Position numbers and translations under genes: made by a program
Notes under the pieces: model-generated
Told to the model about the DNA's origin: nothing
Seen by the model: only the letters and a program-made list of their open reading frames with translations
Database searches by the model: none
Part shown: positions 1 to 64,000 of the stretch, piece by piece
Numbering within the stretch: position 1 is the first letter of the stretch
Layout: each line of letters opens with the position of its first letter
Assembly: GCA_944324225.1 (NCBI GenBank)
Contig: CALUVL010000008.1
Coordinates: 1-64,000, forward strand
Source: Candidatus Gastranaerophilales bacterium
Lineage (GTDB): Bacteria; Cyanobacteriota; Vampirovibrionia; Gastranaerophilales; Gastranaerophilaceae
DNA length: 64,000 nucleotides
Direction: 5' to 3'

Positions 1-204
1 TTGGAAGGGGGTTAAAGTCAAACACAAAGCCGAAAGACGGCAGAAAAATATTTTTTCAAATGTCCCATTAAAACCCACTAATATTTCAAGGGCGGAACAT
101 TTGCGGGTTGCATAGTACCAATTTATGAGAGTTTCTCTCAAAGGTCTTTCGTTCCTTTCAATTTTTGCATTGATTTCGCTTTAAATCTCTTTAAAGTTAC
201 TACG
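1..204 (-). other. DGR region downstream of template repeat; reverse transcriptase expected beyond edge
   Basis: This stretch follows the template repeat in the direction of transcription. One minus-strand frame stays open from about 180 to the left edge (some 60 codons) but has no ATG and no sequence I recognise as a reverse transcriptase. A short hairpin, GAGAG-AAA-CTCTC, lies at about 128-140. In the usual target-avd-TR-RT order the reverse transcriptase would begin here or just outside the window; I cannot confirm it. Confidence 0.4.
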
Positions 205-220
205 TCAAGCGTTTTGAAAT

Positions 221-319
221 CCGAAGCACGCTGAAATGTTCGTATTCGTGGCATTGTTCTGGTTGACATTACCGTTCGAATTCACATTGCAGACGTTAGT
301 CGCCGAATTACCGGAAGGA
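221..319 (-). repeat. DGR template repeat (TR)
   Basis: This 99-nt block aligns without gaps to the 3' end of the tail-tip gene (1020-1118). Read in the target's frame it is packed with asparagine codons (NVNSNGNVNQNNATNTNIS). By hand count, 13 of its 28 adenines differ in the variable repeat against 7 of 71 other bases, the adenine-biased pattern of retroelement mutagenesis. The seven non-adenine differences cluster mainly at two TCG codons, so this template has drifted or is not the exact parent of the present variable repeat. A 67-residue open frame across it is a by-product, not a gene. Confidence 0.85.
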
Positions 320-381
320 TGTGCAACGAAAAACCTAAATTTTCGGTAGGGCGATGCCGGGCGAAGCCCGCAAGCCCGTAA

Positions 382-449
382 GAGTCTAAAACACGATAAC
401 GGCGACAAAATCCGTCAAGGATTTTAAAGCCGTTTTGAGTGTTTGACTC
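382..449 (-). other. 68-nt nested hairpin just upstream of the DGR template
   Basis: Nested inverted repeats: GAGTC/GACTC, then AAACAC/GTGTTT, AACGGC/GCCGTT and AAAATCC/GGATTTT, around a short TTGAC-type loop. It lies between the Avd-like gene and the template repeat. It could be a structured part of the template RNA recognised by the reverse transcriptase-Avd complex, or a processing or termination signal. The structure is seen in sequence; the role is inferred. Confidence 0.55.
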
Positions 450-463
450 GCCCGAATAATTTA

Positions 464-913
464 CTATTCAAAAACTGGTTTTTGCCAAGTTTTTGCGTTT
501 TGTTTGATATTTTTAATTTTTTCAGATTTTTTCCACGCAACAAGCAAGATTAACTCATTACACAATAAATCAATAATTTCATTAAGACTGTCGATTGTTA
601 CGGAATCAACCGTCATTTCGAGTTTTATTATCAGATTTTGGAGTTGATAACAATTTGCAATCGCTTTTGTTTGGTAATTTTTTCTTAATCTTAACTCCTC
701 ATCATTCGTTACATAAATTGAATTTGCAAAAGAGATATTATCAACAAGCTCGTCGGCTTTATTTATCAATGGTACACCAATTAAAAGTCGATATTTTTTC
801 GGAACATATTTTTCCTTGACACAATATTTTGTAATCAACATTTGTAACTGCAAAGCGTTAATTTCAAATTGCGTTGTTGTTTTTCCTCTTAATCTTTTAT
901 AAACATTACTCAT
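464..913 (-). CDS. avd: Avd-like DGR accessory protein (four-helix bundle)
   Basis: A 149-residue, helix-rich, lysine-rich protein lying between the variable-protein gene and the template repeat, which is where the accessory variability determinant (Avd) sits in known DGRs. Avd is a small basic four-helix-bundle pentamer that binds the reverse transcriptase and nucleic acid and is needed for mutagenic cDNA synthesis. The pattern of long amphipathic helices (about residues 15-35, 50-65, 75-105, 107-135) fits. Assignment rests on position, size and composition rather than a diagnostic motif. The start is an ATG preceded by AGGTATCTT. Confidence 0.7.
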   Translation of the reverse strand: MSNVYKRLRGKTTTQFEINALQLQMLITKYCVKEKYVPKKYRLLIGVPLINKADELVDNISFANSIYVTNDEELRLRKNYQTKAIANCYQLQNLIIKLEMTVDSVTIDSLNEIIDLLCNELILLVAWKKSEKIKNIKQNAKTWQKPVFE

Positions 914-925
914 AAGATACCTATA

Positions 926-948
926 CCGCCCGCACTTCTGGCGGGCGG
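926..948 (-). other. Perfect 8-bp GC-rich hairpin downstream of the variable repeat
   Basis: CCGCCCGC and GCGGGCGG flank a 7-nt loop, about 55 nt past the stop codon of the variable protein. DGRs commonly carry a GC-rich hairpin or cruciform shortly after the variable repeat that promotes target recognition during retrohoming. It lacks a T-run, so it is a poor rho-independent terminator. Role inferred from position. Confidence 0.55.
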
Positions 949-1003
949 ATTAAAGATTGCGGAAATAAGTTTATAGCAGAACCGACACTCCCGCTCTGTA
1001 AGA

Positions 1004-2092
1004 TTAACCTATTCGAAAGCCGAAGCACGCCGAAATATACGTATACGTGGCAAGGTTCTGGTCGACATAACCGTTGCCGGACACAAGGCAGACGTTAGTC
1101 GCTGTAAAACCGGAAGGACAACAAAGCCAGTAATTCGAACGGGCGTTTGTATTTGCTCCGACTTTTGCTCTTGAATTATACATAAAATACGGGTATTGTC
1201 GGGTCATATTACGGGTTAAGTTATCAATATTTGCGGTTGAATCGTTCGACCTGTTGTATGAGTTTGGCTGATAGCCGCAAATTTCAACTTCATGCGGAAC
1301 CCACAATTTCCCCATATCAACCCAATCATAACCGCTCGGATAATTTACTTGTTTTGAAGCGTTGTATTGTTTTTCCATCCAGTTTCTTTTTTGGATTAAA
1401 ACATTTTGACACGCTTGCGGCAACATTTGCAAAACTCCGCCGGATGAACAATTCATCCCGTGAGCGAGATTACCCTGTGCGGCTGTTGAATAGTTATTTA
1501 CCCCGTTTAAAATAGCGTAAATTTTAGAGGATAACCACGGGTTCTGCTGTGCCGCAGTACCATTGTTTGTATTGCCGTCATTCCAAGTAAAATTAGTTTC
1601 AAGTGTTTTTTCTGATATGAAGTCAATATGATGAGGGATAACCGTATCACCCCAGCCGCAATATGTGTCGATACCCACAACAACCATTTTATGCTGTTGA
1701 TTTGCGGCGATTTGATATGTTCCGCCGATTGTTCCGCCTGTCAGAGTTACAGGGATATAATCGCCTATGTGAATACCGGAATAATTTGCGGCTTGAATCC
1801 TTGCTTTAATCCACGCCCATACATCCCCGTCATAATCCGTATTGATTTCATCAGCATGCTTGACCGATAAATCGACAGGTGTATATAAACCGTCCGTTAC
1901 GGCTCTTATATAATCAATCGCCTCGTCGCTTATGTTTGACAGATTAAGCAGACCGCCTATAACTTCGTCTATTTTTTCAAAGTTCTGGTTCAAATCTCTA
2001 TCAAAGTCAAAGTAATCATCCCCGTCGTTTTCCATATCGGTGATAAATAAATCGAGATTTTCTGTGTAGTTATTATCAGTATAATCAGGCAT
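1004..2092 (-). CDS. DGR-diversified tail-tip / receptor-binding protein
   Basis: A 362-residue protein placed at the distal end of the tail module, where fibre or tip adhesins sit. The N-terminal ~100 residues are acidic and probably anchor it to the tail. Residues from about 105 form a lectin-like domain of the kind seen in many gut-phage DGR targets (GDYIPVTL, HHIDFIS, LWVPHEVEICG, SNYWLCCPSG, ending ISACFGFRIG). The last ~35 residues are the variable repeat; F, L, S, Y, D, L, Y and Y replace the template's asparagines. It overlaps the upstream gene by 8 nt, with GGAGG 5 nt before its ATG. It presumably binds a host surface molecule. Confidence 0.85.
   Translation of the reverse strand: MPDYTDNNYTENLDLFITDMENDGDDYFDFDRDLNQNFEKIDEVIGGLLNLSNISDEAIDYIRAVTDGLYTPVDLSVKHADEINTDYDGDVWAWIKARIQAANYSGIHIGDYIPVTLTGGTIGGTYQIAANQQHKMVVVGIDTYCGWGDTVIPHHIDFISEKTLETNFTWNDGNTNNGTAAQQNPWLSSKIYAILNGVNNYSTAAQGNLAHGMNCSSGGVLQMLPQACQNVLIQKRNWMEKQYNASKQVNYPSGYDWVDMGKLWVPHEVEICGYQPNSYNRSNDSTANIDNLTRNMTRQYPYFMYNSRAKVGANTNARSNYWLCCPSGFTATNVCLVSGNGYVDQNLATYTYISACFGFRIG
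1020..1118 (-). repeat. DGR variable repeat (VR)
   Basis: The 3'-terminal coding segment of the tail-tip gene that aligns to the template repeat at 221-319. Substitutions fall on the first two positions of template AAT/AAC codons (to TTT, CTT, TAT, GAC, TCC), while GCG-ACT-AAC-GTC-TGC and the final GCG-TGC-TTC-GG block are unchanged. The constant 3' block is a candidate initiation-of-homing region. Confidence 0.84.
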
Positions 2093-2753
2093 TTTTCCTC
2101 CCGCAATTACAATATTTGTATTTTTGAATTTGCTGCATTTGTGATTTAGTTAAAACGTGGTGTATTTCTTTTTTTCTTAAATATTTAGGAATAAAATAAG
2201 CCCCGTTGTGAGCCGGTTTATTTTTTGCTATATCTTCAACTATCTTTTGAAATTCATTTTCATCAAAATAATTGTCAGATTGAACTATAAATGAATATTT
2301 CCCATTCTTTATAGTTATCGGATCAGATTTGCCGGAGTTTGTTTGTATAAACCCGTTCCCAATCAAACGTCCGCCGTAAGTGTTATAACCGGGCGGAATG
2401 TTTTCAATCACACGAACGTTATAACCTTTTTTTTGCAAAATATTTTCAATCTGTTTGAAAGTTTGACATCCGGCAAAACTTGACCACTGTGATTCGACGT
2501 TTGCTGCTCTTTCTTCAAGAGTTTTCCCCGCTGTGTCTTTTATTCCGAAAAGTTCTTCACCGTTTACAATATCGTTTTCATCAACGTTAACAGTTGGAAA
2601 ATGAGTGAATTTTATATTCAATAACCTTTCTTTTACGTCAACCAGAGGCGACACAAGCAAATCTAAAAAATCAGACATAAACCCGACGGGGGTTCTAAAG
2701 GCTCTGCCTTTACCTAGAAGTTTTTTAAACGCAGTTTCAAGAGTTTTGTTCAT
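2085..2753 (-). CDS. Mu gp48-like baseplate protein (YmfQ/DUF2313 family)
   Basis: About 222 residues. The opening LLGKGRAFRTPVGFMSDFLDLL and the LEERAANVESQW segment match the family's pattern of a short G-R-A turn, a helix, then an E-R-R helix. It follows the gp47-like gene directly, the order seen in Mu. In Mu-like tails this protein helps join the baseplate wedge to the fibre. The 5' end has GTG-ATG in tandem; the ATG at 2753 is better placed relative to GGAG. It overlaps the gene before it by 17 nt. Confidence 0.8.
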   Translation of the reverse strand: MNKTLETAFKKLLGKGRAFRTPVGFMSDFLDLLVSPLVDVKERLLNIKFTHFPTVNVDENDIVNGEELFGIKDTAGKTLEERAANVESQWSSFAGCQTFKQIENILQKKGYNVRVIENIPPGYNTYGGRLIGNGFIQTNSGKSDPITIKNGKYSFIVQSDNYFDENEFQKIVEDIAKNKPAHNGAYFIPKYLRKKEIHHVLTKSQMQQIQKYKYCNCGRKNA

Positions 2754-3999
2754 CACTTTTCTCCGATAAATCTTCCGGCGAATCGGATTCGGTTGAATAA
2801 TATGTATCGCCGTTAATTTTTAAGGTTCTCAAATATGCCAGAGAGCCAATTCCTAAATACTCTTCATTTATTACACCACCTGTACTATTTTTTAGAACAA
2901 AAGATGTAAAAGTTTCGCCGTTTAGAACACTCAAACACGCTGCAGATAATTCAGGTTGATTTATTCTTGAATTTGCTACAGAATAATCCATAACAACAAT
3001 ATTCGGCTTTTTCGTGTCCAAAACTCCTATAATGGCATTTTTTATATCATCATTATATGAAATATCGGTTAAACCGCTTATTTCAACATCATACGCCGTA
3101 TAATTAGGGGCTTTTAATTCTACCCCCGCCATAACGGGGCGGCGGTTGTGAACCCCGGGTTCGGTTCCTTCTATTGATTGAGCAACCTGCAAAAATTGAC
3201 CGCTTCCCTCAAATTCGGTAAAATTACCGCTTACCCATTTTGGAAACGGGTTCGGGGTGACACTGCCGGACGGCGTTCTGCTTAACCCGCTTCCGTTTGC
3301 TATAATATAAAGAGTGAGAACCCCTTCATCCAGTACATACGGAAAAACATCGGCAATCCCTGAAACCTCCAAAGCCCAGTTTACATAATCTTTTGCACTT
3401 CCTGTTTCGTTTTTATTTTTAAAACCGTAAAGGACACGCCGCCTGTAAGTTTCAACCTCTTCATCTTCCGTCCCCTCTATCTTTATTTCGATTACAACGG
3501 CAGTTGAGGGAATACCGTCCAGAGGATTTGCAATATTTAAAACAGTATCCGCCGGTAAATTGCCAACGCTTCCGGGTGTTGTGCATTGAACAGTTGTTTG
3601 TATTTGACCGTTTTCGGCGTTTACCTGTGAAACCGTCTTGTAAATCAGCCCTGTGTTTAAATCTTTATAAACCGTGCCTGACATCAAATAAGGAGCGGTT
3701 ACACCATTTAACAGAATTGATAAATTTGCACTTGCACCTTCATTATAATTAACATCAATCAAACCGCCCCAAAACTTGAGAGCCGGCAATTCGCAGGTTT
3801 GCGGGAAACACTGTTTGTAAATCCAAACGCTTAACTGCCATATAGTCGCCGCAACACCGCCGATTGAATAACCGATTGTGTTAATAAATGATTTTTTTAA
3901 TATCGGCGATGAGTCGCCGTATTTACTTTTTAACACGGTATATTTTGAAATAAAAGCGTCGAAAATTTCTTTTATTGTCTTTGTTGTAAAGTTAGCCAC
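2737..3999 (-). CDS. Baseplate wedge protein J (Mu gp47 family)
   Basis: A 420-residue protein with the baseplate-J signature around residues 170-240, where an E-x-E-x-Y-R-R-R motif leads into ETGSAKDYVNWALEV and a V-x-P-Y-V strand. The N-terminal ~130 residues form the usual wedge domain (LLNGVTAPYLMSGTVYKD). This subunit forms the baseplate wedge ring that holds the sheath in the extended state. The last ~25 residues are acidic and Ser-rich and overlap the gp48-like gene. Family assignment is firm. Confidence 0.9.
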   Translation of the reverse strand: MANFTTKTIKEIFDAFISKYTVLKSKYGDSSPILKKSFINTIGYSIGGVAATIWQLSVWIYKQCFPQTCELPALKFWGGLIDVNYNEGASANLSILLNGVTAPYLMSGTVYKDLNTGLIYKTVSQVNAENGQIQTTVQCTTPGSVGNLPADTVLNIANPLDGIPSTAVVIEIKIEGTEDEEVETYRRRVLYGFKNKNETGSAKDYVNWALEVSGIADVFPYVLDEGVLTLYIIANGSGLSRTPSGSVTPNPFPKWVSGNFTEFEGSGQFLQVAQSIEGTEPGVHNRRPVMAGVELKAPNYTAYDVEISGLTDISYNDDIKNAIIGVLDTKKPNIVVMDYSVANSRINQPELSAACLSVLNGETFTSFVLKNSTGGVINEEYLGIGSLAYLRTLKINGDTYYSTESDSPEDLSEKSDEQNS

Positions 4000-4008
4000 C
4001 TGAACCCC

Positions 4009-4407
4009 CTATAGTGCTTTTAAAACTTTTTTCTGATTTTCCCAAATTAAGGCGAAAGTCTGATTATTCCCTGCCGTTTCCTGTATTTTTATTTCAATTT
4101 CTATTTTGCCGCTTTGACCGCCGTAAGCAAAACAATCAACAGAATCGGCAATCCCCTCGTCTATCATCCATTTTAAAGATTTGTTTGCGGCGGCTTTTAC
4201 AATTTTTAAATTCGGGGCTGTAACGGGCAGGTTTAAAGACTCCTCAAACTCGCCGTCCGATTCGTATTCTTCATAAACGTTTGAAAAATTATCACCGCCG
4301 AATAAAGATAAATAAACGGCGTTGTATAAAGTTCCGTCCCCTTTCAAATCGCCGCCCGTTAATACAACTTCTGCTCCGTCACCGTTGTCTTGTAATAGAA
4401 TATCCAT
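4009..4407 (-). CDS. Mu gp46-like baseplate protein (GP46/gp25-type)
   Basis: 132 residues. The sequence opens DILLQDNGDGAEVVLTGGDL, continues with a strand-turn-helix block and SLKWMIDEGIADSV, and ends in an alternating charged strand (KIEIEIKIQE). These are typical of GP46/gpW-gp25 inner-baseplate proteins, which initiate sheath polymerisation. It lies between the spike (4-base ATGA-type overlap at 4407) and gp47 genes, as in Mu. Confidence 0.82.
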   Translation of the reverse strand: MDILLQDNGDGAEVVLTGGDLKGDGTLYNAVYLSLFGGDNFSNVYEEYESDGEFEESLNLPVTAPNLKIVKAAANKSLKWMIDEGIADSVDCFAYGGQSGKIEIEIKIQETAGNNQTFALIWENQKKVLKAL

Positions 4408-4961
4408 TATTTCACAATCCCTTTTTCTGCTGTTGTTATATCGAACGAACCTGTCGCCCCGTCACCGGCTTCAATATGTGAAGCCGTAAAATTACCCGTA
4501 TGAACCCAGTCACCTGAACTTGTAATTGAAGCAGCATCAATATCTAATGTATTTGTAACGCTTAAATTGGCATTACCTAAAACCGTAATGCTTAAATCTT
4601 TCGAGCCTGCGGCTTCAATCGTCCCGTCATTTTTTAAATAAATTTCTGCCGCAACCGTCATATTTCCGGCATCATCTAAAACAGGTTCCAATGTTTCAGG
4701 ATCAATCGCCACGGAATAAATCCGTTTTTCCCCTTGCTGTGATTTCCTTGAAACATCATCACGCCAGGCAAATATAACCCCGTCTGCCGGATTGCCGCCA
4801 ATACATTCGCTCAAACCCTCGTTATTTAGACAAGGACAGTAATCATCACCGCCCGAATTGTACTGAATAATTTTTGTTGCACGATTTTTTAATGTAGTTG
4901 TAGCAAAAAAGCGGGTTTGAATATTTGTAAAAATTTCCGCAATTTTTGTTTTTAAAAACAC
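4407..4961 (-). CDS. Baseplate spike protein (Mu gp45 / gpV type)
   Basis: 184 residues. The N-terminal half is an OB-like domain that contains a short Cys-rich insertion (DDYCPCLNNEGLSEC). From about residue 110 the sequence becomes a threonine/serine-rich beta-helix (LSITVLGNANLSV, DIDAASITSSGDW) like the membrane-piercing needle of gp45/gpV proteins. It follows the gpP-like hub gene, as expected. The four cysteines near residues 41-53 are unusual and might bind metal. Confidence 0.78.
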   Translation of the reverse strand: MFLKTKIAEIFTNIQTRFFATTTLKNRATKIIQYNSGGDDYCPCLNNEGLSECIGGNPADGVIFAWRDDVSRKSQQGEKRIYSVAIDPETLEPVLDDAGNMTVAAEIYLKNDGTIEAAGSKDLSITVLGNANLSVTNTLDIDAASITSSGDWVHTGNFTASHIEAGDGATGSFDITTAEKGIVK

Positions 4962-4980
4962 TGTTCACCTCGATATATAT

Positions 4981-6141
4981 CTAGTTGCAAAGCGGCAGCG
5001 ATTCCGGTATCTCATAAGTGTAAGCACACGGCAAGGTTAAAGTAATAAGCGTTACATCAGGATGCCGTCGTTCTATTTCTTCAATAATAAAATCAGTTTC
5101 ATTGTTTATTTTGATTTTTGAATTTTTTAAAACAACAAAATCCCCGGATTTTTTTCTTAAATTTTCGCTCAATTCAGCATAAACCTTGAAATGCTGTCCT
5201 ATTTCGGAACAGGCAATCCGCCGTGCCGTATCTTCTAAACTCATAGAGTTGAAATCGTTTGAATCGTACCTTTTTGTAACAGGTACAGGCAAGGGGATTT
5301 GTACGATTGCCGAATCTGTTGACGGGTATTGCGAATTTACTTCATAATATCTGCCAAGACCGACCGTTATAAATTCCGCTCTTATTTCACGAACCCCAAG
5401 ACATTTGCCGTCTATAAGATTAAGTTTTTCTTCTGTTTCGGGTTTATATCTTCCGATAAAAAGCCCGTCACCGGTATCTGTTAAAAGAAGCCCCCTCGAA
5501 CGGCAAATCCGCCGCATAAATTCCCACACAGTTTCGCTTTTTTCAGCGGTGAAAGATGTTCCGATTTCGTTTGTGAAAACCTCTTCAAGTTCGGCTTCTC
5601 CTGAAAAATCTATTTTCTGGTTATAATAACCGGCGACCTGTTCTAATACACCCTTTATCGAACGGTCTGAAAATTCAAAAGGGTTAGGCATTACGGTTTC
5701 TGTCAGAACACCCGCATGCGATTTAACTTCAATCTGAACCCAGTTAGCGTAATTTGTAAGCGACGATTTTATATTTGCAACACGCCCTTTTAAAAATAAT
5801 CCCTGTTCGTCACAGACAACAACCGAATCGTTGAAATTGAAATCGTAATCAAGGTCGGTTATATTGAACACAAAAGAAGCCCCTTTGACCGCTTCCATAC
5901 CGTCATAGAGTGAACACTCCGAAAAATCATTATAATCCGTATCGCCATATCTTAAATAAATTTCACCTGTCGCCTTTACATCATCAGAGCCGGTTTCATC
6001 CTCTTCAAGAACAAGCACGCTTCCTGCTTCGATATTATTGTTCATTTTTGCAATATCGCCGCCCTTTTCGGGTGTTCCGTATGCACGGCGTGCAATATCG
6101 TCCCAGGTATCGCCGGCGGATTTTGTAAATTCTTTGTACAC
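4981..6141 (-). CDS. Tail hub protein (Mu gp44/gpP, phage late-control D family)
   Basis: 386 residues. The first ~50 residues resemble a LysM/tail-X module (AGDTWDDIARRAYG), which here appears fused to the hub rather than encoded separately. The rest matches gpP-type hubs, with a G-D-T-D-Y beta domain, ADRSIKGVLEQVAGYYN-like helix and the SETVWEFMRRICRSRGLLL segment near residue 205. The hub sits under the tape measure and carries the spike encoded next. Confidence 0.83.
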   Translation of the reverse strand: MYKEFTKSAGDTWDDIARRAYGTPEKGGDIAKMNNNIEAGSVLVLEEDETGSDDVKATGEIYLRYGDTDYNDFSECSLYDGMEAVKGASFVFNITDLDYDFNFNDSVVVCDEQGLFLKGRVANIKSSLTNYANWVQIEVKSHAGVLTETVMPNPFEFSDRSIKGVLEQVAGYYNQKIDFSGEAELEEVFTNEIGTSFTAEKSETVWEFMRRICRSRGLLLTDTGDGLFIGRYKPETEEKLNLIDGKCLGVREIRAEFITVGLGRYYEVNSQYPSTDSAIVQIPLPVPVTKRYDSNDFNSMSLEDTARRIACSEIGQHFKVYAELSENLRKKSGDFVVLKNSKIKINNETDFIIEEIERRHPDVTLITLTLPCAYTYEIPESLPLCN

Positions 6142-6151
6142 TGTTCCTCCG

Positions 6152-7513
6152 TTAAGTATAGACTTTTATTTCCCGTCCCCGTTTTAATAAAAAGAACTCA
6201 TCATCCGATAAATTGTTTGTTCTTATTAAATAATTCAATGTTTCGTCAGGATCTTCCCTGAAATCATCTTTGTAATATTCATAAGCGAGTTCGACGGGCG
6301 TTGTATCTTCACTTAAAACTATAGTTTGTTCAACTTTTAATTTATATGACTGTTCCAATATTTCATTTGCTGCAGATAAAACAATTTCTTCAACGTTTCC
6401 GTCCCTTATATAAGCATCCTCAAGGTCAAAAATTAAAGAACTTTTATCATCAACAAACCCGTTCCAGTCGTCGGCTAAATCAACAAGATTTTTTACGGTT
6501 TCAACCGCTTCGGCTCTTGTTTCAAACTCTGTTGCCAAAAGCGATTCCGCAACCGATATAATAGCGGATGATGCAATTGAATCGTTCAGTTTTAATTCGT
6601 CAATCTGTTCCGGTGTATATTCCCCGCTTTCGCTTACAGTCTGCAGCGATGTTGTCTTTAAACTTGAAATAAGCGTATTCCAACTTCCGAAACTTGAAAA
6701 GTAATCAGACGGCAGGTCAAAAGAATTGGCAACATTTTTTACACGATTCGCAAGAAACGCCGCCTTAGAAAATATAACACCGATTTGAGAAGTTATTGTT
6801 GAGGCGTTTGAAACTAAATCCTGCCCGAGAATATCTGACATTATCGAATTAAGAGTTACATTTGAAGCCACATCAAGAGCGGTTGAAATTTTGTCAAGAA
6901 CGCCTTTGAAATTACTTGTAAAAGTAGTAAGCCTTGACGGTGTTTCAATTGCGGCGGCTGTATTTCCGACGGTAGCCGCAATATTTTCTTTTGCTGTCGA
7001 AACGGCTTTTTTAACTTCCCTTTGTTTGCTTTTTTGGCTTTTCGGGTAAGTTGTAGGGGCGGTTTCGTGAAAATTTACTGTTACAACCGTGCAGTTTACT
7101 CTTTCAACAAGAGAATTTTTAACGCTGAAATCAATGACGTTAACCGTAAATTCATCTTCATAAGCGAGTTGTAGTTTTGATTTGCCAACCTCACAAAGTG
7201 CTTTTCTAAAAACACGGGAGCGTGTGTAATGGTCGTCACCAATAAAATAACAATCAATAGTCAGGCTCCTGCCGCTAATCCCCATATCTGTAAACGTGTC
7301 GTTGGAATCACCGACACGTTTTACAGATGATGAAGTTGAAACGGATGTTTTTTTACTTTTACTTGAACCTTTTGTTGAAATAGATGTTCTCGGGTTTTCT
7401 TTAACGTTACCTATATGTTTTTGGCTGTATTCGTTTTCAAGAGTTTTTATAACAAAACGGACTCCGCTCGGAGAAGTCCAGATTGTTTCCTGTATGGTAT
7501 CTAATAACGGCAT
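6152..7513 (-). CDS. Mu gpN (gp43)-like tail/DNA circularisation protein
   Basis: 453 residues. The N-terminal ~165 residues carry the family pattern: WTSPSGVRFVI, a G-x-D...DMGISGRSLTIDC strand, then RALCEVGKSKLQL and a V-x-V-x-F-x-E end. The middle is alpha-helical and the last ~60 residues look like a LysM-type peptidoglycan or hub-binding tail. In Mu, gpN is needed for tail assembly. It lies directly after the tape-measure gene and before the gpP homologue, matching Mu order. Confidence 0.82.
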   Translation of the reverse strand: MPLLDTIQETIWTSPSGVRFVIKTLENEYSQKHIGNVKENPRTSISTKGSSKSKKTSVSTSSSVKRVGDSNDTFTDMGISGRSLTIDCYFIGDDHYTRSRVFRKALCEVGKSKLQLAYEDEFTVNVIDFSVKNSLVERVNCTVVTVNFHETAPTTYPKSQKSKQREVKKAVSTAKENIAATVGNTAAAIETPSRLTTFTSNFKGVLDKISTALDVASNVTLNSIMSDILGQDLVSNASTITSQIGVIFSKAAFLANRVKNVANSFDLPSDYFSSFGSWNTLISSLKTTSLQTVSESGEYTPEQIDELKLNDSIASSAIISVAESLLATEFETRAEAVETVKNLVDLADDWNGFVDDKSSLIFDLEDAYIRDGNVEEIVLSAANEILEQSYKLKVEQTIVLSEDTTPVELAYEYYKDDFREDPDETLNYLIRTNNLSDDEFFLLKRGREIKVYT

Positions 7514-7547
7514 TACAACTCCTTTATTTATATTAAATTTTGAAAAA

Positions 7548-9614
7548 TTAAGCCGGTTTTAAATTGAGATTTGACGGGCTTTGCAGTCTTGTGTTTGTTT
7601 TGGCTTCATAACCCGTTTTATTGTCAATTGTGGTTACAACCTCAATTTTTCCGTTTTTGTTTTCTTTGAATTTTGGCAGGTCTTTTACATTTTCCCCGCC
7701 GGCACCCGTGATTTTTATTCCGCCACCGCTTCTTATCTGTTTAATTATAGAAGGGAGGTTCATCAGGCTCGAAATGATAAACCCTACCGGACCAAGTGCC
7801 GCAAGAAGAATGCTTATAAAGTTTTCTTTTATAAAACCTCCGACTTTAGCAAAGACTTCTTTACAAACCGTCCAGAAAACAGACAGGTAAAATTTAACAG
7901 AATTCCACCAGTTGACAACCGATGTTGTAATTTTGTTCCATTGACCCTGAAAAAATTCCGCCACAAATAAAAATGTTTCCTGACAGTTTTGCCAGAATTC
8001 CATAAGCAGCGGTTTTGTGTTATTCCACCAGTTGATAACGGCGGCTTTTAAAGTATCCCAGTGTTTAATCAAAAGAGCAACCGCACCGAGAACAGGAAAA
8101 ATACAGGAAAGAACTTTTCCGAACGTTGAACCTGTCATCCAGTCAGCCCATTCTTTAACTTTTTGGGTTACTTTATCCCAATTTTTCCATAGCAGAATAA
8201 CAACACCGACTAAAGCCATTATCGCTAAAGTAATCAAGCCGACAGGGGAAGCAAAAAATGCCGCCGCCTGTGCCGCTAATGCCGTAACTGACTTCCAAAC
8301 GGCTGATGTGAAGGCTGTAATCGATTGTACAAGTTTTGTATTCATCACAACCGACAACAAACCGCCTTCCATTTTTAACAACGCCATTTTAAGACGCCAG
8401 ATGTCAATCGCTGTTTGTACCAGTTTGCACGCCCCTACTACACCCATTATCATTAAAGGCAGCGTAAACAACAAAGCGACCCAGTTGTTTTTTACAAAAT
8501 CATAAAAACCTTTGACAATACCGTAAGCGAGTTTAATCCCTTTGAACAGGTTATTCACCGTATCGATTACCGCTACCAGTGCCGGTACGACAAGATTTTC
8601 CAGCAGGGTTTTAATAACCGGCATACTTGCCTGAAAAATCGGTATTATAACCGTTGTAAAGTTTTTGAATAATTCCTGAAATTTTTCAAAAAGCGGTGAA
8701 CAGATTTTTAAACCCTCTTCAAAATTCTTGAAAAGAGCCGCAAACCCTTTTTCAATCGCCGGGGCATTTTTCGTTATGATTGAGTTTAAAGACTTCATAA
8801 TAGCGTTATATTTTGGAAGTAATATATTCCCGAGATTTGTTTCTAATTGCTTTCTTTGTTCTTGAAATATTCTTGACTGGTTGGCAAAATTGCCGCCGGT
8901 TCTTTCGAAATCACCCTGCGAATTTCTGGTTGCATTCATTACATATTGATAACGCAACTCGATTTTTTCAGTTTGGGTCATATCTTTGAATTTTTTACCA
9001 AATCCGGCTTTTGCAGCATATTCTTCCAAGTTTTCCTGCGTCATTACAACGCCCAGGTTTTTAAGGGTTTCGGTTTCACCTGTATATATGCTTTTCAAGG
9101 CATTTGAGGTTATATCCTGACTTACGTTTTTGAATGACGACATATCAGCCGACAACTGGGTTAAACTCATAGCCATTTCAGCGGCTCTTTTGGTTGTCAT
9201 ACCCATTCCGGCACCCATATCACCATATAGAGCCGCCGTGTCAAGGGCGGTTTGTTGAGCAAGTCCCATTGATTTAATAGAGGTTTTTGACCACTCGACA
9301 ACCGCATTTGAATCGGCTTTGAATGTTTCGTTTGTTTTGCCTAAAGTTTCCTGTAAATCAGACGCTTTATCAACCCAGGAGTTAAGAGTGTTGACAACAT
9401 AGCCAGTAACAAAAATTCTTGTAATGTTATCAATGGATGATTTTATACCATTAAAAGATTTTTGCAGATTTGTACCAGCATCTTGCGATTGTTGTTTTAA
9501 TTTATTTATTTGTCCTCCAAAAATCGAGGCTTTATTTTTCATATTCTGAAAAATACCGGACACTCCGTCTTTGGCTTTGAACGAAGTATAAACGCTAAAC
9601 GCTTTTGAAGCCAT
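7548..9614 (-). CDS. Tail tape measure protein
   Basis: 688 residues. An N-terminal coiled coil (about 1-100) is followed by a helical TP901-type core (QTALDTAALYGDMGAGMGM, ALKSIYTGETETLKNLGVVM) and at least three strongly hydrophobic segments (about 375-400, 450-475, 610-630). Trp-rich amphipathic repeats (WWNNTKPLLMEFW, WWNSVKFYLSVFW) occur near 545-590. The protein sets tail length and is thought to enter the cell membrane on infection. It lies after the frameshifting chaperone gene, the expected order. Confidence 0.93.
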   Translation of the reverse strand: MASKAFSVYTSFKAKDGVSGIFQNMKNKASIFGGQINKLKQQSQDAGTNLQKSFNGIKSSIDNITRIFVTGYVVNTLNSWVDKASDLQETLGKTNETFKADSNAVVEWSKTSIKSMGLAQQTALDTAALYGDMGAGMGMTTKRAAEMAMSLTQLSADMSSFKNVSQDITSNALKSIYTGETETLKNLGVVMTQENLEEYAAKAGFGKKFKDMTQTEKIELRYQYVMNATRNSQGDFERTGGNFANQSRIFQEQRKQLETNLGNILLPKYNAIMKSLNSIITKNAPAIEKGFAALFKNFEEGLKICSPLFEKFQELFKNFTTVIIPIFQASMPVIKTLLENLVVPALVAVIDTVNNLFKGIKLAYGIVKGFYDFVKNNWVALLFTLPLMIMGVVGACKLVQTAIDIWRLKMALLKMEGGLLSVVMNTKLVQSITAFTSAVWKSVTALAAQAAAFFASPVGLITLAIMALVGVVILLWKNWDKVTQKVKEWADWMTGSTFGKVLSCIFPVLGAVALLIKHWDTLKAAVINWWNNTKPLLMEFWQNCQETFLFVAEFFQGQWNKITTSVVNWWNSVKFYLSVFWTVCKEVFAKVGGFIKENFISILLAALGPVGFIISSLMNLPSIIKQIRSGGGIKITGAGGENVKDLPKFKENKNGKIEVVTTIDNKTGYEAKTNTRLQSPSNLNLKPA

Positions 9615-9645
9615 TTCCCCTCCAATGTGTAAAAATCGGACGGGT

Positions 9646-9804
9646 TTATCCCTTCCGAAAATTCTCTTTGTTCATTACATAACACCGTCTGCCCCAGAAA
9701 ATACAATCCGAAACATCCAGTTTTAAAAGCCCTGTTACCGTTTCCCAGTTGCAGGCAAGCAAAATATCACCGTAATAAATCGCCACAAGCGTGCTTACTA
9801 CGAG
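9646..9804 (-). CDS. -1 frame extension of the tail assembly chaperone (GT part)
   Basis: After the heptamer T-TTT-TTC (sense strand, 9810-9804) the -1 frame stays open for 52 codons and ends with TAA at 9648-9646, 32 nt before the tape-measure ATG. The zero frame stops almost at once (TAG-TAA). It has no start codon or ribosome site of its own. Its position and size match the T part of G-GT chaperones, made by programmed -1 frameshifting in long-tailed phages. Slippage efficiency cannot be judged from sequence. Confidence 0.75.
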   Translation of the reverse strand, partial: LVVSTLVAIYYGDILLACNWETVTGLLKLDVSDCIFWGRRCYVMNKENFRKG

Positions 9805-10226
9805 AAAAAATCAACGCATGCCGATGCTATCTTCTGGTCTTGACCTTGCAGGGCTTCAATCAAAGGAATCGGACACGCCGCCACCGTTGCAATTGCCTCA
9901 ATTGCAATCCCCATTTCTTTTTGTTCTTTAAATGATTTCATTTGACCCAAAGTTAAATGATTTCTGTAATATAATGTATCTCTTGTAAGTTCTCCTGCTT
10001 TGACAGGATTTATCAATTTTTGCACAAGACAGTTTTTCTCCTCATCCCAATAAACAAGCCCGCACATAACAGCCTGTATAAATTTGTTATAAACCGTTTC
10101 GTTGCCGCCGATCACGTTTGTTTTTTCATCACAAATCGAATCGAGGTCAATTCCGCAAATTTTATTTTTCATCTCTTCAATACACGCTAATGCCGCTTCT
10201 TTTTCCATAATTTTTTTGATTTCCAT
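9798..10226 (-). CDS. Tail assembly chaperone (Mu gp41 / gpG-like)
   Basis: 142 residues, helix-rich, ending IASACVDFFS. It lies directly upstream of the tape measure, where tail chaperones sit in almost all long-tailed phages. Its 3' end carries a slippery T-TTT-TTC two codons before the stop, so a longer fusion with the -1 frame is expected in a minor fraction. These proteins coat the tape measure before tube assembly. Good SD (AGAGAGG) before the ATG. Identified from context and frameshift rather than sequence similarity. Confidence 0.8.
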   Translation of the reverse strand: MEIKKIMEKEAALACIEEMKNKICGIDLDSICDEKTNVIGGNETVYNKFIQAVMCGLVYWDEEKNCLVQKLINPVKAGELTRDTLYYRNHLTLGQMKSFKEQKEMGIAIEAIATVAACPIPLIEALQGQDQKIASACVDFFS

Positions 10227-10337
10227 TTTTACACCTCTCTTATTTAGTTCATAATAAAGCGACGGGATTTTTATACACTACCCGTCATCCGTGTAAATTT
10301 CAGCAAGAAATAATTCTTTTTTATTGGCAATTACAAA

Positions 10338-10721
10338 TTACGCATTAATGTACTGCCACTCTTCAAATTCTTCACTGTATTTAACATTTTTATAATCAAA
10401 AGCGATTATTTTTATCTGTGAAACAGTAAGGGGATTTCCGTTTTCATCAACACGCCCTTCAAGATATTTAGGCGTATATTTGTTTTCGGTTAATCTTCCC
10501 TTGATTTGAATATAATCACCCTCTTTTAAGTTGTCACCGGCTTCATCTGCTAGAGGGCGGGTTTTTGTATTAAAAAAATCAATAAAAAAATTATTCCATT
10601 TTTCACCCTGTTTAACGCTCAAATTTATAGTTGTGAGCATTCCGCCGGTTTCAAAACATTTACATTCTTTATATTTTCCGACCCTGCCCAGCAGGGTTAC
10701 AGAATTTGTTAACAGTCCCAT
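10338..10721 (-). CDS. SSB-like OB-fold protein within the tail module
   Basis: 127 residues resembling single-stranded DNA-binding proteins: NSVTLLGRVGK start, TTINLSVKQGEKWNNFFIDFF core, then KEGDYIQIKGRLTENKY. The acidic C-terminus lacks the DDDIPF-type tip of cellular SSB. Its place between tube and chaperone genes is odd for a replication protein, so it may be a late-expressed DNA-binding protein or an OB-fold recruited to tail assembly. Preceded by the common late leader (CACACGCTTTAATATTTTAAGAAGGGAG). Confidence 0.65.
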   Translation of the reverse strand: MGLLTNSVTLLGRVGKYKECKCFETGGMLTTINLSVKQGEKWNNFFIDFFNTKTRPLADEAGDNLKEGDYIQIKGRLTENKYTPKYLEGRVDENGNPLTVSQIKIIAFDYKNVKYSEEFEEWQYINA

Positions 10722-10745
10722 ACAATCTCCCTTCTTAAAATATTA

Positions 10746-10890
10746 AAGCGTGTGAAGCCAACAACGGCGACCCGTTGAGGGTTGGCGTTTTGGCGTAACC
10801 GTTCAATGCCGCCGTTATGACCGAAGCCCGTAAGGGCGTAGGGAATGTACAAAATTTACAACAGTAAATTTTGACAGGCGGATTTTATAT
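10746..10890 (-). repeat. Structured intergenic repeat, copy C
   Basis: Third and most divergent copy of the late-region hairpin repeat. In sense: CCGCCTGTC, then CAAAATTTAC-TGTT-GTAAATTTTG, a small hairpin region with CCCTTACGGG, then ACGGCGGCATTGAACGGTTACG, and a right arm ending GGCTTCACACG. The inner stem is longer than in copies A and B but still pairs. Unlike them, it is not closed by an obvious second direct repeat. The gap 10722-10982 contains nothing else I recognise. Confidence 0.6.
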
Positions 10891-10982
10891 AAAATTGACG
10901 GGGAATAAACCCCGTCAACCCACCCATTCTTATATTCATCAATATAACGACGGGTAAAATTTATAAAATATCTACCGAAAAA

Positions 10983-11366
10983 TCAAGACTTCCTTATTCC
11001 CGTGCCGTCTGTACAATGAACCTCAAATTCATTTGTCATATTACGGGTTGTGGAAATTTCAGCCTCGCCACCGATAATACTACCTGTAAGTTCATAGGTT
11101 CTTGAAATCGTTTCAAGAATAATAGGAATATCGGGAGTTGAGCAGGCGTTTTGCCACGCATCTTCAAGGCTTGCCGGAACTTTTACCCTAAGCCCCGTAA
11201 TTTTTGGCAAAACATAAGACATATAACTGTCACCTGTTCCGTCGCCGTATTCCTGTGTTTCTGTTATTTTTAGACCGCCGTCAATAACGACCGGTTCCGT
11301 ATCTTTCGGGATTGCAAATTTTGTTCCGTTCAGCGTGAGCGAAACAGCATCGCCGCATCTTGCCAT
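10983..11366 (-). CDS. Tail tube protein (Mu gp40 type)
   Basis: 127 residues, mostly beta: DAVSLTLNGTKFAIPKDTEPVVIDGG, KITETQEYGDGTGDSYMSYVLPKITGLRVKV and a TNEFEVHCTDGTGI end. This fits the Mu-type tube subunit, and it directly follows the sheath gene in transcription order. Tube hexamers stack to form the DNA channel inside the sheath. Preceded by the conserved leader CACACACTTTAAAAATATAGGAGG, suggesting strong late expression. Confidence 0.82.
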   Translation of the reverse strand: MARCGDAVSLTLNGTKFAIPKDTEPVVIDGGLKITETQEYGDGTGDSYMSYVLPKITGLRVKVPASLEDAWQNACSTPDIPIILETISRTYELTGSIIGGEAEISTTRNMTNEFEVHCTDGTGIRKS

Positions 11367-11527
11367 TTTTAGACCTCCTATATTTTTAAAGTGTGTGAAA
11401 TTTTTCTTCGTACAAGGCGATTTAAAGGGCTTTAAACCGCCTTGTACTTAGTTTACTACCTGTTTTAAATTTAAGAGGGCTTGCAAGCCCTCCTGTGATT
11501 TATGAAAAATACCGTTATTACTGGGTT

Positions 11528-13069
11528 TTAGCCTTTGAAATTAAAACCGATTGAATTAACTATGTCAAATATCCTTCCTGTTCCCGTAATATCAAAAACC
11601 GGGTTTATATTGACACGGTTCGGGTTGTTTGAATCGATTTCAACCTGCGTATTTTTCTGTGCTTCGGCGTAATTTGCAATCAATGCTGCAACCCCGAGAA
11701 GTGAAATCTCTGTATTAACAGCCGCTTTCACATCCTTTAATGTACGTGCTGCAGGGTTTGTTGTAATATCATTTTCACCGATTAGAATGACGGATTTCCA
11801 TTCATCAGAATCCCTGAACCTTGCCATAAAATCATAACAAATATTAGCAACAACAGTTACATCCCTATCAAATCTGAATAAAGGGTTTGTCTTGCCGACA
11901 GGATGGTAAAAAGTCGCTAAATCCATTAAACGGTATGAACCGTCCGATTTTTTGACAATGTTTGAATAACCGGCTTTCAAAAGAGTATCTCTTTCTTTGT
12001 ATTTAAGCGGTCTTAAGTTTCCGGCATCACCCACAATCTGAACATTAACCCCGTCATCACGGCGTGCCGTGCCTGTTGTAATTAAAGAAGCAGTATCCCA
12101 CGTTCCCGGAACATCTTCACTTTCAGGGGCTTGAATTGCGGAATAACACAAAACATATTGAGCAATTAAGCCGTCGTTTCGCCACGCTTCAAATTTTTCC
12201 TGTAATTCATCAAGAACGGTTGATGTGGCATATTGAGAAACTACTCTTGTAACCCCGAGTTCTTCACTCATCAAATCAAGAACAGCATCGCCGTATGTTC
12301 CGACCCCCGCTGATTCCGTTGTTCTTGTGATTTCAAAAGAACAGCCATAAACTGTTGAATCGATGTCGTTGTAATCCTCATCCACCAGTTTGAAATCGAA
12401 TACAGAGTCAGACCCTTTCCATTTTGCGGACAGGGTTAAACCTGTCGGGGTTGAGTCTGTTTGATTAAGTGCAACCGTAAACGGAAGTTCTAAATATTCG
12501 TCAAGAACTTCTTTTAATGCGTTGCAGCAATCAGCAACCGTCATCCCTTTTGCGAAAGTAAACGGAATTGCCGTTTTTTCATAAATATTTAAGTCTGTTC
12601 CTCTGACATCTTGAGCCGGGTTGTTGTGATAACTTGTTGCAATTTTACCGGCAACATCCGCTGCGGCTTCAAAAGTCAGGTCGTTTAATACAAAATAACC
12701 GTTCAATGATTTTAAAATCCCGTTTGAAGCGGTAATTGCCAGAGTCTTGACCTCTGCAGATGAAGTTTTTGGTTCTGCAACCGCCACAAAATAAGTTTCG
12801 ACCTTTGAACCGTTTCCTGCTTTCGGGAAAAGTTTTAAAGCCATTCTGTGAAGCGGCGAACCGTAACCGAAAATTGTACCTATATCATCAGCACTGCCCG
12901 AAGCGAGTATAAGTTCGTTTGTTTTTGCTTTTGAACCCGTTTGTGCCTGACCCAGAACAACGATTTTTTCGGGTCTTAAATTTGCGGCATTTTGCTGATT
13001 TCTTTGTCTGACAATAACGCTTGTTGCCGAAGCAACGGCAGAAACGTCAAGTCCTTTTGTAATTGCCAT
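11528..13069 (-). CDS. Contractile tail sheath protein (Mu gp39/L type)
   Basis: 513 residues, typical Mu-like sheath length. The start is followed by SATSVIVRQRNQQN and RPEKIVVLGQAQTGSKAKTNE, and the C-terminal domain contains NPLFRFDRDVTVVANICYDFMARFRDSDEWKSV, GENDITTNPAARTLKDVKAAV and a beta-rich ending (RVNINPVFDITGTGRIFDIVNSIGFNFKG). This establishes that the phage is a myovirus. It has the late leader and strong SD (ATAGGAGGAATAATAAAAATG). Confidence 0.92.
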   Translation of the reverse strand: MAITKGLDVSAVASATSVIVRQRNQQNAANLRPEKIVVLGQAQTGSKAKTNELILASGSADDIGTIFGYGSPLHRMALKLFPKAGNGSKVETYFVAVAEPKTSSAEVKTLAITASNGILKSLNGYFVLNDLTFEAAADVAGKIATSYHNNPAQDVRGTDLNIYEKTAIPFTFAKGMTVADCCNALKEVLDEYLELPFTVALNQTDSTPTGLTLSAKWKGSDSVFDFKLVDEDYNDIDSTVYGCSFEITRTTESAGVGTYGDAVLDLMSEELGVTRVVSQYATSTVLDELQEKFEAWRNDGLIAQYVLCYSAIQAPESEDVPGTWDTASLITTGTARRDDGVNVQIVGDAGNLRPLKYKERDTLLKAGYSNIVKKSDGSYRLMDLATFYHPVGKTNPLFRFDRDVTVVANICYDFMARFRDSDEWKSVILIGENDITTNPAARTLKDVKAAVNTEISLLGVAALIANYAEAQKNTQVEIDSNNPNRVNINPVFDITGTGRIFDIVNSIGFNFKG

Positions 13070-13100
13070 TTTTATTATTCCTCCTATATTTTAAAGTGTG

Positions 13101-13742
13101 TTATTCAAGAATTATTCTGACAAACGGGTCAATATTCTCGTCCCGTATATCCGCTTTTGTATAAAATTCTTTAATATCAAACGTATTTGTATAATTGGTC
13201 GGCTCCGTAAACTCAACCTGAAACTCAAATTTCGCACCTAAAACCGTTGAAGCGATATTGTTATCGTCAGGTGTCAAGACTCGCTTCCAGGATTTAATTT
13301 TAAACCCTTTAATCAGCCTGTCGGTTGCAACATAAAGATTTGTTGCTTCCGAGCAAAGAATTTTATACAATTGAGCGGTTAAATAATTCAACCTATCCTC
13401 GGCGTTTGAGTCAGCCGTCTGGGTTTCTTCATTTAAACCGACCGTATAATATTCAACAACAAGATTTGCAGAGGCTTCGTTTTCATAGATATCCTGTTCG
13501 TCCGCCGGAAAATCAATTTCATTAAAATAAACAAAAACACAGGGCATATCCTGCACATCAGGGAAGCGAAACCGTTTAGGAAAAACCGTGAAATTTATTA
13601 TCTGGTCAATCCACAAATCATCCGCCCCCAAATCCTTTGCGAGTTGCTTTTGCGAATCTCGTATATTTACAATATGCTGAACAATAGCATCTCTTACAAG
13701 AGTTAAATTCATCGGTGTAATTATTGATTGAAAACTCATCAT
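13101..13742 (-). CDS. Tail terminator / neck protein (Mu gp37-like), tentative
   Basis: About 213 residues from the ATG that overlaps the previous gene's stop (ATGATGA with GGGGGG just upstream). The longer frame begins 21 codons earlier inside that gene and is unlikely to be used. The protein is alpha/beta (TLVRDAIVQHIVNIRDSQKQLA, DMPCVFVYFNEIDFP, NLVVEYYTVGLN). The position between capsid genes and sheath indicates a connector or tail terminator role. I do not recognise a specific family. Confidence 0.55.
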   Translation of the reverse strand: MMSFQSIITPMNLTLVRDAIVQHIVNIRDSQKQLAKDLGADDLWIDQIINFTVFPKRFRFPDVQDMPCVFVYFNEIDFPADEQDIYENEASANLVVEYYTVGLNEETQTADSNAEDRLNYLTAQLYKILCSEATNLYVATDRLIKGFKIKSWKRVLTPDDNNIASTVLGAKFEFQVEFTEPTNYTNTFDIKEFYTKADIRDENIDPFVRIILE

Positions 13743-14152
13743 AATCCCCCCGAACTTTTTCTTGTAACGGTTTTCCCGCTGCCATTTACGGTTGATGCCG
13801 AACATTTAATTAAATACATCCCGAGAGTCCTATCCGTTGCAACATTCTCAATGCGGAAATTTACGGGCGTTTTATCCATTTGAGGGAATTTTACTTCAAC
13901 CTCCCAGGCTCGTGTCGGGATTAAATTTGTCAAATTCTTTAAAGCGTTAATGTCGATTGTTAATTCAAACGAATCTGCAAAACACCCCATTCCGGACTCG
14001 TCAAAAGACACTCCGATAAAAGTCGAAAACCCTTTCAGGGAAAACCCCTGATGATTTTTTGCGGGTTTTAAAACACAATCCACACTAAAACCGTTCCCCG
14101 TAAGAAGAACGGTTTCCTTGTGGATTGCGAGCATTTCATCTAAAACGCCCAT
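13739..14152 (-). CDS. Head-tail connector protein (lambda gpFII-position), tentative
   Basis: 137 residues from an ATG with the strong SD TTGGAGGAGAT; eleven further codons upstream lie in the leader and are rejected as start. Beta-rich sequence with FSVDCVLKP, GVSFDESGMG and RAWEVEVKFPQMDKTPVNFRIENV. It follows the capsid gene and precedes the putative tail terminator, where gpFII-like adaptors occur. No family motif is seen, so the function rests on position. Confidence 0.5.
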   Translation of the reverse strand: MGVLDEMLAIHKETVLLTGNGFSVDCVLKPAKNHQGFSLKGFSTFIGVSFDESGMGCFADSFELTIDINALKNLTNLIPTRAWEVEVKFPQMDKTPVNFRIENVATDRTLGMYLIKCSASTVNGSGKTVTRKSSGGL

Positions 14153-14162
14153 ATCTCCTCCA

Positions 14163-14313
14163 ATATTCCAGTGTGTGAAGGTCAAACGGTCAAGGCGTTG
14201 AGCCTTACCGGCTTGACCCGTAACCGTTCTATACCGCCGTTGTTCCCAAAGCGTAAGCGACGGGAACGAACAAATCTTTGATTTGACAGGCGGAATATAT
14301 TCCAGTGTGTGAA
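14163..14313 (-). repeat. Structured intergenic repeat, copy B, bounded by 17-bp direct repeats
   Basis: Identical 17-bp direct repeats (14163-14179 and 14297-14313, ATATTCCAGTGTGTGAA on the + strand) flank about 117 nt. In sense it reads CCGCCTGT, CAAATC-AAA-GATTTG, an extra hairpin (TTCCC...GGGAA), AACGGCGGTATAGAACGGTTACGG, then a GGTCAAG...CTTGACC stem. The remaining 120 nt to the capsid stop (14314-14434) contain GC-rich hairpin fragments but no gene. Confidence 0.7.
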
Positions 14314-14434
14314 AATATTTAATTATTGCTTCACGGCTTCAAGTCGTTCGCTTTGTTTTCCTGCACGAAAACGCCGCTCACTATTTCGCCGCTACTTCGA
14401 GTTTGAGCCTTGCGGCTTATCACTCTACGCAAAA

Positions 14435-15505
14435 TTAAACAATATCGTGAATTGTTGCAAATTCGTCAATACCGGCAGGGATTAAAAGCGGACGGGATTT
14501 TACGCCGTATTTAGTTGTAGCGGAACCGTCGTCCAATACATCATAAGCATACGGAAGCTGTTCTTGCTCAACTAATTGTAATTTGTTTCCGCCGATTCCC
14601 GGGGTTGTCGGAGCATTTGTATTATTGATTGCACCATAATAACGATAGAAATTAGGGTTCATCGGTACAATTAAAGCACAGCCGTCCGGAATATATCCGC
14701 ATTGTTGACCCTCTTTAGCGAAACCGAATCCTTTCGGAACGGTATATTTTTCGTTATAACTCCAGAAGTTAACAACATAGGAACCGATTGTTCGTCTGCC
14801 GTGGAACATACCCCCCGGGGTTAATTCTTCCGGGATATTGATGTCGCTTCTTTTGATGCCGCTGTTCCAGTTGGAAGCCGCCTGAACGTTTTTATTTGCA
14901 AGATATGCGGTTAAACCTTTATCCTCAAAGAAAATGTTCCATTCGGAAGCCGAAATTTTGCCGTCTGTTGTACATAAATTGATAGCGTTTAAAATTACGC
15001 TGTCAGGATCTGCACTATCGGTGTTCCATTTTGCAGAGGATACGGAAATTGAGTGAGTTGTCTTTTTCTTGAAGTCAATTTTATTTCCGCCAGCAAGGAC
15101 GATTTTTCCGTTAAACAAACCGTCTGATGCCTGTTTTTCTTCCGCACGTCTTTGCTTGTCCGAAAAGATTTCCTGACCATCATTGATTGCCTCAATAATT
15201 CTTGCAGTCTGGTCGTATTCGGTCTGACCGAATTGTGCTTTAAACACATCCTCTTCTGTTAAAGAGCCGATGTCGTTATATTCAGGCACAATAAAATCCC
15301 TTTTGTCGTATTCATCAAGAGAATTATATCTGCCGCCGGTACCGAGTTTTACATCAACAGAATAGTAACTTTCAACAACTCTTCCCTGTAACTCAATCTT
15401 AATTCCTTTTAACTGTCTTTTTTTAAAAAGATTTGCCAAAAGCATTGAGGGTTTTTGTTTTTTATCAAACCCGATTTCCATCGCTTTTCTGATTACATCT
15501 GCCAT
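14435..15505 (-). CDS. Major capsid protein (lambda gpE family)
   Basis: 356 residues with the gpE pattern: PSMLLANLFKKRQLKGIKIELQ near the N-terminus, FIVPEYNDIGSLTEEDVFKAQFGQTEY, the helix IIEAINDGQEIFSDKQRRAEEKQASDGLFNGKIV, and a C-terminal VKSRPLLIPAGIDEFATIHDIV strand. It follows the decoration protein gene, the lambda D-E order. It forms the HK97-fold shell. It has the late leader CACACACTTAAAATATAGGAGG. Confidence 0.93.
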   Translation of the reverse strand: MADVIRKAMEIGFDKKQKPSMLLANLFKKRQLKGIKIELQGRVVESYYSVDVKLGTGGRYNSLDEYDKRDFIVPEYNDIGSLTEEDVFKAQFGQTEYDQTARIIEAINDGQEIFSDKQRRAEEKQASDGLFNGKIVLAGGNKIDFKKKTTHSISVSSAKWNTDSADPDSVILNAINLCTTDGKISASEWNIFFEDKGLTAYLANKNVQAASNWNSGIKRSDINIPEELTPGGMFHGRRTIGSYVVNFWSYNEKYTVPKGFGFAKEGQQCGYIPDGCALIVPMNPNFYRYYGAINNTNAPTTPGIGGNKLQLVEQEQLPYAYDVLDDGSATTKYGVKSRPLLIPAGIDEFATIHDIV

Positions 15506-15514
15506 TTTATTATT

Positions 15515-15537
15515 CCTCCTATATTTTAAGTGTGTGA
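15515..15537 (-). promoter_or_regulatory. Conserved late-gene leader motif (representative copy)
   Basis: In sense, TTCACACACTTAAAATATAGGAGG ends in the Shine-Dalgarno sequence of the capsid gene. Near-identical leaders precede the decoration (about 15988-16005), sheath (about 13080-13098), tube (about 11375-11395), connector (14163-14179) and SSB-like (about 10735-10757) genes. The AT block lies too close to the start codon for a normal -10 box. A role in RNA processing, stability or translation is more likely than promotion. Confidence 0.6.
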
Positions 15538-15557
15538 AAAATTTTAAATATATTCTT

Positions 15558-15971
15558 TTATTCGCCCAGAGATGAAGGAGTTGTTAATTCTTCTACGTTT
15601 ACAAGGCGGAAATTATTTGTTTTCAAGGCGTCAAGAACTGTTTTATCTGTTGCATCCGCTTCTTTTACAAACACAAGTCCGTTTTTATCAACAACGCCGG
15701 AATCAAATACCCTTACAAGGTCAATTGTTGCCGAATTGCTTGTATCTTCGTTTGTAACGGTTTGAGCAAGGATATATAACGGACTGGATGTAAATGCCGC
15801 TGTATCGCTATCGCCTGCAACGTTTAAATCTGTCGAAAATGCTGTCAAGTTCCCTGAACTATCTCTGCCTAAAACCGTTCCGGGTACATAAGTTGTTTGT
15901 TTCGGAACGTAAACGCTGACATCAGCATAAACGCCGTTGTGGAATATTTTTGAATTGTCAATATGTGTCAT
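15558..15971 (-). CDS. Head decoration protein (lambda gpD type)
   Basis: 137 residues: TYVPGTVLGRDSSGNLTAF, ASPLYILAQTV-type strand, VRVFDSGVVDKNGLVFV and the closing LKTNNFRLVNVEEL. These are the hallmarks of gpD/HDPD trimeric cementing proteins, which clip onto the expanded capsid. Located between the protease/scaffold and capsid genes as in lambda. Preceded by the late leader and by repeat copy A. Confidence 0.85.
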   Translation of the reverse strand: MTHIDNSKIFHNGVYADVSVYVPKQTTYVPGTVLGRDSSGNLTAFSTDLNVAGDSDTAAFTSSPLYILAQTVTNEDTSNSATIDLVRVFDSGVVDKNGLVFVKEADATDKTVLDALKTNNFRLVNVEELTTPSSLGE

Positions 15972-15987
15972 TTTTATTGTTCCTCCG

Positions 15988-16109
15988 TATTTTTAAGTGT
16001 GTGAAGGCTCGCTTCGGCTTGTGTTGAACAAGACGAAAGAGCCGTAACCGTTCTATGCCGCCGTTTCAAATCTTTGATTTGTCAGGCGGAATATTTTTAA
16101 GTGTGTGAA
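15988..16109 (-). repeat. Structured intergenic repeat, copy A, bounded by 18-bp direct repeats
   Basis: Identical 18-bp direct repeats (15988-16005 and 16092-16109, TATTTTTAAGTGTGTGAA on the + strand) flank an 86-nt element. In sense: CCGCC-TGA-CAAATC-AAA-GATTTG-AAA-CGGCGG nested hairpin, the constant ATAGAACGGTTACGG, then a GGCTC...GAGCC stem. The left repeat is part of the decoration gene's leader. Confidence 0.72.
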
Positions 16110-16128
16110 AATATTTTTATTAAAGTAA

Positions 16129-17238
16129 TTATTTGCTTTGTTCAATTCCCATAGCCGCAAGGATTCCGTTTAATCTTTTGTCCTCGGCTTCTTGCTGTGC
16201 CTTTGCCTTTTCTTCCTCTGTTTGTTTTTCCTGATTTTCAGGAGCGTGGGTTTCTTGTTTCGGGTTTACGTCTGTCGGATTTTCCTCTTCCATTTCGGCA
16301 ATCTGCTGTTTATTTGTTCTTGCCATTAAAATAGAAGCCTGAAATTCGTTGTCGTTGACGTCAACGCCTGTTTTGATTGCATTAATAACAGCCTTTTTGT
16401 CTATATCAATAAACTGCATCAATGAAGCAACCCTTTTTTGTTCCTCTTTTTGACCTTCCGCTTTTGCTTCGTTGTAAACGGAAGCGTTTTGAAGTTTCAA
16501 TTCTTCCAATGATTTAACCATTTCTACATCTCCTTTGCTTTCTGTCCGGTGTGGGATTTCAGACCCGCTCCCGTTTTGTACTGTCTGACCTGTCGGGTTA
16601 TTCAACCCGAATGTTTTATTTTCATTGATTAAAGCGGCAATTTTGCCTGCCTCGTCATCAATTTTTAATGTTTTTATTCTTGCTTTGGCATCTTCTATTC
16701 TCATCCGCAATGCCGCAATTTTAATTTCTGCAGGCTCGTCATCCTGTTGACTTTCTTCCCCGTTATCATCAAGGACTTTTCCCAATTTTTTAAGTTTTTC
16801 ACCCATAAACCAGGTTTCGTTGTCCATAATTTGACGGATTTCATTTTTTGCAAACAAGCCCTTTTTAACAAATTCCTGTGCATATAATTCCGCCATACCC
16901 GATAAAATATCGGCTTCTTTTTGCATTGCTCTGTAGTCGCCAATAGCAAAACTCCACGGATTATGCAAAACAACTATTGAATTAGGTTCAAACTCAACAT
17001 CGCCGTCGCCTGCGAGCATTATATAAGCCGCCATTGACGAGCAGTCCCCAACAACGTGCATGCGGCGTTTGCCTCTGTCATATTTTTTTATGGCGTTAAA
17101 AATTCGTATTCCGTGAAACACAGAACCGCCCGGGGAATTGATTTCAAACTCGACATCACCGGATACCCTCGAAAGTCTTTCGGCAAAATCATCCCCGTCA
17201 ATATCAACGCCGATAACGCCTTTTATTTTAAAAGCCAT
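16129..17238 (-). CDS. ClpP-type head maturation protease with C-terminal scaffold
   Basis: 369 residues. The first ~165 residues are a ClpP/S49-like protease: NSPGGSVFHGIRIFNAI, the nucleophile serine in GDCSSMAAYIMLAG (about residue 68) and the histidine in VVLHNPW (about 93). Residues about 230-369 are helical, Gln/Glu/Lys-rich and suited to scaffolding (KSLEELKLQNASVYNEAKAEGQ). It cleaves itself and the prohead core during capsid maturation, as lambda gpC/Nu3 do. An internal start near 16520 (ATGGTTAAATCATTGG with GGAG upstream) could give a separate scaffold. Confidence 0.88.
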   Translation of the reverse strand: MAFKIKGVIGVDIDGDDFAERLSRVSGDVEFEINSPGGSVFHGIRIFNAIKKYDRGKRRMHVVGDCSSMAAYIMLAGDGDVEFEPNSIVVLHNPWSFAIGDYRAMQKEADILSGMAELYAQEFVKKGLFAKNEIRQIMDNETWFMGEKLKKLGKVLDDNGEESQQDDEPAEIKIAALRMRIEDAKARIKTLKIDDEAGKIAALINENKTFGLNNPTGQTVQNGSGSEIPHRTESKGDVEMVKSLEELKLQNASVYNEAKAEGQKEEQKRVASLMQFIDIDKKAVINAIKTGVDVNDNEFQASILMARTNKQQIAEMEEENPTDVNPKQETHAPENQEKQTEEEKAKAQQEAEDKRLNGILAAMGIEQSK

Positions 17239-17247
17239 TTTTACCTC

Positions 17248-17745
17248 CTAGCGAAAGAACTTACATCCTGTACAAACACCGTCCACAACTTTTGAACCAC
17301 AAATATGGCAGATGCCGCATAACCCTTTGTTTTTCGGTTTTTCGGCTTCCGGTTTTATTTCTTCAACCGTCTGTGGTTCTTTTTCCTGTTTTTCAGGTTC
17401 CGGGGCTTTTTCTTCCTGTTTTGGCTCCGGCTGGTTTTCAGGTTCTGTTTGAACAGGATCTAAATCGGTTTGATTTTCCTGTTCTGTACTCTGTTCCTCT
17501 ATTTCGCCGTTTTCGGTATTTTCTTCTTTTTCAGGTTCTACAGCCGGTTCGGTTTCTTTTTGTTCGTCTGCAACCGGTGTTTGTTCTGTTTTTGGTGTTT
17601 GTGCTTCTTTGATTTTTTGTTTCAAGGTTTCTACTTTCCAACCGTTAAATGTGCCTTTTAAGCCTGCAGCGTAGGCTTGCTGTAAAATTTCTTTTTGTTC
17701 CTCTTCCGGTAAATCCGAAACTTTTAAAATTTTTTCTTCTGACAT
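17248..17745 (-). CDS. Acidic E/P/Q-rich protein with HeH-like N-terminus and C-terminal zinc ribbon
   Basis: 165 residues in three parts: an N-terminal helix-extended loop-helix segment (residues ~10-45, AYAAGLKGTFNGWKVETLKQKI) like those in phage structural proteins; a disordered Glu/Pro/Gln-rich centre (~50-140); and a C-terminal ribbon with CGICHICGSKVVDGVCTGCK, two CxxC pairs. It lies between portal and protease genes, so a packaging, scaffold or portal-associated role is possible. The function is unknown. Confidence 0.6.
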   Translation of the reverse strand: MSEEKILKVSDLPEEEQKEILQQAYAAGLKGTFNGWKVETLKQKIKEAQTPKTEQTPVADEQKETEPAVEPEKEENTENGEIEEQSTEQENQTDLDPVQTEPENQPEPKQEEKAPEPEKQEKEPQTVEEIKPEAEKPKNKGLCGICHICGSKVVDGVCTGCKFFR

Positions 17746-17764
17746 TTTAATACTCCTCTTTTTG

Positions 17765-19381
17765 TTACCTTTTTTGTGTGATTATATCCGTTTCCGTATC
17801 CTCATCATTCGCCCCGCCGTTATCCGGAGCAAACAGGGTTTCAAAGTTTAGCCCTGCTTTTTTAATCTTTTCTTCCTCAATTTTCCGGCGTTCGATTATC
17901 GAGTCAAAATCAGACATTATGCCTAAATCTTCAAGAGCCTGTTCAAAAGTCGTCAATCCGCCTTTTAATTTTGAAAGTACTGCGTTGACTTCTTTAACCT
18001 CGTCGATATGCGGAATTTTTACCCCCACAAACCTTGCCTTAGTATAGGCATTATCTAAATAACCGTCATCGTTTTTCAATTCAAGATATCTGGGAGCCTG
18101 AATATTACCTTTTAAACATTCCAGTTCGAAAAACTGCTCATATATCGGCTGATAAAAATAGTCGATTACTGAAAACTGACGGTTGTCTATAAGAATGACT
18201 TCAAACATTTTAAGAGCCGCCCTCGATGCTGAAAAATTATTTGAAAATTGCATAATAGCAACTTCAAACGGAATCCCGGCAGAGGCTGTATTATACTTCA
18301 TTGAACCGTCGAGAAAATTTGTATAATTGACGTTCGGTCTTTTCGTGTCAAAGGAATTTAATTTTTGACCTTTAGGCATGTGAATAAATAATCCCGAAGC
18401 GATTTGTTTTAATGATTTTTTAAACCGTTCAATGCCTGCCGAATCAACTCCGCCTCCGTCTGCTGTTGTTCCTATTCCCTGATTTTCAAGAAAACGGGCA
18501 ACACTCGGGATTGATTTTATCGGATTTACGCCCGTTGAGTCTTTGTCCTGCTCAACCCAGGCAGCAAATTTAGCGTTTGTTTCTGCCGCCATAACTTCGG
18601 AATTTGAATACATTCCGATTTTATGTAATTTTTGCATTATCACGCCGAGTATTGAATAAGAACGGGTTGAATTAAGTCTTTTTATACCGCAGGGGATAAG
18701 CCACGCCGTTAAACGCCCTTTTGAATCCCTTGCTTTAATGTATTGTTCTTTTCCGTCTTTATCCTGAACATAATACCCGATTGGCTTTTCGTTTTTGTCG
18801 ATTTCAACGCCGTCAATAATTTTATTATGTCTTTCTGACACAGATTTTGAAGATTGAACAGCCAGCCCGTTAATTAACTGGTATTCAAGCATATTATTGA
18901 CAACTCTTTTAACAATAAGAACATCACCCGCAATTAAACCGTTATAAAAAGCCGTTTTTGCCAGCGAATGTATATTTTGGTCTTTTGTTATCGAAATATT
19001 TTTATCGCCTTCAAGTAAACTCCAGAGTTCTTGAATATTTTTCGCAAAATCATCGGGAATATTTACGCCAAATAATCGCTTTAACAAATTCCTTGCCGGT
19101 GTCGGGTGAAGTTTTAATCCGGTTCCAACAACAAACTCTGTAAGTCTTTTGACCATTATCCTTGCAAATTCATTTATTGTAACAAGGGTATAAGCCCGGC
19201 GTGCCATATCGTAATAATCAACATCATACACATACGCTGAAAAATTAAACGCCCCCGGTTCCTGCTCGCCGTCAAATCCGCCGCCCCAGAATGTACCCGC
19301 CGGATATATAGCAGCAGAATGCCTGTCCTCTTTTCTTTTATTCCCGAATTTAAACGGGTTTAATAATAAATTTACAACCAT
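17765..19381 (-). CDS. Portal protein (lambda gpB family)
   Basis: 538 residues with the lambda-portal pattern: TLVTINEFARIMVKRLTEFVVGTGLKLHP near residue 65, YNGLIAGDVLIVKRVV, GYYVQDKDGKEQYI, VRFLENQGIG and a LEDLGIMSDFDSIIERRKIEEEKIKKAG C-terminal helix. Twelve copies form the DNA entry channel of the head. It overlaps the gpW-like gene by 1 nt and precedes the protease gene, the lambda A-W-B-C order. Confidence 0.92.
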   Translation of the reverse strand: MVVNLLLNPFKFGNKRKEDRHSAAIYPAGTFWGGGFDGEQEPGAFNFSAYVYDVDYYDMARRAYTLVTINEFARIMVKRLTEFVVGTGLKLHPTPARNLLKRLFGVNIPDDFAKNIQELWSLLEGDKNISITKDQNIHSLAKTAFYNGLIAGDVLIVKRVVNNMLEYQLINGLAVQSSKSVSERHNKIIDGVEIDKNEKPIGYYVQDKDGKEQYIKARDSKGRLTAWLIPCGIKRLNSTRSYSILGVIMQKLHKIGMYSNSEVMAAETNAKFAAWVEQDKDSTGVNPIKSIPSVARFLENQGIGTTADGGGVDSAGIERFKKSLKQIASGLFIHMPKGQKLNSFDTKRPNVNYTNFLDGSMKYNTASAGIPFEVAIMQFSNNFSASRAALKMFEVILIDNRQFSVIDYFYQPIYEQFFELECLKGNIQAPRYLELKNDDGYLDNAYTKARFVGVKIPHIDEVKEVNAVLSKLKGGLTTFEQALEDLGIMSDFDSIIERRKIEEEKIKKAGLNFETLFAPDNGGANDEDTETDIITQKR

Positions 19382-19638
19382 TATATCGCTCCCGCATCAC
19401 GAATAAACGTACAGTGTGAACCGCTTCCGTATTCGTTTTCCTCTTGTAACAACTGTTTCCAGTAATTTAATTCCGTTCTTATAGTTGCAAGCGATGCCTG
19501 CTGAACCGATGAAGAACCCTGACCCGAATTTAGTGTATATGATGTAACACCGCCCGATTTCGCCGCCCTCTGATAAGCCTCGTTTAAAGCGGTGATATTC
19601 GCTTTAATTTCTGATATCGTATAACCTGTAACCGTCAT
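19381..19638 (-). CDS. gpW-like head-tail joining protein
   Basis: 85 residues, lambda gpW size and position (between terminase and portal). The sequence YTISEIKANITALNEAYQRAAKSGGVTSYTLNSGQGSSSVQQASLA follows the gpW plan of helix-hairpin-helix with a polar beta turn. gpW plugs the portal channel and provides the gpFII docking site. Strong SD GGAGGGTAATA. It ends within the portal start region with a 1-nt overlap. Confidence 0.72.
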   Translation of the reverse strand: MTVTGYTISEIKANITALNEAYQRAAKSGGVTSYTLNSGQGSSSVQQASLATIRTELNYWKQLLQEENEYGSGSHCTFIRDAGAI

Positions 19639-19661
19639 TATTACCCTCCTTTAATCAAGAA

Positions 19662-21593
19662 CTAATTTAACCCTCGAATTGCTTTCAGGTATTCAAAAAC
19701 ATACCTTGGGTCGGGGTGGTCAAGTCCGAGAACATAAAGCGAAATGTTTCTTATAAACAAATCAGCCGCCGCCAGATTATAAACATTCAAGTCGAACGCC
19801 TCGTTTCTGCCGTGTTTTACCCATTGGATTTTTATGTTACCGCCCGGGGTTGTGATTTTTGTTCTCTGCTCTGTTGTTAATTGCCTGAAATATTCATCCG
19901 TGTATGAATTAGCAAAGGTATGCCAGCCGTCCGGATAATATGCTCCGTCCTGCGGTTCTTCCTGTGCAAAATACCGGGCGAGTATGTTCTTGTACAAATC
20001 AACATAGATTTCAACTAACGAAATATTTGTGTAATCTTTCAAATCGGCAATTTTTATCTTCTCTTTTGTGCGTTCGGTTACTCTGACACCTTTTAGCGGT
20101 AAGATTATCCCCTCGCCGAATGTTTCACAAAAATCATAAACAGCCGACTGGGTTTCCCCGTCGCCGGAGTCAACCAGTTGAGCGTTAACCGTACGCCCGT
20201 CAGTGAATATCTCGTCTTTTATTGCTCTGAACTGCTGCCAGCACGGATCATATATATCCTGCGGATTGCCGTAAAAAACACGGTGGTCAATTCCCCAGCA
20301 CCTGAACCTGTCGCCGTAGGCTTTAATCTCGCATTCTATACGGTTTCTTTGAACGTCAGCCGCACAGGTCATAAACAAGGCTTCTTTCGGCACCGTATTC
20401 GGCGGCATTCTGTCGTCTTTGAGCCTGTGGACTTGCTGATATTCAACCCCGCCCGTTCTCTCTTCAAACGGCAAGCCTAAATCAAGGTTATAAAAAACCT
20501 GTAATTTTTCAGGGTTTTTCCCCGCCTCAACAAACCTTTGAACAATTCTCCACCACGGACGGGTTAATGAATATAAAGCCGATATGTGATAAGAAACATA
20601 AAAAGGCACTTTTGAAATCGCTGTCGGTCGCCATTCGCCTTTATTTTCTATGCTTCGTTTATGATGCTCTTTAAACTCGCCGCCGCAGTGTTTACATCTG
20701 TAGCGAACAGAAGAATAATCGCCTTCTTTACATTTTTCGCTGTCAAACATCACCCCGTAAGGCTTTGTCTTGATTTTGTCTTTTGCAAGGGCTTTATCAT
20801 CTCCATATAAACCGCCGTCAGGCTGGTAGAAAACAAGTTCCTGCATTTCGCCGCAAATCGGACACGGTACAAAAAATTTACGCTGGTCGCCTTTTAGATA
20901 ACAGGCATAAATTTTTGAATTATGTTTAAGGGCAGGGGTTGAGTTGTAACAAATTTTTCTTCCCAATTCCGAATATGCATCGGTTCTGCTGACCGCTATT
21001 TGAATCGGGTCGCCCTCATCTTTTATTTTATCCGGATAGCCGTCAAGTTCATCCAGTGATAAACGCTTAATATGAGTTGAACGCAATTCTTTCGGGTTAT
21101 TTGCCGAAACAAATTTTAAAAAACCCCCTTTAAATTCCAAAAGCGACGATGTATCGCCCGTTCTTCTCGTGTTTCGGTTGTCGGTTTCAGCCGTGATTTT
21201 GTTTCTTAGCCCTGAATTATCAACCAGACCGTCAATTTTGATTTTTTTGTATTCTTCCGCCTGGTCTTTATTCGGAAAAACAAACATCATAGGACACGGG
21301 TCATAATCCATAGAATAACCGATTGAATTTTCAATAACGGAAGTGGTTAATCCTAATTGAACCCCTTTCATTATGGCGACTTCCTGCGTCGGGTCGTTTT
21401 TGGAAAATCTGTCGGCAATTTCACGGCAATAGGGGGCATTTTCAAATTCAAATAGACCGACCCTGCCTGATGCTTTACTATCTAAATACCGATTCATTTC
21501 AGCCCATTCAGACACAGTTATTAAGCTGTTATTCGGGATTAAAGCCGAAACAATACTGAAAATTTTGTCAATTTGTTTCGCTTTATCTGTCAT
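19662..21593 (-). CDS. Terminase large subunit (lambda gpA family)
   Basis: 643 residues from the ATG with GAGAGGG upstream; nineteen more codons are open but unlikely. The ATPase half holds the atypical Walker A region MKGVQLGLTTSVIENSIGY, Walker B RLSLDELDGYPD and NSTPALKHNSKI coupling segment. CPICGEMQ and CKHCGGEF form the zinc-binding pairs seen in gpA. The nuclease half has VQLVDSGDGETQSAVYDFC and GIILPLKGV. It translocates and cuts DNA during packaging, and the family suggests cos-type packaging. Confidence 0.93.
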   Translation of the reverse strand: MTDKAKQIDKIFSIVSALIPNNSLITVSEWAEMNRYLDSKASGRVGLFEFENAPYCREIADRFSKNDPTQEVAIMKGVQLGLTTSVIENSIGYSMDYDPCPMMFVFPNKDQAEEYKKIKIDGLVDNSGLRNKITAETDNRNTRRTGDTSSLLEFKGGFLKFVSANNPKELRSTHIKRLSLDELDGYPDKIKDEGDPIQIAVSRTDAYSELGRKICYNSTPALKHNSKIYACYLKGDQRKFFVPCPICGEMQELVFYQPDGGLYGDDKALAKDKIKTKPYGVMFDSEKCKEGDYSSVRYRCKHCGGEFKEHHKRSIENKGEWRPTAISKVPFYVSYHISALYSLTRPWWRIVQRFVEAGKNPEKLQVFYNLDLGLPFEERTGGVEYQQVHRLKDDRMPPNTVPKEALFMTCAADVQRNRIECEIKAYGDRFRCWGIDHRVFYGNPQDIYDPCWQQFRAIKDEIFTDGRTVNAQLVDSGDGETQSAVYDFCETFGEGIILPLKGVRVTERTKEKIKIADLKDYTNISLVEIYVDLYKNILARYFAQEEPQDGAYYPDGWHTFANSYTDEYFRQLTTEQRTKITTPGGNIKIQWVKHGRNEAFDLNVYNLAAADLFIRNISLYVLGLDHPDPRYVFEYLKAIRGLN

Positions 21594-21650
21594 TTTATCC
21601 CTCTCTGTCGGATTATTCGGGGTGTCGGCGGAGTAACGTCCGACCGACAC

Positions 21651-21688
21651 CTTACGGGCTTGCCTTACGGCATCGCCCTACCGAAAAT
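21651..21688. repeat. Short repeat shared with the DGR template flank
   Basis: A 20-nt block (ATTTTCGGTAGGGCGATGCC, minus strand) and a 12-nt block (CAAGCCCGTAAG) separated by 6 nt. Both blocks recur at 339-382 beside the DGR template, on the opposite strand, with 12 nt between. It overlaps the 3' end of the small terminase gene and provides its last codons and stop. Confidence 0.6.
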
Positions 21689-22268
21689 CCTCATAATATT
21701 TTTTTGCCGCTTCTTTGGCTGATTGAAGTCCGAGTTTTAGTGTTTGCGATATTTTTTGTGTTAAAAACTCAACAATCAATTCTTTCGGATTATCTTCCGA
21801 TTGAACGGTTTTTATAATATCGCCTGCATAAATATTGGGGATTTCCGTCAACCGTTTAATCATATCGCCGAAAATCTCTTGAATACATCTGTTTAAAACA
21901 TCGGTTTCAATAACCTCTTTTCGCTCTTTGGCAATTTTTAATTTTGTAAGTTCTGCTCTTTGCTGCTTTTCTTCAAGACGTGCGTTTAATAAATCGATTT
22001 CTAATGCCAGTTGATCGGCGGATTTTTGATTACGGTTTTTAGGTGTTGTTTCCTGAATTTCAGCCCTGTTTTTTTCTTTTTTTGGTTTTTGGCTAAGTTT
22101 TTCAAGTTTTTTTTTACGAAAATTACAATATTCGATATTGTCATCCGAATTTGTGTCGATTAAATCATCTTTATTAACCTTAATTTTCCCCTCTTTCAAC
22201 AAACGGCTGACTGCCGATAGAGAATTGAAACAATATGCATCTTGAAATTCTTTTCTCGTTAAAAGCAT
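21678..22268 (-). CDS. Terminase small subunit (Nu1-like), tentative
   Basis: 196 residues. The N-terminus (LTRKEFQDAYCFNSLSAVSRLLKEGKI) reads as a winged-helix DNA-binding domain like Nu1; the centre (about 75-140) is a highly charged coiled coil (ALEIDLLNARLEEKQQRAELTKLKIAKERKEV) and the C-terminus is helical. Small terminases recognise packaging sites and recruit gpA. Its position immediately before the large subunit supports this. Confidence 0.72.
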   Translation of the reverse strand: MLLTRKEFQDAYCFNSLSAVSRLLKEGKIKVNKDDLIDTNSDDNIEYCNFRKKKLEKLSQKPKKEKNRAEIQETTPKNRNQKSADQLALEIDLLNARLEEKQQRAELTKLKIAKERKEVIETDVLNRCIQEIFGDMIKRLTEIPNIYAGDIIKTVQSEDNPKELIVEFLTQKISQTLKLGLQSAKEAAKKYYEDFR

Positions 22269-22314
22269 TTTTAATCCCCTGGAAAATTCAACAGGGATTG
22301 TGCTGAATTATTCC

Positions 22315-23109
22315 TTATTTTTTTAAATTTTTTGACATTTCTTTGATTAACCTTTTTTCGGCTTCTTTTTCAAATATTTCACCGCTTTTTGTGCCGACTT
22401 TATCAGCGGCAGGTTTTAACATCGGGCGTTTGTGCAGTTCCTGTCTTTTGTCTTTAAAAGAATAGAGGAGTTTACCTGAATGCCCCTTTATTACTCGCCG
22501 TCCGTCTTTTTTCTTTATCGTTCCCGTATCTTTGAATTGGAAAATTCCAAATTTATGACGGGAGGTTTCGCCGTCCGGGATGAAATTTATTGTCTTATGT
22601 GTATTATGAACAACGGCAACTGCCTGCCTGAATTGTTTTGCAATATCACCCTTAACCGGGTTTTTTGCAATATCTTCAATCTTTTTAGCGTTTGTTCTTG
22701 CAATTAAATTCTGTTTAGGTACGGTCTTTTTGTAACTTCCGCCCCTTGTGAATTTAGTTGCTTTTGGTGTGTATTTACCTTTTGAAACAAGAGTTTCGCC
22801 GAACTCCTGCTTTCTTAATTGGTCGGTTTCTTTGCCGTAAAATTCAGCACGCTGCCCTGTTACGGCTTCAAGATTTTCAACGGTCTTTTCTGAAAAATTT
22901 GTTCTTTCGTACCCGATAGATTTCATTACAATATTGTTTTTTGGAGTACGAATAACCAGTTCTTCACGCACGTTCTTTTTGTATTGAACCATTGTTTGAT
23001 AGACTTCGGCATTAAGTGTCGCCCGGACGGTGTCTATAAAGGCATATTTGTGAACATTGTTCAGGTTCTTTTCGTACTGTTTTAAATCTTTATCATCAAT
23101 ATCAAACAT
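22315..23109 (-). CDS. Putative minor structural protein (lambda gpZ-like), tentative
   Basis: 264 residues, strongly basic (many Lys and Arg), with a helical N-terminus (YAFIDTVRATLNAEVYQTMVQYKKNVREEL), a serine-poor basic middle and RPMLKPAADKVGTKSGEIFEKEAEKRL at the end. The shape resembles minor tail protein Z/virion morphogenesis proteins that complete the head-tail joint, but the location between methyltransferases and terminase is unusual. Its ATG comes 1 nt after the stop of the first methyltransferase, suggesting cotranscription. Function uncertain. Confidence 0.4.
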   Translation of the reverse strand: MFDIDDKDLKQYEKNLNNVHKYAFIDTVRATLNAEVYQTMVQYKKNVREELVIRTPKNNIVMKSIGYERTNFSEKTVENLEAVTGQRAEFYGKETDQLRKQEFGETLVSKGKYTPKATKFTRGGSYKKTVPKQNLIARTNAKKIEDIAKNPVKGDIAKQFRQAVAVVHNTHKTINFIPDGETSRHKFGIFQFKDTGTIKKKDGRRVIKGHSGKLLYSFKDKRQELHKRPMLKPAADKVGTKSGEIFEKEAEKRLIKEMSKNLKK

Positions 23110-23110
23110 T

Positions 23111-23775
23111 TTAAAAAATTCCCCTAAACAATCTTGTTTGTGCCTGAATGTTATTCAGCCGCTCAACACTCATTTTGAAATAATCTTCATCTTTTTCAAC
23201 GGCGATAAAATCTAAACCGAGGTTATAACAGGCAACCGCCGTTGTGCCGGAACCACTGAAAAAATCAGCAACTAACAGCCCCCCCCCCCCGCAGGGTTCG
23301 GGGTGTAATCCCGGAGTATTGTTTCTATGAGTTTTAACGGTTTTTGGGTTGGATGAATTGCTTTTTCGGTTTCGCCTGTTTTGACAAAACCCGACCACGG
23401 GAAATTATAACATTTTGCCACCCTGTCAAACGAAGTCCACGCCAATTCCCCGTCTGCAAAATTAGGCACTGGCGTATATTTATTCCAAAAAATAAAACCA
23501 CGCCCGCCATATTTCCATAAAACAGGGAAATAATTTCCGCCGAAAATTATCTGATTTTTTGAAACCCGGAATATTTCCAAAAACAAATCATCAGAAGGAA
23601 CACCCGAATCCCAGTCTTTTTTCTTCATTTTTGATTGAGAATGCGGGTTCTGGGAATAACTTATGCCGTACGGCGGATCGGTCAATACTAAATCAATACA
23701 TTTGTCAGGTAATTGTTTCATTATATCAAAACAATCGCCTAGAGTGATTTTATTTTTCAGATTTTCTAAAATCAT
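23111..23775 (-). CDS. Phase-variable beta-class DNA methyltransferase 1 (frame OFF, 12 G)
   Basis: The N-terminal frame (23272-23775) holds motif IV DPPYG, KNQIIFGGNYF and ends NPAGGGGC-stop inside a 12-G tract (23279-23290). The C-terminal frame (from 23278 leftward) continues GLLVADFFSGSGTTAVACYNLG (motif I) to the stop at 23111. The two halves would join with 10 or 13 G, so as sequenced the enzyme is truncated before its SAM-binding motif. Motif order IV-TRD-I marks the beta class; DPPY favours N6-adenine. It overlaps methyltransferase 2 by 4 nt (ATGA). Confidence 0.85.
23279..23290 (-). repeat. Poly-G tract (12 G, coding strand) in methyltransferase 1
   Basis: A 12-base homopolymer located exactly at the glycine codons between the target-recognition region and motif I. 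The register gives frame OFF. Intact paralogue 3 has 10 G at the same place. Confidence 0.9.
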
Positions 23776-24449
23776 ACAAAACCTTTAAACAATTTTATTT
23801 GAGCCTGAACGTCCTGTAACCGTTTAACCGAGTCCTCGTAATGTTTCAGGTTCTTTTCAACGCTTATAAAAGGTATCCCCAAATTATAACAGGCAATGGC
23901 GACACTCCCCGAACCGGAAAAGAAATCGGCAACAACCCCGTTTGATGAACTGTCGTAATAATCCCTTAAAATTCTTTCAAGTAATTTAACGGGCTTTTGT
24001 GTCGGGTGAATCCTGTACTCTTTATTTTTCATATCCTCTTGTATCATCCCGTTCCAGGTGAAAGAATATTTTCTAACCGCCGTTGAGAATGAAGTCCACG
24101 CTAACTCGCAATCCGCATAATTGCCGGTATTGTTTTTATCCCAGACAAGCCAGCAGGGTGAATTTTTGCCGATATTTTGTGCTAAAAAATTTCCACCGAA
24201 AATTATTTGATTTTTTGAAACCCGGAATATTTCATCAAAATAAATCTTATCAGGTATTTTATCATCCCAGTCGCTTTTCCCGTAGTCTTTGGCAACTCCC
24301 CTGTTTGATGTTCCTATAGTTCCACGTCTTGACATCTTTTCCCCGTACGGCGGGTCGGTAAGAACCAAATCGATACATTTATCGGGCAATTGCTTCATAA
24401 CATCCAAACAATCACCGTGTGTAATTTTATTTAAAAATTTCTCAATCAT
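23772..24449 (-). CDS. Beta-class DNA methyltransferase 2 (no tract, intact)
   Basis: 225 residues: NKITHGDCLDVMKQLPDKC, motif IV LTDPPYGEKMS, KNQIIFGGNFL, HPTQKPVKLLERILRDYY and motif I VVADFFSGSGSVAIACYNLG. At the site where its neighbours carry poly-G it reads SSSNG, with no homopolymer, so it should be expressed constitutively. The C-terminus is also the most diverged of the four. Likely N6-adenine methylation of a site different from those of its neighbours, since the region around residues 45-115 differs. ATGA overlaps with the genes on both sides. Confidence 0.9.
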   Translation of the reverse strand: MIEKFLNKITHGDCLDVMKQLPDKCIDLVLTDPPYGEKMSRRGTIGTSNRGVAKDYGKSDWDDKIPDKIYFDEIFRVSKNQIIFGGNFLAQNIGKNSPCWLVWDKNNTGNYADCELAWTSFSTAVRKYSFTWNGMIQEDMKNKEYRIHPTQKPVKLLERILRDYYDSSSNGVVADFFSGSGSVAIACYNLGIPFISVEKNLKHYEDSVKRLQDVQAQIKLFKGFV

Positions 24450-25108
24450 AACCGGAATAATTTCATTTGACTTTGTGCATTTTTCAGCCGCTCAACACTC
24501 ATTTTGAAATAATCCTCATCTTTTTCAACGGCGATAAAATCTAACCCGAGGTTATAACAGGCAACCGCCGTTGTACCGGAACCGCTGAAAAAATCAGCAA
24601 CTAGCAGCCCCCCCCCCGCAGGGTTCGGGGCATAATCCCGGAGTATTGTTTCAATGAGTTTGACGGGTTTTTGTGTCGGATGAAATCTTTGTTCTTTGTT
24701 TTTCATATCCTGCTGCAGGAATCCGTCCCACAAAAAATAATAAATTCTTAACGGACTTTTTATCGATTTATAAATCAACTCACCGTCGGCAAAAGTCCGC
24801 CTCGGAACAATATTACATCTTTTATCCCACAAATCCCAGCAACCCAGGGGTAATAAATCAACAAAATAATTCCCGCCGAATATTATTTGATTTTTTGAAA
24901 CTCTTATAATCTCATCAAAGAAAATTTTTGACGGACGTTCACTATCCCAATTTTTAGCCGTATATTTGTCTGACAACCCTGCATTTTTATCCATTCCGAT
25001 GCCATACGGCGGGTCGGTAAGAACCAAATCGATACATTTATCGGGTAATTGCTTCATAACATCTAAACAATCACCGTATGTAATTTTATTTAAAAATTTC
25101 TCAATCAT
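24446..25108 (-). CDS. Phase-variable beta-class DNA methyltransferase 3 (frame ON, 10 G)
   Basis: 220 residues, complete. Motif IV DPPYGIGMDKNAG, IIFGGNYFVDLL, HPTQKPVKLIETILRDYAPN-PAGGG and motif I LLVADFFSGSGTTAVACYNLG. Ten G at 24608-24617 keep the frame. N- and C-terminal ends are almost identical to copies 1 and 4, while the recognition region (about residues 45-120) is unrelated, so specificity should differ. Translationally coupled by ATGA overlaps. Confidence 0.92.
   Translation of the reverse strand: MIEKFLNKITYGDCLDVMKQLPDKCIDLVLTDPPYGIGMDKNAGLSDKYTAKNWDSERPSKIFFDEIIRVSKNQIIFGGNYFVDLLPLGCWDLWDKRCNIVPRRTFADGELIYKSIKSPLRIYYFLWDGFLQQDMKNKEQRFHPTQKPVKLIETILRDYAPNPAGGGLLVADFFSGSGTTAVACYNLGLDFIAVEKDEDYFKMSVERLKNAQSQMKLFRL
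24608..24617 (-). repeat. Poly-G tract (10 G, coding strand) in methyltransferase 3
   Basis: The homopolymer encodes the GGG glycines before motif I. Ten bases give an open frame; a gain or loss of one base would truncate the protein as in copies 1 and 4. Confidence 0.9.
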
Positions 25109-25784
25109 AACCGGAATAATTTCATTTGACTTTGTGCACCTTTCAGCCGCTCAACACTCATTTTGAAATAATCCTCATCTTTTTCAACGGCGATAAAATC
25201 TAACCCGAGGTTATAACAGGCAACCGCCGTTGTGCCGGAACCACTGAAAAAATCAGCAACTAGCAGCCCCCCCCCGCAAGGTTCGGGGCATAATCCCGGA
25301 GTATTGTTTCAATGAGTTTGACGGGTTTTTGGGTCGGGTGAATTTTTTGTTCGCTTTTTGTATTGCCGTCGATATTGCCATAATAAGGATATCTGTATCT
25401 TTTTGCCGGTTTGTTAAATGATGTCCAGGCTAATTCCCCGTCAGAAAAACAGTCCATAAACGAATTAACGGGCTGACATTTATCCCAAAATATAAAACCC
25501 TTTCCGCCGTATTTCCACAAAACAGGAAAATAATTTCCACCGAATATTATTTGATTTTTTGAAACCCTAAATATTTCACTAAAACAAATATCATCAGGAA
25601 TTTTGTCATCCCATTCAAATTTACTCCGTGGAAGTTTATGCCCCTGTCTGCCTAATTGCATTGCATTTGCTTTTATCCCGTACGGCGGGTCGGTAAGAAC
25701 CAAATCAATACATTTATCAGGCAATTGTTTCATTACATCTAAACAATCGCCGTGTGTGATTTTATTTTTCAAACTTTCAATCAT
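25105..25784 (-). CDS. Phase-variable beta-class DNA methyltransferase 4 (frame OFF, 9 G)
   Basis: The N-terminal frame (25260-25784) contains motif IV LTDPPYGIKANAMQ, KNQIIFGGNYFPVLW and ends NLAGGGC-stop within a 9-G tract (25267-25275). The other frame carries LLVADFFSGSGTT (motif I) and ends at 25105 with the same KLFRL tail as copy 3. One extra G would restore the enzyme. First gene of the four-methyltransferase cassette; starts in a TAATG overlap with the gene upstream. Confidence 0.85.
25267..25275 (-). repeat. Poly-G tract (9 G, coding strand) in methyltransferase 4
   Basis: Same position as the tracts in copies 1 and 3. Nine bases put motif I out of frame; 10 would be ON. Confidence 0.9.
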
Positions 25785-26266
25785 TACAATTTTTCCGTTT
25801 TGACAGGGTTTACGATTTTTATTCCGGCATCTTCTGTTTCATCAATATATCGGGGGATTTGTGAAATCCCGTCTTTTAAAACTTTTCCATATACCCACGG
25901 AATTTTTTTTGAATGTTTAACTTCCGCCTTGGGTTTAAAAGGATTCGGAATATCGATTAAATCATACATATCGCAGCGGCGGTCAAAAATCTCATCCGCC
26001 TTTTTGCCTCTGATGATTTTTGTTTCATCCCAGTTTATAAAACTTGTTGATGAGTTTGCGTAAAATAAAAATCTTAAAACCCAGTGTTTACAATTAGGAC
26101 AATGACCAACGAGTAACAGTTCTTTTTTTACGGGTCTGCCGTCTGAAAGTTTTATTTTGAAAAATTTTTCGCCTGATTTTAATTTAAAACAGTCAATGTA
26201 TTTATAACTTTTTGTTCCTGTTTTAACTTCATAGCTGCAACAATCTAATATTAAAAAACCTTTCAC
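25784..26266 (-). CDS. Unknown protein with CPNC zinc-like pair, leads the methyltransferase cassette
   Basis: About 160 residues from a GTG with AGAGGG 6 nt upstream; a TTG six codons earlier is the alternative. Beta-rich N-terminal half with HCPNCKHWVLRFLFY (about residue 60), then a basic stretch (IIRGKKADEIFDRRCDMYDLIDIPNPF). Overlaps methyltransferase 4 as TAATG, so it is coupled to that operon. It could be a DNA-recognition or modification partner, but nothing identifies a nuclease. Function unknown. Confidence 0.6.
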   Translation of the reverse strand: MKGFLILDCCSYEVKTGTKSYKYIDCFKLKSGEKFFKIKLSDGRPVKKELLLVGHCPNCKHWVLRFLFYANSSTSFINWDETKIIRGKKADEIFDRRCDMYDLIDIPNPFKPKAEVKHSKKIPWVYGKVLKDGISQIPRYIDETEDAGIKIVNPVKTEKL

Positions 26267-26334
26267 ACTCAACCCTCTCTTCAAAAGGCGATATATAAGA
26301 GGGCGTTTGTCTTATCAAGAAAGGAGGTTCGATT

Positions 26335-26445
26335 ATGAGAAATCGCAGTTTCGCCAAGTTTACGCTTCGCCCTCGCATCGCCAAAGGTTACAGACACAGT
26401 CCTTCCCCTCTTTTATTAACTCGGTACCGTTCCCAATTAAACTAA
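26335..26445 (+). CDS. Possible 36-residue basic peptide, opposite strand
   Basis: An ATG preceded by AAGGAGG (7 nt spacing) opens a 36-codon frame, rich in Arg, Lys and Ser (MRNRSFAKFTLRPRIAKGYR start), ending TAA. It is the only rightward frame in the gap between the early and late leftward blocks, and a terminator lies downstream at 26528-26560. It may be a small regulatory peptide or a short antisense transcript over the late leader. Nothing confirms translation. Confidence 0.35.
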   Translation: MRNRSFAKFTLRPRIAKGYRHSPSPLLLTRYRSQLN

Positions 26446-26527
26446 CCTGTTAACATAAATCAATTTACAAAAATTTTTTTCATAATGTAATAGCAAAATT
26501 GCTACTCTTTTTAAAGCAAACTAAAAA

Positions 26528-26560
26528 GCATGCCGCATCTGCGTTTGGCATGCCTTTTTT
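26528..26560. terminator. Bidirectional rho-independent terminator
   Basis: GCATGCC...GGCATGC stem (12-nt loop) followed by TTTTTT on the + strand and TTTTT on the - strand. It separates the small HTH gene from the late/methyltransferase block, so the genes left of it need a promoter in 26267-26527. Confidence 0.75.
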
Positions 26561-26575
26561 ATAGAAAATTTTTTA

Positions 26576-26881
26576 TTAAGATTTTTTTCGCTTTTGCCTT
26601 TTATCTTGAATTGGTCTGCGTTTTGGATAGTCGCAATTTTGCGACTTTTTAAGTATAGTGCGTATATTGGCGATATGACCGTTTAATTTTGCAAGTTCTC
26701 TGTCAAGATAAATATTGACAATCTCCTTTGTTGTACTGACTCCGTACTCTTCCCGGAGTTCTTCAAAAACTTTTCTGACAGTTGCTACCGAATACCCCAA
26801 TTCCGCCGCTATTCTATCAGTCGGCACGTTTTGCAGCATCAACCCGATTATTTTGTCTTTTGCTGTTTTGCTCACTCCCAT
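26576..26881 (-). CDS. Small HTH DNA-binding protein, possible late-gene regulator
   Basis: 101 residues. Residues 1-45 form a helix-turn-helix (DRIAAELGYSVATVRKVFEELREEYG) of the LuxR/sigma-region-4 kind, followed by a helix and a Lys/Arg-rich tail (KRRPIQDKRQKRKKS). It is the last gene before the terminator and the late block, the usual place for phage late activators (analogous to Mu C or lambda Q by position only). Good SD GGAGGGC. Confidence 0.6.
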   Translation of the reverse strand: MGVSKTAKDKIIGLMLQNVPTDRIAAELGYSVATVRKVFEELREEYGVSTTKEIVNIYLDRELAKLNGHIANIRTILKKSQNCDYPKRRPIQDKRQKRKKS

Positions 26882-26892
26882 TTTTGCCCTCC

Positions 26893-27216
26893 TTATGGAT
26901 TTTCAATTTGAATTTTAAACAACTCGCCGACCGATTCCCCGTACAATTCAGCGTTTTCTTTATTATTTTTTCTGAATGTAGGAAACATAATGTCTTTATC
27001 CCCTACAAATAAAAGTAAAATGTAATTTTGGTCGTTTGACATAAAATAAACACGTTGTCCGCTGGCGGTTTTTTCATCATACCCGATTAAATCCGGGAAT
27101 TTTCTCAAAAATTCCGCCCCGTCCGCTCCCGTAAATACCGCAACCAGACGGGCGATAGTCTGACCGTGTAATTTTTTATAGTTTTGATTAAACCTGATTG
27201 TTTTTAATTCTTGCAT
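26893..27216 (-). CDS. Hypothetical phage protein
   Basis: 107 residues, mixed alpha/beta (ARLVAVFTGADGAEFLRKF, NYILLLFVGDKDIMFPTF). No family recognised. Overlaps the HAD-like gene by 13 nt and precedes the HTH gene with 11 nt between, so it is part of the early operon. Confidence 0.6.
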   Translation of the reverse strand: MQELKTIRFNQNYKKLHGQTIARLVAVFTGADGAEFLRKFPDLIGYDEKTASGQRVYFMSNDQNYILLLFVGDKDIMFPTFRKNNKENAELYGESVGELFKIQIENP

Positions 27217-27770
27217 ACTTCCTCCCTGACATTTATTAAATTTGAAATTTGATTGCCGTACTCCTGAACAACCTGAATCGGTAAAAAGCCGTTAATCCAC
27301 CGCAAACACGGAATGTTTTTCGAAGTGTACATTTTTAAAACTTCAATCTCATCATCAATAGCAAAAGCAATTTCACGCCCCGAATCAATAAAATGCTGTA
27401 GTCTGACTGCTTTGCTTTCGGCAGGAGTTGATAAATCGTTGTTCGGGCGAAAACTTATTGTAAATTCTTTACCAAATATAAGCCCCGTCCGCTTTTGAAT
27501 GAAATTTATTGTTTCAACTTCAATTAACTCGCTCCGTGCGGTTAAAAAATGTATCTTTAAACCGCCTGATGCCTTAAAACACAAATATTTATACAAACTT
27601 AAATCTATCGTATTTCTGTCAGAATTTGCCAGCCGGTTGAATATATCAAACGCCTCGTCTTGTGTTGCGTTTAAAAATTTTACAACCTCCCAAATCCAAG
27701 CGGAATTTATCAAACAGCCGTCAAGATCGCAAATTATATATTTAGGTTTTATTTCTTGTTTTTCGCTCAT
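27204..27770 (-). CDS. HAD-family phosphatase (polynucleotide phosphatase-like)
   Basis: 188 residues. HAD motif I at KYIICDLDGCLINS (residues ~10-23; nucleophile D, second D two residues later), motif II LTARS (~75), motif III lysine region ESKAVRLQHF and motif IV AIDDEIEVL. The set resembles the 3'-phosphatase half of phage Pseudo-/T4-type polynucleotide kinase, which repairs nucleic-acid ends or salvages nucleotides. The substrate is not determined by sequence. Lies in the small-gene early operon. Confidence 0.75.
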   Translation of the reverse strand: MSEKQEIKPKYIICDLDGCLINSAWIWEVVKFLNATQDEAFDIFNRLANSDRNTIDLSLYKYLCFKASGGLKIHFLTARSELIEVETINFIQKRTGLIFGKEFTISFRPNNDLSTPAESKAVRLQHFIDSGREIAFAIDDEIEVLKMYTSKNIPCLRWINGFLPIQVVQEYGNQISNLINVREEVCKN

Positions 27771-27928
27771 TATTTCTCCTCTTTTAATCGGTTTCGCATG
27801 CGTTTATTTTCTTCTTTTACATCATTCAGACATTTTACAAGCCTGTTATTTATTTCTTTCAAAATCTTGACATTTTGCCGGAGCCGCCTGATTTCACCAA
27901 GTAAAACAATAATCTCGGAATCATTCAT
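27770..27928 (-). CDS. Small coiled-coil protein
   Basis: 52 residues from an ATG with GAGGG six nt upstream; a second in-frame ATG lies two codons earlier. Almost entirely a charged coiled coil (IIVLLGEIRRLRQNVKILKEINNRL...). It overlaps both neighbours (stop overlaps the HAD-gene ATG; start inside the previous gene), so translation is coupled. Function unknown. Confidence 0.6.
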   Translation of the reverse strand: MNDSEIIVLLGEIRRLRQNVKILKEINNRLVKCLNDVKEENKRMRNRLKEEK

Positions 27929-28136
27929 TTTCATCCCTCAAAATCTCTGCCAGTTCATCAGCATCCACGGGTTGAATATCCTCGGTGTAATTGCCGTTTG
28001 AGTCCCAAAAACCGACATCGACATTTTGTTTTTTAGCCTTACGGCGGTTCATTTCAGCAATCACAAGATGAAAAATTTTGTCCAGAACATCATCACTTGT
28101 CCGCTTTATGTAATTTGTAAGTGTTAGTTTCGGCAT
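27921..28136 (-). CDS. Hypothetical small phage protein
   Basis: 71 residues: N-terminal helix (SDDVLDKIFHLVIAEMNRRKAKK) and acidic C-terminus (DADELAEILRDENE). No family recognised. SD GGAGGGTC upstream of the ATG. Confidence 0.6.
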   Translation of the reverse strand: MPKLTLTNYIKRTSDDVLDKIFHLVIAEMNRRKAKKQNVDVGFWDSNGNYTEDIQPVDADELAEILRDENE

Positions 28137-28148
28137 TATTGACCCTCC

Positions 28149-28397
28149 TTATATACAATTCTCTAAAATATCTAAAATCTTTTTCAGGGCTGAAATCCTG
28201 TTATCAACGTCGTTTAATTGCCAGTTTGTTAAATCTTCAAAATCGTGCTTATATTGAAGTTTATCTATTCTGTTTTTCAGTCTGAAACATTCTTTTTGCA
28301 AGATTTCATTTTCTTCACTGTCAAATTTTGCCGGGCTTGTATCTACTTCAAACCATTCGCAATTACCGCAATGACTACATTTTACAAACTTTTTCAT
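28149..28397 (-). CDS. Small zinc-knuckle/coiled-coil protein
   Basis: 82 residues with an N-terminal CSHCGNCEWF knuckle (C-x2-C-x2-C) followed by a coiled coil (ENEILQKECFRLKNRIDKLQY). Probably nucleic-acid or partner binding; function unknown. Its start overlaps the preceding gene's stop (ATGA). Confidence 0.6.
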   Translation of the reverse strand: MKKFVKCSHCGNCEWFEVDTSPAKFDSEENEILQKECFRLKNRIDKLQYKHDFEDLTNWQLNDVDNRISALKKILDILENCI

Positions 28398-28816
28398 TTT
28401 TCCTCCCTCGTTTTATTTATCACTTTAAGAATTTCTTTTCCTATAATCATTTGACAAAATTTGTTGCAATGATTATCAAAACCCGCACCGCCGTTATACG
28501 GACAATCATCTTCCCCGATGCACGGCGGTTGTTCCACAAACAAGCCTTTAGTCAAATTTTCAACTTCCCCGAGGGCGTTATAGTATTTTTTGAATTTTTG
28601 TTTTAATCTCTGATATTCATTAAATTGTTCTTCTGTCACCTGAACCGTTACACCCTCGCCGTCAATAGTTAAAACTTGATTTTTCCATATTTCAAGTTCA
28701 CTTTTTAGTTTTTTATTTTCCCTTGTTTTAACCTGGATAATCTGTTTAAGCATTTCTTTTTCATACTTATTTTGTTTTATTGTCTTATTGAATAATTCCG
28801 AAATAATAGACTTCAT
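28394..28816 (-). CDS. Coiled-coil protein with Cys-rich segment
   Basis: 140 residues. A long N-terminal coiled coil (to about residue 85) leads to a segment with four cysteines (PPCIGEDDCPYNG...NHCNKFC, about 100-121), and then a basic end. Possibly metal-binding. ATGA-type overlap with both neighbours. No family recognised. Confidence 0.55.
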   Translation of the reverse strand: MKSIISELFNKTIKQNKYEKEMLKQIIQVKTRENKKLKSELEIWKNQVLTIDGEGVTVQVTEEQFNEYQRLKQKFKKYYNALGEVENLTKGLFVEQPPCIGEDDCPYNGGAGFDNHCNKFCQMIIGKEILKVINKTREEK

Positions 28817-29706
28817 TAGTTTTCCTCCTTTTGCAAAATTTTCGGAAATTCTTTGTATTCTTTGCCGTCAAGAACTGCCCTTACTTTTTTCTTGCCGGTT
28901 TTTAAAATAATCACCCCTCTTTTATTGTCGATTGACCGTCCTGTTTGTTTTTCCCACTTTTTAACATCTTTAGGAAATATTCCGTCAATTATGCTTCCGT
29001 CCTTTAGCATTATTTTTGCCGATAATTTAGAATAAATCGGATCTTCAATTGTAAACGGCGGATTTTGTTTAGCGGCAATCCATTCGCCCCATTGTTTAAA
29101 GAAAAACGGAACGTTTTGTTCTTGACATTGTTTTTGTATATTGCGAACCCAATCCGGGTGCATAGGTCTTGCACCCGTGCCGGACTCACCCCCAACTATC
29201 ACCCAGTCAATCCCTGTCAAATCTAATTTTCCCAAATCTCCGAGAAGCGGTTCACAACTTAAAAATTTAACCTTAGCATCTGTATGACGTAAAAATTCAA
29301 TCCTGTTTTTGTAGTTTTCTTTTTCTACGGTTACACCGAGCCAAACATTCGGCGGATAGGAAAACTCCCTTATTCTTGCGGCTCTTTTGGTTAAAATCTG
29401 AAAAATATGTTGTTTATTAAAGGAACAATATTCAAGTATTCTGCTAATTCGAATTTTTGAAATATCGGCATGAAAAGTATCTGACATTGAGTTTACAAAA
29501 ATCATTTTTGATTTTCCGCCAAAATCCCGATTTAACTCTTCCTGATGAAAGACAACCTTGTTAAACCCGTTTTTATACTTCTCTTGTCCCATAGCAGCAA
29601 GGCGTTTTGTCATTCTTTCGGCATAGCAATTTTGACACCCTTCTGAATATTTTGTGCAACCGGTAACTGGGTTCCACGTTTCATTTGTCCATTCTATTTT
29701 TGACAC
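28816..29706 (-). CDS. Phage Gp37/Gp68-family (DUF5131) radical-SAM-like protein
   Basis: 296 residues. The start IEWTNETWNPVTGCTKYSEGCQNCYAERM is the family signature; the three cysteines (about 15, 22 and 25) resemble a radical-SAM iron-sulphur cluster site. Further motifs are FVNSMSDTFH, ILTKRAARI, NVWLGVTVEK and VIVGGESGTGARPMHPDWV. The C-terminal ~60 residues are basic. The family is common in phages and mobile elements, but its substrate is not established; a nucleic-acid or nucleotide modification role is plausible given the neighbouring methyltransferases. Confidence 0.85.
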   Translation of the reverse strand: MSKIEWTNETWNPVTGCTKYSEGCQNCYAERMTKRLAAMGQEKYKNGFNKVVFHQEELNRDFGGKSKMIFVNSMSDTFHADISKIRISRILEYCSFNKQHIFQILTKRAARIREFSYPPNVWLGVTVEKENYKNRIEFLRHTDAKVKFLSCEPLLGDLGKLDLTGIDWVIVGGESGTGARPMHPDWVRNIQKQCQEQNVPFFFKQWGEWIAAKQNPPFTIEDPIYSKLSAKIMLKDGSIIDGIFPKDVKKWEKQTGRSIDNKRGVIILKTGKKKVRAVLDGKEYKEFPKILQKEEN

Positions 29707-29957
29707 AATTCATCCTCCCATTGCGTTTTGAGCCTGTCCTGTGTTACCTCATCCGGAACGAGTTTCACGGCTTTATAGTACAATTCAGCAAAGCGTTCAA
29801 ATTTTTTAATTGCATGAAATGATGTTTTTATTGCTTGAAAAGAAAAAACAACCCCTTTTAAAAATTCAAAACTAAGCCAAAAAGAAAAACAGATAATAAA
29901 AGTAAAGCCGACAGCAAGTGCTGTCAATTCTAAAAATTTTAAAATAAATATAATCAT
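29694..29957 (-). CDS. Small single-pass membrane protein
   Basis: 87 residues: a hydrophobic N-terminal segment (about 3-36, FILKFLELTALAVGFTFIICFSFWL) then a helical soluble tail (RFAELYYKAVKLVPDE). It overlaps the DUF5131 gene by 13 nt. It might be a superinfection-exclusion or signalling protein; nothing specific is recognisable. Confidence 0.55.
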   Translation of the reverse strand: MIIFILKFLELTALAVGFTFIICFSFWLSFEFLKGVVFSFQAIKTSFHAIKKFERFAELYYKAVKLVPDEVTQDRLKTQWEDELCQK

Positions 29958-30439
29958 TTTATATCCTCCGCATCTTTTTTAGCCTGTTTAATTAAACGGC
30001 AAACCTCATCCCAATCGCACCCACAATCGCAAGGACAAACGTCCTCATCACTTTCGCATAGATTACCGCCTGATATAAGGGCGATTTTATCCAGTACATT
30101 TTCAAAAATTTTCATTTTTTTAAAATGTGTTCTGCTCAATTTTGCCATTTGAAAAATCTCTTCAAGGCTGTAATTATTTTTTAATTCTTCATCTATTTGC
30201 GGGAAATTCATTGAAGAACCTATATATTTTTCAATTAACCCAAGAATAAAACTGTAAATCGCCCCGATTTTATAACCGGCGTAAGTGCAGTCCATAATCT
30301 TATAAAAACTAACTCTCTTATCGTTAAAATAAGCAAAAGCAACCTCGTCTATTCTGTAAGGTTTTGTTTCTTGCTCTGATATTAAATCCTCCGGGGATTC
30401 TTTTGTTAAATCACTTGTTTCTTCAATCGTTGTTGTCAT
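29954..30439 (-). CDS. Hypothetical phage protein with Cys-rich patch
   Basis: 161 residues; alpha-helical, with a C-terminal acidic-cysteine patch (CESDEDVCPCDCGCDWDEVC, six Cys) that could bind metal. Overlaps the membrane-protein gene by 4 nt (ATGA). No family recognised. Confidence 0.55.
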   Translation of the reverse strand: MTTTIEETSDLTKESPEDLISEQETKPYRIDEVAFAYFNDKRVSFYKIMDCTYAGYKIGAIYSFILGLIEKYIGSSMNFPQIDEELKNNYSLEEIFQMAKLSRTHFKKMKIFENVLDKIALISGGNLCESDEDVCPCDCGCDWDEVCRLIKQAKKDAEDIK

Positions 30440-30635
30440 TGTTTTTCCTCTTTCTTTTCTTGTATTTACCGAATTTTATTAACTTGATTTTATTTTTGAC
30501 CGCCGAAAAACTTCTTGACGGCAACATTTCGACAATCTGACGGATTGTTTTTGTTGAGTAGTTTTTATAAACGATTTCTAACTCTTCACCCGTCCACCTT
30601 TCGCCGTGTTTTCTCTCTCCTCCCGTGTTTTTCAT
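30423..30635 (-). CDS. SANT/Myb-like HTH protein
   Basis: 70 residues. ERWTGEELEIVYKNYSTKTIRQIVEMLPSRSFSAVKNKIKLI matches the SANT/Myb plan (W-T, then three short helices ending AVKNKI), with a Lys/Arg-rich tail. Probably a small DNA-binding regulator. It follows the C5-methyltransferase gene with no gap and overlaps the next gene by 17 nt. Confidence 0.7.
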   Translation of the reverse strand: MKNTGGERKHGERWTGEELEIVYKNYSTKTIRQIVEMLPSRSFSAVKNKIKLIKFGKYKKRKRKNNDNND

Positions 30636-31518
30636 CTACACCACCACCTCGCTTTCAAAATTCATAAAACTAAAAATATGTGCTATAACATCAACCGTCC
30701 AGCCGTCCCCGATTACGCCGGCGGCTCGATTACGGTTTAAAACTTTTGTGTAACCCTCCGGCAGAGTCTGCAGCCGTTCTAATTCTGTTTGATTAAGATG
30801 TCTGCAAGACAAACGGTCGCTCAAATCTTCAAAAACAAGCGTACACATACCCGTTTGTTCGTAACGGCGGAGCATTTTTGTTTTATTTACTAAAGGTCTT
30901 GAATCGCTTTCTTTAATACAAAAAGCCTTTAGTCTATCAGCAAACCCGCTTGTTAAAATATTTTGTAAATAAATCTTTTTATCTTTTGGTTGTGGAATTG
31001 CACAAGTCGGAAACCCAAAAAGATTATAGTTTTTATCCCCTATGTTAGTCCAGTAATAACGGTTTCTTAATTGTGCCGAAACAAGACTTGAATTTATATT
31101 TACGGGATAAATACCAAGTGCCTGCGATATTGTTTCATAATCAGCAGGCGGCATTTCAACATTTTCAAGAAGAAAATATTTTGGGTTCAATTCCTGTTTT
31201 GCACGTACATATTCCCAAAACAAAGAACTTTTTTGACCTTTTAAGCCGAGGCGTGTTTTGTGTGCCTGCGATAAATCCTGACAAGGGCTTCCGCCAATAA
31301 GCAAATCACACCCCCCCCCCAACAGCCGAAACAAAATCGACGTTTCTTACATCGCCTAATTGTTTCGTGTCGGGATAATTTGTCATTGTAACTTTTATTG
31401 CATCGGGTTTAATTTCGCATGCAAAATATTCAGACACAATAAATCCGGCTCTTTCAAGAGCAATCCTGCCGCAACTTATGCCGTCAAATAAACTTACTAC
31501 TTTTAAACCCTTTTTCAT
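30636..31518 (-). CDS. Phase-variable C5-cytosine DNA methyltransferase (frame OFF, 10 G)
   Basis: Two frames together make one enzyme. The first (31306-31518) has motif I VVSLFDGISCGRIALERAG and ends SAVGGGV-stop in a 10-G tract; the second (30636-31334 frame) resumes CDLLIGGSPCQDLS (motif IV, catalytic Cys in PCQ), then FLLENVEMP (motif VI ENV), LRNRYYWTN (motif VIII) and CRHLNQTELERLQTLPEGYT (motif IX) and GDGWTVDVIAHIF (motif X). Nine G would give SAVGGGCDLLIGG in frame. As sequenced it is OFF, cut before the catalytic loop. No restriction enzyme is adjacent. Confidence 0.87.
31311..31320 (-). repeat. Poly-G tract (10 G, coding strand) in the C5 methyltransferase
   Basis: The homopolymer lies at glycine codons just before the catalytic motif IV. 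Ten bases lead to GTG-TGA; nine restore the frame into IGGSPCQ. Confidence 0.9.
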
Positions 31519-31674
31519 CTAGTTTAATTCCTTAAACATTTCTTTTATTTGTTCATAACAGCAAGAGCCGTTACATTTGCCGTCAGCACAACATTTTTCA
31601 CAGAAATCGGCAAAATCGCCGAAAATTTCTTCTATTAAATTTTCCAATTTTTCTAATTTTTCAAGTTTTTCCAT
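31519..31674 (-). CDS. Small cysteine-rich protein
   Basis: 51 residues. A leucine/lysine heptad start (MEKLEKLEKLENLIEEIF) is followed by a six-cysteine patch (FCEKCCADGKCNGSCCYE). It ends TAG directly before the methyltransferase ATG. Possibly a metal-binding coiled-coil protein; no family recognised. Confidence 0.55.
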   Translation of the reverse strand: MEKLEKLEKLENLIEEIFGDFADFCEKCCADGKCNGSCCYEQIKEMFKELN

Positions 31675-31675
31675 T

Positions 31676-31909
31676 TCAAAATAACCTCATTTGTAATCTG
31701 TCCGGGCTTATTTCAACCGCCTTTTGATTTTGTCTTTGTTCCCACAAAGCCCGGGCATATTTAACCATTCCTTCATAACCCTGTGTCCATTCGCTGTATG
31801 GCGGAAGTATCGGTTCATCAGCCAGAGAGCCGCAGCCTTGCGTGCAAAAATTCGGAACCCCGCTTGTTGAAATGATTTTTCCGCAGCGTGGACACCACTT
31901 AGAACTCAT
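31676..31909 (-). CDS. Small zinc-ribbon protein
   Basis: 77 residues. N-terminal CPRCGKIISTSGVPNFCTQGCG gives a C-x2-C...C-x3-C ribbon, followed by a helical tail. It overlaps its upstream neighbour by 11 nt. Function unknown, perhaps nucleic-acid binding. Confidence 0.6.
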   Translation of the reverse strand: MSSKWCPRCGKIISTSGVPNFCTQGCGSLADEPILPPYSEWTQGYEGMVKYARALWEQRQNQKAVEISPDRLQMRLF

Positions 31910-32387
31910 TTGATGAATCCTTTATTTTTTGACCGTGCAGAGCAATTGCCATAACATCACTTTTAAAATCTTTACCGCCTAATGCACCCGCACCCAGGTA
32001 CATTTTACGCACGCCGGATGATTTCCACTCGACTTCAACTATCCCCAGTTGAGCCGGTAAATTCGGAATCGTAAACCACGCATGTGATATAAGTAAAAAC
32101 TCGCCGAAGTCTGTCATATTACCCGAATTTAAAGCGTACGGAAAAAACGGTTTTTTCTTTAATTCAGCAAGTTCAGTTTCTTTCAACCTTAAAGAAGTCT
32201 GCAGGTTTTTATTCTGTTTAACGGTTTCATCGTGGTTCTGCAGCGACATCTTGATTGATTGAAGCCGTTTTACAATCTCTTCATCTTCTAAAAATTCCGG
32301 ATCTCTTGTATCGTCCGGGCTTTTAATTAAGTCGTACATCTTTTCCGCAACGTCAGTTGAAATAATTGTTTGTACAGGTTTTGTCAT
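31899..32387 (-). CDS. Hypothetical phage protein with central coiled coil
   Basis: 162 residues. N-terminal helix, central coiled coil (NKNLQTSLRLKETELAELKKK, ~60-85) and a beta-rich C-terminal part (ISHAWFTIPNLPAQLGIVEVEW). No family recognised. Good SD (GGAGGCAAA) before the ATG. Confidence 0.55.
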   Translation of the reverse strand: MTKPVQTIISTDVAEKMYDLIKSPDDTRDPEFLEDEEIVKRLQSIKMSLQNHDETVKQNKNLQTSLRLKETELAELKKKPFFPYALNSGNMTDFGEFLLISHAWFTIPNLPAQLGIVEVEWKSSGVRKMYLGAGALGGKDFKSDVMAIALHGQKIKDSSNEF

Positions 32388-32397
32388 TTTGCCTCCT

Positions 32398-33066
32398 TTA
32401 TTTTTTCTTTTTATTTTCTTTTTCTATTGCTTTTCTTTTGTTTTTAACAACTTCGCCTTCAACACATTTAAAATCCGCTTTCGGAATAAAGAACTGTATC
32501 CCGTAACCTTTGAAATGCAAGAACCTGCCGTTTCTGACGGCTTTTAATTTTGAAATAGTGTAAGTGTATCTTTGATGATGACGGACTTTTCGCTCTATTG
32601 TGTGTATTTGAATTAAGTCGTTATCTCTCAAATATTTAAAAATTTCATACGAAACCCCGAAACATTCGTTCATCTGTCTTTTTTCGTCTTTATGAAACTC
32701 GTGAATGTCAGTATTAACGTTGGTTTTTCTTAAGATTATTCTGTTTTTATCCATATCATAGACAAGAACACCGATGCATTGTTTCGGGGCGTATTTTGTT
32801 GATGTAAAATAACCGCCCTCCTGAATTATCCGCTCCAGATATACGGTCGCCGACAGATGATGCCATTCCTGTGTTAATCTAAATTCTTTATATGTTTTTT
32901 TACAAATATGGCTCGATAATTGTTGGGCAGGCGAAAAATAATAAGATTTCCCGTCTATAATAACATCTGGGTTAAAGTTCAAATTTTCCTGCTCATAAGC
33001 GTTAACAACAAGATTGTCTAGTTCCTCTATAACAAGTTGGTTTCTTTCATCTTCATTCATATTCAT
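32398..33066 (-). CDS. Hypothetical early phage protein, basic C-terminus
   Basis: 222 residues. It contains a probable winged-helix region (SYEIFKYLRDNDLIQIHTIERKVRHHQRYTYTISKLKAV) and a highly basic tail (KNKRKAIEKENKKKK). Directly follows the helicase-loader gene with a 4-nt overlap, so a replication or recombination role is plausible; no family recognised. Confidence 0.55.
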   Translation of the reverse strand: MNMNEDERNQLVIEELDNLVVNAYEQENLNFNPDVIIDGKSYYFSPAQQLSSHICKKTYKEFRLTQEWHHLSATVYLERIIQEGGYFTSTKYAPKQCIGVLVYDMDKNRIILRKTNVNTDIHEFHKDEKRQMNECFGVSYEIFKYLRDNDLIQIHTIERKVRHHQRYTYTISKLKAVRNGRFLHFKGYGIQFFIPKADFKCVEGEVVKNKRKAIEKENKKKK

Positions 33067-33872
33067 GCCTGAAACCTCCTGTTTTTGTGGTTAAAAACTA
33101 CAACCGGGGAATTATTGATTAAACGAGAAACGATAACTTCGTTATAAAATTGCGAATCCAATTCCTCCAAAGTGTGATTCGCTGATGTAATTATCGGGAG
33201 TTCGTTTACAATCCTGTAATTGACGAGGGTGTAAATAAATTCCTTAACAAAATCTGTCGGGGTGAGTTTGTCAATATCATCCAAAAATAAAAAATCCGCC
33301 GTTTTATAACGGTTTACAACCTCATCAACGGTTTTGTTGCTTTTTGAGTTAAAGCACCGTGTTATCTCGCCTTTTAAATCAACGGCGTTTACAAATTTAC
33401 AACTAAAAAACCAGCGTGAAATCAGGCTATTACAAAGAATGGTCTGCAGCATTGTTTTGCCGGTGCCTGAATTGCCTAGTAATGTGAGGTTTTTCCCGTA
33501 CAAAAAATTATAAATCGCCTGTTCAAAATACTTTAAAACTGTTTCTTTGGCGTTTTTTTCGGATTCACACTCTACAATATAATCATCAAACCCCATTCCG
33601 TTAAATAATTGAGGAGTTAAACAGGTTGCTTTTACTTTTTTTCTCAATTCTTTTTCGCTTACCCCTAAAGTAATATAAGCGTTCAGATTTTCGGTGTATT
33701 TTCTGATTTTTTTAAAATGTTTATTTATTTTTTCAGCATGCGGACAGTCGCAATATTCACCTTTATTCAGTTTTTCGCCGCAATATACGCACTCATCACC
33801 GTTTGTTCTTTCACCCAAAAAACCAACCGCCGTGCGTATAAACTCAATCTCTGTTTTTTGTAACTCTTCCAT
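33063..33872 (-). CDS. DnaC-like helicase loader ATPase
   Basis: 269 residues. A Cys-rich N-terminus (CVYCGEKLNKGEYCDCPH, ~25-42) precedes an AAA+ domain: Walker A GNSGTGKTML (~137), Walker B FLFLDDIDKL (~195), and sensor-I-type ITSANHT (~236). This is the layout of DnaC/IstB-type loaders, which place the replicative helicase on DNA. It follows the initiator-like gene, as is usual in phage replication modules. Confidence 0.87.
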   Translation of the reverse strand: MEELQKTEIEFIRTAVGFLGERTNGDECVYCGEKLNKGEYCDCPHAEKINKHFKKIRKYTENLNAYITLGVSEKELRKKVKATCLTPQLFNGMGFDDYIVECESEKNAKETVLKYFEQAIYNFLYGKNLTLLGNSGTGKTMLQTILCNSLISRWFFSCKFVNAVDLKGEITRCFNSKSNKTVDEVVNRYKTADFLFLDDIDKLTPTDFVKEFIYTLVNYRIVNELPIITSANHTLEELDSQFYNEVIVSRLINNSPVVVFNHKNRRFQA

Positions 33873-33884
33873 TAAAACTCCTTT

Positions 33885-34697
33885 TTAACCGTAACATTTA
33901 GCGTATTTGCCGCCCTCGTACTTATCTGACGGGTTTTCTTCTTTTATTTCCTGTCTGTTATATCTGCCTTCATACACTTTGAGGGCGTTTGTGTCGTTTT
34001 TTAAAACCCAGTCAAAAGAAAAGAAATTGTTGTTTCTGATAAAAGCCGATTTTTCGGCTTTGCGGAAAACCTCCTCCCAAAATTCTTTTTGGGGATTTTC
34101 TTTCAATCTTTTTACAACCTTTAACCGCCTGCTCTCTGTTAATTCCCGGGGCTGCGGGAAATGGATACAGATTGATTTATATAATTCAAATAAATCCTTA
34201 CAGGTAAAAACGGCTTCGTCCGTTTTTGCGAATGTTAGTTGATTAGTAATTTGTTTATTAGTATTTAATTCTTTAGTATTTAGTTGTTGCGGGTTTTCCG
34301 CATACGGTTCAACCGCATTCGGGTTTTCCGTACATACTTCTACCGTATACGGATTTTCCGTATACGGTAAATTTGATTTACCCTGCTCAAAAATATGATA
34401 AATAAAAGTAAAACGTCCGCCTTTGTCATTTCGTCTTTCGATATCGATATATCCGAATTTTTTTAATTCGGATATTGTAGCATTAAGTGCATCTTTACCC
34501 TCTTTTATAATTTTACAAAGACCTGAAATAGAATAATTCCAATCATCAGGTAAAGCAAGAAAAACACTCATTAAACCTTTTGCTTTTAAACTTAAGTCTT
34601 TTTGATATAAGTGTTTATTGCTCATAACTGTATAGTTTTTATTTTTATGAACACGAATAACAGAACTGTTGCTTGTATTCTTATTTTCTTCTCTCAT
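33885..34697 (-). CDS. Phage replication initiation protein (winged-helix, DnaD-like)
   Basis: About 270 residues from the ATG with CGGAG upstream; 39 further codons overlap the preceding gene and are rejected. The N-terminal winged helix (YQKDLSLKAKGLMSVFLALPDDWNYSISGLCKIIKEGKDALNATISELKKFGYI) is typical of phage replisome organisers. A Pro/Asn-rich linker with repeats (YTENPYTVEVCTENPN) leads to a C-terminal helical domain. It pairs with the downstream loader to start phage replication; an origin may lie in or near this gene. Confidence 0.82.
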   Translation of the reverse strand: MREENKNTSNSSVIRVHKNKNYTVMSNKHLYQKDLSLKAKGLMSVFLALPDDWNYSISGLCKIIKEGKDALNATISELKKFGYIDIERRNDKGGRFTFIYHIFEQGKSNLPYTENPYTVEVCTENPNAVEPYAENPQQLNTKELNTNKQITNQLTFAKTDEAVFTCKDLFELYKSICIHFPQPRELTESRRLKVVKRLKENPQKEFWEEVFRKAEKSAFIRNNNFFSFDWVLKNDTNALKVYEGRYNRQEIKEENPSDKYEGGKYAKCYG

Positions 34698-34722
34698 CTT
34701 AAAGGCTCCGTTTTTTGTTTTA

Positions 34723-35064
34723 TTAAGACCTGTGAGCGATTCGCCTGTTATAACATCTTTCGATATGCCGTCTGCCGTACCGTTCATAAGTGTATTTGAC
34801 GGCGGATATAGCAAGATTGACCGCCTCGATATTTATAACAAGCCTTTCCCTGTACATCCATTCAGGAAAATCAACCGCTCCCGTTTCTTTTTGTTTTTTT
34901 AGAAATTTGTTCAAATACTCTTCATAACATTCGTTTTTTAAGTATTCGATTTTATCCTGAAAACTCTTTTCCCTGCGGCTTTTGTAATCCGCTATAAGAT
35001 TTTTAATTTTTTGAATAAGCGATTCTTTCCCTTTTTTAGCGGGGAATTTTAACACTTTTGACAT
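34723..35064 (-). CDS. Hypothetical early phage protein
   Basis: 113 residues, very basic, helical (QKIKNLIADYKSRREKSFQDKIEYLKNECYEEYLNKF). Overlaps the gene before it by 28 nt and ends 25 nt before the initiator. No family recognised. Confidence 0.55.
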   Translation of the reverse strand: MSKVLKFPAKKGKESLIQKIKNLIADYKSRREKSFQDKIEYLKNECYEEYLNKFLKKQKETGAVDFPEWMYRERLVINIEAVNLAISAVKYTYERYGRRHIERCYNRRIAHRS

Positions 35065-35209
35065 TCGTCCTCCTTTGTTGTTCTTGCTGCTGTTCTATAG
35101 CGGCGTTTGCCAGAAAGGTAAAAAAACGCCCCCACAGCAAATTCCGCTCCTCGTCGGTGTATTCCTTATCGTCAAATTGAATAATTAAACCGATTTCTTT
35201 TTTAGCCAT
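35036..35209 (-). CDS. Hypothetical small early protein
   Basis: About 57 residues from the ATG of MAKKEIGLII; the frame is open 13 codons further but inside the Cro-like gene. Ends in a Gln-rich helix (AAIEQQQEQQRR). Function unknown. Confidence 0.45.
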   Translation of the reverse strand: MAKKEIGLIIQFDDKEYTDEERNLLWGRFFTFLANAAIEQQQEQQRRTNVKSVKIPR

Positions 35210-35432
35210 TCTGTTCAACCTTTTTAAAACAGTTTTTAAACAGAGCAAAATCGAGTTTTAATAAATCGCAAATTGCGATAAATTCCCAAACCTGAAATTT
35301 ACGTTTACCACGCATGCAATATGAAAAAATCTGCGGTGGGATACCCGTCTTGTCGCAAATAAATTTTTGTTGAATACCCCGTTCTTTCAATATTGCTTTA
35401 ACAATATTTTCAGGTCTTTCTATCTCTGCCAT
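35202..35432 (-). CDS. Cro-like HTH regulator
   Basis: 76 residues with a helix-turn-helix (QQKFICDKTGIPPQIFSYCMRGKRKFQVWEFIAICDLLKLD) of the Cro/CI type. It is the first gene of the leftward early operon, divergent from the CI-like repressor across a 174-bp operator region. This is the classic lytic-switch partner arrangement. Confidence 0.8.
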   Translation of the reverse strand: MAEIERPENIVKAILKERGIQQKFICDKTGIPPQIFSYCMRGKRKFQVWEFIAICDLLKLDFALFKNCFKKVEQNG

Positions 35433-35606
35433 TTTTACCTCTTTTCTAATTGTTTTAAATAATTAAAATTAGTTTAAATAATCTTTACGGAATGCAGTTT
35501 ACTACAATAAATAAATTTTTGTCAAGTGTTTTTATTTAAAATAATTAAAAAAATATTGATTAAAATAATTAAATGCATTATTATAAAGCAGTAGGAGGCT
35601 AGTTTT
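35433..35606. promoter_or_regulatory. Divergent lysogeny switch region with repeated AT operators
   Basis: Repeated TTTAAATAATTAAA-like blocks occur near 35450-35480 and 35535-35575 and are probable operators. A rightward promoter fits TTGATT (35556-35561), 17 nt, TATTAT (35579-35584), followed at once by TAGGAGG for the repressor gene, giving a very short leader. TTGTCA at 35518 is a possible second -35. Confidence 0.65.
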
Positions 35607-35978
35607 ATGAAAAAAGAAGAAGCAGGATATGCTACCGAAGCGATAAAGCAAAAAGTTAAAAAAACTTTACCTTTAAAGTTGAAAGAATATAGAAAAAAGG
35701 CTGGATTAACTACTTATGAGGTCGGTGCGATGTTGGACAAAAACCAGTCAACCGTTGCTTTATGGGAAACCGGACGAACAATTCCGGATGTTCCGACATT
35801 ATTAAAACTTTGTGATATATATAAAATCGCCGATTCTAGTTTTTTTCTTGAAAATGAACCACCGGAAGATTTAAAAGAGATAAGCAAATCAGAACGTGAA
35901 CTTATAAAATTATGGCGTAATTGTCCGGACACGGTAAAAGCCGCCATAAAAACATTATTAAAAAATATTAACAAATAG
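35607..35978 (+). CDS. CI-like phage repressor
   Basis: 123 residues. An N-terminal HTH (LKEYRKKAGLTTYEVGAMLDKNQSTVALWETGRTIPDVPTLLKLCDIYKI, about 25-75) is of the XRE type; the rest is a short helical C-terminal domain. There is no LexA-like peptidase domain, so induction cannot use RecA-stimulated self-cleavage. It should hold the early operon silent in the lysogen. Confidence 0.85.
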   Translation: MKKEEAGYATEAIKQKVKKTLPLKLKEYRKKAGLTTYEVGAMLDKNQSTVALWETGRTIPDVPTLLKLCDIYKIADSSFFLENEPPEDLKEISKSERELIKLWRNCPDTVKAAIKTLLKNINK

Positions 35979-35990
35979 GAGGAATAAAAA

Positions 35991-36470
35991 ATGAAAAAAC
36001 AAATTTTAACTTTTTTACTTATCGGAGTCGTTGCTCTTGGCGTTTGCGGCTGTTCAAATACTCAACAAACAGCAACTGAAAAGAAACCAGAACAACAGGA
36101 AGTTATAAAAACAAACCCAGTTGTTACGGCGGATTTAAAATTTGCCAATGGTTTAGAGAGCATTCTCAATTCAGGTTATTCAATAGTTGATAAAACAAAG
36201 GTTTATTATACAAAATCTGCAGATTTTCAAGAAGTGTATTTTTTGGGAACTTTAGTAAAGAAAGGAACACAATACTATAATGCTGTATGGGCAACAAATA
36301 ATATAGAAAGTTTCGGAATGGGGCTTGTTTTTTCAATGAATGATAACGCAATACAATCTTCCGGTATGGGCGACGGTCGTACAAACAGAGAGCCTTTGAG
36401 TGAAACAGATGACGGCTATTCACGTATAAATCAAAAAGTGCTTGACGATATGTCGGAGGCTGTTAAATAA
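35991..36470 (+). CDS. Lipoprotein expressed with the lysogeny genes (moron candidate)
   Basis: 159 residues. A type II signal peptide (MKKQILTFLLIGVVALGVCGC, lipobox GVCG-C at residue 21) is followed by a Gln/Thr/Lys linker and a beta-rich domain. It lies 12 nt after the repressor with its own AGGAGG, and 1 nt before the recombinase ATG, so it should be made by the lysogen. Surface lipoproteins in this position often alter the host envelope or block superinfection; that role is inferred. Confidence 0.75.
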   Translation: MKKQILTFLLIGVVALGVCGCSNTQQTATEKKPEQQEVIKTNPVVTADLKFANGLESILNSGYSIVDKTKVYYTKSADFQEVYFLGTLVKKGTQYYNAVWATNNIESFGMGLVFSMNDNAIQSSGMGDGRTNREPLSETDDGYSRINQKVLDDMSEAVK

Positions 36471-36471
36471 A

Positions 36472-37995
36472 ATGATAAATAAAGCGGTTTTATACACAAG
36501 GGTTTCATCGGATGAACAGAAAAAGAAGGGATTTTCGCTGGATTATCAGGAAAAACACGGTCGGGAATATGCCCTTAAACACGGACTGAATATCGTCAAA
36601 GTGTTTTCAGAATCGTACACAGCCAAAAAACCCGGACGCCCCGCTTTTAATGATATGCTCCAGTTTGTCAGAAAAAACAAAATAGAACATCTGATATTTT
36701 TAAAATCTGACAGGGCTTCAAGAAATGGGGTTGACTCATCCGCCCTTGTGTATATGGCTGAACGGGATATATTCAACATCCACTTAATACAAGATAATCT
36801 TTGTTTGAACCGCCGCTCTCGTCCGACTGATTTTCTTGTATTTGAAATGAACAATATAATCGCTAATTTTTATCCCCGAAACCTTTCTGTTGAAGTAACA
36901 ACAAAACTTCTTGAAAAAGCCGAACAAGGCTATTATCCCGAACGCTCGCCCGTCGGGTATATGAGAAAACCTAAAGAAAAAAGGGCTTATTTACAAATAG
37001 ATCCCGAAAAAGCCCCGTATATCAAAAGAATATTTGAACTTTATTCCACTGGCAAATATTCATATAAAACCCTAGCGAAACAACTGCGGGATGAAGGGTT
37101 TATGATTTCACCGGCTGTAAAATGCGGAAAATCAAACATTGAAGATATTTTAAATAATCCTGTGTACATTGGTGATTTTATATTTAAAGGCAAACGTTAT
37201 TACAATGCAAACCACGAACCTATTGTTTCAAGAGAGTTATATTCTATGTGTCAGGATATAATAAAAAGCCGTACTTCGGGAAAATCCACAAAGCACGACT
37301 TTACTTTTTCAAATCTTTTAAAATGCTCAAAATGCGGCTGTTATCTGGTAGGCGAACTCAAAAAGGGTAAATACATTTATTATCACTGCACGGGCAATAA
37401 AGGCGGTAATTGTAAATCTAAAAGTTATGTTCGACAGGAAAAAGTTGAACAAAAAGTTTTTGAAATATTTGACCAATTGAGATTATCAGATGCAACAATT
37501 GAACTTGCAAAAACCTGCTTTATAAATGAGTTAAAAAATCAAAATCAAAATGTTGAAGAAAGAATAACACACCTTGATTCCGAAATTCAAAAAAATAAAG
37601 ACCGTTTAGATAAACTCTTTAATCTCTATCTTGACGACAAAGTTGACGAAAATTTATACGATAAAAAAAGAACTGATATAGAAAAATCTCTGGATGATTT
37701 AATTCTTTTGAGAGGAGCATGCACAAAAACAAGCGTTGAACTTATTAAATATAGTGAAAATCTGTTCGAACTCCTAAAAATGTCCGCCACGATTTATTCT
37801 CGGCTAAATAATGCCAAAAAACGGGAATTATTAAAAATGTTATGTTCGAACTTTTATTATGACGGCGAAAATGTAGTTATAACAATAAAAAAAGCGTTTG
37901 AACCAATCGTTCAAATCGCTAATTTAGAAAAAATGGAGGTTAGGAGATTCGAACTCCTGACCCCCTGCGTGCAAAGCAGGTGCTCTACCAGCTGA
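36472..37995 (+). CDS. Large serine recombinase (integrase)
   Basis: About 507 residues from MINKAVLYTRVSSDEQ (upstream ten codons rejected). Resolvase domain with catalytic Ser in YTRVSSDEQ (~11), followed by LKSDRASRNG and a recombinase domain (YPERSPVGYMRKP, INDILNNPVYIGDFIFKGKRYY-like). A zinc ribbon CSKCGCYLVGELKKGKYIYYHCTGNKGGNC (~285-315) and a coiled coil (~345-410) complete the large-serine type. The last ~20 codons (from MEVRRFEL) are the complement of the tRNA-Ala gene, so that C-terminus exists only in the integrated state. Confidence 0.93.
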   Translation: MINKAVLYTRVSSDEQKKKGFSLDYQEKHGREYALKHGLNIVKVFSESYTAKKPGRPAFNDMLQFVRKNKIEHLIFLKSDRASRNGVDSSALVYMAERDIFNIHLIQDNLCLNRRSRPTDFLVFEMNNIIANFYPRNLSVEVTTKLLEKAEQGYYPERSPVGYMRKPKEKRAYLQIDPEKAPYIKRIFELYSTGKYSYKTLAKQLRDEGFMISPAVKCGKSNIEDILNNPVYIGDFIFKGKRYYNANHEPIVSRELYSMCQDIIKSRTSGKSTKHDFTFSNLLKCSKCGCYLVGELKKGKYIYYHCTGNKGGNCKSKSYVRQEKVEQKVFEIFDQLRLSDATIELAKTCFINELKNQNQNVEERITHLDSEIQKNKDRLDKLFNLYLDDKVDENLYDKKRTDIEKSLDDLILLRGACTKTSVELIKYSENLFELLKMSATIYSRLNNAKKRELLKMLCSNFYYDGENVVITIKKAFEPIVQIANLEKMEVRRFELLTPCVQSRCSTS

Positions 37996-38006
37996 GCTAA
38001 ACCCCC
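37934..38006 (-). tRNA. tRNA-Ala (anticodon UGC), prophage attachment site
   Basis: 73 nt. Acceptor GGGGGTT pairs with AACCTCC (one G-U), D-arm GCTCAGCTGGTAGAGC, anticodon loop TTTGCAC with TGC, T-arm AGGAGTTCGAATCTCCT. CCA is not encoded. The 3' end faces the phage and overlaps the integrase 3' end, so the att core lies in the 3' half of this gene. A second partial copy is expected at the other prophage end. Confidence 0.95.
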
Positions 38007-38096
38007 TTATTCTTTTGTCATCCGCTTTTCCCTTTTTATCAGAAAATTTTTGCGGTGCGCAGCGGTTTTTAACTATTTATTTCCGCCACAATTTTA

Positions 38097-38124
38097 ATTC
38101 TACATGCTGATTTTTTTTTGTAAA
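38097..38124 (-). promoter_or_regulatory. Candidate tRNA-Ala promoter
   Basis: In sense, TTTACA (38124-38119), 16 nt, TAGAAT (38102-38097), about 90 nt upstream of the tRNA. The rest of the gap 38007-38330 is AT-rich and has two TCCGGATAAAA words (about 38184 and 38273); no gene is seen. Confidence 0.45.
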
Positions 38125-38330
38125 GACTTTTTTTATTTTTAATTGCATTTTTTCGGTTTTTCCCGCTTTTATATAATTGTTTTCCGGATAAAACAATATA
38201 TTTTTGCGAAAATTCACTCATTTTTTAACACAAAATTCTGAAATAATTACCGCATTATCACAAAATTAATACTCCGGATAAAAAATATTCATATGTCCAA
38301 CTGATAATCGGATATTTTTGTTGTAAACTT

Positions 38331-39113
38331 ATGGAAATGAAGGTTATGATATATATTTTTATAATTGTTTTTGTCATTATCTGGGCGGTTGTCGTTGAGC
38401 CGTACTCCTTAACTGTTAAAAAAATTAGTATTAAAGATGAGTCTTTAAAAGGATTAAAAATCGTTTTTGCCTCGGATTTTCATTACAAACCTTATGAAAA
38501 ATTCAGATTGAAGCGTGACATCAAAAAGATTAACGAACAAAATGCAGACATAATCCTTCTTGGCGGGGATTTTGAAAACGGACACAAAAAAGGACAATCT
38601 CTTAACATTGAAACAATTGCAAAAGAGCTGGGTAATTTACAAGCGAAATACGGAATCTATTCTGTTTTAGGGAATCATGATGTCTGGCAGGGAGCATCAG
38701 AAGCTTATGAAGCACTTTCTAAAAACGGAATTTCCGTTCTGAAAAATTCCAACAAAAAAGCAGGCCCTGTTTATATTGCCGGAGTTGAAGATTTGCAAAC
38801 CCAAAATCCTGATATCCAAAAGGCCCTTAGCGGAGTCAAACAACCTGTAATCCTTCTGACACATACCCCTGATATTATTAAAGATGTGCCTGATTTTGTA
38901 ACACTGACACTTGCCGGACATCTTCACGGCGGACAGGTTCGTCTGCCTTTTCACGGTGCTCTTGTGGCTCCTTCCAAATACGGAACAAAATATGCTTACG
39001 GTTTTTTCCTTGTTAAAGGCAAAAAACTCTTTGTTTCAAAAGGAATCGGCACAAGCATTTTACCAATAAGACTTTTTTGCATGCCGGAAATTGTTTTAAT
39101 TGAGTTTACTTAA
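38331..39113 (+). CDS. Membrane-anchored metallophosphoesterase (YkuE-like)
   Basis: 260 residues. A hydrophobic N-terminus (IYIFIIVFVIIWAVVVEPY) is followed by calcineurin-like motifs: ASDFHYKP (~46), GGDFENG (~78), GNHDVW (~113), LTHTPDII (~176) and AGHLHGGQVRLP (~197). These bind a dinuclear metal centre. The substrate is unknown; YkuE-type enzymes act at the membrane, and a UDP-lipid role is reported for relatives. First host gene beside the prophage site. Confidence 0.88.
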   Translation: MEMKVMIYIFIIVFVIIWAVVVEPYSLTVKKISIKDESLKGLKIVFASDFHYKPYEKFRLKRDIKKINEQNADIILLGGDFENGHKKGQSLNIETIAKELGNLQAKYGIYSVLGNHDVWQGASEAYEALSKNGISVLKNSNKKAGPVYIAGVEDLQTQNPDIQKALSGVKQPVILLTHTPDIIKDVPDFVTLTLAGHLHGGQVRLPFHGALVAPSKYGTKYAYGFFLVKGKKLFVSKGIGTSILPIRLFCMPEIVLIEFT

Positions 39114-39122
39114 AATAAAAAA

Positions 39123-39149
39123 CCGCCGGTTCTACTCGGATACCGGCGG
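39123..39149 (-). terminator. Terminator of the efflux operon
   Basis: CCGCCGGT/ACCGGCGG stem followed, on the - strand, by TTTTTTATTTT. It lies between the convergent metallophosphoesterase and emrB-like genes. Confidence 0.75.
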
Positions 39150-39168
39150 AAATAGTATTTGTTAATAC

Positions 39169-40734
39169 TTAATTAGAGGCTTTTTGTTCACCTTTAAGAA
39201 TAAACATCAATGGTATCAGCATAAAACAGGCAATTGCAAAAACCTTAAACGTTGTCATATAAGCACACAATGTTGACTGTTGAATCAACTGGTTATAAAG
39301 CATTTTTCCTGCCATATAGGTTGAATTAATCATATCACCGGCCTGATGAATAAATGTGGCCGCATACGTATTCAGTCTTTCGTAAAAATGCGGGTTTGCT
39401 TCTGTCATATTTTTCACAAGCCCGTTCTGGTGCACCTGTGACAGCCTTGAAATCATTGTTGCAACAAGAGAAGTTCCAATAGCACCGCCGATTGTCTTCA
39501 AAAGATTTTGAAACCCAGAAGCATTTGTCATCTGTTCATCTCTCAATGTTATACAGGAAAGTGTTGTAATCGGCATCATAGAAAAAACAAGCCCGATTCC
39601 AAAAATAAAGTTAGGCAAGACAATATTCATCATGCTTATTTCCAGATTCAAATCACTCAATATCCAACCGCCAAGCCCCATGCAGAAAAGTCCTATAATG
39701 CCGTAAGTTTTATATGACAATCTTCCGCCGAGCCCGCCAAATATCGCCAGAGCCAAAAATGCCCCCAAACCTCTTGGCATAATAGCAACACCGCTTGTAA
39801 AAGCGTCATATCCAAGCATATTTTGGAGTAATTGGGGCAAAATTGCAAGTGATGCGAGCAAAACACCATTTAATAATATCAACATGCCTGTTCCGCAAAG
39901 AAAGTTTTTATCTTTCAACACATCAAGCTTAATCAGCGGATTTTTACCCCATACCTGCCAGATAAAAAATAAAACAGCACCTGTAACTGCAATTGCAGAC
40001 AACCAGCAAATCCATGGAGCATTAAACCAATCCGCATCATTACCTTTGTCAAATACAATCTGCAACGGAACAAGCCAAACACAAAGCCATAAAAAGCCCC
40101 ATTTATTTAACTGAATATTTTTTTGTTTTCTTGCATACGGCGGATCCTCTAAAAATATTTTGGCAAGAAATATACATAAAAAACCAAAAGGTACATTTAT
40201 AAAGAAAATATACGGCCATGACCAGTTTTCAGTAATCCACCCCCCCATAACAGGCCCCAGAATAGGAGCTACAACTACAACAAGACCGAAAACTGCCATT
40301 GCTTTATTTCTTGCTTCACCCTTAAAGCTTTCCATACACACAGCCTGCGCCATCGGCATCAAACACCCCCCGCCGACACCTTGCATTGCACGGGCTATTA
40401 CAATCATTCCTATTGAATTTGAAATCCCGCACAAAAATGATGCTAATGTAAAGATAAAAACACCAAACATAAAAAAGGCTTTTCTGCCCATCAAATGACA
40501 GAAAAAATCTATCATCGGAATTACAATACTGCTTGCCATCAAATAACTGGTAAGAACCCAGATAGATTCTTGATTGCTAACAGAATATGACCCTGCTATA
40601 TGCGGCAACGCTACGTTTGCTACGGTTTCATCCAATGCATACATAAACGTTGCAAGCATTACAGGTAATATTATTAACCACGGATTATGTTTCGGTACCC
40701 ATTCTTCTTGTGTTATTACTGTTGTTTCAGACAT
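39169..40734 (-). CDS. emrB: EmrB-type MFS multidrug exporter (DHA2, 14 TM)
   Basis: 521 residues from MSETTVITQEEW (AAGGA upstream); 22 more codons in frame are unlikely. Fourteen hydrophobic segments with the DHA2 signatures DETVANVALPHIAGSY, ESIWVLTSYLMASSIVIPM, GRKAFFMFGVF and ARAMQGVGGGCLMPMAQA and GPVMGGWITENWSWPYIFFINVPFG. It expels hydrophobic drugs with protons, working with the EmrA-like adaptor just upstream and an outer-membrane channel. Confidence 0.92.
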   Translation of the reverse strand: MSETTVITQEEWVPKHNPWLIILPVMLATFMYALDETVANVALPHIAGSYSVSNQESIWVLTSYLMASSIVIPMIDFFCHLMGRKAFFMFGVFIFTLASFLCGISNSIGMIVIARAMQGVGGGCLMPMAQAVCMESFKGEARNKAMAVFGLVVVVAPILGPVMGGWITENWSWPYIFFINVPFGFLCIFLAKIFLEDPPYARKQKNIQLNKWGFLWLCVWLVPLQIVFDKGNDADWFNAPWICWLSAIAVTGAVLFFIWQVWGKNPLIKLDVLKDKNFLCGTGMLILLNGVLLASLAILPQLLQNMLGYDAFTSGVAIMPRGLGAFLALAIFGGLGGRLSYKTYGIIGLFCMGLGGWILSDLNLEISMMNIVLPNFIFGIGLVFSMMPITTLSCITLRDEQMTNASGFQNLLKTIGGAIGTSLVATMISRLSQVHQNGLVKNMTEANPHFYERLNTYAATFIHQAGDMINSTYMAGKMLYNQLIQQSTLCAYMTTFKVFAIACFMLIPLMFILKGEQKASN

Positions 40735-40756
40735 TGTATTTTTCCTTATCAAAAAA

Positions 40757-40801
40757 GGTGAAGAGCACATTCTTTTCAAAAATGTCCTTTTACTCTTCAC
40801 C
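40757..40801 (-). terminator. Intercistronic terminator-like hairpin between emrA and emrB
   Basis: In sense, GGTGAAGAG...CTCTTCACC (27-nt loop) runs into TTTTTT, 20 nt before the emrB-like ATG. It could lower emrB expression relative to emrA or protect the emrA mRNA end. Confidence 0.55.
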
Positions 40802-40826
40802 TCTCACTTTTATTACACTACAATTT

Positions 40827-41831
40827 TTAATTTCTTATTCTAACCTTTGGAACAACTGACATTCCCGGAATTATGTTATATTCCTCCGGATTAATAGTTT
40901 CATCAAACACTATTTTAACCGGAATTCTCTGTACAATCTTTACGAATGATCCTACAGCATTTTCTGGCGGAAACATGCTTGATTTTGCACCCGACGCCCT
41001 TTGAATACTGTCAACTTTTCCTTTAAAAATTTTCCCAGGATATGTGTCGATTTTTATATTAACAGGCTGTCCGGGTTTCATATGTTCAAGCTGGTTTTCT
41101 TTGAAGTTTGCGACAACCCAGACATTGTGCGGAACAATTGTAAATAACGGTGCTCCGGTATTTACGTACATACCTTTCTCAACTCTTCTGCTTGAAACGG
41201 TTCCGGCCTGAGGTGCGTAAATCTTTGTATATGACAAATCAAGGGCTGCCTGATCCATTTGAGCTTTTGCTTCTCTTAAATCAGCGTCGGCAACTTTGTC
41301 GTTTGTTTTTGAAAGCAAAGATTCTTCAGCCTGTGTCATATTTGCCTGCGCAGCGTCATAAGCCGCCTGCGCATTGTCAAGAGTCTGTTTTGAAACTGCG
41401 CCCTGAGCATAAAGGTTTGTGTATCTATCCAAGTCCTTTTTAGCTACATCTATTTTTGTCTGGGCTGCCGTAAAAACAGCTTTTGCATTTTTTTGATTTA
41501 AAAGCACTCTTTCATATTTTGCTTTTTCTTCTTCATATATTGCTTTATAATCCGCATCATCAATCTTTGCAACAAGCATACCCTCTGTTACAGGCTGGTT
41601 ATCTGTAATATAAACATCCGTAATCTGTCCGCTTACACGTGGTGCAACCTGAACGGTTGTTGTTTCCACATATGCATCATCCGTTGATTGATAATTCAAA
41701 ATATCATGGATAAAAAATCCTCCGCCAACAGCCAGTAATACCAGTACTCCCGCAAATATATACCGTTTAAACGGCTTGTGGGGTTTTTCTTCTGCAGATT
41801 GTTCCTCTTTAATTGTGTTTTCTTCTTCCAT
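40827..41831 (-). CDS. emrA: EmrA/HlyD-family membrane fusion protein
   Basis: 334 residues: one N-terminal TM helix (~24-44), a biotinyl-lipoyl half (STDDAYVETTTVQVAPRVSGQITDVYI), a long periplasmic coiled coil (~85-175), the second lipoyl half (IYAPQAGTVSSRRVEKGMYV) and a beta barrel with DSIQRASGAKSSMFPPENAVGSFVKIVQRIPVKI, the EmrA hallmark. It bridges the exporter to the outer-membrane factor. Confidence 0.93.
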   Translation of the reverse strand: MEEENTIKEEQSAEEKPHKPFKRYIFAGVLVLLAVGGGFFIHDILNYQSTDDAYVETTTVQVAPRVSGQITDVYITDNQPVTEGMLVAKIDDADYKAIYEEEKAKYERVLLNQKNAKAVFTAAQTKIDVAKKDLDRYTNLYAQGAVSKQTLDNAQAAYDAAQANMTQAEESLLSKTNDKVADADLREAKAQMDQAALDLSYTKIYAPQAGTVSSRRVEKGMYVNTGAPLFTIVPHNVWVVANFKENQLEHMKPGQPVNIKIDTYPGKIFKGKVDSIQRASGAKSSMFPPENAVGSFVKIVQRIPVKIVFDETINPEEYNIIPGMSVVPKVRIRN

Positions 41832-41850
41832 TTTCTACCTCTTATTAAAA

Positions 41851-42318
41851 TTATATATTCATATTTACTGTTTTTTCCAAATCCATTCTGAATTTTTTTA
41901 GAGTTTGTTGAACTTTTATTACTTCTTCAGGGCTCATTGTTTTGTGTGTAACACCTTCTAAGTAACTTTTTATTTTTTTATTTATTTTATCCAGTTCTTT
42001 CAGCCCCTTTTCAGTAATACCCATTTTTTTGACAAGCCTGTTGTTTTTTGTATCAATAAAACGGGTTATTAGGCCTTTTTCTTCCAGTGAATTTAGAATT
42101 CTGCCTGTGTTTGCTCTGTCTTTCAAAAGAAGTTTCGCCAGATCCCTCTGACAGATACCTGCATTTATTGAAACCGTATCAAGCGCAGAATATTCATCCG
42201 GTGAAAGTTTCAGCTCCAAACGCTCAAACAGCTGCTGTGTTAAAATCTTCATCAGCCTTGCAGTCTGTTCCAACTCGTAATGTATACTGTCCGTATAATG
42301 CAATTTTATATCTTTCAT
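41851..42318 (-). CDS. MarR-family regulator of the efflux locus
   Basis: 155 residues; the winged helix (SINAGICQRDLAKLLLKDRANTGRILNSLEEKGLITRFIDTKNNRLVKKMGITEKG, ~55-110) is typical MarR. First gene of the emrA-emrB operon and divergent from the TolC-like gene. A perfect inverted repeat in the shared promoter is its likely operator; drugs would release it. Confidence 0.9.
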   Translation of the reverse strand: MKDIKLHYTDSIHYELEQTARLMKILTQQLFERLELKLSPDEYSALDTVSINAGICQRDLAKLLLKDRANTGRILNSLEEKGLITRFIDTKNNRLVKKMGITEKGLKELDKINKKIKSYLEGVTHKTMSPEEVIKVQQTLKKFRMDLEKTVNMNI

Positions 42319-42350
42319 TTGTTTTCCGGTTTGTTTTATAATTTTAATTT

Positions 42351-42386
42351 ATTGTTGTAAAAAAAATATGTTGCATTTACAACAAT
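42351..42386. promoter_or_regulatory. MarR operator: 11-bp perfect inverted repeat
   Basis: ATTGTTGTAAA (42351-42361) and TTTACAACAAT (42376-42386) are exact inverted repeats, 14 nt apart, within the 127-bp divergent promoter between the MarR gene and the outer-membrane factor. Binding there could control both directions. Confidence 0.75.
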
Positions 42387-42445
42387 AGTATGCTAACATA
42401 TGATTATTAAAAAAGCAAGTACTATTTTTTATGAGGTAAAAAAAG

Positions 42446-43849
42446 TTGAAAAAGGTTATTTCTACAGCAATTATACTCAGTTTAGCAGTTATACAAACAT
42501 CCCCTTGCTTTGCACTTGACGAAGCAAAAACATCAACTGCTACCCCTAAACAATTTAAAAGCATGGTAAAAAAAGATAAAAAGAAAGTTAATGATGATTA
42601 TAAATATGAATACGTTAACATTGATTGGTGGAATGTATTCAATGATGATATTTTAAAAGGCTATATAGAAAAAGCAATTGTAAACAATTATGACTTAAAA
42701 ATGGCCACATTGAATGTAGAAGAATTTTATCAGCAATCAAGAATTCAATTTGCAAGCGAACTTCCGACAGCAGGTGTCGGAGGAGGCCCCGGATGGTATA
42801 AAGCTCCCGGAAGTACAAGCACTGATATGGCTTTCGGACTTCCGTTCCTTGTAAATTACGAAGCTGATATTTTCCTGAAAAACCATGACAAAACAAAGGC
42901 TTCCAAAAAACTTTATGAAAATTCAAAGTTTGACGAGCGTGCTGCTTATATTTCAATAGCTGGTGCCGTCGGTTCTACTTATTTGAATATTGTAAACATG
43001 GATAAAGCAATTGAAATTCAAACAGAAATCGTTGCTTTAAGAAAGAAAATCTTTGAATTGATGAAAGTCAGCAACGACGAAGGTTTAACATCAACTTCTG
43101 ACGTTGTAAGAGCAAACAAATCTTATGTTCAAAGTGAAACAGACTTAATAGAACTCAACAAACAGCGTGATATTTTAATTAACCAGATGTATGTCTTGAT
43201 AGGTGAAAGTCCTGAGAGCGGAAAAACTCTCGAAAGAAAAACTCTTGACGAAATTACATATAATCATGCCATTCCGGATTATATAGAATCCGATGTAATT
43301 ATGCAAAGACCTGACTATTTGAAAGCTGAAAATTCTGTAGAAAAAGCCGGAATTGATGTAAGGGTTGCAAAAAAAGAATTTCTTCCTAGCATAAACCTTA
43401 CAGGGCTTGCTCTTTTCAATGCAGGGGATCTGGGAAGTTTATTCACAACCAAAAATTCTCTTTTAATGCTTGGCGGAGGATTTTTACTTCCTCTGTTTAC
43501 AGGCGGACAGAGAGTTGCTAATTTGAGATTGAAAAAAGCTACGTATGAAAGAATTCTGCAAAACTACTACAAAACTAATTTGACAGCCATTCAGGAAGTT
43601 AATGATGCGCTTGTAAAAGTCAGAAAAGACAAAGAAAAGGTTGACCAAACACTTAAGCAGGCAAACCTTGAAAAAGCGGATTACAAATTTTCTGAAATGA
43701 AATACAACGAAGGTACAATCTCTCTGCTTGATTTAATCCAGCAGAAAGAAAACCTGCTCTATATAGACCAGCTGGTTGCCCAGAATAAAGTCGAATTCAT
43801 GATTGACTATATCGGTCTGTATAAAGCAACAGGAAGCAAACTACAATAA
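42446..43849 (+). CDS. Outer-membrane efflux protein (TolC/NodT type)
   Basis: 467 residues starting with TTG (GAGGTAAAAAAAG upstream). Signal peptide MKKVISTAIILSLAVIQTSPCFA, then the OEP repeats: WWNVFNDDILKGYIEKAIVNNYDLKMA, LVNYEADIFLKN, SDVVRANKSYVQSETDL and the second half VRVAKKEFLPSINLTG, LLPLFTGGQRVANLRLKKATYE and YNEGTISLLDLIQQKENLL. It forms the outer-membrane exit duct for the EmrAB-like pump. Confidence 0.92.
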   Translation: MKKVISTAIILSLAVIQTSPCFALDEAKTSTATPKQFKSMVKKDKKKVNDDYKYEYVNIDWWNVFNDDILKGYIEKAIVNNYDLKMATLNVEEFYQQSRIQFASELPTAGVGGGPGWYKAPGSTSTDMAFGLPFLVNYEADIFLKNHDKTKASKKLYENSKFDERAAYISIAGAVGSTYLNIVNMDKAIEIQTEIVALRKKIFELMKVSNDEGLTSTSDVVRANKSYVQSETDLIELNKQRDILINQMYVLIGESPESGKTLERKTLDEITYNHAIPDYIESDVIMQRPDYLKAENSVEKAGIDVRVAKKEFLPSINLTGLALFNAGDLGSLFTTKNSLLMLGGGFLLPLFTGGQRVANLRLKKATYERILQNYYKTNLTAIQEVNDALVKVRKDKEKVDQTLKQANLEKADYKFSEMKYNEGTISLLDLIQQKENLLYIDQLVAQNKVEFMIDYIGLYKATGSKLQ

Positions 43850-43885
43850 TCATCACCTCTTTACTTTTAATCTAAAAAGTGAAGC

Positions 43886-43912
43886 GCCGGTAATTCCAGT
43901 TACCGGCTTTTT
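43886..43912. terminator. Bidirectional terminator
   Basis: GCCGGTAA-TTCCAG-TTACCGGC followed by TTTTTATT on the + strand, between the convergent efflux and prmC genes. Confidence 0.8.
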
Positions 43913-43922
43913 ATTATTCTTT

Positions 43923-44762
43923 TTATTCTAGCGCACCGGATATCACCCTGTCAATGCCCGCCAAATCTTTAATTATTTCTACGTTTTTAAATCCGTTTAC
44001 CTCCATAATACTTTTGACATATCCGGATTGACCAATGCCGAGTTCAAACATCAAATATCCGCCTCTGTTTAGAATTTTCGGAGCTTTTTCTGTTATCTTC
44101 CGATAAAACTCAAGGCCTTTTTCGTCATGAGTAAACAATGCAAGTTCAGGGTCAAATTTCACTTCTGTTTGAATATTTTCTTTTTCTGAGGGTGGAATGT
44201 AGGGCGGATTAGACACAATCATATCAAAAGTTTCGCCTGGTTTTACGTTTGAAAAAATATCGGACTTTCTAAAAATTGCCCTGTTATTAAGATTAAGTTT
44301 AGAAGCATTGTCAAGCGCAGTATTTAAAGCATCTGTCGAAACATCAAGCCCTATAACCTGTGAAGCAGTATATTTTGCAATCATACAAGCTATACAGCCT
44401 GAGCCTGTTCCGACATCAAGTATCATTTTGAAGTTTTTTGAATTTATAACATCAATGGCATGCCGCACAAGTAGTTCCGTTTCATCTCTCGGAATAAGCA
44501 CTGAAGGATTCACAATAAATTTCTCGCCCATAAAATCTGCAAGACCTATTATGTGCTGAATTGGCTGTCTGGTTTTTGCTCTTAATTCAGCCTTTTCTTT
44601 GACTATTTCAAGCTTTTCGGGTGAAAGCTTTTTTCCAATAACAATATCTTTGTATCCGTAATTTGCAAAATGTTCAATTAGCATTTTAACCTCAACATTT
44701 GCCTCATTAGGTTCTATTCCGCTCTTAGTCAATATTTTAACTATTTCTGATATTGTTGTCAT
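43923..44762 (-). CDS. prmC: Release-factor glutamine methyltransferase
   Basis: 279 residues. N-terminal helical domain, QPIQHIIGLADFMGEKFIVNPSVLIPRDETELLV, SAM motif LDVGTGSGCIACMIAKY and the catalytic SNPPYIPPSE. It methylates the GGQ glutamine of RF1/RF2. Length and motifs are standard. Here it follows a DUF3137 gene rather than prfA, so it is not in the common prfA-prmC operon. Confidence 0.95.
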   Translation of the reverse strand: MTTISEIVKILTKSGIEPNEANVEVKMLIEHFANYGYKDIVIGKKLSPEKLEIVKEKAELRAKTRQPIQHIIGLADFMGEKFIVNPSVLIPRDETELLVRHAIDVINSKNFKMILDVGTGSGCIACMIAKYTASQVIGLDVSTDALNTALDNASKLNLNNRAIFRKSDIFSNVKPGETFDMIVSNPPYIPPSEKENIQTEVKFDPELALFTHDEKGLEFYRKITEKAPKILNRGGYLMFELGIGQSGYVKSIMEVNGFKNVEIIKDLAGIDRVISGALE

Positions 44763-44764
44763 TT

Positions 44765-45691
44765 TTACAAACCTATATTCTGATTCAGTTTTAATTCATC
44801 CACTATTGCAAGTATTGATAAAAATTCATTCAAAAGCTCATTAAACTGTTTGGTATCATTCACGGGTTTGTTTATATTACCTAATTTGAACATATCTTTA
44901 CTTGTAGAAATTGCTATCAGTATCTTGTTATCCTTTAAAGATGCCTCTATGCCTGATGCACCAAAAGCTTTCTTTACATTCTTAAATCTTTCTATAAACG
45001 AAGTTGTCAAAATGTATCTGGATTCAACCTGGTCGCTGCCGTCAACAAAATACATCTTGCTGAACTCCGGATCTTCAAGCTTTATCTCATCATAAACTTT
45101 CGAATTTAAAAATTCTCTTTTTCTGATTATTGTATGCCCCTTAAAAGACTTATTGAAATCAATCTGGGCAATTACCCCTTTGAATTCAGTATGGGTATGT
45201 CTGTGCCCGTCTGAATCACGTGTCGTATATGTTAATCTTGTCTCGTTAATATTTATATGCAGCCCGTGATATGTACCGTAAAAACTATCATCGTCTGTTT
45301 TGTTCTCAAATCTGTCAAATAATCTTGTTTCTTTCAGAGTGTATTTATCAATTACACTGGCATTTGTCCAGACAAAGTCGCCAAATGCTTTCATCGCTAT
45401 TGGCATTACAGCTTTTTTTAACTTTGTTTCAAAGTTTTTTGAAAGAAATCCGGTAATAGCTGCGCCAAGAAGCAGAGGTAAAATAACGAATCCTAATATA
45501 TCCATATCTGCAATCTTATATGCATAAAAACCAACAAGCGCACAAATAATTATTGCAATTATCCACACAATATTGCATATAAGCTTTACTTTGCCCCTTT
45601 CTCCTTCAAACCCCTGAAGCTTTGGCGATACTTCCTTATGGTAAACCTGAGTAAAATTAGACCTGAAATCTGTAATACTGTTAAATTCCAT
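44765..45691 (-). CDS. DUF3137-family membrane protein
   Basis: 308 residues from MEFNSITDFRSN (AGGAG seven nt upstream). Two TM helices (about 43-62 and 70-87) are followed by a soluble domain with GTYHGLHININETRLTY, a His-rich loop (RDSDGHRHTHTEF) and FKGHTIIRKREF. The DUF3137 role is not established. It overlaps the gene before it and ends 2 nt before prmC. Confidence 0.8.
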   Translation of the reverse strand: MEFNSITDFRSNFTQVYHKEVSPKLQGFEGERGKVKLICNIVWIIAIIICALVGFYAYKIADMDILGFVILPLLLGAAITGFLSKNFETKLKKAVMPIAMKAFGDFVWTNASVIDKYTLKETRLFDRFENKTDDDSFYGTYHGLHININETRLTYTTRDSDGHRHTHTEFKGVIAQIDFNKSFKGHTIIRKREFLNSKVYDEIKLEDPEFSKMYFVDGSDQVESRYILTTSFIERFKNVKKAFGASGIEASLKDNKILIAISTSKDMFKLGNINKPVNDTKQFNELLNEFLSILAIVDELKLNQNIGL

Positions 45692-46181
45692 ACATATTCT
45701 CCTGTTCATGCTCTTTAATTATTTTATCAATTTCATCTCTTGCCTCAAGCTTTGAAGAAAGTTCCTTCTTTTCTATACCGTACTTCTTGCAAAGCCTATC
45801 ATAATAGTATAACTGCTTTTTTGTCGGAGCCTCATGACTCATCTTAACCTCCTTCAAAAAAGCACGTTTTTTCTTCTCAAACTCTTTCTGCGCTTTGATT
45901 ATCGGCTCTTGAGATTTTTTGTAGTCATAATACTTGCGGCACTCTTTTATAAACAAAAGCGCCTCACGATAAAATTCCTCATCACCGAGGTAATCTTCCA
46001 AAAACTCAAAATGAGGATTATTTATATCAAAATAATACTGCTCATCTTCCAAAAACTTATCCAGAATCTGCTCAGAGTCAAGATTTGGCGACTTTTTTAC
46101 AAGAGCACGCAAAAAACTGCACAGAACTGACTTCTGTGTCTTTGTCATGCTTAGAAAGATTTGATTTTTAATATTGTACAT
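45681..46181 (-). CDS. Hypothetical charged helical protein
   Basis: 166 residues (or 155 from the second ATG at 46148). Charged and helix-rich (IKECRKYYDYKKSQEPIIKAQKEFEKKKRAFLKEVKMSH). The C-terminal MSHEAPTKKQLYYYDRLCKKYGIEKKELSSKLEARDEIDKII resembles the small DUF3072-like helical motif, tentatively. Cotranscribed with the DUF3137 gene. Confidence 0.55.
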   Translation of the reverse strand: MYNIKNQIFLSMTKTQKSVLCSFLRALVKKSPNLDSEQILDKFLEDEQYYFDINNPHFEFLEDYLGDEEFYREALLFIKECRKYYDYKKSQEPIIKAQKEFEKKKRAFLKEVKMSHEAPTKKQLYYYDRLCKKYGIEKKELSSKLEARDEIDKIIKEHEQENMYGI

Positions 46182-46184
46182 TAC

Positions 46185-46352
46185 CTACTTTTTGAATAAG
46201 TCTTTCACAGAGAAAGTTTCAGGATTTTCAAAATGGAATTTTGCCAGCTTTTTAAGAATAGGATTGGTATGATGCTTAACAGTATTCTTTTCTTTTTGCT
46301 GAACATCAGTCATATTCTTATTTTCAATAACCGTCAACTCTCTTTTATCCAT
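46185..46352 (-). CDS. Small hypothetical protein
   Basis: 55 residues (MDKRELTVIENKNMTDVQQ start), basic, ending VKDLFKK. It ends 3 nt before the next gene's start codon, so it probably leads that operon. No family recognised. Confidence 0.5.
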   Translation of the reverse strand: MDKRELTVIENKNMTDVQQKEKNTVKHHTNPILKKLAKFHFENPETFSVKDLFKK

Positions 46353-46689
46353 AGAAACATTATACCTCGTTATATTTATATAAAAAAGTTTGTAACGAAT
46401 TAATTGACAAAAAAAACATATAAAACTTATATATATTTACAAAAGTTTACATTTTTCACTTTTAAAAAATCATGCCTTATTATAAAAGACCAAGCAAAAT
46501 TTATCCAGTTTATAAACACCAAATAGTGCATAAAATCACCACCTGTAACCGAAAAAGAAAGTCTCGTCATTAGACAAGACTTATAAATATACATTTACCC
46601 CACAATCTTTATACCATAAAAAATATATATTGTCAAGCAGATTAATATTCTAAATCAGTAATTATATGAAAACGTATTTTTACAAAATA

Positions 46690-46945
46690 AAATGTAGAAA
46701 ACCTGCTTATTTTTTGTAGAAAACTCATGAGTTTTCTACAATCTATCATCCATATGGATGATTTGAATATTTATTGACATTTTATTGAAAAGTTTTCTAC
46801 TAAAAATTGAACAGCCTCAAATGCTTATATCAAAATAGATTTAATAGGTTTTCTACAATTATTTACAGCTTACTACTATAATTAAATATATAAATTAATT
46901 ATTATATTTAATTATTAATAAATAAATTGTATAAAACTCAAAACG
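46690..46945. other. Candidate replication origin (oriC) upstream of dnaN
   Basis: Five GTTTTCTACA-type boxes: 46693-46702 (-), 46715-46724 (-), 46731-46740 (+), 46792-46800 (+, last base differs) and 46848-46857 (+). Boxes 2 and 3 form a perfect 26-bp palindrome. They resemble DnaA boxes (TTWTNCACA) with one change. An almost pure A/T stretch at about 46875-46935 fits an unwinding element. dnaN follows; no gene lies in 46353-47038. A -10 box (TATAAT, 46994-46999) serves dnaN. Confidence 0.6.
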
Positions 46946-47038
46946 TGAATTTTTGTTTTATTTTTGGAGTGCTTAATCACTTTTAAATCTTTTTATAATA
47001 TAATTAGACTTAAGGGTAATAAAAAGGAGTATGTATAA

Positions 47039-48160
47039 ATGAAATTCTATGTAAAAAAGGAAGATTTATATAACGGGATAAAGATTGTAGAAAGAGCAAC
47101 GAGTACAAAAGCATTACAGCCTGTATTAATGAATATATTGATAGAAACGGTTGATAACGGAACAATAAGACTTGTGGCAACAGATCTAGACTTAACAGTT
47201 GTAGCACTGGTTGATGCTCAGGTTGAAGAGGAGGGCCGAATTACATTACCTTCAAAGACTCTTAATGAGATAGTTTCAAAGCTTGGCGACAAACTTATAA
47301 CTTTTGAAATGCCGGAGGGGGAATGCACCGTAAATATTACCTGCCAGAACTCAAAGTTTGAAATAATCGGAATTTCTGCAAATGAGTTTCCTGTAGAAGT
47401 ATACAAGGTTGATTTGAATACAGAAAACAGTTTTGATATAGCCGTTAAACCTTTGACAAAAGCGGTAAGTCAGGCTGGATTTGCAGCTGCAGGATATGAA
47501 ACATCAAATCTTCTTTCGGGGATTGTTTGCGATATTTCAGGCGATATTCTGGAAATTGCATCTACCGACGGAAACCGGCTTGCAAGGGTTCGTGAAAAAA
47601 TTGACAATCCGGACGGAAGAACAACCCAGCTTATTATTCCTGCCAAAACTCTTAACGAATTTATAAAGATGAGTTCTTTTATCGAAGAAGATACCGTAAA
47701 AATCTATACAGAACGCACAAAACTTATTATAAAAAGCGACAGAGCTATGACTGTTTCTAGGCTTCTTGAAGGTCAGTTCCCTAAATATAATCAGCTAATC
47801 CCGAACGAAAGTCCAAAAGAAGCTCTTGTTTCAGTGTCTGCCTTGAAGTCCGCTCTTGACAGGGTTTCAATTATGGTTAACGACAAAACAAGTATCGTTA
47901 AACTTTCGTTCTCTCAGGGGAAACTGAAACTTACAGCAGATACACCCGACAGCGGTAAATCAGAAGAAGAACTTGAAATTGTTTATAGCGGCGAAGATTT
48001 GGATATCGCATTCAACTACAAATTCGTGCTGGAAGCTTTGAAAAATATGGAATGCGACAATGTTAAAATAGGTCTGAACACAAGCCTTTCTGCAACAGTT
48101 CTGAAACCGGACAGCGAAGATGATTTTGTCTGCCTGATTATGCCAGTTCAGATAAGATAA
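47039..48160 (+). CDS. dnaN: DNA polymerase III beta subunit (sliding clamp)
   Basis: 373 residues, the normal length, with three clamp folds. Recognised by MKFYVKKEDLYNGIKIVERATSTKALQPVLMNILIE, VDAQVEEEGRITLPSKTLNEIVSKL, SGIVCDISGDILEIASTDGNRLA and the closing VCLIMPVQIR. The dimeric ring tethers polymerase III to DNA. AAGGAG lies 9 nt before ATG. Its isolated position by an origin-like region, without dnaA or recF, is worth noting. Confidence 0.97.
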   Translation: MKFYVKKEDLYNGIKIVERATSTKALQPVLMNILIETVDNGTIRLVATDLDLTVVALVDAQVEEEGRITLPSKTLNEIVSKLGDKLITFEMPEGECTVNITCQNSKFEIIGISANEFPVEVYKVDLNTENSFDIAVKPLTKAVSQAGFAAAGYETSNLLSGIVCDISGDILEIASTDGNRLARVREKIDNPDGRTTQLIIPAKTLNEFIKMSSFIEEDTVKIYTERTKLIIKSDRAMTVSRLLEGQFPKYNQLIPNESPKEALVSVSALKSALDRVSIMVNDKTSIVKLSFSQGKLKLTADTPDSGKSEEELEIVYSGEDLDIAFNYKFVLEALKNMECDNVKIGLNTSLSATVLKPDSEDDFVCLIMPVQIR

Positions 48161-48180
48161 TTCCAGAATTAAATAAAAAA

Positions 48181-48252
48181 TGTCATTTTGAGCGAAGCGA
48201 AGAATCTCCAGGAATTTTAATTAGTTCCTTCTGTTGGCGCCTCAGGATGACA
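48181..48252. repeat. Interspersed TGTCATTCTGAG-type hairpin repeat
   Basis: TGTCATTTTGAGCGAAGCGAAG at the left and CTCAGGATGACA at the right form an imperfect inverted repeat. Related copies lie at about 53246-53302, 56276-56391, 56962-57040, 57055-57106 and 58725-58796, all intergenic. Confidence 0.75.
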
Positions 48253-48431
48253 TTTTATTGTTTAACTAATTGCCAATAATAAATTAATAATATCTCCTGT
48301 AAGTGCATTATGTATTTGCAGGCGATTTTGTATAATCTTGATTTTGAGGGTAAAGCCTGATTATCACATTAACTTGACTGAAAGCTCAAACTATAAATTT
48401 GTAAAACTTTCACGAAAGGAGGTGATAAGAT

Positions 48432-48506
48432 GTGAATATCAGTATAACTGAAAAAGCGCTGATTATAATTTTAATAATCATAATAGCGCTTAAATTACAC
48501 ATTTAG
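48432..48506 (+). CDS. 24-residue membrane peptide (toxin-like?)
   Basis: GTG start 9 nt after AAAGGAGG. The peptide has a short polar start (MNISITEKAL), then a run of isoleucines and leucines spanning a membrane, and ends ALKLHI. Its size and design match type I toxin or small holin-like peptides. An inverted repeat overlies the coding region (AAGCGCT...AGCGCTT-type). No antitoxin RNA is demonstrated. The rest of 48253-48624 has no gene; a weak GAGGA...TCCTC hairpin lies near 48523-48538. Confidence 0.45.
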   Translation: MNISITEKALIIILIIIIALKLHI

Positions 48507-48624
48507 GGGGCTTTTTAAAGAGAGGACTGCAATCCTCCCGCCCTTATTTTTATTATAACGTATTTTTATTAATTTTCAACCCTGATTCAATATTGTGGTA
48601 GAATAAAAAAGAGGAGTATAAAAA

Positions 48625-49023
48625 ATGAAAGAAAAAGCTATTGAATATTATATGAACGGCGGATGTTCCTGCAGCGAGAGTGTTATAAAAGCGGCAATTG
48701 ATGAAGGTTTATGCGACAAATCGCTGCTTGCTGTTTCTACGGCATTTTCAGGCGGAATGTCTTCAGGATGCGTATGCGGGGCTGTTGCGGCTGCACAAAT
48801 TATCTCCGGATTGCACTTCGGACGTGAAAACCAATACGGAAATGAAAATACGGCAAGAGAAAAAGCCGCCTTTATTGTGGAAGAATTTAAGAAAAATCAT
48901 AAAGTCACCTGCTGCAGAGTGCTTTCAAAAGGTTTGGAAGGTCTGGCAAGAAAGCAGAATTGTTCAAAGTATGTAGCAGATGCGTGTGATATTTTACAGA
49001 AACTTCTGGAAGTAAAGGTATAA
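48625..49023 (+). CDS. C_GCAxxG_C_C family (redox-type) protein
   Basis: 132 residues with the family's cysteine pattern: NGGCSCSESV, SGGMSSGCVCGAVAAAQIISG, then HKVTCCRVL and CSKYVADACDIL. These small proteins have conserved cysteines thought to serve electron transfer or metal binding; function unproven. GAGGAG SD. It precedes crcB by 1 nt, probably one operon. Confidence 0.88.
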   Translation: MKEKAIEYYMNGGCSCSESVIKAAIDEGLCDKSLLAVSTAFSGGMSSGCVCGAVAAAQIISGLHFGRENQYGNENTAREKAAFIVEEFKKNHKVTCCRVLSKGLEGLARKQNCSKYVADACDILQKLLEVKV

Positions 49024-49024
49024 G

Positions 49025-49399
49025 ATGCAAAACATTCTTGCTGTATTTATCGGAGGCGGAACGGGAGCAGTGTTAAGATACCTTGCGGGTGTTTTGGCTG
49101 TGAAAGTTTTGAATGTAAACCTTCCTGTATCAACATTTGTGGTGAATATTGCAGGATATTTTATTCTCGGATTTTTGTTTGCATTATTTGTAAGCAAACC
49201 TGAGGTTAATCCGGCCCTGAAACTTGCACTGACAGCGGGTTTTTGCGGAGGCCTTACAACATTCAGCACGTTTTCTCTTGAGTTGTTCGAAATGTTGAAA
49301 AACGCACAGTATATGCAAGTTTTGGTGTATTTAGTATCAAGTTTGGCCGTCGGACTTTTGGCGGTATGGATTGGAGTGAACAGTGCAAAACTTATTTAA
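49025..49399 (+). CDS. crcB: Fluoride exporter CrcB/Fluc
   Basis: 124 residues, four TM helices. Hallmarks GGGTGAVLRYLAGV, NIAGYFILGFLFAL and GFCGGLTTFSTFSLE. Dual-topology dimers export fluoride. No fluoride riboswitch was recognised upstream. The next gene begins 17 nt before its end. Confidence 0.95.
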   Translation: MQNILAVFIGGGTGAVLRYLAGVLAVKVLNVNLPVSTFVVNIAGYFILGFLFALFVSKPEVNPALKLALTAGFCGGLTTFSTFSLELFEMLKNAQYMQVLVYLVSSLAVGLLAVWIGVNSAKLI

Positions 49400-50234
49400 C
49401 TTTGATAAATTGAATTTCCTGACAGCCGGAATGCCTTTGACTACCGGAAAAGGCAGTTACGGCAGAGCTTTCGAGATTTTGGAAGAAATGAACCTTGACG
49501 GCATGGAACTGGAGTTTGTACACGGCGTAAGGATGAGTGAAGATACAAGAAATCTGGTTAAAAAAATAAGGGAGGATAAGAATTTTATTCTGACTGCCCA
49601 TGCGCCTTTTTATGTGAATTTAAACTCCAGAGAGGAAGAAAAGGTTGAAGCAAGCGTTCGCCGCATTATTGAAACAGCTCAGGCCGCCAAAGATACAGGA
49701 GCTTTCAGTATAACATTTCATGCTGCATTTTATCTTGGACAGGATAAAGAAATTGTCTTTAATCAGGTTAAAACCCAGATTTCAAGGATTGTTGACGTAA
49801 TAAAACAGGAAAATATAAATGTCTGGATAAGACCAGAAACTACCGGCAAATCTACCCAGTGGGGCGATTTGGATGAAATTGTCGAGTTGTCAAAAGAGTT
49901 TGAAGGATATGTTCTTCCTTGTGTTGATTTTTCCCATCTTCACGCACGATCCGGCGGAGAGTTTAATACAAAAGATGAGTTTTCTCAAATTCTTGAAACT
50001 ATCGGCTCTAAAATAGGTCAGTATGCGCTTGAAAACTTTCACGGGCACCTTGCAGGCATTGAATACACCGCAAAAGGCGAAAGGCAGCATTTGAACTTGA
50101 AAGAGTCAGACATGAATTATGTAGATTTATTAAAAGTCATGAAAACATTTGGCATAAAAGGTGCTCTGGTCTGTGAAAGTCCAAATATCGAAGATGATGC
50201 TAAACTTCTTAAAGATACTTATTTATCCCTCTAA
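49383..50234 (+). CDS. TIM-barrel endonuclease-IV/sugar-isomerase-like protein
   Basis: 283 residues starting GTG (GGAG six nt upstream, inside crcB). Metal-ligand motifs of the AP-endonuclease-2 fold: MELEF, TAHAPFYVNL, TFHAAFY, WIRPETTG, CVDFSHLHAR, FHGHLAG and CESPN. This set fits a deoxyribonuclease-IV-like enzyme that repairs abasic sites, although sugar isomerases share the fold. Overlap with crcB indicates coupling. Confidence 0.8.
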   Translation: MQNLFNFDKLNFLTAGMPLTTGKGSYGRAFEILEEMNLDGMELEFVHGVRMSEDTRNLVKKIREDKNFILTAHAPFYVNLNSREEEKVEASVRRIIETAQAAKDTGAFSITFHAAFYLGQDKEIVFNQVKTQISRIVDVIKQENINVWIRPETTGKSTQWGDLDEIVELSKEFEGYVLPCVDFSHLHARSGGEFNTKDEFSQILETIGSKIGQYALENFHGHLAGIEYTAKGERQHLNLKESDMNYVDLLKVMKTFGIKGALVCESPNIEDDAKLLKDTYLSL

Positions 50235-50401
50235 ATAAATTATTTTTTATCTAAATCGAAAACAGATTACCTTCTTGAATAACCAAAACCGGTAATGTGA
50301 GTTGCAAGAAGTAACGTACATAATCAGGTATAAGTTTGTTTTTTAAAGAAACTTTTCGGGGTTTTTCAAAGAAAAAGCCCTATAAACACAAGGAGGTAAA
50401 A

Positions 50402-52453
50402 ATGACTATTAAAAAACTTACTGTGGCAGCTGCAATTGCCGTTGGAATAGCAACGTGTTCCTTGAATCAAGCAATGGCGGCCTGCCCCTGCGAACAGCCG
50501 ATGCCGACTGTGACCGGCCCGGCCTGTCCGTGTGAAGAAGCCCTGCCGGTAGTAACCGGTCCTGCTTGCCCGTGCGAAACAAAAACGCCTTGTCCGAAGT
50601 GTAAAAAAGCACTTCCTGATTGTGAATGCGAGAAAAAAGATCCGTGTCCGCCGGATCCGTGTGACCCTTGCGAAAAACAAAAATCAGACTGCGGATGTCC
50701 TGATGAAATCAGCTGTGATGACCCGCCGGAACCGGCTTGTGCTGTTTGTCCGGGAACAGGTAAACCTGACAGAAAAGATATGAAACAGGTTTACGGCTAT
50801 CCTAATGCAATCTATGGTACAAACAACTATGTCGGACAGCCTGCAAATTCAATCTTCTCAACAGATACTCCGCTTGCCGGAACCCCAAGAACACTTTCTT
50901 CTAATGTGAATGGTGTAACCGTTGCAACAGACGGACAAATTACAGGTGCGGCTTCAGAATTGCCATGTCTTAATGAAGATCCGACAAGATACAACGGTAT
51001 TCCAATTGAAAGAAATGAAAGATTAATGGATGGTAATAACTGTCCTATAGACATTCAAACCGAAAACTCAATTGATGCTGTCAGAAAAAGTTTTGTTCCT
51101 TATGAAATAAAAGAAGGAATAACAGGAGCTGCAGCTCCTGCTGCAACTACATCATCATGTATGTTTCCCGATGTTCCGAACAACTATTGGGCCTCATGTG
51201 ACATTGATAAATTAGCAATAAATGATGTTGTTGTCGGTTACCCTGACGGTATGTTCAAACCTAATAGAAACATTTCACGTGCCGAATTTGCAACAATGCT
51301 GGTAAAAGGTTTCAACCTTGACAGCTGCGGTTTGACTCAGGAAAATATCTTTAAAGATGTTCCAACCCACAACTGGGCAAATGCAGCTATTACAAAAGCT
51401 GTTAACGAAAAACTTCTTGCCGGTTACCCGAACGGCAAATTTGAACCAAACCACCCGGTAACAAGAGCAGAAGCTTTGACCACTATTGCAAAAGGTATGA
51501 CATGCGATATGGATCAGTGCAAAGCTGATGAGATTTTAAGTCATTATGCAGACGGAGCCAGTGTTCCTAATTGGGCAAGAATTCCGATTGCAAAATCACT
51601 CCAAAACGGCGCACTTAAAGATATGCCAAACCCGAACATGATTATGCCGAACAAAGACGCAACCCGTGCTGAAATTGCTTCAATGATGCAAACTGTTCGT
51701 GTGGCATTAGGTTATGACACGAACCCGAAAACCGCAAACAATATCTGTCCTGCCTGCCCTGTAAGCAAAAATGCTTTTGTAGAACAGGAAGAAATAGTTA
51801 AAATACCGACACTGAAGGTTAAAATGCGTGACCAGCTGACCGCAAAATCCTCACACGTCGGCCAGTACTTCAGGGCAAATACCCTTGAAGATATTACAAT
51901 CAACGGTGTTACTTATCCTTGCGGATCAACCGTAACAGGTCAGGTTGTTGAAGTAATAAGACCTTCAGGCTGCGACAAAGGTGCTTTGAAACTTTCATTC
52001 ACCTCAATCAAAAACGGCGATTGCAAAACAAACTTGCCGAAACAAATTCTGAAAGCTCAGGTCAACAAATCAAAACAGGTTAACCCTGTTGCAAGACTTG
52101 TTGAAATGCCGTTTACACTTGCAGGTTCTCTTGTCGGTATAACAGGCCGTACAGTCGGCGGTGTTGTTACAAACCTCGGTAACGCTGTAGAAAACGTTTC
52201 TAATGACGCAGGTTATATGCTCGGACACGCTTTCCAGGGCCAATTCGGCGCAGCAGCCCGCAACCTCGGCGACGGACTCTGGGAAACTGTTAAAGCTCCG
52301 ATTGACGTTACAAGAACAGCGTTATCAGGTACAATGGGCTTGTTCCAGACTACAGGCGACGAATTTGCTTACCTTGTTGACCCCCGCGGATACAAAATAT
52401 CTGCCGTTAACCCCAGAGAACACGTTACTATTGCATTCGGCTGTTCTGAATAG
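50402..52453 (+). CDS. Large SLH-domain envelope protein with Cys-rich N-terminus
   Basis: 683 residues from the ATG after AAGGAGGTAAAA. Signal peptide to about QAMA-A (residue 27), then a Cys/Pro-rich zone (residues 28-120) with repeated ACPCE units and PPDPCDPCEK. Three SLH motifs follow (about 252-300, 314-365, 378-436), e.g. NYWASCDIDKLAINDVVVGYPDGMFKPNRNISRAEFATML. The rest (440-683) is beta-rich, then Gly-rich and helical. SLH domains bind envelope polymers; it probably anchors an outer envelope structure. Confidence 0.87.
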   Translation: MTIKKLTVAAAIAVGIATCSLNQAMAACPCEQPMPTVTGPACPCEEALPVVTGPACPCETKTPCPKCKKALPDCECEKKDPCPPDPCDPCEKQKSDCGCPDEISCDDPPEPACAVCPGTGKPDRKDMKQVYGYPNAIYGTNNYVGQPANSIFSTDTPLAGTPRTLSSNVNGVTVATDGQITGAASELPCLNEDPTRYNGIPIERNERLMDGNNCPIDIQTENSIDAVRKSFVPYEIKEGITGAAAPAATTSSCMFPDVPNNYWASCDIDKLAINDVVVGYPDGMFKPNRNISRAEFATMLVKGFNLDSCGLTQENIFKDVPTHNWANAAITKAVNEKLLAGYPNGKFEPNHPVTRAEALTTIAKGMTCDMDQCKADEILSHYADGASVPNWARIPIAKSLQNGALKDMPNPNMIMPNKDATRAEIASMMQTVRVALGYDTNPKTANNICPACPVSKNAFVEQEEIVKIPTLKVKMRDQLTAKSSHVGQYFRANTLEDITINGVTYPCGSTVTGQVVEVIRPSGCDKGALKLSFTSIKNGDCKTNLPKQILKAQVNKSKQVNPVARLVEMPFTLAGSLVGITGRTVGGVVTNLGNAVENVSNDAGYMLGHAFQGQFGAAARNLGDGLWETVKAPIDVTRTALSGTMGLFQTTGDEFAYLVDPRGYKISAVNPREHVTIAFGCSE

Positions 52454-52455
52454 CA

Positions 52456-53030
52456 CACGAAGTGTGCTCTTACACATCGGAACTGGATTAGGTTAAAGCC
52501 GCTTTACAAGATAAATCAAAAATATTTGAAATAAAGGTAAAGCCGCTGGGAAAGACAAATGTCCTCCACCGAATTAAGTAAACTCCGAAGATGCACAATC
52601 CACGAAGTGTGCTCCTACGCATCGGAGCAGAATCAGGTCAAAGGCGCTTTACAAGATAAATCAAAAATATTTGAAATAAAGGTAAAGCCGCTGGGAAAGA
52701 CAAATGTCCTCCACCGAATTAAGTAAACTCCGAAGATGCACAATCCACGAAGTGTGCTCCTACGCATCGGAGCAGAATCAGGTCAAAGGCGCTTTACAAG
52801 ATAAATCAAAAATATTTGAAATAAAGGTAAAGCCGCTGGGAAAGACAAATGTCCTCCACCGAATTAAGTAAACTCCGAAGATGCACAATCCACGAAGTGT
52901 GCTCCTACGCATCGGAGCAGAATCAGGTCAAAGGCGCTTTACAAGATAAAACAAAAATATTCGGAATAAACGTAGAGCCGCCGGGAAAGATAAAATCTTT
53001 CCGCCAATTCAGGTAAACTCCGAAAAATAA
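52456..53030. repeat. 145-bp tandem repeat (about four copies)
   Basis: The word CACGAAGTGTGCTC starts at 52456, 52601, 52746 and 52891, giving a 145-bp period. The central units are almost identical and the outer two diverged. Each unit carries a CTCCG-A...CGGAG hairpin enclosing ATGC...GCAT and CAC-GAA-GTG. It directly follows the SLH gene. No open frame is conserved across units. Confidence 0.85.
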
Positions 53031-53064
53031 AAATCAGCCGAACAGTAAATTATTCGTCTGCCAG

Positions 53065-53101
53065 AAGAAAACCGGTTATTAATTCGCCGGTTTTCTTTTT
53101 T
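53065..53101 (+). terminator. Strong rho-independent terminator
   Basis: AGAAAACCGG...CCGGTTTTCT followed by TTTTT, downstream of the tandem repeat. It would make the repeats a 3' untranslated region of the SLH transcript. From 53102 to 53351 only repeat-like hairpins (53178-53214, 53246-53302) are seen. Confidence 0.85.
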
Positions 53102-53351
53102 ATGAATAATATATGTTATAGAACTTCAAAGCAATTGTTGTTTGATAACAGTAGGGTGTGGTAAATTTTAATTTACCGAAACTATGATGTTTCGGTAATC
53201 AGAGATTACCAAAACTTACTAATCTGAGGCTTTAGCCGAAGGAGCTTCTGAAAACGCAAGAAGATTCTTCGGTCGTTTCACTCCCTCAGAATGACATTAC
53301 AGACAATATTGAGCGATTTCTTATCGACATATTGCTATAGCGCATTTATTT

Positions 53352-54246
53352 CTATTCTTTTATTGCTTCGCCTTTCGGGTTGTACATTTCCTGAACCTCG
53401 CCGTCTTTTGAAGTTTACCAGTTTCGGTTCCTGAATACCGGCCATTGCCTTTGTGTAGTTATTTCTGTGCCGTCATTCATTGTGATATTATACGGCCCGC
53501 TGCGTGCTCCGTAAACATCCTTTACATCATGACAAATCGTTTTGATAAATGACTCAAAATCTGTCGTAAACGTATAGTTTTGTTCTGCAAAGATTTTAGC
53601 AAGATCGAATCCTGTGTATATTTCTCCGGTGTTCAGGTCTGCTCCAGCAAATTTGTCTGATTCAACCATTTCGCCGGTTTCATTTTTCTCATAATTTTTT
53701 ACGGAGACAAGATTACCATCTTTATCATACTTGACTTCGTGTTTAAAAGTTCCGTCAGCATTTGTAATAGAATCAATTCCTTCGTCTGTTTCAAGGTTCA
53801 AATCTGATATTAAAGAATTTCCGTTAGAACAAGGTATTGTCATTCTGGAAATATTTCCGACCCATGAATATATTCTTTTTGACCCGTCCCGTACACATTC
53901 AATTGAACCGTCAGAATTTTCCTTAAATTCTTTCAGTTCTTTTTAAAGGCATCAATTACAAATTGTCTGTCTTCCTGCGCAAGTTTGGTCATAAAAGCCT
54001 GCTTGCCGGATGATGTCATATTTTTCAGTATATCCTGAACAGCATCCCACGCTTTGCCAATCAGACCTTTTTCTTCCGCCATCTGCGCTAATGAGGCGTC
54101 TTTAAAATCGCTTTTATCAACTATACCGTTGTTATTAAAATCACCGAATATTGAATTTTGCTGCGTCTGTGCAGCATTTTTGGCTTTGACTCCGAAGTGG
54201 AATAATTCTGCTGTATTCCGACACTATTAACGCCCAGTTCTGCCAT
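53352..54246 (-). pseudogene. Decayed EF-hand/dockerin-like protein gene
   Basis: Read across frames it begins MAELGVNSVGIQQNYS, contains FGDFNNNGIVDKSDFKD (calcium-binding loop) and AFMTKLAQEDRQFVIDAFKK, then ISRMTIPCSNGNSL, and ends EMYNPKGEAIKE. A frameshift lies near 54190, another near 53945 (after FKK), and an in-frame TAA after VFRNRNW (about 53415). The intact stretch 53415-53843 is only its C-terminal part. Related to other EF-hand proteins here (62495-63049). Confidence 0.8.
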
Positions 54247-54415
54247 ATTTAATCCTCTTGTTCTTTTTATACTCTTTTATATATAAAGTCTTTTTATAAA
54301 AAATAATTGCGATAGCTATATGATGCAATAGGCATCTATTCGCATAGCATATGGGTTTTTGATAGTCTTTACATTTCGTTACATCTTTAGGTTTGATTTG
54401 TGGTAAGATTGTCTT

Positions 54416-55741
54416 ATGGAAAGAAAACCAACAGTTGCAATAGTCGGACGTCCGAATGTGGGAAAATCTACATTTGTTAATCGTCTTCTAGGGTCAAGAA
54501 ACTCTATAGTTGACGACCAGCCAGGAGTTACACGTGACAGAATTTATTTTGATGTTGAATGGCAGAACAAACCTTTCACAGTAATTGATACAGGCGGAAT
54601 TGTTCCCGGTGACGAAGATGAGATTATGATTTCGATTTTTGATCAGGCAAGAATTGCCTGTGACGAGGCCGACAAAATCGTCTTTCTTGTGGACGGAAAA
54701 GACGGGGTTAATCCCGTTGATTACGATATTGCAAACATTTTACGTCAATCCGGAAAGCCTGTTATTCTTGCGGTGAACAAGCTTGACAATCCTGAATCGC
54801 TTTATATGATTAATGATTTTTATTCACTTGCACTGGGTGAACCTGTCGGGATTTCGGCACTTCACGGAAGCGGCGGGGTCGGCGATTTGCTGGATATTAT
54901 TACGGAAGATTTTTCTGATGATTTTGAAGAACAGGAAGATGACACCATCAGAATTGCGATAGTCGGGCGCCCGAATGCAGGCAAATCTTCAATAGTAAAC
55001 AGTCTTTTAAACGAAAACAGGGTTATAGTTTCTGATATTTCAGGCACAACCCGTGACAGCATAGACAGCCGTATAACTTACAAAGACAAGGATTTTATAA
55101 TCGTTGATACCGCAGGTATCAGAAAAAAAGCAAAAGTCGAATACGGTGTTGAAAAGTTTGCGGTAGATAGAGCTATCCGCTCCATCAAAGATTGCAACGT
55201 TGCCCTTCTTGTAATTGATGCAAAAGAAGGAATTTCCGATCAGGACAAAAAAATAGCCTCTATTATTCTGGAAGCCGGAAAAGGTATTATTATCGCCGTA
55301 AACAAATGGGATTTAATTGAGGATAAAAAAGCCAATACGATGAATCAGTTTGACAAAAAATTGTCAAATGAAATTCCGTTTTTGGAGTTTGCGCCGAAGA
55401 TTTATATTTCAGCCCTGACCCGCCAGAGGCTGCCGCAAATCTTTGAAAAAGCCGAAGAAGTGTACGCTCAATGCACAAAACGTGTTTCAACAGGGCTTTT
55501 GAACAAAGTTATGAAAGAACTTTATGCCCTCAATCCGCCGGCAACAGTCAAAGGCAAACGTCTCAAAATCTTATACACAACCCAATCCGGAGTATGCCCG
55601 CCGACTTTTGTAATTTTTGCGAACAACGCAGATTTACTCAAAGACCACTACAAAAGATATATTGAAAACAAACTCAGAGAAGCCTTTGGATTTTTCGGAA
55701 CCCCGATAAGGCTTGCAATCAGAGAACGAAGCGAAAAATAA
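54416..55741 (+). CDS. der: Ribosome-assembly GTPase Der (EngA)
   Basis: 441 residues with two GTPase domains: G1 GRPNVGKS (~10) with DTGG (G3) and NKLD (G4), and G1 GRPNAGKS (~182) with DTAG and NKWD. The C-terminal KH-like domain (RLPQIFEKAEEVY, PPATVKGKRLKILYTTQSG, FGFFGTPIRLAIRER) is complete. It is essential for 50S maturation. Confidence 0.97.
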   Translation: MERKPTVAIVGRPNVGKSTFVNRLLGSRNSIVDDQPGVTRDRIYFDVEWQNKPFTVIDTGGIVPGDEDEIMISIFDQARIACDEADKIVFLVDGKDGVNPVDYDIANILRQSGKPVILAVNKLDNPESLYMINDFYSLALGEPVGISALHGSGGVGDLLDIITEDFSDDFEEQEDDTIRIAIVGRPNAGKSSIVNSLLNENRVIVSDISGTTRDSIDSRITYKDKDFIIVDTAGIRKKAKVEYGVEKFAVDRAIRSIKDCNVALLVIDAKEGISDQDKKIASIILEAGKGIIIAVNKWDLIEDKKANTMNQFDKKLSNEIPFLEFAPKIYISALTRQRLPQIFEKAEEVYAQCTKRVSTGLLNKVMKELYALNPPATVKGKRLKILYTTQSGVCPPTFVIFANNADLLKDHYKRYIENKLREAFGFFGTPIRLAIRERSEK

Positions 55742-55763
55742 AAAATAAATGAAAGGAAAAAAA

Positions 55764-56189
55764 ATGCAGATTTACCCGATACACCGGAAGGAATTTAACA
55801 CAGCCCAAATTCATTTTACTTTTAATCATCCATATAATAAGGAATGTGCAGCAAGATATACAGGCGGAGAAGATGATAGAAAAAACAAAAAAGGAAAGCC
55901 CCTTGGCTGTGAAAATGACATATATGATAAAATACAGCAAATGAAACGTGACAATTTACTAATAGATACTAATAAAAAATTACATTCTATGATTTTGCTT
56001 AATAACGCTATTTATGAAAAAGTAAAAAGAATGGAGAAAATCGTAGACTTAATGTTATCAGCGCAAATGGAAAATCCGGAATTCAGCAACAATCTGATAG
56101 ACCGTATTACACACAAAAACTCAAACAAAGATGACATGCTTGAAGAGGGTGACGAACAAGAAGCCTCTGAATTAGATACAATCGTATAA
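55764..56189 (+). CDS. Hypothetical protein downstream of der
   Basis: About 141 residues from the ATG with AAAGGA upstream; another ATG is 15 nt earlier. Polar N-terminus (QIYPIHRKEFNTAQIHFTFNHPY), a helical centre and an acidic C-terminus. No family recognised. 7-22 nt from der, probably cotranscribed. Confidence 0.55.
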   Translation: MQIYPIHRKEFNTAQIHFTFNHPYNKECAARYTGGEDDRKNKKGKPLGCENDIYDKIQQMKRDNLLIDTNKKLHSMILLNNAIYEKVKRMEKIVDLMLSAQMENPEFSNNLIDRITHKNSNKDDMLEEGDEQEASELDTIV

Positions 56190-56211
56190 ACAAATTTTGC
56201 AAAAATATTAC

Positions 56212-56238
56212 AAAAAAGCCCCGATATTTGGGGCTTTT
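56212..56238 (+). terminator. Rho-independent terminator
   Basis: AAAAGCCCC-GATATTT-GGGGCTTTT ends the der operon. Confidence 0.8.
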
Positions 56239-56275
56239 AACTATTTGAAGTTTGAAAAAACTGTTATATGAGATT

Positions 56276-56391
56276 TTGTCATCTTGAGCACTCTGCCGAA
56301 TAAAACGATTAAGTATGGTTTTGTGAGAGGACGAAAGATCCCCTAAAAATCAGATGAGATTCTTCTGGCAAAGCCATCAGAATGACATGTT
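56276..56391. repeat. Interspersed hairpin repeat
   Basis: Starts GTCATCTTGAGC and ends TCAGAATGACAT, with GATTCTTCTGGC inside; a longer member of the TGTCATTCTGAG family. The gap 56239-56428 contains nothing else. Confidence 0.65.
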
Positions 56392-56428
56392 ATTTGGAAA
56401 GACGGGGCTTTTGCCTTAGAATCAAGTT

Positions 56429-56818
56429 TTATTCGTCTTCCTGACGCTTAATCATTCCTGATGTCACAGCATACAGTGCCGCTGAAATCTCTGCTGTTGT
56501 TGAAAATGGGCCGTATGATTTGATGAATTTTGCAACATCAAAAGTGTTCAAATACTGTTGAAGCTGGGCGCTCGAAGCTTCTGTCAGGTTTGTTGTGTAG
56601 AGAATGTTCTGGATGTAATTCTGGACTTTTTCCTGCACTTCTTCTTCTGTGTAATCGTCATCTGAAGAAGACAATTCAACTTTATCGCCTTCTTGTTTTT
56701 CTGTTTTTTTAGCATCTTCAGCGTTTTTTTCTTCTTCCGCTTTTTGTAATTTTTCTTCGTCCTCTATGGCTGCAGCAGCTGATGTGTATGCTCCTGCTGA
56801 TACTCCTGTGATTTCCAT
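56429..56818 (-). CDS. Hypothetical acidic protein, paralogue of 57150-57515
   Basis: 129 residues. Ala-rich start, a Lys/Glu coiled coil (~18-50), an acidic Ser/Asp stretch and a helical C-terminus (EEEVQEKVQNYIQNIL..., LQQYLNTFDVAKFIKSYG). The LxxYLxxFDxxKFxK segment is shared with the protein at 57150-57515, suggesting duplication. Function unknown. Confidence 0.6.
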   Translation of the reverse strand: MEITGVSAGAYTSAAAAIEDEEKLQKAEEEKNAEDAKKTEKQEGDKVELSSSDDDYTEEEVQEKVQNYIQNILYTTNLTEASSAQLQQYLNTFDVAKFIKSYGPFSTTAEISAALYAVTSGMIKRQEDE

Positions 56819-56961
56819 AAGATACCGTCCTTTCTAAAAATATAGTACATGTCGTCTATCGGAATTATGTATAGAAAACTTTAGAATTTATTAAGAACTG
56901 TAAAAAACTTTATGCAATTATCCCTTGATATACATAACAGTTATGAGATTCTTCGCCTAAT

Positions 56962-57106
56962 TGTCATTCTGAGGGCAAAGCCCGAAGAATCTCTTTAAAT
57001 TTTATAATGGATCCTTCGGCTGAAGCCTCAGGATGACATTTTCGTAAATTTTTCCGTCATTCTGAGCGAAGCGAAGAAACTGATATTACAGCCTCAAAAT
57101 GACAAA
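56962..57106. repeat. Two adjacent interspersed hairpin repeats
   Basis: One copy (about 56962-57040) has TGTCATTCTGAGGGCAAAGCCC and CTCAGGATGACA arms; a second shorter copy (57055-57106) follows with GTCATTCTGAGCGAAGCG and CAAAATGACA. Gap 56819-57149 is otherwise empty. Confidence 0.7.
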
Positions 57107-57149
57107 TTTATTTTTGTTTTTTTTATGTCAATGGATAAATTGCGAAACT

Positions 57150-57515
57150 CTATTTAACAATCTCCTCTGTTTCGTTGTACATAATCATGTAAAAATCAGG
57201 GCTTGTCATATTGGGATTTCGCTTCATAAACTTTTCTATGTCGAATTTTTCAAGGTATTTGTCTAATTTTTCAATAACTTTCGGGCGGTCTTCGTGCTCG
57301 GATTTAAGATTGGAAATGTATGAGTTTACCATTGAGCGGATTTCGTCTTCCGTTAATATTGGCATTCCTCCGAGTCTAACTTCATCGGGTTCTTCTTCTT
57401 CAAGGTATTTTTTTAGTTCTTTTTTAGGGTCTTCTTTTTGTCTTTTACCGCCTGAGTCCGAGGATGTAGATGAGGATATTGCCCTGTTGAATGGGTTATT
57501 GACCGAATTAAACAT
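57150..57515 (-). CDS. Hypothetical protein, paralogue of 56429-56818
   Basis: 121 residues. Charged N-terminal half (Lys/Glu stretch ~22-45), then TEDEIRSMVNSYISNL and VIEKLDKYLEKFDIEKFMKRNPN, matching its neighbour. No family recognised. Confidence 0.6.
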   Translation of the reverse strand: MFNSVNNPFNRAISSSTSSDSGGKRQKEDPKKELKKYLEEEEPDEVRLGGMPILTEDEIRSMVNSYISNLKSEHEDRPKVIEKLDKYLEKFDIEKFMKRNPNMTSPDFYMIMYNETEEIVK

Positions 57516-57587
57516 ATAATTTTCTCCTGTTTTTGCTTAGTTTACGGCAAGTTTGAAGAAAAACTTTAATTTTTTCGTTTATTTGGT

Positions 57588-57956
57588 TTAGATGTCGGAA
57601 AATATTTTCTTTTCCAGAGCGGAGATTATAAAGTCATAGCGGGGCTTATCATTTTGGAACCACCAGCCTATAAGGGTTTCAAAAGCAGTTGCCTGCCGGT
57701 ATTCGTTTTGATTTGATCTTCTGCCGACAGGAATTGGAAGATTTCTGCCTCTGCGGGCAACCTCTTTTTCTTCTTCGGTAAGAATAGGTGTGATTTGTTC
57801 CAGAAGCTCTGCCTGAAAACTTCCTTTAACTTTTGCAGTTGTAATTTCGTGAAGCTTTTTGGCATTGTTTGTCATTAGAATTGTTTTCTGACGGATTAAG
57901 AGTTCCCAGAGTGCATCCCCGAGATATGCGTAATTCCTTAAGTTGATTTCTTCCAT
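57588..57956 (-). CDS. mrnC: Mini-ribonuclease 3
   Basis: 122 residues with the RNase III-like catalytic fold lacking the dsRNA-binding domain: NLRNYAYLGDALWELLIRQ (D in LGDA), KKLHEITTAKVKGSFQAELLEQI, RRGRN and QATAFETLIGWWF (E in ATAFE). It matures 23S rRNA ends. Found in Firmicutes, cyanobacteria and plastids. Confidence 0.93.
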   Translation of the reverse strand: MEEINLRNYAYLGDALWELLIRQKTILMTNNAKKLHEITTAKVKGSFQAELLEQITPILTEEEKEVARRGRNLPIPVGRRSNQNEYRQATAFETLIGWWFQNDKPRYDFIISALEKKIFSDI

Positions 57957-58039
57957 AAAATCAGTTTACAACAAAATGAAGATATTGAAAAATCAGTTTA
58001 TCCATGTAAAAATTTTCTTATCAAAAAAGGGGAGAGAAA

Positions 58040-58675
58040 ATGTCAAAGAAAATATTTTTTGTAATTTTGTTAAGCTTTTTATCAACGGGAGGATGTTTTT
58101 CGGAAACAATTTTGTCGCCCCAGACCATAGAGGATGAAGTTATTCATGTGGAAAAGCCAGTTCAGGCATACACTCTTATGGACAGAATAAGAAAAGACCG
58201 TAACACGATTTATAATGTACTAAACCTTACCCCGACACAGATTTGCAAAACAAGGGAGATTGAAACCGCAAGATTTGAGGAGATTTCTCCTCTTGTGGAT
58301 GAACTTTTGTTGATAAGAAAACAAATAAGAGATTTGTGTACCGCAGGAACCTCAAAAAGAGAAATAAATTCTCTTGAAAGAAAATCTTCTAAAATCGAAA
58401 AGAAAATTAAAAAGATTTGCGATAAATACGACAAATGTTTTGAAAAACTTTTGAATAAAGAGCAGAAAAATAAATATAAAATGGTGCAGAAATTGCGGTT
58501 TGAAGATCTTGAAAACTTCAAAAAAATCGACAAATACGGTAAAAAACAATCGGATTTAAGACCTTTTGGATATGGAATCAGCCAGCCTGCATATCTTGAA
58601 AATTTGAATGAACAAAGATCTTTTAAGAATAGATGCAAAAAGTTTTTTACAAAAGAAGAAAAAAAGAATCAGTAG
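58040..58675 (+). CDS. Exported helical protein (Spy/CpxP-like pattern)
   Basis: 211 residues. Signal peptide MSKKIFFVILLSFLSTGG-CFSE with a weak lipobox. The body is a charged helical domain containing LNLTPTQICKTREIETARFEEI, like the LTxxQ helices of Spy/CpxP periplasmic proteins, and four cysteines (about 74, 102, 132, 139). The C-terminus is basic. Role unknown, perhaps periplasmic chaperone. Confidence 0.6.
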   Translation: MSKKIFFVILLSFLSTGGCFSETILSPQTIEDEVIHVEKPVQAYTLMDRIRKDRNTIYNVLNLTPTQICKTREIETARFEEISPLVDELLLIRKQIRDLCTAGTSKREINSLERKSSKIEKKIKKICDKYDKCFEKLLNKEQKNKYKMVQKLRFEDLENFKKIDKYGKKQSDLRPFGYGISQPAYLENLNEQRSFKNRCKKFFTKEEKKNQ

Positions 58676-58724
58676 TGAAAAATTTTGACTTATATAGCAA
58701 ATTCCACAAAATTTTTGAAGGCAA

Positions 58725-58796
58725 TGTCATACTGAGCGTTAGCGAAGTATCTATATAAAAATAGATTCTTCGGGCAAAGCCCTCAGAATGACAAAC
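58725..58796. repeat. Interspersed hairpin repeat
   Basis: AATGTCATACTGAGCG...CTCAGAATGACA with GATTCTTCGGGCAAAGCCC inside. Confidence 0.7.
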
Positions 58797-58887
58797 TTTT
58801 GATTGTATCTATGGAACTTGCTATATAAGTCAATGAAAATTTCGGGCAAAGCTTGTCCATCTGTTAAAAATCTGATACAATCCGTGT

Positions 58888-59706
58888 ATGAATGAAATAA
58901 TTGACGGGTTAAAAGAAATTGGCTTAAACAGCTATGAAGCAAAGGTTTATCTTGCTTTGTTAAAAAAATATCCGGCGACTGGCTATGAAATAAGCAAGCT
59001 TGCAGATATTCCGCAATCACGGGCATACGACACCCTAAAGGCGCTTGAAAACTCCCAGATTGTGATGAGTTCCAACACAAAACCAGTCACTTATACTCCG
59101 ATAAGACCGAAAGAGCTTACAAAACGTTATAAAAGAAAAATAACTTCAACTCTTGATTTTTTAGAAAAAAAACTTCCGAATGTAAAGGACGATTATACAG
59201 AACCGATTTTGACGGTCAGCGGAAGCAATGAAATCAGACAAAAAGTTATCGAAATAATTAAAAATGCCAGACAGGAGATTTATCTTGAAATCTGGTCGCA
59301 GGATTTTAAATATATAGAAAACGATCTTCTTGACGGATATAACAGGGGTTTGGATATTAAAATTGTCGGTTATGACAATTTTGAATGCATGTTCGGCACT
59401 GTTTTTAAACACTTATCTTCCAGAGAGATAGAGCATTCTCTTGGCGGGAGGATGATTTTTATAACAGCAGATAATAGCGAAGGTTTGTTTGGCAAGGTTG
59501 AATCTAAAAAACACGAAAATGTTACGTCAATCTGGACAAAAAATGAAGATATCGTGTTTTTGATAAAACAATTTATTGTGCATGATATGTATTTGATAGA
59601 CATTGAAGGACAATTCCCGGAACAGTTGAAATATTTCTACGGTAAAGGTATGAAACGGCTTAAAGATAAAGTTCTGAACAATAATGTTCAGTATCGTATC
59701 CATTAA
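58888..59706 (+). CDS. TrmB-family transcriptional regulator
   Basis: 272 residues. N-terminal winged helix (LKEIGLNSYEAKVYLALLKKYPATGYEISKLADIPQSRAYDTLKALENSQIV), then a PLD-like regulatory domain (RQKVIEIIKNARQEIYLEIWSQDF) and a C-terminal sensor domain. TrmB proteins usually respond to sugars. Its target is unknown, and the divergent glycosyltransferase is on the other strand. Confidence 0.9.
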   Translation: MNEIIDGLKEIGLNSYEAKVYLALLKKYPATGYEISKLADIPQSRAYDTLKALENSQIVMSSNTKPVTYTPIRPKELTKRYKRKITSTLDFLEKKLPNVKDDYTEPILTVSGSNEIRQKVIEIIKNARQEIYLEIWSQDFKYIENDLLDGYNRGLDIKIVGYDNFECMFGTVFKHLSSREIEHSLGGRMIFITADNSEGLFGKVESKKHENVTSIWTKNEDIVFLIKQFIVHDMYLIDIEGQFPEQLKYFYGKGMKRLKDKVLNNNVQYRIH

Positions 59707-59715
59707 TTGGCTGTT

Positions 59716-60690
59716 TTAATCTGCAAGGTTTTTGTAGATTTCTTTTAGGTAATTTTCGTCATTAAGTTCTGTAATAATCCTGCCTTTTGGGGCTTCGTTT
59801 ACATATTTGTTTTTAATAGGAACTTTTTTCTCGGCCTTCATAAGGAACCAATCATATTCAATATCAATATGACCCAGATCCATAGCTCTGTAACCTGATT
59901 TGCATAAGTCATAAGCAAGCACTGTTGCTGTAGGGCCAAGTGCAATTATAAATAAAGAGTTTTTGGGCAGTGTTTTGCAGTTTTCTAGGATTTGCTGATA
60001 TTTTGTCCAAGCATCTTTTGGCGGACAAATAATCCTTTTTATTGATTTTGCGTTACTAAATAAATCATTCTGATAACCGAGTCTCGAAGCTTTTCCTTCT
60101 ACAAAAACAATATCTTTATTTTCCCAGAGTTGTTTAAATTTTTCAAAATATTCTCCGCAGTAACTTCTGTCTTTTGCTCCTATGTATGGTCTCGATATTT
60201 CCGAATCATAGTATTGTTTGTTAAAATTAAGCAGAGTATAGATATTTTGTCTGTTTCTGTAGTGGTATTTTCTCCAAAAATCAACAGCATCAGCTCTATA
60301 ATGATCAAGACATCCAAAATTGTTCGGTATGCCTGTCATTACACTTTCATCATCAGTTTGTAAAATATACTTAAGTCTGTCTGCAAGTTCTTTTGAATAA
60401 ATTTGAAATGGCAAATTATTGCCAAACATCAAGTCAAATTCTCCATCTCCGAATCTTGCAAGTGACTTTTCTGAAGTTAAAAGAATTTCAAGTGCTTTAT
60501 TGCGTTCCATTACTTTTGGAATATTAGTATTTGTCCCTGTTTCATAAGGATAATTCTGTTCGGCAATAAACTGTTTGCTTGTCAGCTTTTTGGGTAATGT
60601 CAGTTTAATGCCAAAAATTTTTGCCTGAATCCTTTTGCTGTCCTTAGTATTATTAATATACCAGATATTCTTTTTAATGAAATCTTTCAT
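59716..60690 (-). CDS. GT-D fold glycosyltransferase
   Basis: About 324 residues from MKDFIKKNIWY. Signatures of the GT-D/DUF1792 family: SLARFGDGEFDLMFG (~ 85), FVEGKASRLGYQNDLF (~197), IICPPKDAW, and FIIALGPTATVLAYDLCKSGYRAMDLGHIDIEYDWFLM. These enzymes add sugars to bacterial surface glycans or glycoproteins. The acceptor is unknown. Length is somewhat over the family's. Confidence 0.83.
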   Translation of the reverse strand: MKDFIKKNIWYINNTKDSKRIQAKIFGIKLTLPKKLTSKQFIAEQNYPYETGTNTNIPKVMERNKALEILLTSEKSLARFGDGEFDLMFGNNLPFQIYSKELADRLKYILQTDDESVMTGIPNNFGCLDHYRADAVDFWRKYHYRNRQNIYTLLNFNKQYYDSEISRPYIGAKDRSYCGEYFEKFKQLWENKDIVFVEGKASRLGYQNDLFSNAKSIKRIICPPKDAWTKYQQILENCKTLPKNSLFIIALGPTATVLAYDLCKSGYRAMDLGHIDIEYDWFLMKAEKKVPIKNKYVNEAPKGRIITELNDENYLKEIYKNLAD

Positions 60691-60763
60691 ATTATTCAAA
60701 AACATACGCTTTTATATAAAATTATTTTTTACTCTTTAGAAAGATTATACCATAAATTAAAGA

Positions 60764-61693
60764 TTATTTTTTAAGGGTTGAATAGTGCGTAATTGATCTG
60801 ATCGGAATACCTGTTTTTTGTGATATTTGCTTGATAGTCAGGCCTTGTTGTTTTAGGTTGAGTATTGTGTTTATTTTGTTAAGTCTATGATCTTCAAAGA
60901 TAGTTTCCATCCCATATTTTTTTAATATTTTGTTAAGGGTCGGCTCTGCAATATTAAGCTTATTGGCTGTTTTGTATTTTCCAAGCCCCTGGTTTGCAAG
61001 ATTGAGAATGCTTGTTTTCAGGTTGTTGTCAAGAGTTTCCTGAAGTTGATATTTTTTTATGTATTTTCGTGTTTTATCATTGTCCCAGCCCATTTGTTTT
61101 GAAAGTTCGCTGATAGATGTGCTTGTTTGAGCTAACTCCTGCAGCTTTTGCAGAATTCTTTCTTTTTCCGGGTCTTGTTTTTGTATTTTGAACTGATAGC
61201 GCATGCTCCGTACGCTGGAGCTTTTGATGCCTTTCATTTCTGCAATCTCTTCGTCAGAATAGTTTGATTTTAAAAAATTCAGATGTTGTTCTCTTTTTAT
61301 GGCTCTTAAACCTTCCGGAAATCTTATTTTTATCCATTTAATGATTGCATTTTTGTTTGCCAGAACAGCTTCAGAAAGTTCATTTAGGGATTTCCCCTGC
61401 TTGATAAGTTCAGGTAAAATGGCGTCAAATTTTGGTTTTAATTCTTTGAATGACGGATATTTTGTTTCTCTGGGGGTTCTCAGGGAAAATATTTTTATTA
61501 GTTTGTAAATTTTTTGTTCGTTAATTCCATAAAAAGAAGCGATTTCTTTTACCGTTTTTCCTTCTTGCAGAAGCATTTCAAGGTTAATTCTTGAAAGAAT
61601 ATCTTTATTTTCAGGAATTCTTCCGGTAAAATGGTTATTTTGACTGTTGTTTTGATTGTAATATTGAAATATTTGTACGGGTATAACTTTCAT
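60764..61693 (-). CDS. Multi-HTH repeat protein
   Basis: 309 residues built of about six helix-turn-helix-like repeats, e.g. LLQEGKTVKEIASFYGINEQKIYKLIK, YSDEEIAEMKGIKSSSVRSMRYQF and LKQQGLTIKQISQKTGIPIRSITHYS. The N-terminus contains an NNHFTGRIPE stretch. Probably DNA binding; function unknown. Confidence 0.7.
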   Translation of the reverse strand: MKVIPVQIFQYYNQNNSQNNHFTGRIPENKDILSRINLEMLLQEGKTVKEIASFYGINEQKIYKLIKIFSLRTPRETKYPSFKELKPKFDAILPELIKQGKSLNELSEAVLANKNAIIKWIKIRFPEGLRAIKREQHLNFLKSNYSDEEIAEMKGIKSSSVRSMRYQFKIQKQDPEKERILQKLQELAQTSTSISELSKQMGWDNDKTRKYIKKYQLQETLDNNLKTSILNLANQGLGKYKTANKLNIAEPTLNKILKKYGMETIFEDHRLNKINTILNLKQQGLTIKQISQKTGIPIRSITHYSTLKK

Positions 61694-61759
61694 GACGGCT
61701 CCTGTTTCTCTGTGTAAATCTCAAGATTAATGCTTGATTTATATCTCTGCGGGGTAATA

Positions 61760-61792
61760 AAATAAGATTGAGGAATGTCCTCAATCTTATTT
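61760..61792 (-). terminator. tRNA-Gly terminator
   Basis: Perfect 15-bp inverted repeat (AAATAAGATTGAGGA / TCCTCAATCTTATTT, 3-nt loop) followed by TTTTATTA in sense, right after the tRNA. Confidence 0.8.
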
Positions 61793-61866
61793 GGAGCGGA
61801 CGACGGGACTCGAACCCGCGACGTCAACCTTGGGAAGGTTGCATTCTACCACTGAATTACATCCGC
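61792..61866 (-). tRNA. tRNA-Gly (anticodon CCC)
   Basis: Acceptor GCGGATG pairs with CGTCCGC, anticodon stem CAACC/GGTTG with loop TTCCCAA, T-arm CGGGTTCGAGTCCCG; CCA is encoded. Confidence 0.94.
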
Positions 61867-61988
61867 TTTTTTAATTGAATTCTAGCACAACAAAAATATT
61901 TTTGAAAGTAAGAATAATTAATATAATTAAACATTTACAAATGTGTACAATTTGGTATAATAGACTAATAAATAAGAAAGGAGTTTTT

Positions 61989-62363
61989 ATGAAGAAGAAA
62001 TTGGTTATAACGGCAGTGGTTTTCGGGTTAATCGGATTTTTTGCTCTTACAAATAGTGTAATGGCAGCCCAGACAACAAAAAGTACATCCGGCAAAGCGA
62101 CAAAAGCCCAGCTTGATAAACTTGCAAGAGAAATGCTGAAAGCCGCCGAAAACCGTGACAATGCGGCTCTTCAGGCTCCGTTCAGGAAGATGGCTGAACT
62201 TGGGGTTGAATCTGTTACGCCGCCGGAAGTCCACGCTAAAAGAACTCCAAATTGCCCGCCGATAAAGATGGAATTGAACGGCAGAACTCTAAGCGGTAAA
62301 TTATGCGCACGTATGAGTTATGAATACGAAGGAAAAATTTACTGGGTCGGTTACTGCAAATAA
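61989..62363 (+). CDS. Small exported protein
   Basis: 124 residues from the ATG with GAAAGGAG upstream; the longer frame starts in the promoter. Signal peptide MKKKLVITAVVFGLIGFFALTNSVMA, then a Lys/Ala-rich helix (KATKAQLDKLAREMLKAAENRDNAALQ) and a C-terminal beta part with three cysteines (CPPIK, LCARM, GYCK). No family recognised. Confidence 0.7.
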   Translation: MKKKLVITAVVFGLIGFFALTNSVMAAQTTKSTSGKATKAQLDKLAREMLKAAENRDNAALQAPFRKMAELGVESVTPPEVHAKRTPNCPPIKMELNGRTLSGKLCARMSYEYEGKIYWVGYCK

Positions 62364-62390
62364 TAAAAAGAACATTTATGTTGTTAATAA

Positions 62391-62416
62391 TACGGTGGGA
62401 TATTTGTCCCGCCGTA
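62391..62416 (+). terminator. Probable terminator
   Basis: TACGGTGGGA-TATTTG-TCCCGCCGTA (one mismatch) followed by CTTTGTTTT. Confidence 0.6.
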
Positions 62417-62494
62417 CTTTGTTTTACACAAAAGAAATACCGCAACAAGTACACTAATTGCGGTTAATTCCTTTCCAGATTTAAGAATATGTTA

Positions 62495-63049
62495 CTAACT
62501 GTCTGATGATGTTTTATATCTGTAACTCAACATACTGTATGAGCCTGAAGTGTCGGAAGAACTGTCGTCGCCGTAGAATGTTGACATATTGGTTGCGAAT
62601 TTATGTGTAAATTCATCCATTTTTTCCTGTTTTGCGCTGTCAACCGTGAAAGCGGCAATTTCAGCGTTGGTAATTCTTCCGTCTCCGTTCGTATCCATTT
62701 CGTCAAAATGTTCAAGTATGTTGTTAATAGTTGAACTTGACAGTCCGCTTGCACCGGATAGGGCAAGTTGTGTGAATTGTTCTTTTGTCAGCCCCTGCGT
62801 AGAGAGGTTGTTTGTCAAAGTGGTCATTTCATCTGAAGAAATTGTTCCGTCGCTGTTTTTGTCTATTGTTGCAAAGTTATTTTGCAGATAAGACGCAAAT
62901 GTTCCGTTTAATATAGTTGCGTTTGATGTATTTCCGCGTGCGTCCAAAATGTTGTCCAGCGTAACACCGTCATCATATTGTGACGCAATTACCGAATATG
63001 CATTGGTTAATCCGGCATATATACCCGATAAAGAACCGTAATTTGCCAT
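62495..63049 (-). CDS. EF-hand calcium-binding protein
   Basis: 184 residues with two canonical loops, DKNSDGTISSDE (~residue 59) and DTNGDGRITNAE (~117). Start MANYGSLSGIYAGLTNAYS; Ser-rich end. Structure resembles a small calcium sensor; no signal peptide. The decayed gene at 53352-54246 starts with a similar short MA-x-L-G leader and one calcium loop. Confidence 0.82.
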   Translation of the reverse strand: MANYGSLSGIYAGLTNAYSVIASQYDDGVTLDNILDARGNTSNATILNGTFASYLQNNFATIDKNSDGTISSDEMTTLTNNLSTQGLTKEQFTQLALSGASGLSSSTINNILEHFDEMDTNGDGRITNAEIAAFTVDSAKQEKMDEFTHKFATNMSTFYGDDSSSDTSGSYSMLSYRYKTSSDS

Positions 63050-63296
63050 AATTTAAGCCCTCTGATTACTACCTTTTTATTTTTATGCGGATTTGTAAAG
63101 CCCGAAATTAATACCAGTTAAACTCAAATCTTTTTATATGCCGTAAATCCGTCATGATTATTCTAATGATTTTTTCAATTTCGTCAACCCCATGGAAGAG
63201 GTTTTTGTAAAATTATGTTACAAACAGCCCTTTTTTATTTAAGAAAATAAAAATTTATTCCGACATAAAAAATGTGAACAGACAGTTTTATAAGGA

Positions 63297-63518
63297 GTGT
63301 GTTTTATGGACGACAAAAAAATTCTTGATATGGAAGATTTAATGATAGATTATGGTGAAATGACAAGCTTTGATTTTAATTCATTGTCTTTTAAAGAAAT
63401 GCAGGATTTGCAAAATATAACAGGAACTGACTATGCCGAGCAGGCAATCCCGTTTAAATACGGCAAATTCGATATTATAGATTTGTTTCATTCATTTATT
63501 TCACAAAAAAATTCATAA
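63297..63518 (+). CDS. Small acidic hypothetical protein
   Basis: 73 residues, acidic (DDKKILDMEDLMIDYGEMTSFDFNSLSFKEMQ). SD AAGGAG 8 nt before ATG (63305 ATG alternative). Linked to the next gene. Function unknown. Confidence 0.55.
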   Translation: MCFMDDKKILDMEDLMIDYGEMTSFDFNSLSFKEMQDLQNITGTDYAEQAIPFKYGKFDIIDLFHSFISQKNS

Positions 63519-63547
63519 AATAACAAAAAGTCTTTGAGGATTGAATT

Positions 63548-63760
63548 ATGGATATGAAAGAAATTTTTGAAAACGGATGCTTTTCACCCGTGTGGAACGA
63601 AGTTGAAGAAAAAGAAGTCTATGTTCCGCAAAGAAAAGATTTAACAACGCTTCTTGCCGAGCTTGAAGATATCAAAAACAATATTGATGATATAAAAGCA
63701 AGGCAGTGGCATCTGGCAAAACTGATGAAGTTTCATCAAGAAGGCCTCCCGCTTGAATAA
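63548..63760 (+). CDS. Small hypothetical coiled-coil protein
   Basis: 70 residues. Middle helix LLAELEDIKNNIDDIKARQ is coiled coil. SD TGAGGA. 29 nt after the previous gene and followed by a terminator. Function unknown. Confidence 0.55.
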   Translation: MDMKEIFENGCFSPVWNEVEEKEVYVPQRKDLTTLLAELEDIKNNIDDIKARQWHLAKLMKFHQEGLPLE

Positions 63761-63782
63761 GAAGAATTAGCCGAAATATGGC

Positions 63783-63815
63783 AAACCTCTCTTTTGATTA
63801 CAAAAGAGAGGTTTT
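63783..63815. terminator. Bidirectional terminator
   Basis: AAACCTCTCTTTTG / CAAAAGAGAGGTTT perfect 14-bp stem with 4-nt loop, flanked by T-rich sequence on both sides, between convergent genes. Confidence 0.8.
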
Positions 63816-63818
63816 GTA

Positions 63819-64000
63819 TTAGTCTTCAAAAATATCTTCTTCCAGAAGCAAATCGTGCCCGATATTGTGCATCAAATTCAGATATCCGCCGTAATAAAAA
63901 TCCATTGCGGTCAGATATTCGTTCAAAATTGCCTGATGGTTATTTTCTGTCCAGATAAGATTTATCAGAGAAATCTGTCCTTTTTTATACAAATCGGTTG
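63819..64000 (-). CDS. TolC-like outer-membrane efflux protein, C-terminal part
   Basis: The gene enters from the right edge. The visible 60 residues read YKKGQISLINLIWTENNHQ and AMDFYYGGYLNLMHNIGHDLLLEED, matching the second repeat end of TolC/OEP proteins (Y-x-x-G-x-x-S-x-x-x-L, then a Y-x-x-A-L-like helix). The remainder lies outside the window. Confidence 0.7.
   Translation of the reverse strand, partial: TDLYKKGQISLINLIWTENNHQAILNEYLTAMDFYYGGYLNLMHNIGHDLLLEEDIFED

Follow-up and report, generated by a model that had tools for sequence, protein, structure and literature searches.

Why should one temperate phage carry four overlapping DNA methyltransferase genes, three of them with a long run of guanines at the same glycine position and two of them out of frame? 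The 64,000-nucleotide stretch analysed here (the window) comes from a Candidatus Gastranaerophilales genome and contains a temperate myophage, recognised as such because tail sheath, baseplate, tape measure, head, protease, portal, terminase and replication genes are present together with a repressor and a large serine integrase (36442..37995, plus strand; Resolvase and Recombinase domains, phrog_95). These structural, replication and integration genes are contiguous with host genes, including dnaN, to the right of the prophage, which on the left extends past the start of the contig. The window also encodes a DUF5131 protein (28816-29706; phrog_2045, function unknown) that occurs in several phages of the array-bearing family. 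The answer that we consider likely is that the methyltransferase genes form a contingency array of orphan enzymes carried by a temperate phage, phase-variable through slipped-strand events and probably serving as a bet-hedged defence against restriction.

The array occupies 23111-25784 on the minus strand, and its four genes, transcribed in the order M1 to M4 from 25784 down to 23111, are joined by three 4-nt ATGA overlaps. M1 (25105..25784, minus strand) matches PF01555 on its N-terminal part and consists of two open halves linked only through a frame-shifting G9 run; M2 (24446..25108, minus strand) encodes a complete enzyme of 220 aa (PF01555, 2.6e-22), M3 (23772..24449, minus strand) an intact enzyme of 225 aa that has no tract (PF01555, 1.5e-19), and M4 (23111..23775, minus strand) again has both halves open, with a G12 run out of register. 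PF01555 (N6_N4_Mtase) matches all four genes, the truncated reading frame of M4 scoring below the curated cut-off, and the motif order of the enzymes, namely motif IV (DPPY), recognition domain and motif I (FxGxG), together with this Pfam match places them in the beta class. DPPY and SGSG are invariant or nearly so and, because DPPY falls in known motif classes, the target is probably N6-adenine. Both flanks of the array are conserved and keep the same position in relatives: gp166 (25784..26284, minus strand) lies directly upstream, its stop overlapping the M1 start by 1 nt, and gp264 (22315..23109, minus strand; phrog_4688), which resembles a minor tail protein, lies directly downstream. Neither of these two neighbours is a nuclease by Pfam or PHROGs, the phage ORFs scanned included no restriction nuclease, and the array genes, at about 220 aa, show neither the large Mod nor the adjacent res of a Type III restriction-modification (mod/res) system. 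A sequence-only reading of this locus had the coordinates, the four beta-class genes and the 4-nt overlaps right. Its description of the gene ends as near-identical fits the 3' third of M1, M2 and M4 (about 89-100% nucleotide identity over most of it) but neither the 5' end (66-96%) nor the 3' end of M3 (52-68%).

The tracts of M1 (G9, 25267..25275), M2 (G10, 24608..24617) and M4 (G12, 23279..23290), all on the minus strand, share one glycine position, which HPTQKP precedes and motif I follows; in M3 the corresponding residues are SSNGVV. In-frame lengths are 7, 10 and 13 for M1 and M4, and G10 alone is in frame among G9, G10 and G12; M2 is therefore ON, and M1 and M4 are OFF. Checking the registers bore out the lengths, the shared position and the ON/OFF calls of the sequence-only reading. 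At off-register lengths a stop follows 4 or 11 nt past the tract and leaves a product of about 166-177 aa that lacks motif I, so that the length of a repeat inside the ORF fixes the reading frame, as in a contingency locus. As the array genes overlap and an OFF gene terminates about 155 nt ahead of the next overlapping start, switching may be polar rather than independent, as the sequence-only reading had it. In a structural model of M2 computed from 50 sequences (pLDDT 86.5), which superseded one from 13 sequences (pLDDT 54) and displays a Rossmann-like methyltransferase fold, the tract-encoded Gly165-167 lie in a loop that leads from the helix at 149-159 into the motif I strand (169-172); judging from the model, this pre-motif-I loop should tolerate the extra glycine of a 13-G tract. 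The best PDB matches to the model are M.BceJIV, MboIIA, CcrM and M1.HpyAVI, with E-values down to about 1e-13 and TM-scores of about 0.6.

Related phages were found by searches with the terminase large subunit (19662..21650, minus strand; PF05876, PF20454) and by sequence-pattern searches. The locus gp166-[methyltransferases]-gp264-gp196-terminase is conserved in L171 (with its near copies L169, L170 and L173), L151, L153, L038, L154, L155, L156, L157 and L158; each of these relatives carries one to three beta-class genes at the locus (L151 being cut by a contig end), compared with the window's four, and the M3 orthologues in L171, L151, L155, L156 and L157 are without a tract. Of 383 host-family genomes the pattern scan matched four, each of them with this prophage lineage (none in the reversed control); it also matched nine viral contigs, eight of which belong to the lineage. 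One viral contig match, L172, proved spurious, not being a methyltransferase. In the more distant phages L160-L166, with about 50-55% terminase identity, the array is absent.

The phage possesses a fourth poly-G methyltransferase switch, overlooked by the sequence-only reading, in a C5-cytosine DNA methyltransferase gene (30636..31518, minus strand; phrog_116, PF00145 on both halves). Its G10 tract (31311..31320, minus strand) sits just ahead of GGSPCQ (motif IV), where the in-frame lengths are 9 and 12, and the gene is OFF. The corresponding tract is G9 and in frame in L171 and L153, and G8 and out of frame in L155; L156 has an interrupted form of it (GGGGAG). Compared with the near-identical L171 (4691-5503), which comes from another sample, L170 has lost most of its C5-methyltransferase gene to a deletion of about 0.8 kb. 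Tracts are found at other places in methyltransferases as well: in-frame runs are present in L155, whose first methyltransferase bears G10 at the N-terminus, and in L158, as G11 following DPPYG. Among methyltransferase genes on other phage contigs, that of L063 (3903-4569) has G9 at IIWGG, out of frame, that of L058 (5944-6633) has G8 near the N-terminus, and that of L068 (5977-6693) has G10 after DPPY, in frame. In L171, L156 and L157, a further gene (gene X), which sits between gp166 and the first beta-class gene, ends in a poly-G tract; the L171 copy (10731-11336) encodes an EcoRI-like DNA methyltransferase (phrog_799). In L171 and L156, a single register of this terminal tract makes the gene X stop coincide with the start codon of the methyltransferase that follows, and the tract may act as a switch that couples the array.

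Types of target-recognition domain (TRD) are shared across phages: that of the first gene of the window (W_1) is shared with L156_1 and L171_1, and that of the fourth (W_4) with L151_2, L155_2 and L171_3. The 3' modules, running from HPTQKP to the gene end, resemble each other most within a phage, their identity being 0.85 inside one phage and 0.75 across different phages (3 of 10,000 label shuffles). The modules of W_1 and W_2 are 97% identical, compared with 73-76% between W_1 and its own TRD orthologues; L171 is the exception, the 3' modules of its two tract genes being no closer than those of orthologues. Because TRD types recur between phages while the 3' modules are most alike within them, these patterns suggest gene conversion inside arrays combined with TRD exchange between phages.

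From the sequence evidence, slipped-strand switching of orphan methyltransferases appears very likely. Slipped-strand replication would lengthen or shorten the run of a tract gene by at least one G; one length in three would then give the full enzyme, and the remaining lengths a protein without the SAM-binding motif I, M3 acting as the constant member of the array. Since the TRDs differ among the enzymes, the outcome would be a prophage and virion population with differing methylation patterns, and the tract-bearing 3' module would be homogenised within the array, probably via gene conversion. The benefit would be a bet-hedged protection of phage DNA from variable host restriction. The genetic switch itself has good support; what we infer from it is active switching and its rate, enzyme activity, specificity and function. 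As to purpose, we prefer with moderate confidence the shielding of phage DNA from variable host restriction, on the grounds of analogy and of the lack of a restriction nuclease among the scanned phage ORFs. The main alternative, which we hold to be rather unlikely, gives the same switch another purpose, that of a phage-borne phasevarion altering gene expression in host or prophage, with lysis-lysogeny or surface traits as examples: phase-variable methyltransferases regulate bacterial genes, and the prophage methyltransferase PamA shifts host expression in Staphylococcus aureus (PMC13076061). However, several methyltransferases with TRDs swapped among phages fit a diversification of marks better than the control of fixed promoters.

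Whether the tracts are switches at all, whatever their purpose, can be weighed by their lengths in relatives. The pre-motif-I tract occurs in 14 genes of nine phages (window included), with lengths of 8-12 and with six genes ON and eight OFF. A comparison of tract lengths among related metagenomic prophages had been proposed by the sequence-only reading as a check; as they range from 8 to 12 across related genomes, the objection that a single fixed length would have raised falls away. Long G runs are able to cause transcriptional slippage, and the tracts could accordingly be slippage signals, at which slippage of RNA polymerase or the ribosome along 8-12 Gs yields some full enzyme from every allele and tunes its dose. 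The OFF alleles do stay open downstream, but a fixed signal should hold one length and register, whereas the relatives span the whole range and 6 of 14 genes are directly in frame, which makes this account improbable; leak from OFF alleles on top of switching is possible.

The closest comparisons are those between near-identical phages. L119 and L122, contigs of one phage from different metagenomes, show a single difference in 11,545 bp, which is the length of the M4 tract (G10 versus G9; the L119 tract lies 17 nt from the contig end). L170 and L171 differ in the M4 tract (8 versus 9) and at one other place in a 7.7-kb stretch (the L170 tract lies 8 nt from the contig end). Repeat length thus varies between close relatives in an otherwise intact gene, one of the marks of a contingency locus. 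Homopolymer errors of assembly or sequencing might be invoked for such differences, all the more as the host genome is a 28-contig draft and several contigs end beside tracts, but an error could shift a length by one without creating the runs, and independent assemblies show the long runs at one and the same codon position, with M3 always free of them; we deem this very improbable.

Among glycine codons, GGG makes up 21% in phage genes other than the tract genes and 16% in tract genes when the tract itself is left aside; beside the tract, 42% of same-residue codons differ at the third base between phages, and the tract is pure in 14 of 14 genes. Such purity amid codon divergence is evidence for selection acting on the tract. 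It also counts against the idea, to which we give the least credence of all the readings weighed, that OFF genes are duplicates in decay, which persist solely to donate recognition domains: although 8 of the 14 tract genes are out of frame and domains and 3' modules do recombine, six genes are in frame, and in all eight OFF genes both halves are open, tract length being the sole lesion, with no stop or frameshift elsewhere. An additional donor role of OFF genes is possible. Chance is ruled out as the origin of the tracts, the window holding four C/G runs of at least nine against 0.14 expected (first-order Markov estimate), all four inside methyltransferase genes (M1, M2, M4 and the C5-methyltransferase). 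The phase-variable array proposed by the sequence-only reading is therefore supported, in that the tract position recurs with varied lengths, OFF genes are otherwise open, near-identical phages differ at the tract and M3 is tract-free.

In the host genus, HsdR-type restriction genes are patchy (8 of 14 genomes), which counts in favour of the preferred purpose. The host encodes both MutS1 and MutL, which rules out a mismatch-repair defect as the source of tract instability. Outside the prophage, the host genome has about 16 more G12-13 tracts (loci L001-L013; contigs C1, C2, C4, C8 (71521), C13, C14, C16, C17, C20 and C22), most of them within a conserved sequence context right at the N-terminal end of prepilin-like genes (FTMAEVLITLGIIGIVAAMTLP). 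Tracts of at least 11 Gs are present in 12 of 13 genomes of the host genus versus 1 of 8 from other families of the order, and the genus looks rich in poly-G contingency loci. Three contig ends of the host (C1 end, C8 end and C14 start) fall in identical pilin-gene poly-G contexts; the assembly therefore breaks at such repeats.

Returning to the array, a broader proposition, on which we are evenly divided, is that of a phage family with combinatorial, recombining slipped-strand switches on beta-class, C5 and EcoRI-like methyltransferases, in which one lysogen would give rise to virions with many methylation patterns, as a phage-side counterpart of host phasevarions, some members possibly coupling the array through the tract of the upstream gene. 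Bacteria are known to use phase-variable methylation as a strategy; if the preferred reading is true, here it is a virus that spreads the risk of unpredictable host restriction by varying the marks on its own DNA. For models of the arms race, this would mean that virion methylomes are mixtures and that growth on restricting hosts selects particular tract lengths.

Phase variation of methyltransferases is already known, and the new aspect would be a phage-borne array of switchable ones; no report of a phage-borne multi-gene array of poly-G-switched methyltransferases was found in the open-licence papers searched. The CpG (C5) methyltransferase of Mycoplasma agalactiae undergoes poly(G) phase variation through a run of 6-11 in mid-gene, upstream of the conserved active domain, whose length sets truncation, as shown by fragment analysis (PMC9465063). 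The likeness lies in a poly(G) length inside a methyltransferase gene, ahead of a conserved domain, that sets truncation; the Mycoplasma gene, however, is present in all genomes studied and belongs to no phage array, whereas here the C5 and up to three beta-class methyltransferases of one phage carry tracts. In the Type III mod phasevarions of several bacteria, a change of repeat length within the methyltransferase gene toggles it ON and OFF, and alleles differ in the recognition domain (PMC13076061). This repeat-driven switching with differing recognition domains (also in ModM alleles) is shared, but the enzymes described here are small orphans in a tandem prophage array with no adjacent res gene. 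Cj0031 of Campylobacter jejuni is a Type IIG enzyme with phase-variable methylation (PMC4889913), and its gene is stated to mutate at a poly-C/G tract (PMC4687069); phase-variable methylation is shared, but Cj0031 is a fused restriction-modification enzyme on a bacterial chromosome, unlike the phage array. Orphan phage beta-class methyltransferases (phrog_67) are of the same enzyme family, the enzyme of Tetrasphaera phage TJE1 being 44% identical over 94% of M2. Phage methyltransferases of this family are common, a relative being present in 808 phage records, and those listed are annotated as single, intact enzymes. Phages of the Bacillus SP-beta group carry multispecific C5-methyltransferases, with several recognition domains per enzyme, for self-protection. 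There the several domains reside in one always-on enzyme, whereas here they are distributed over separate switchable genes, and both arrangements give one phage several recognition domains.
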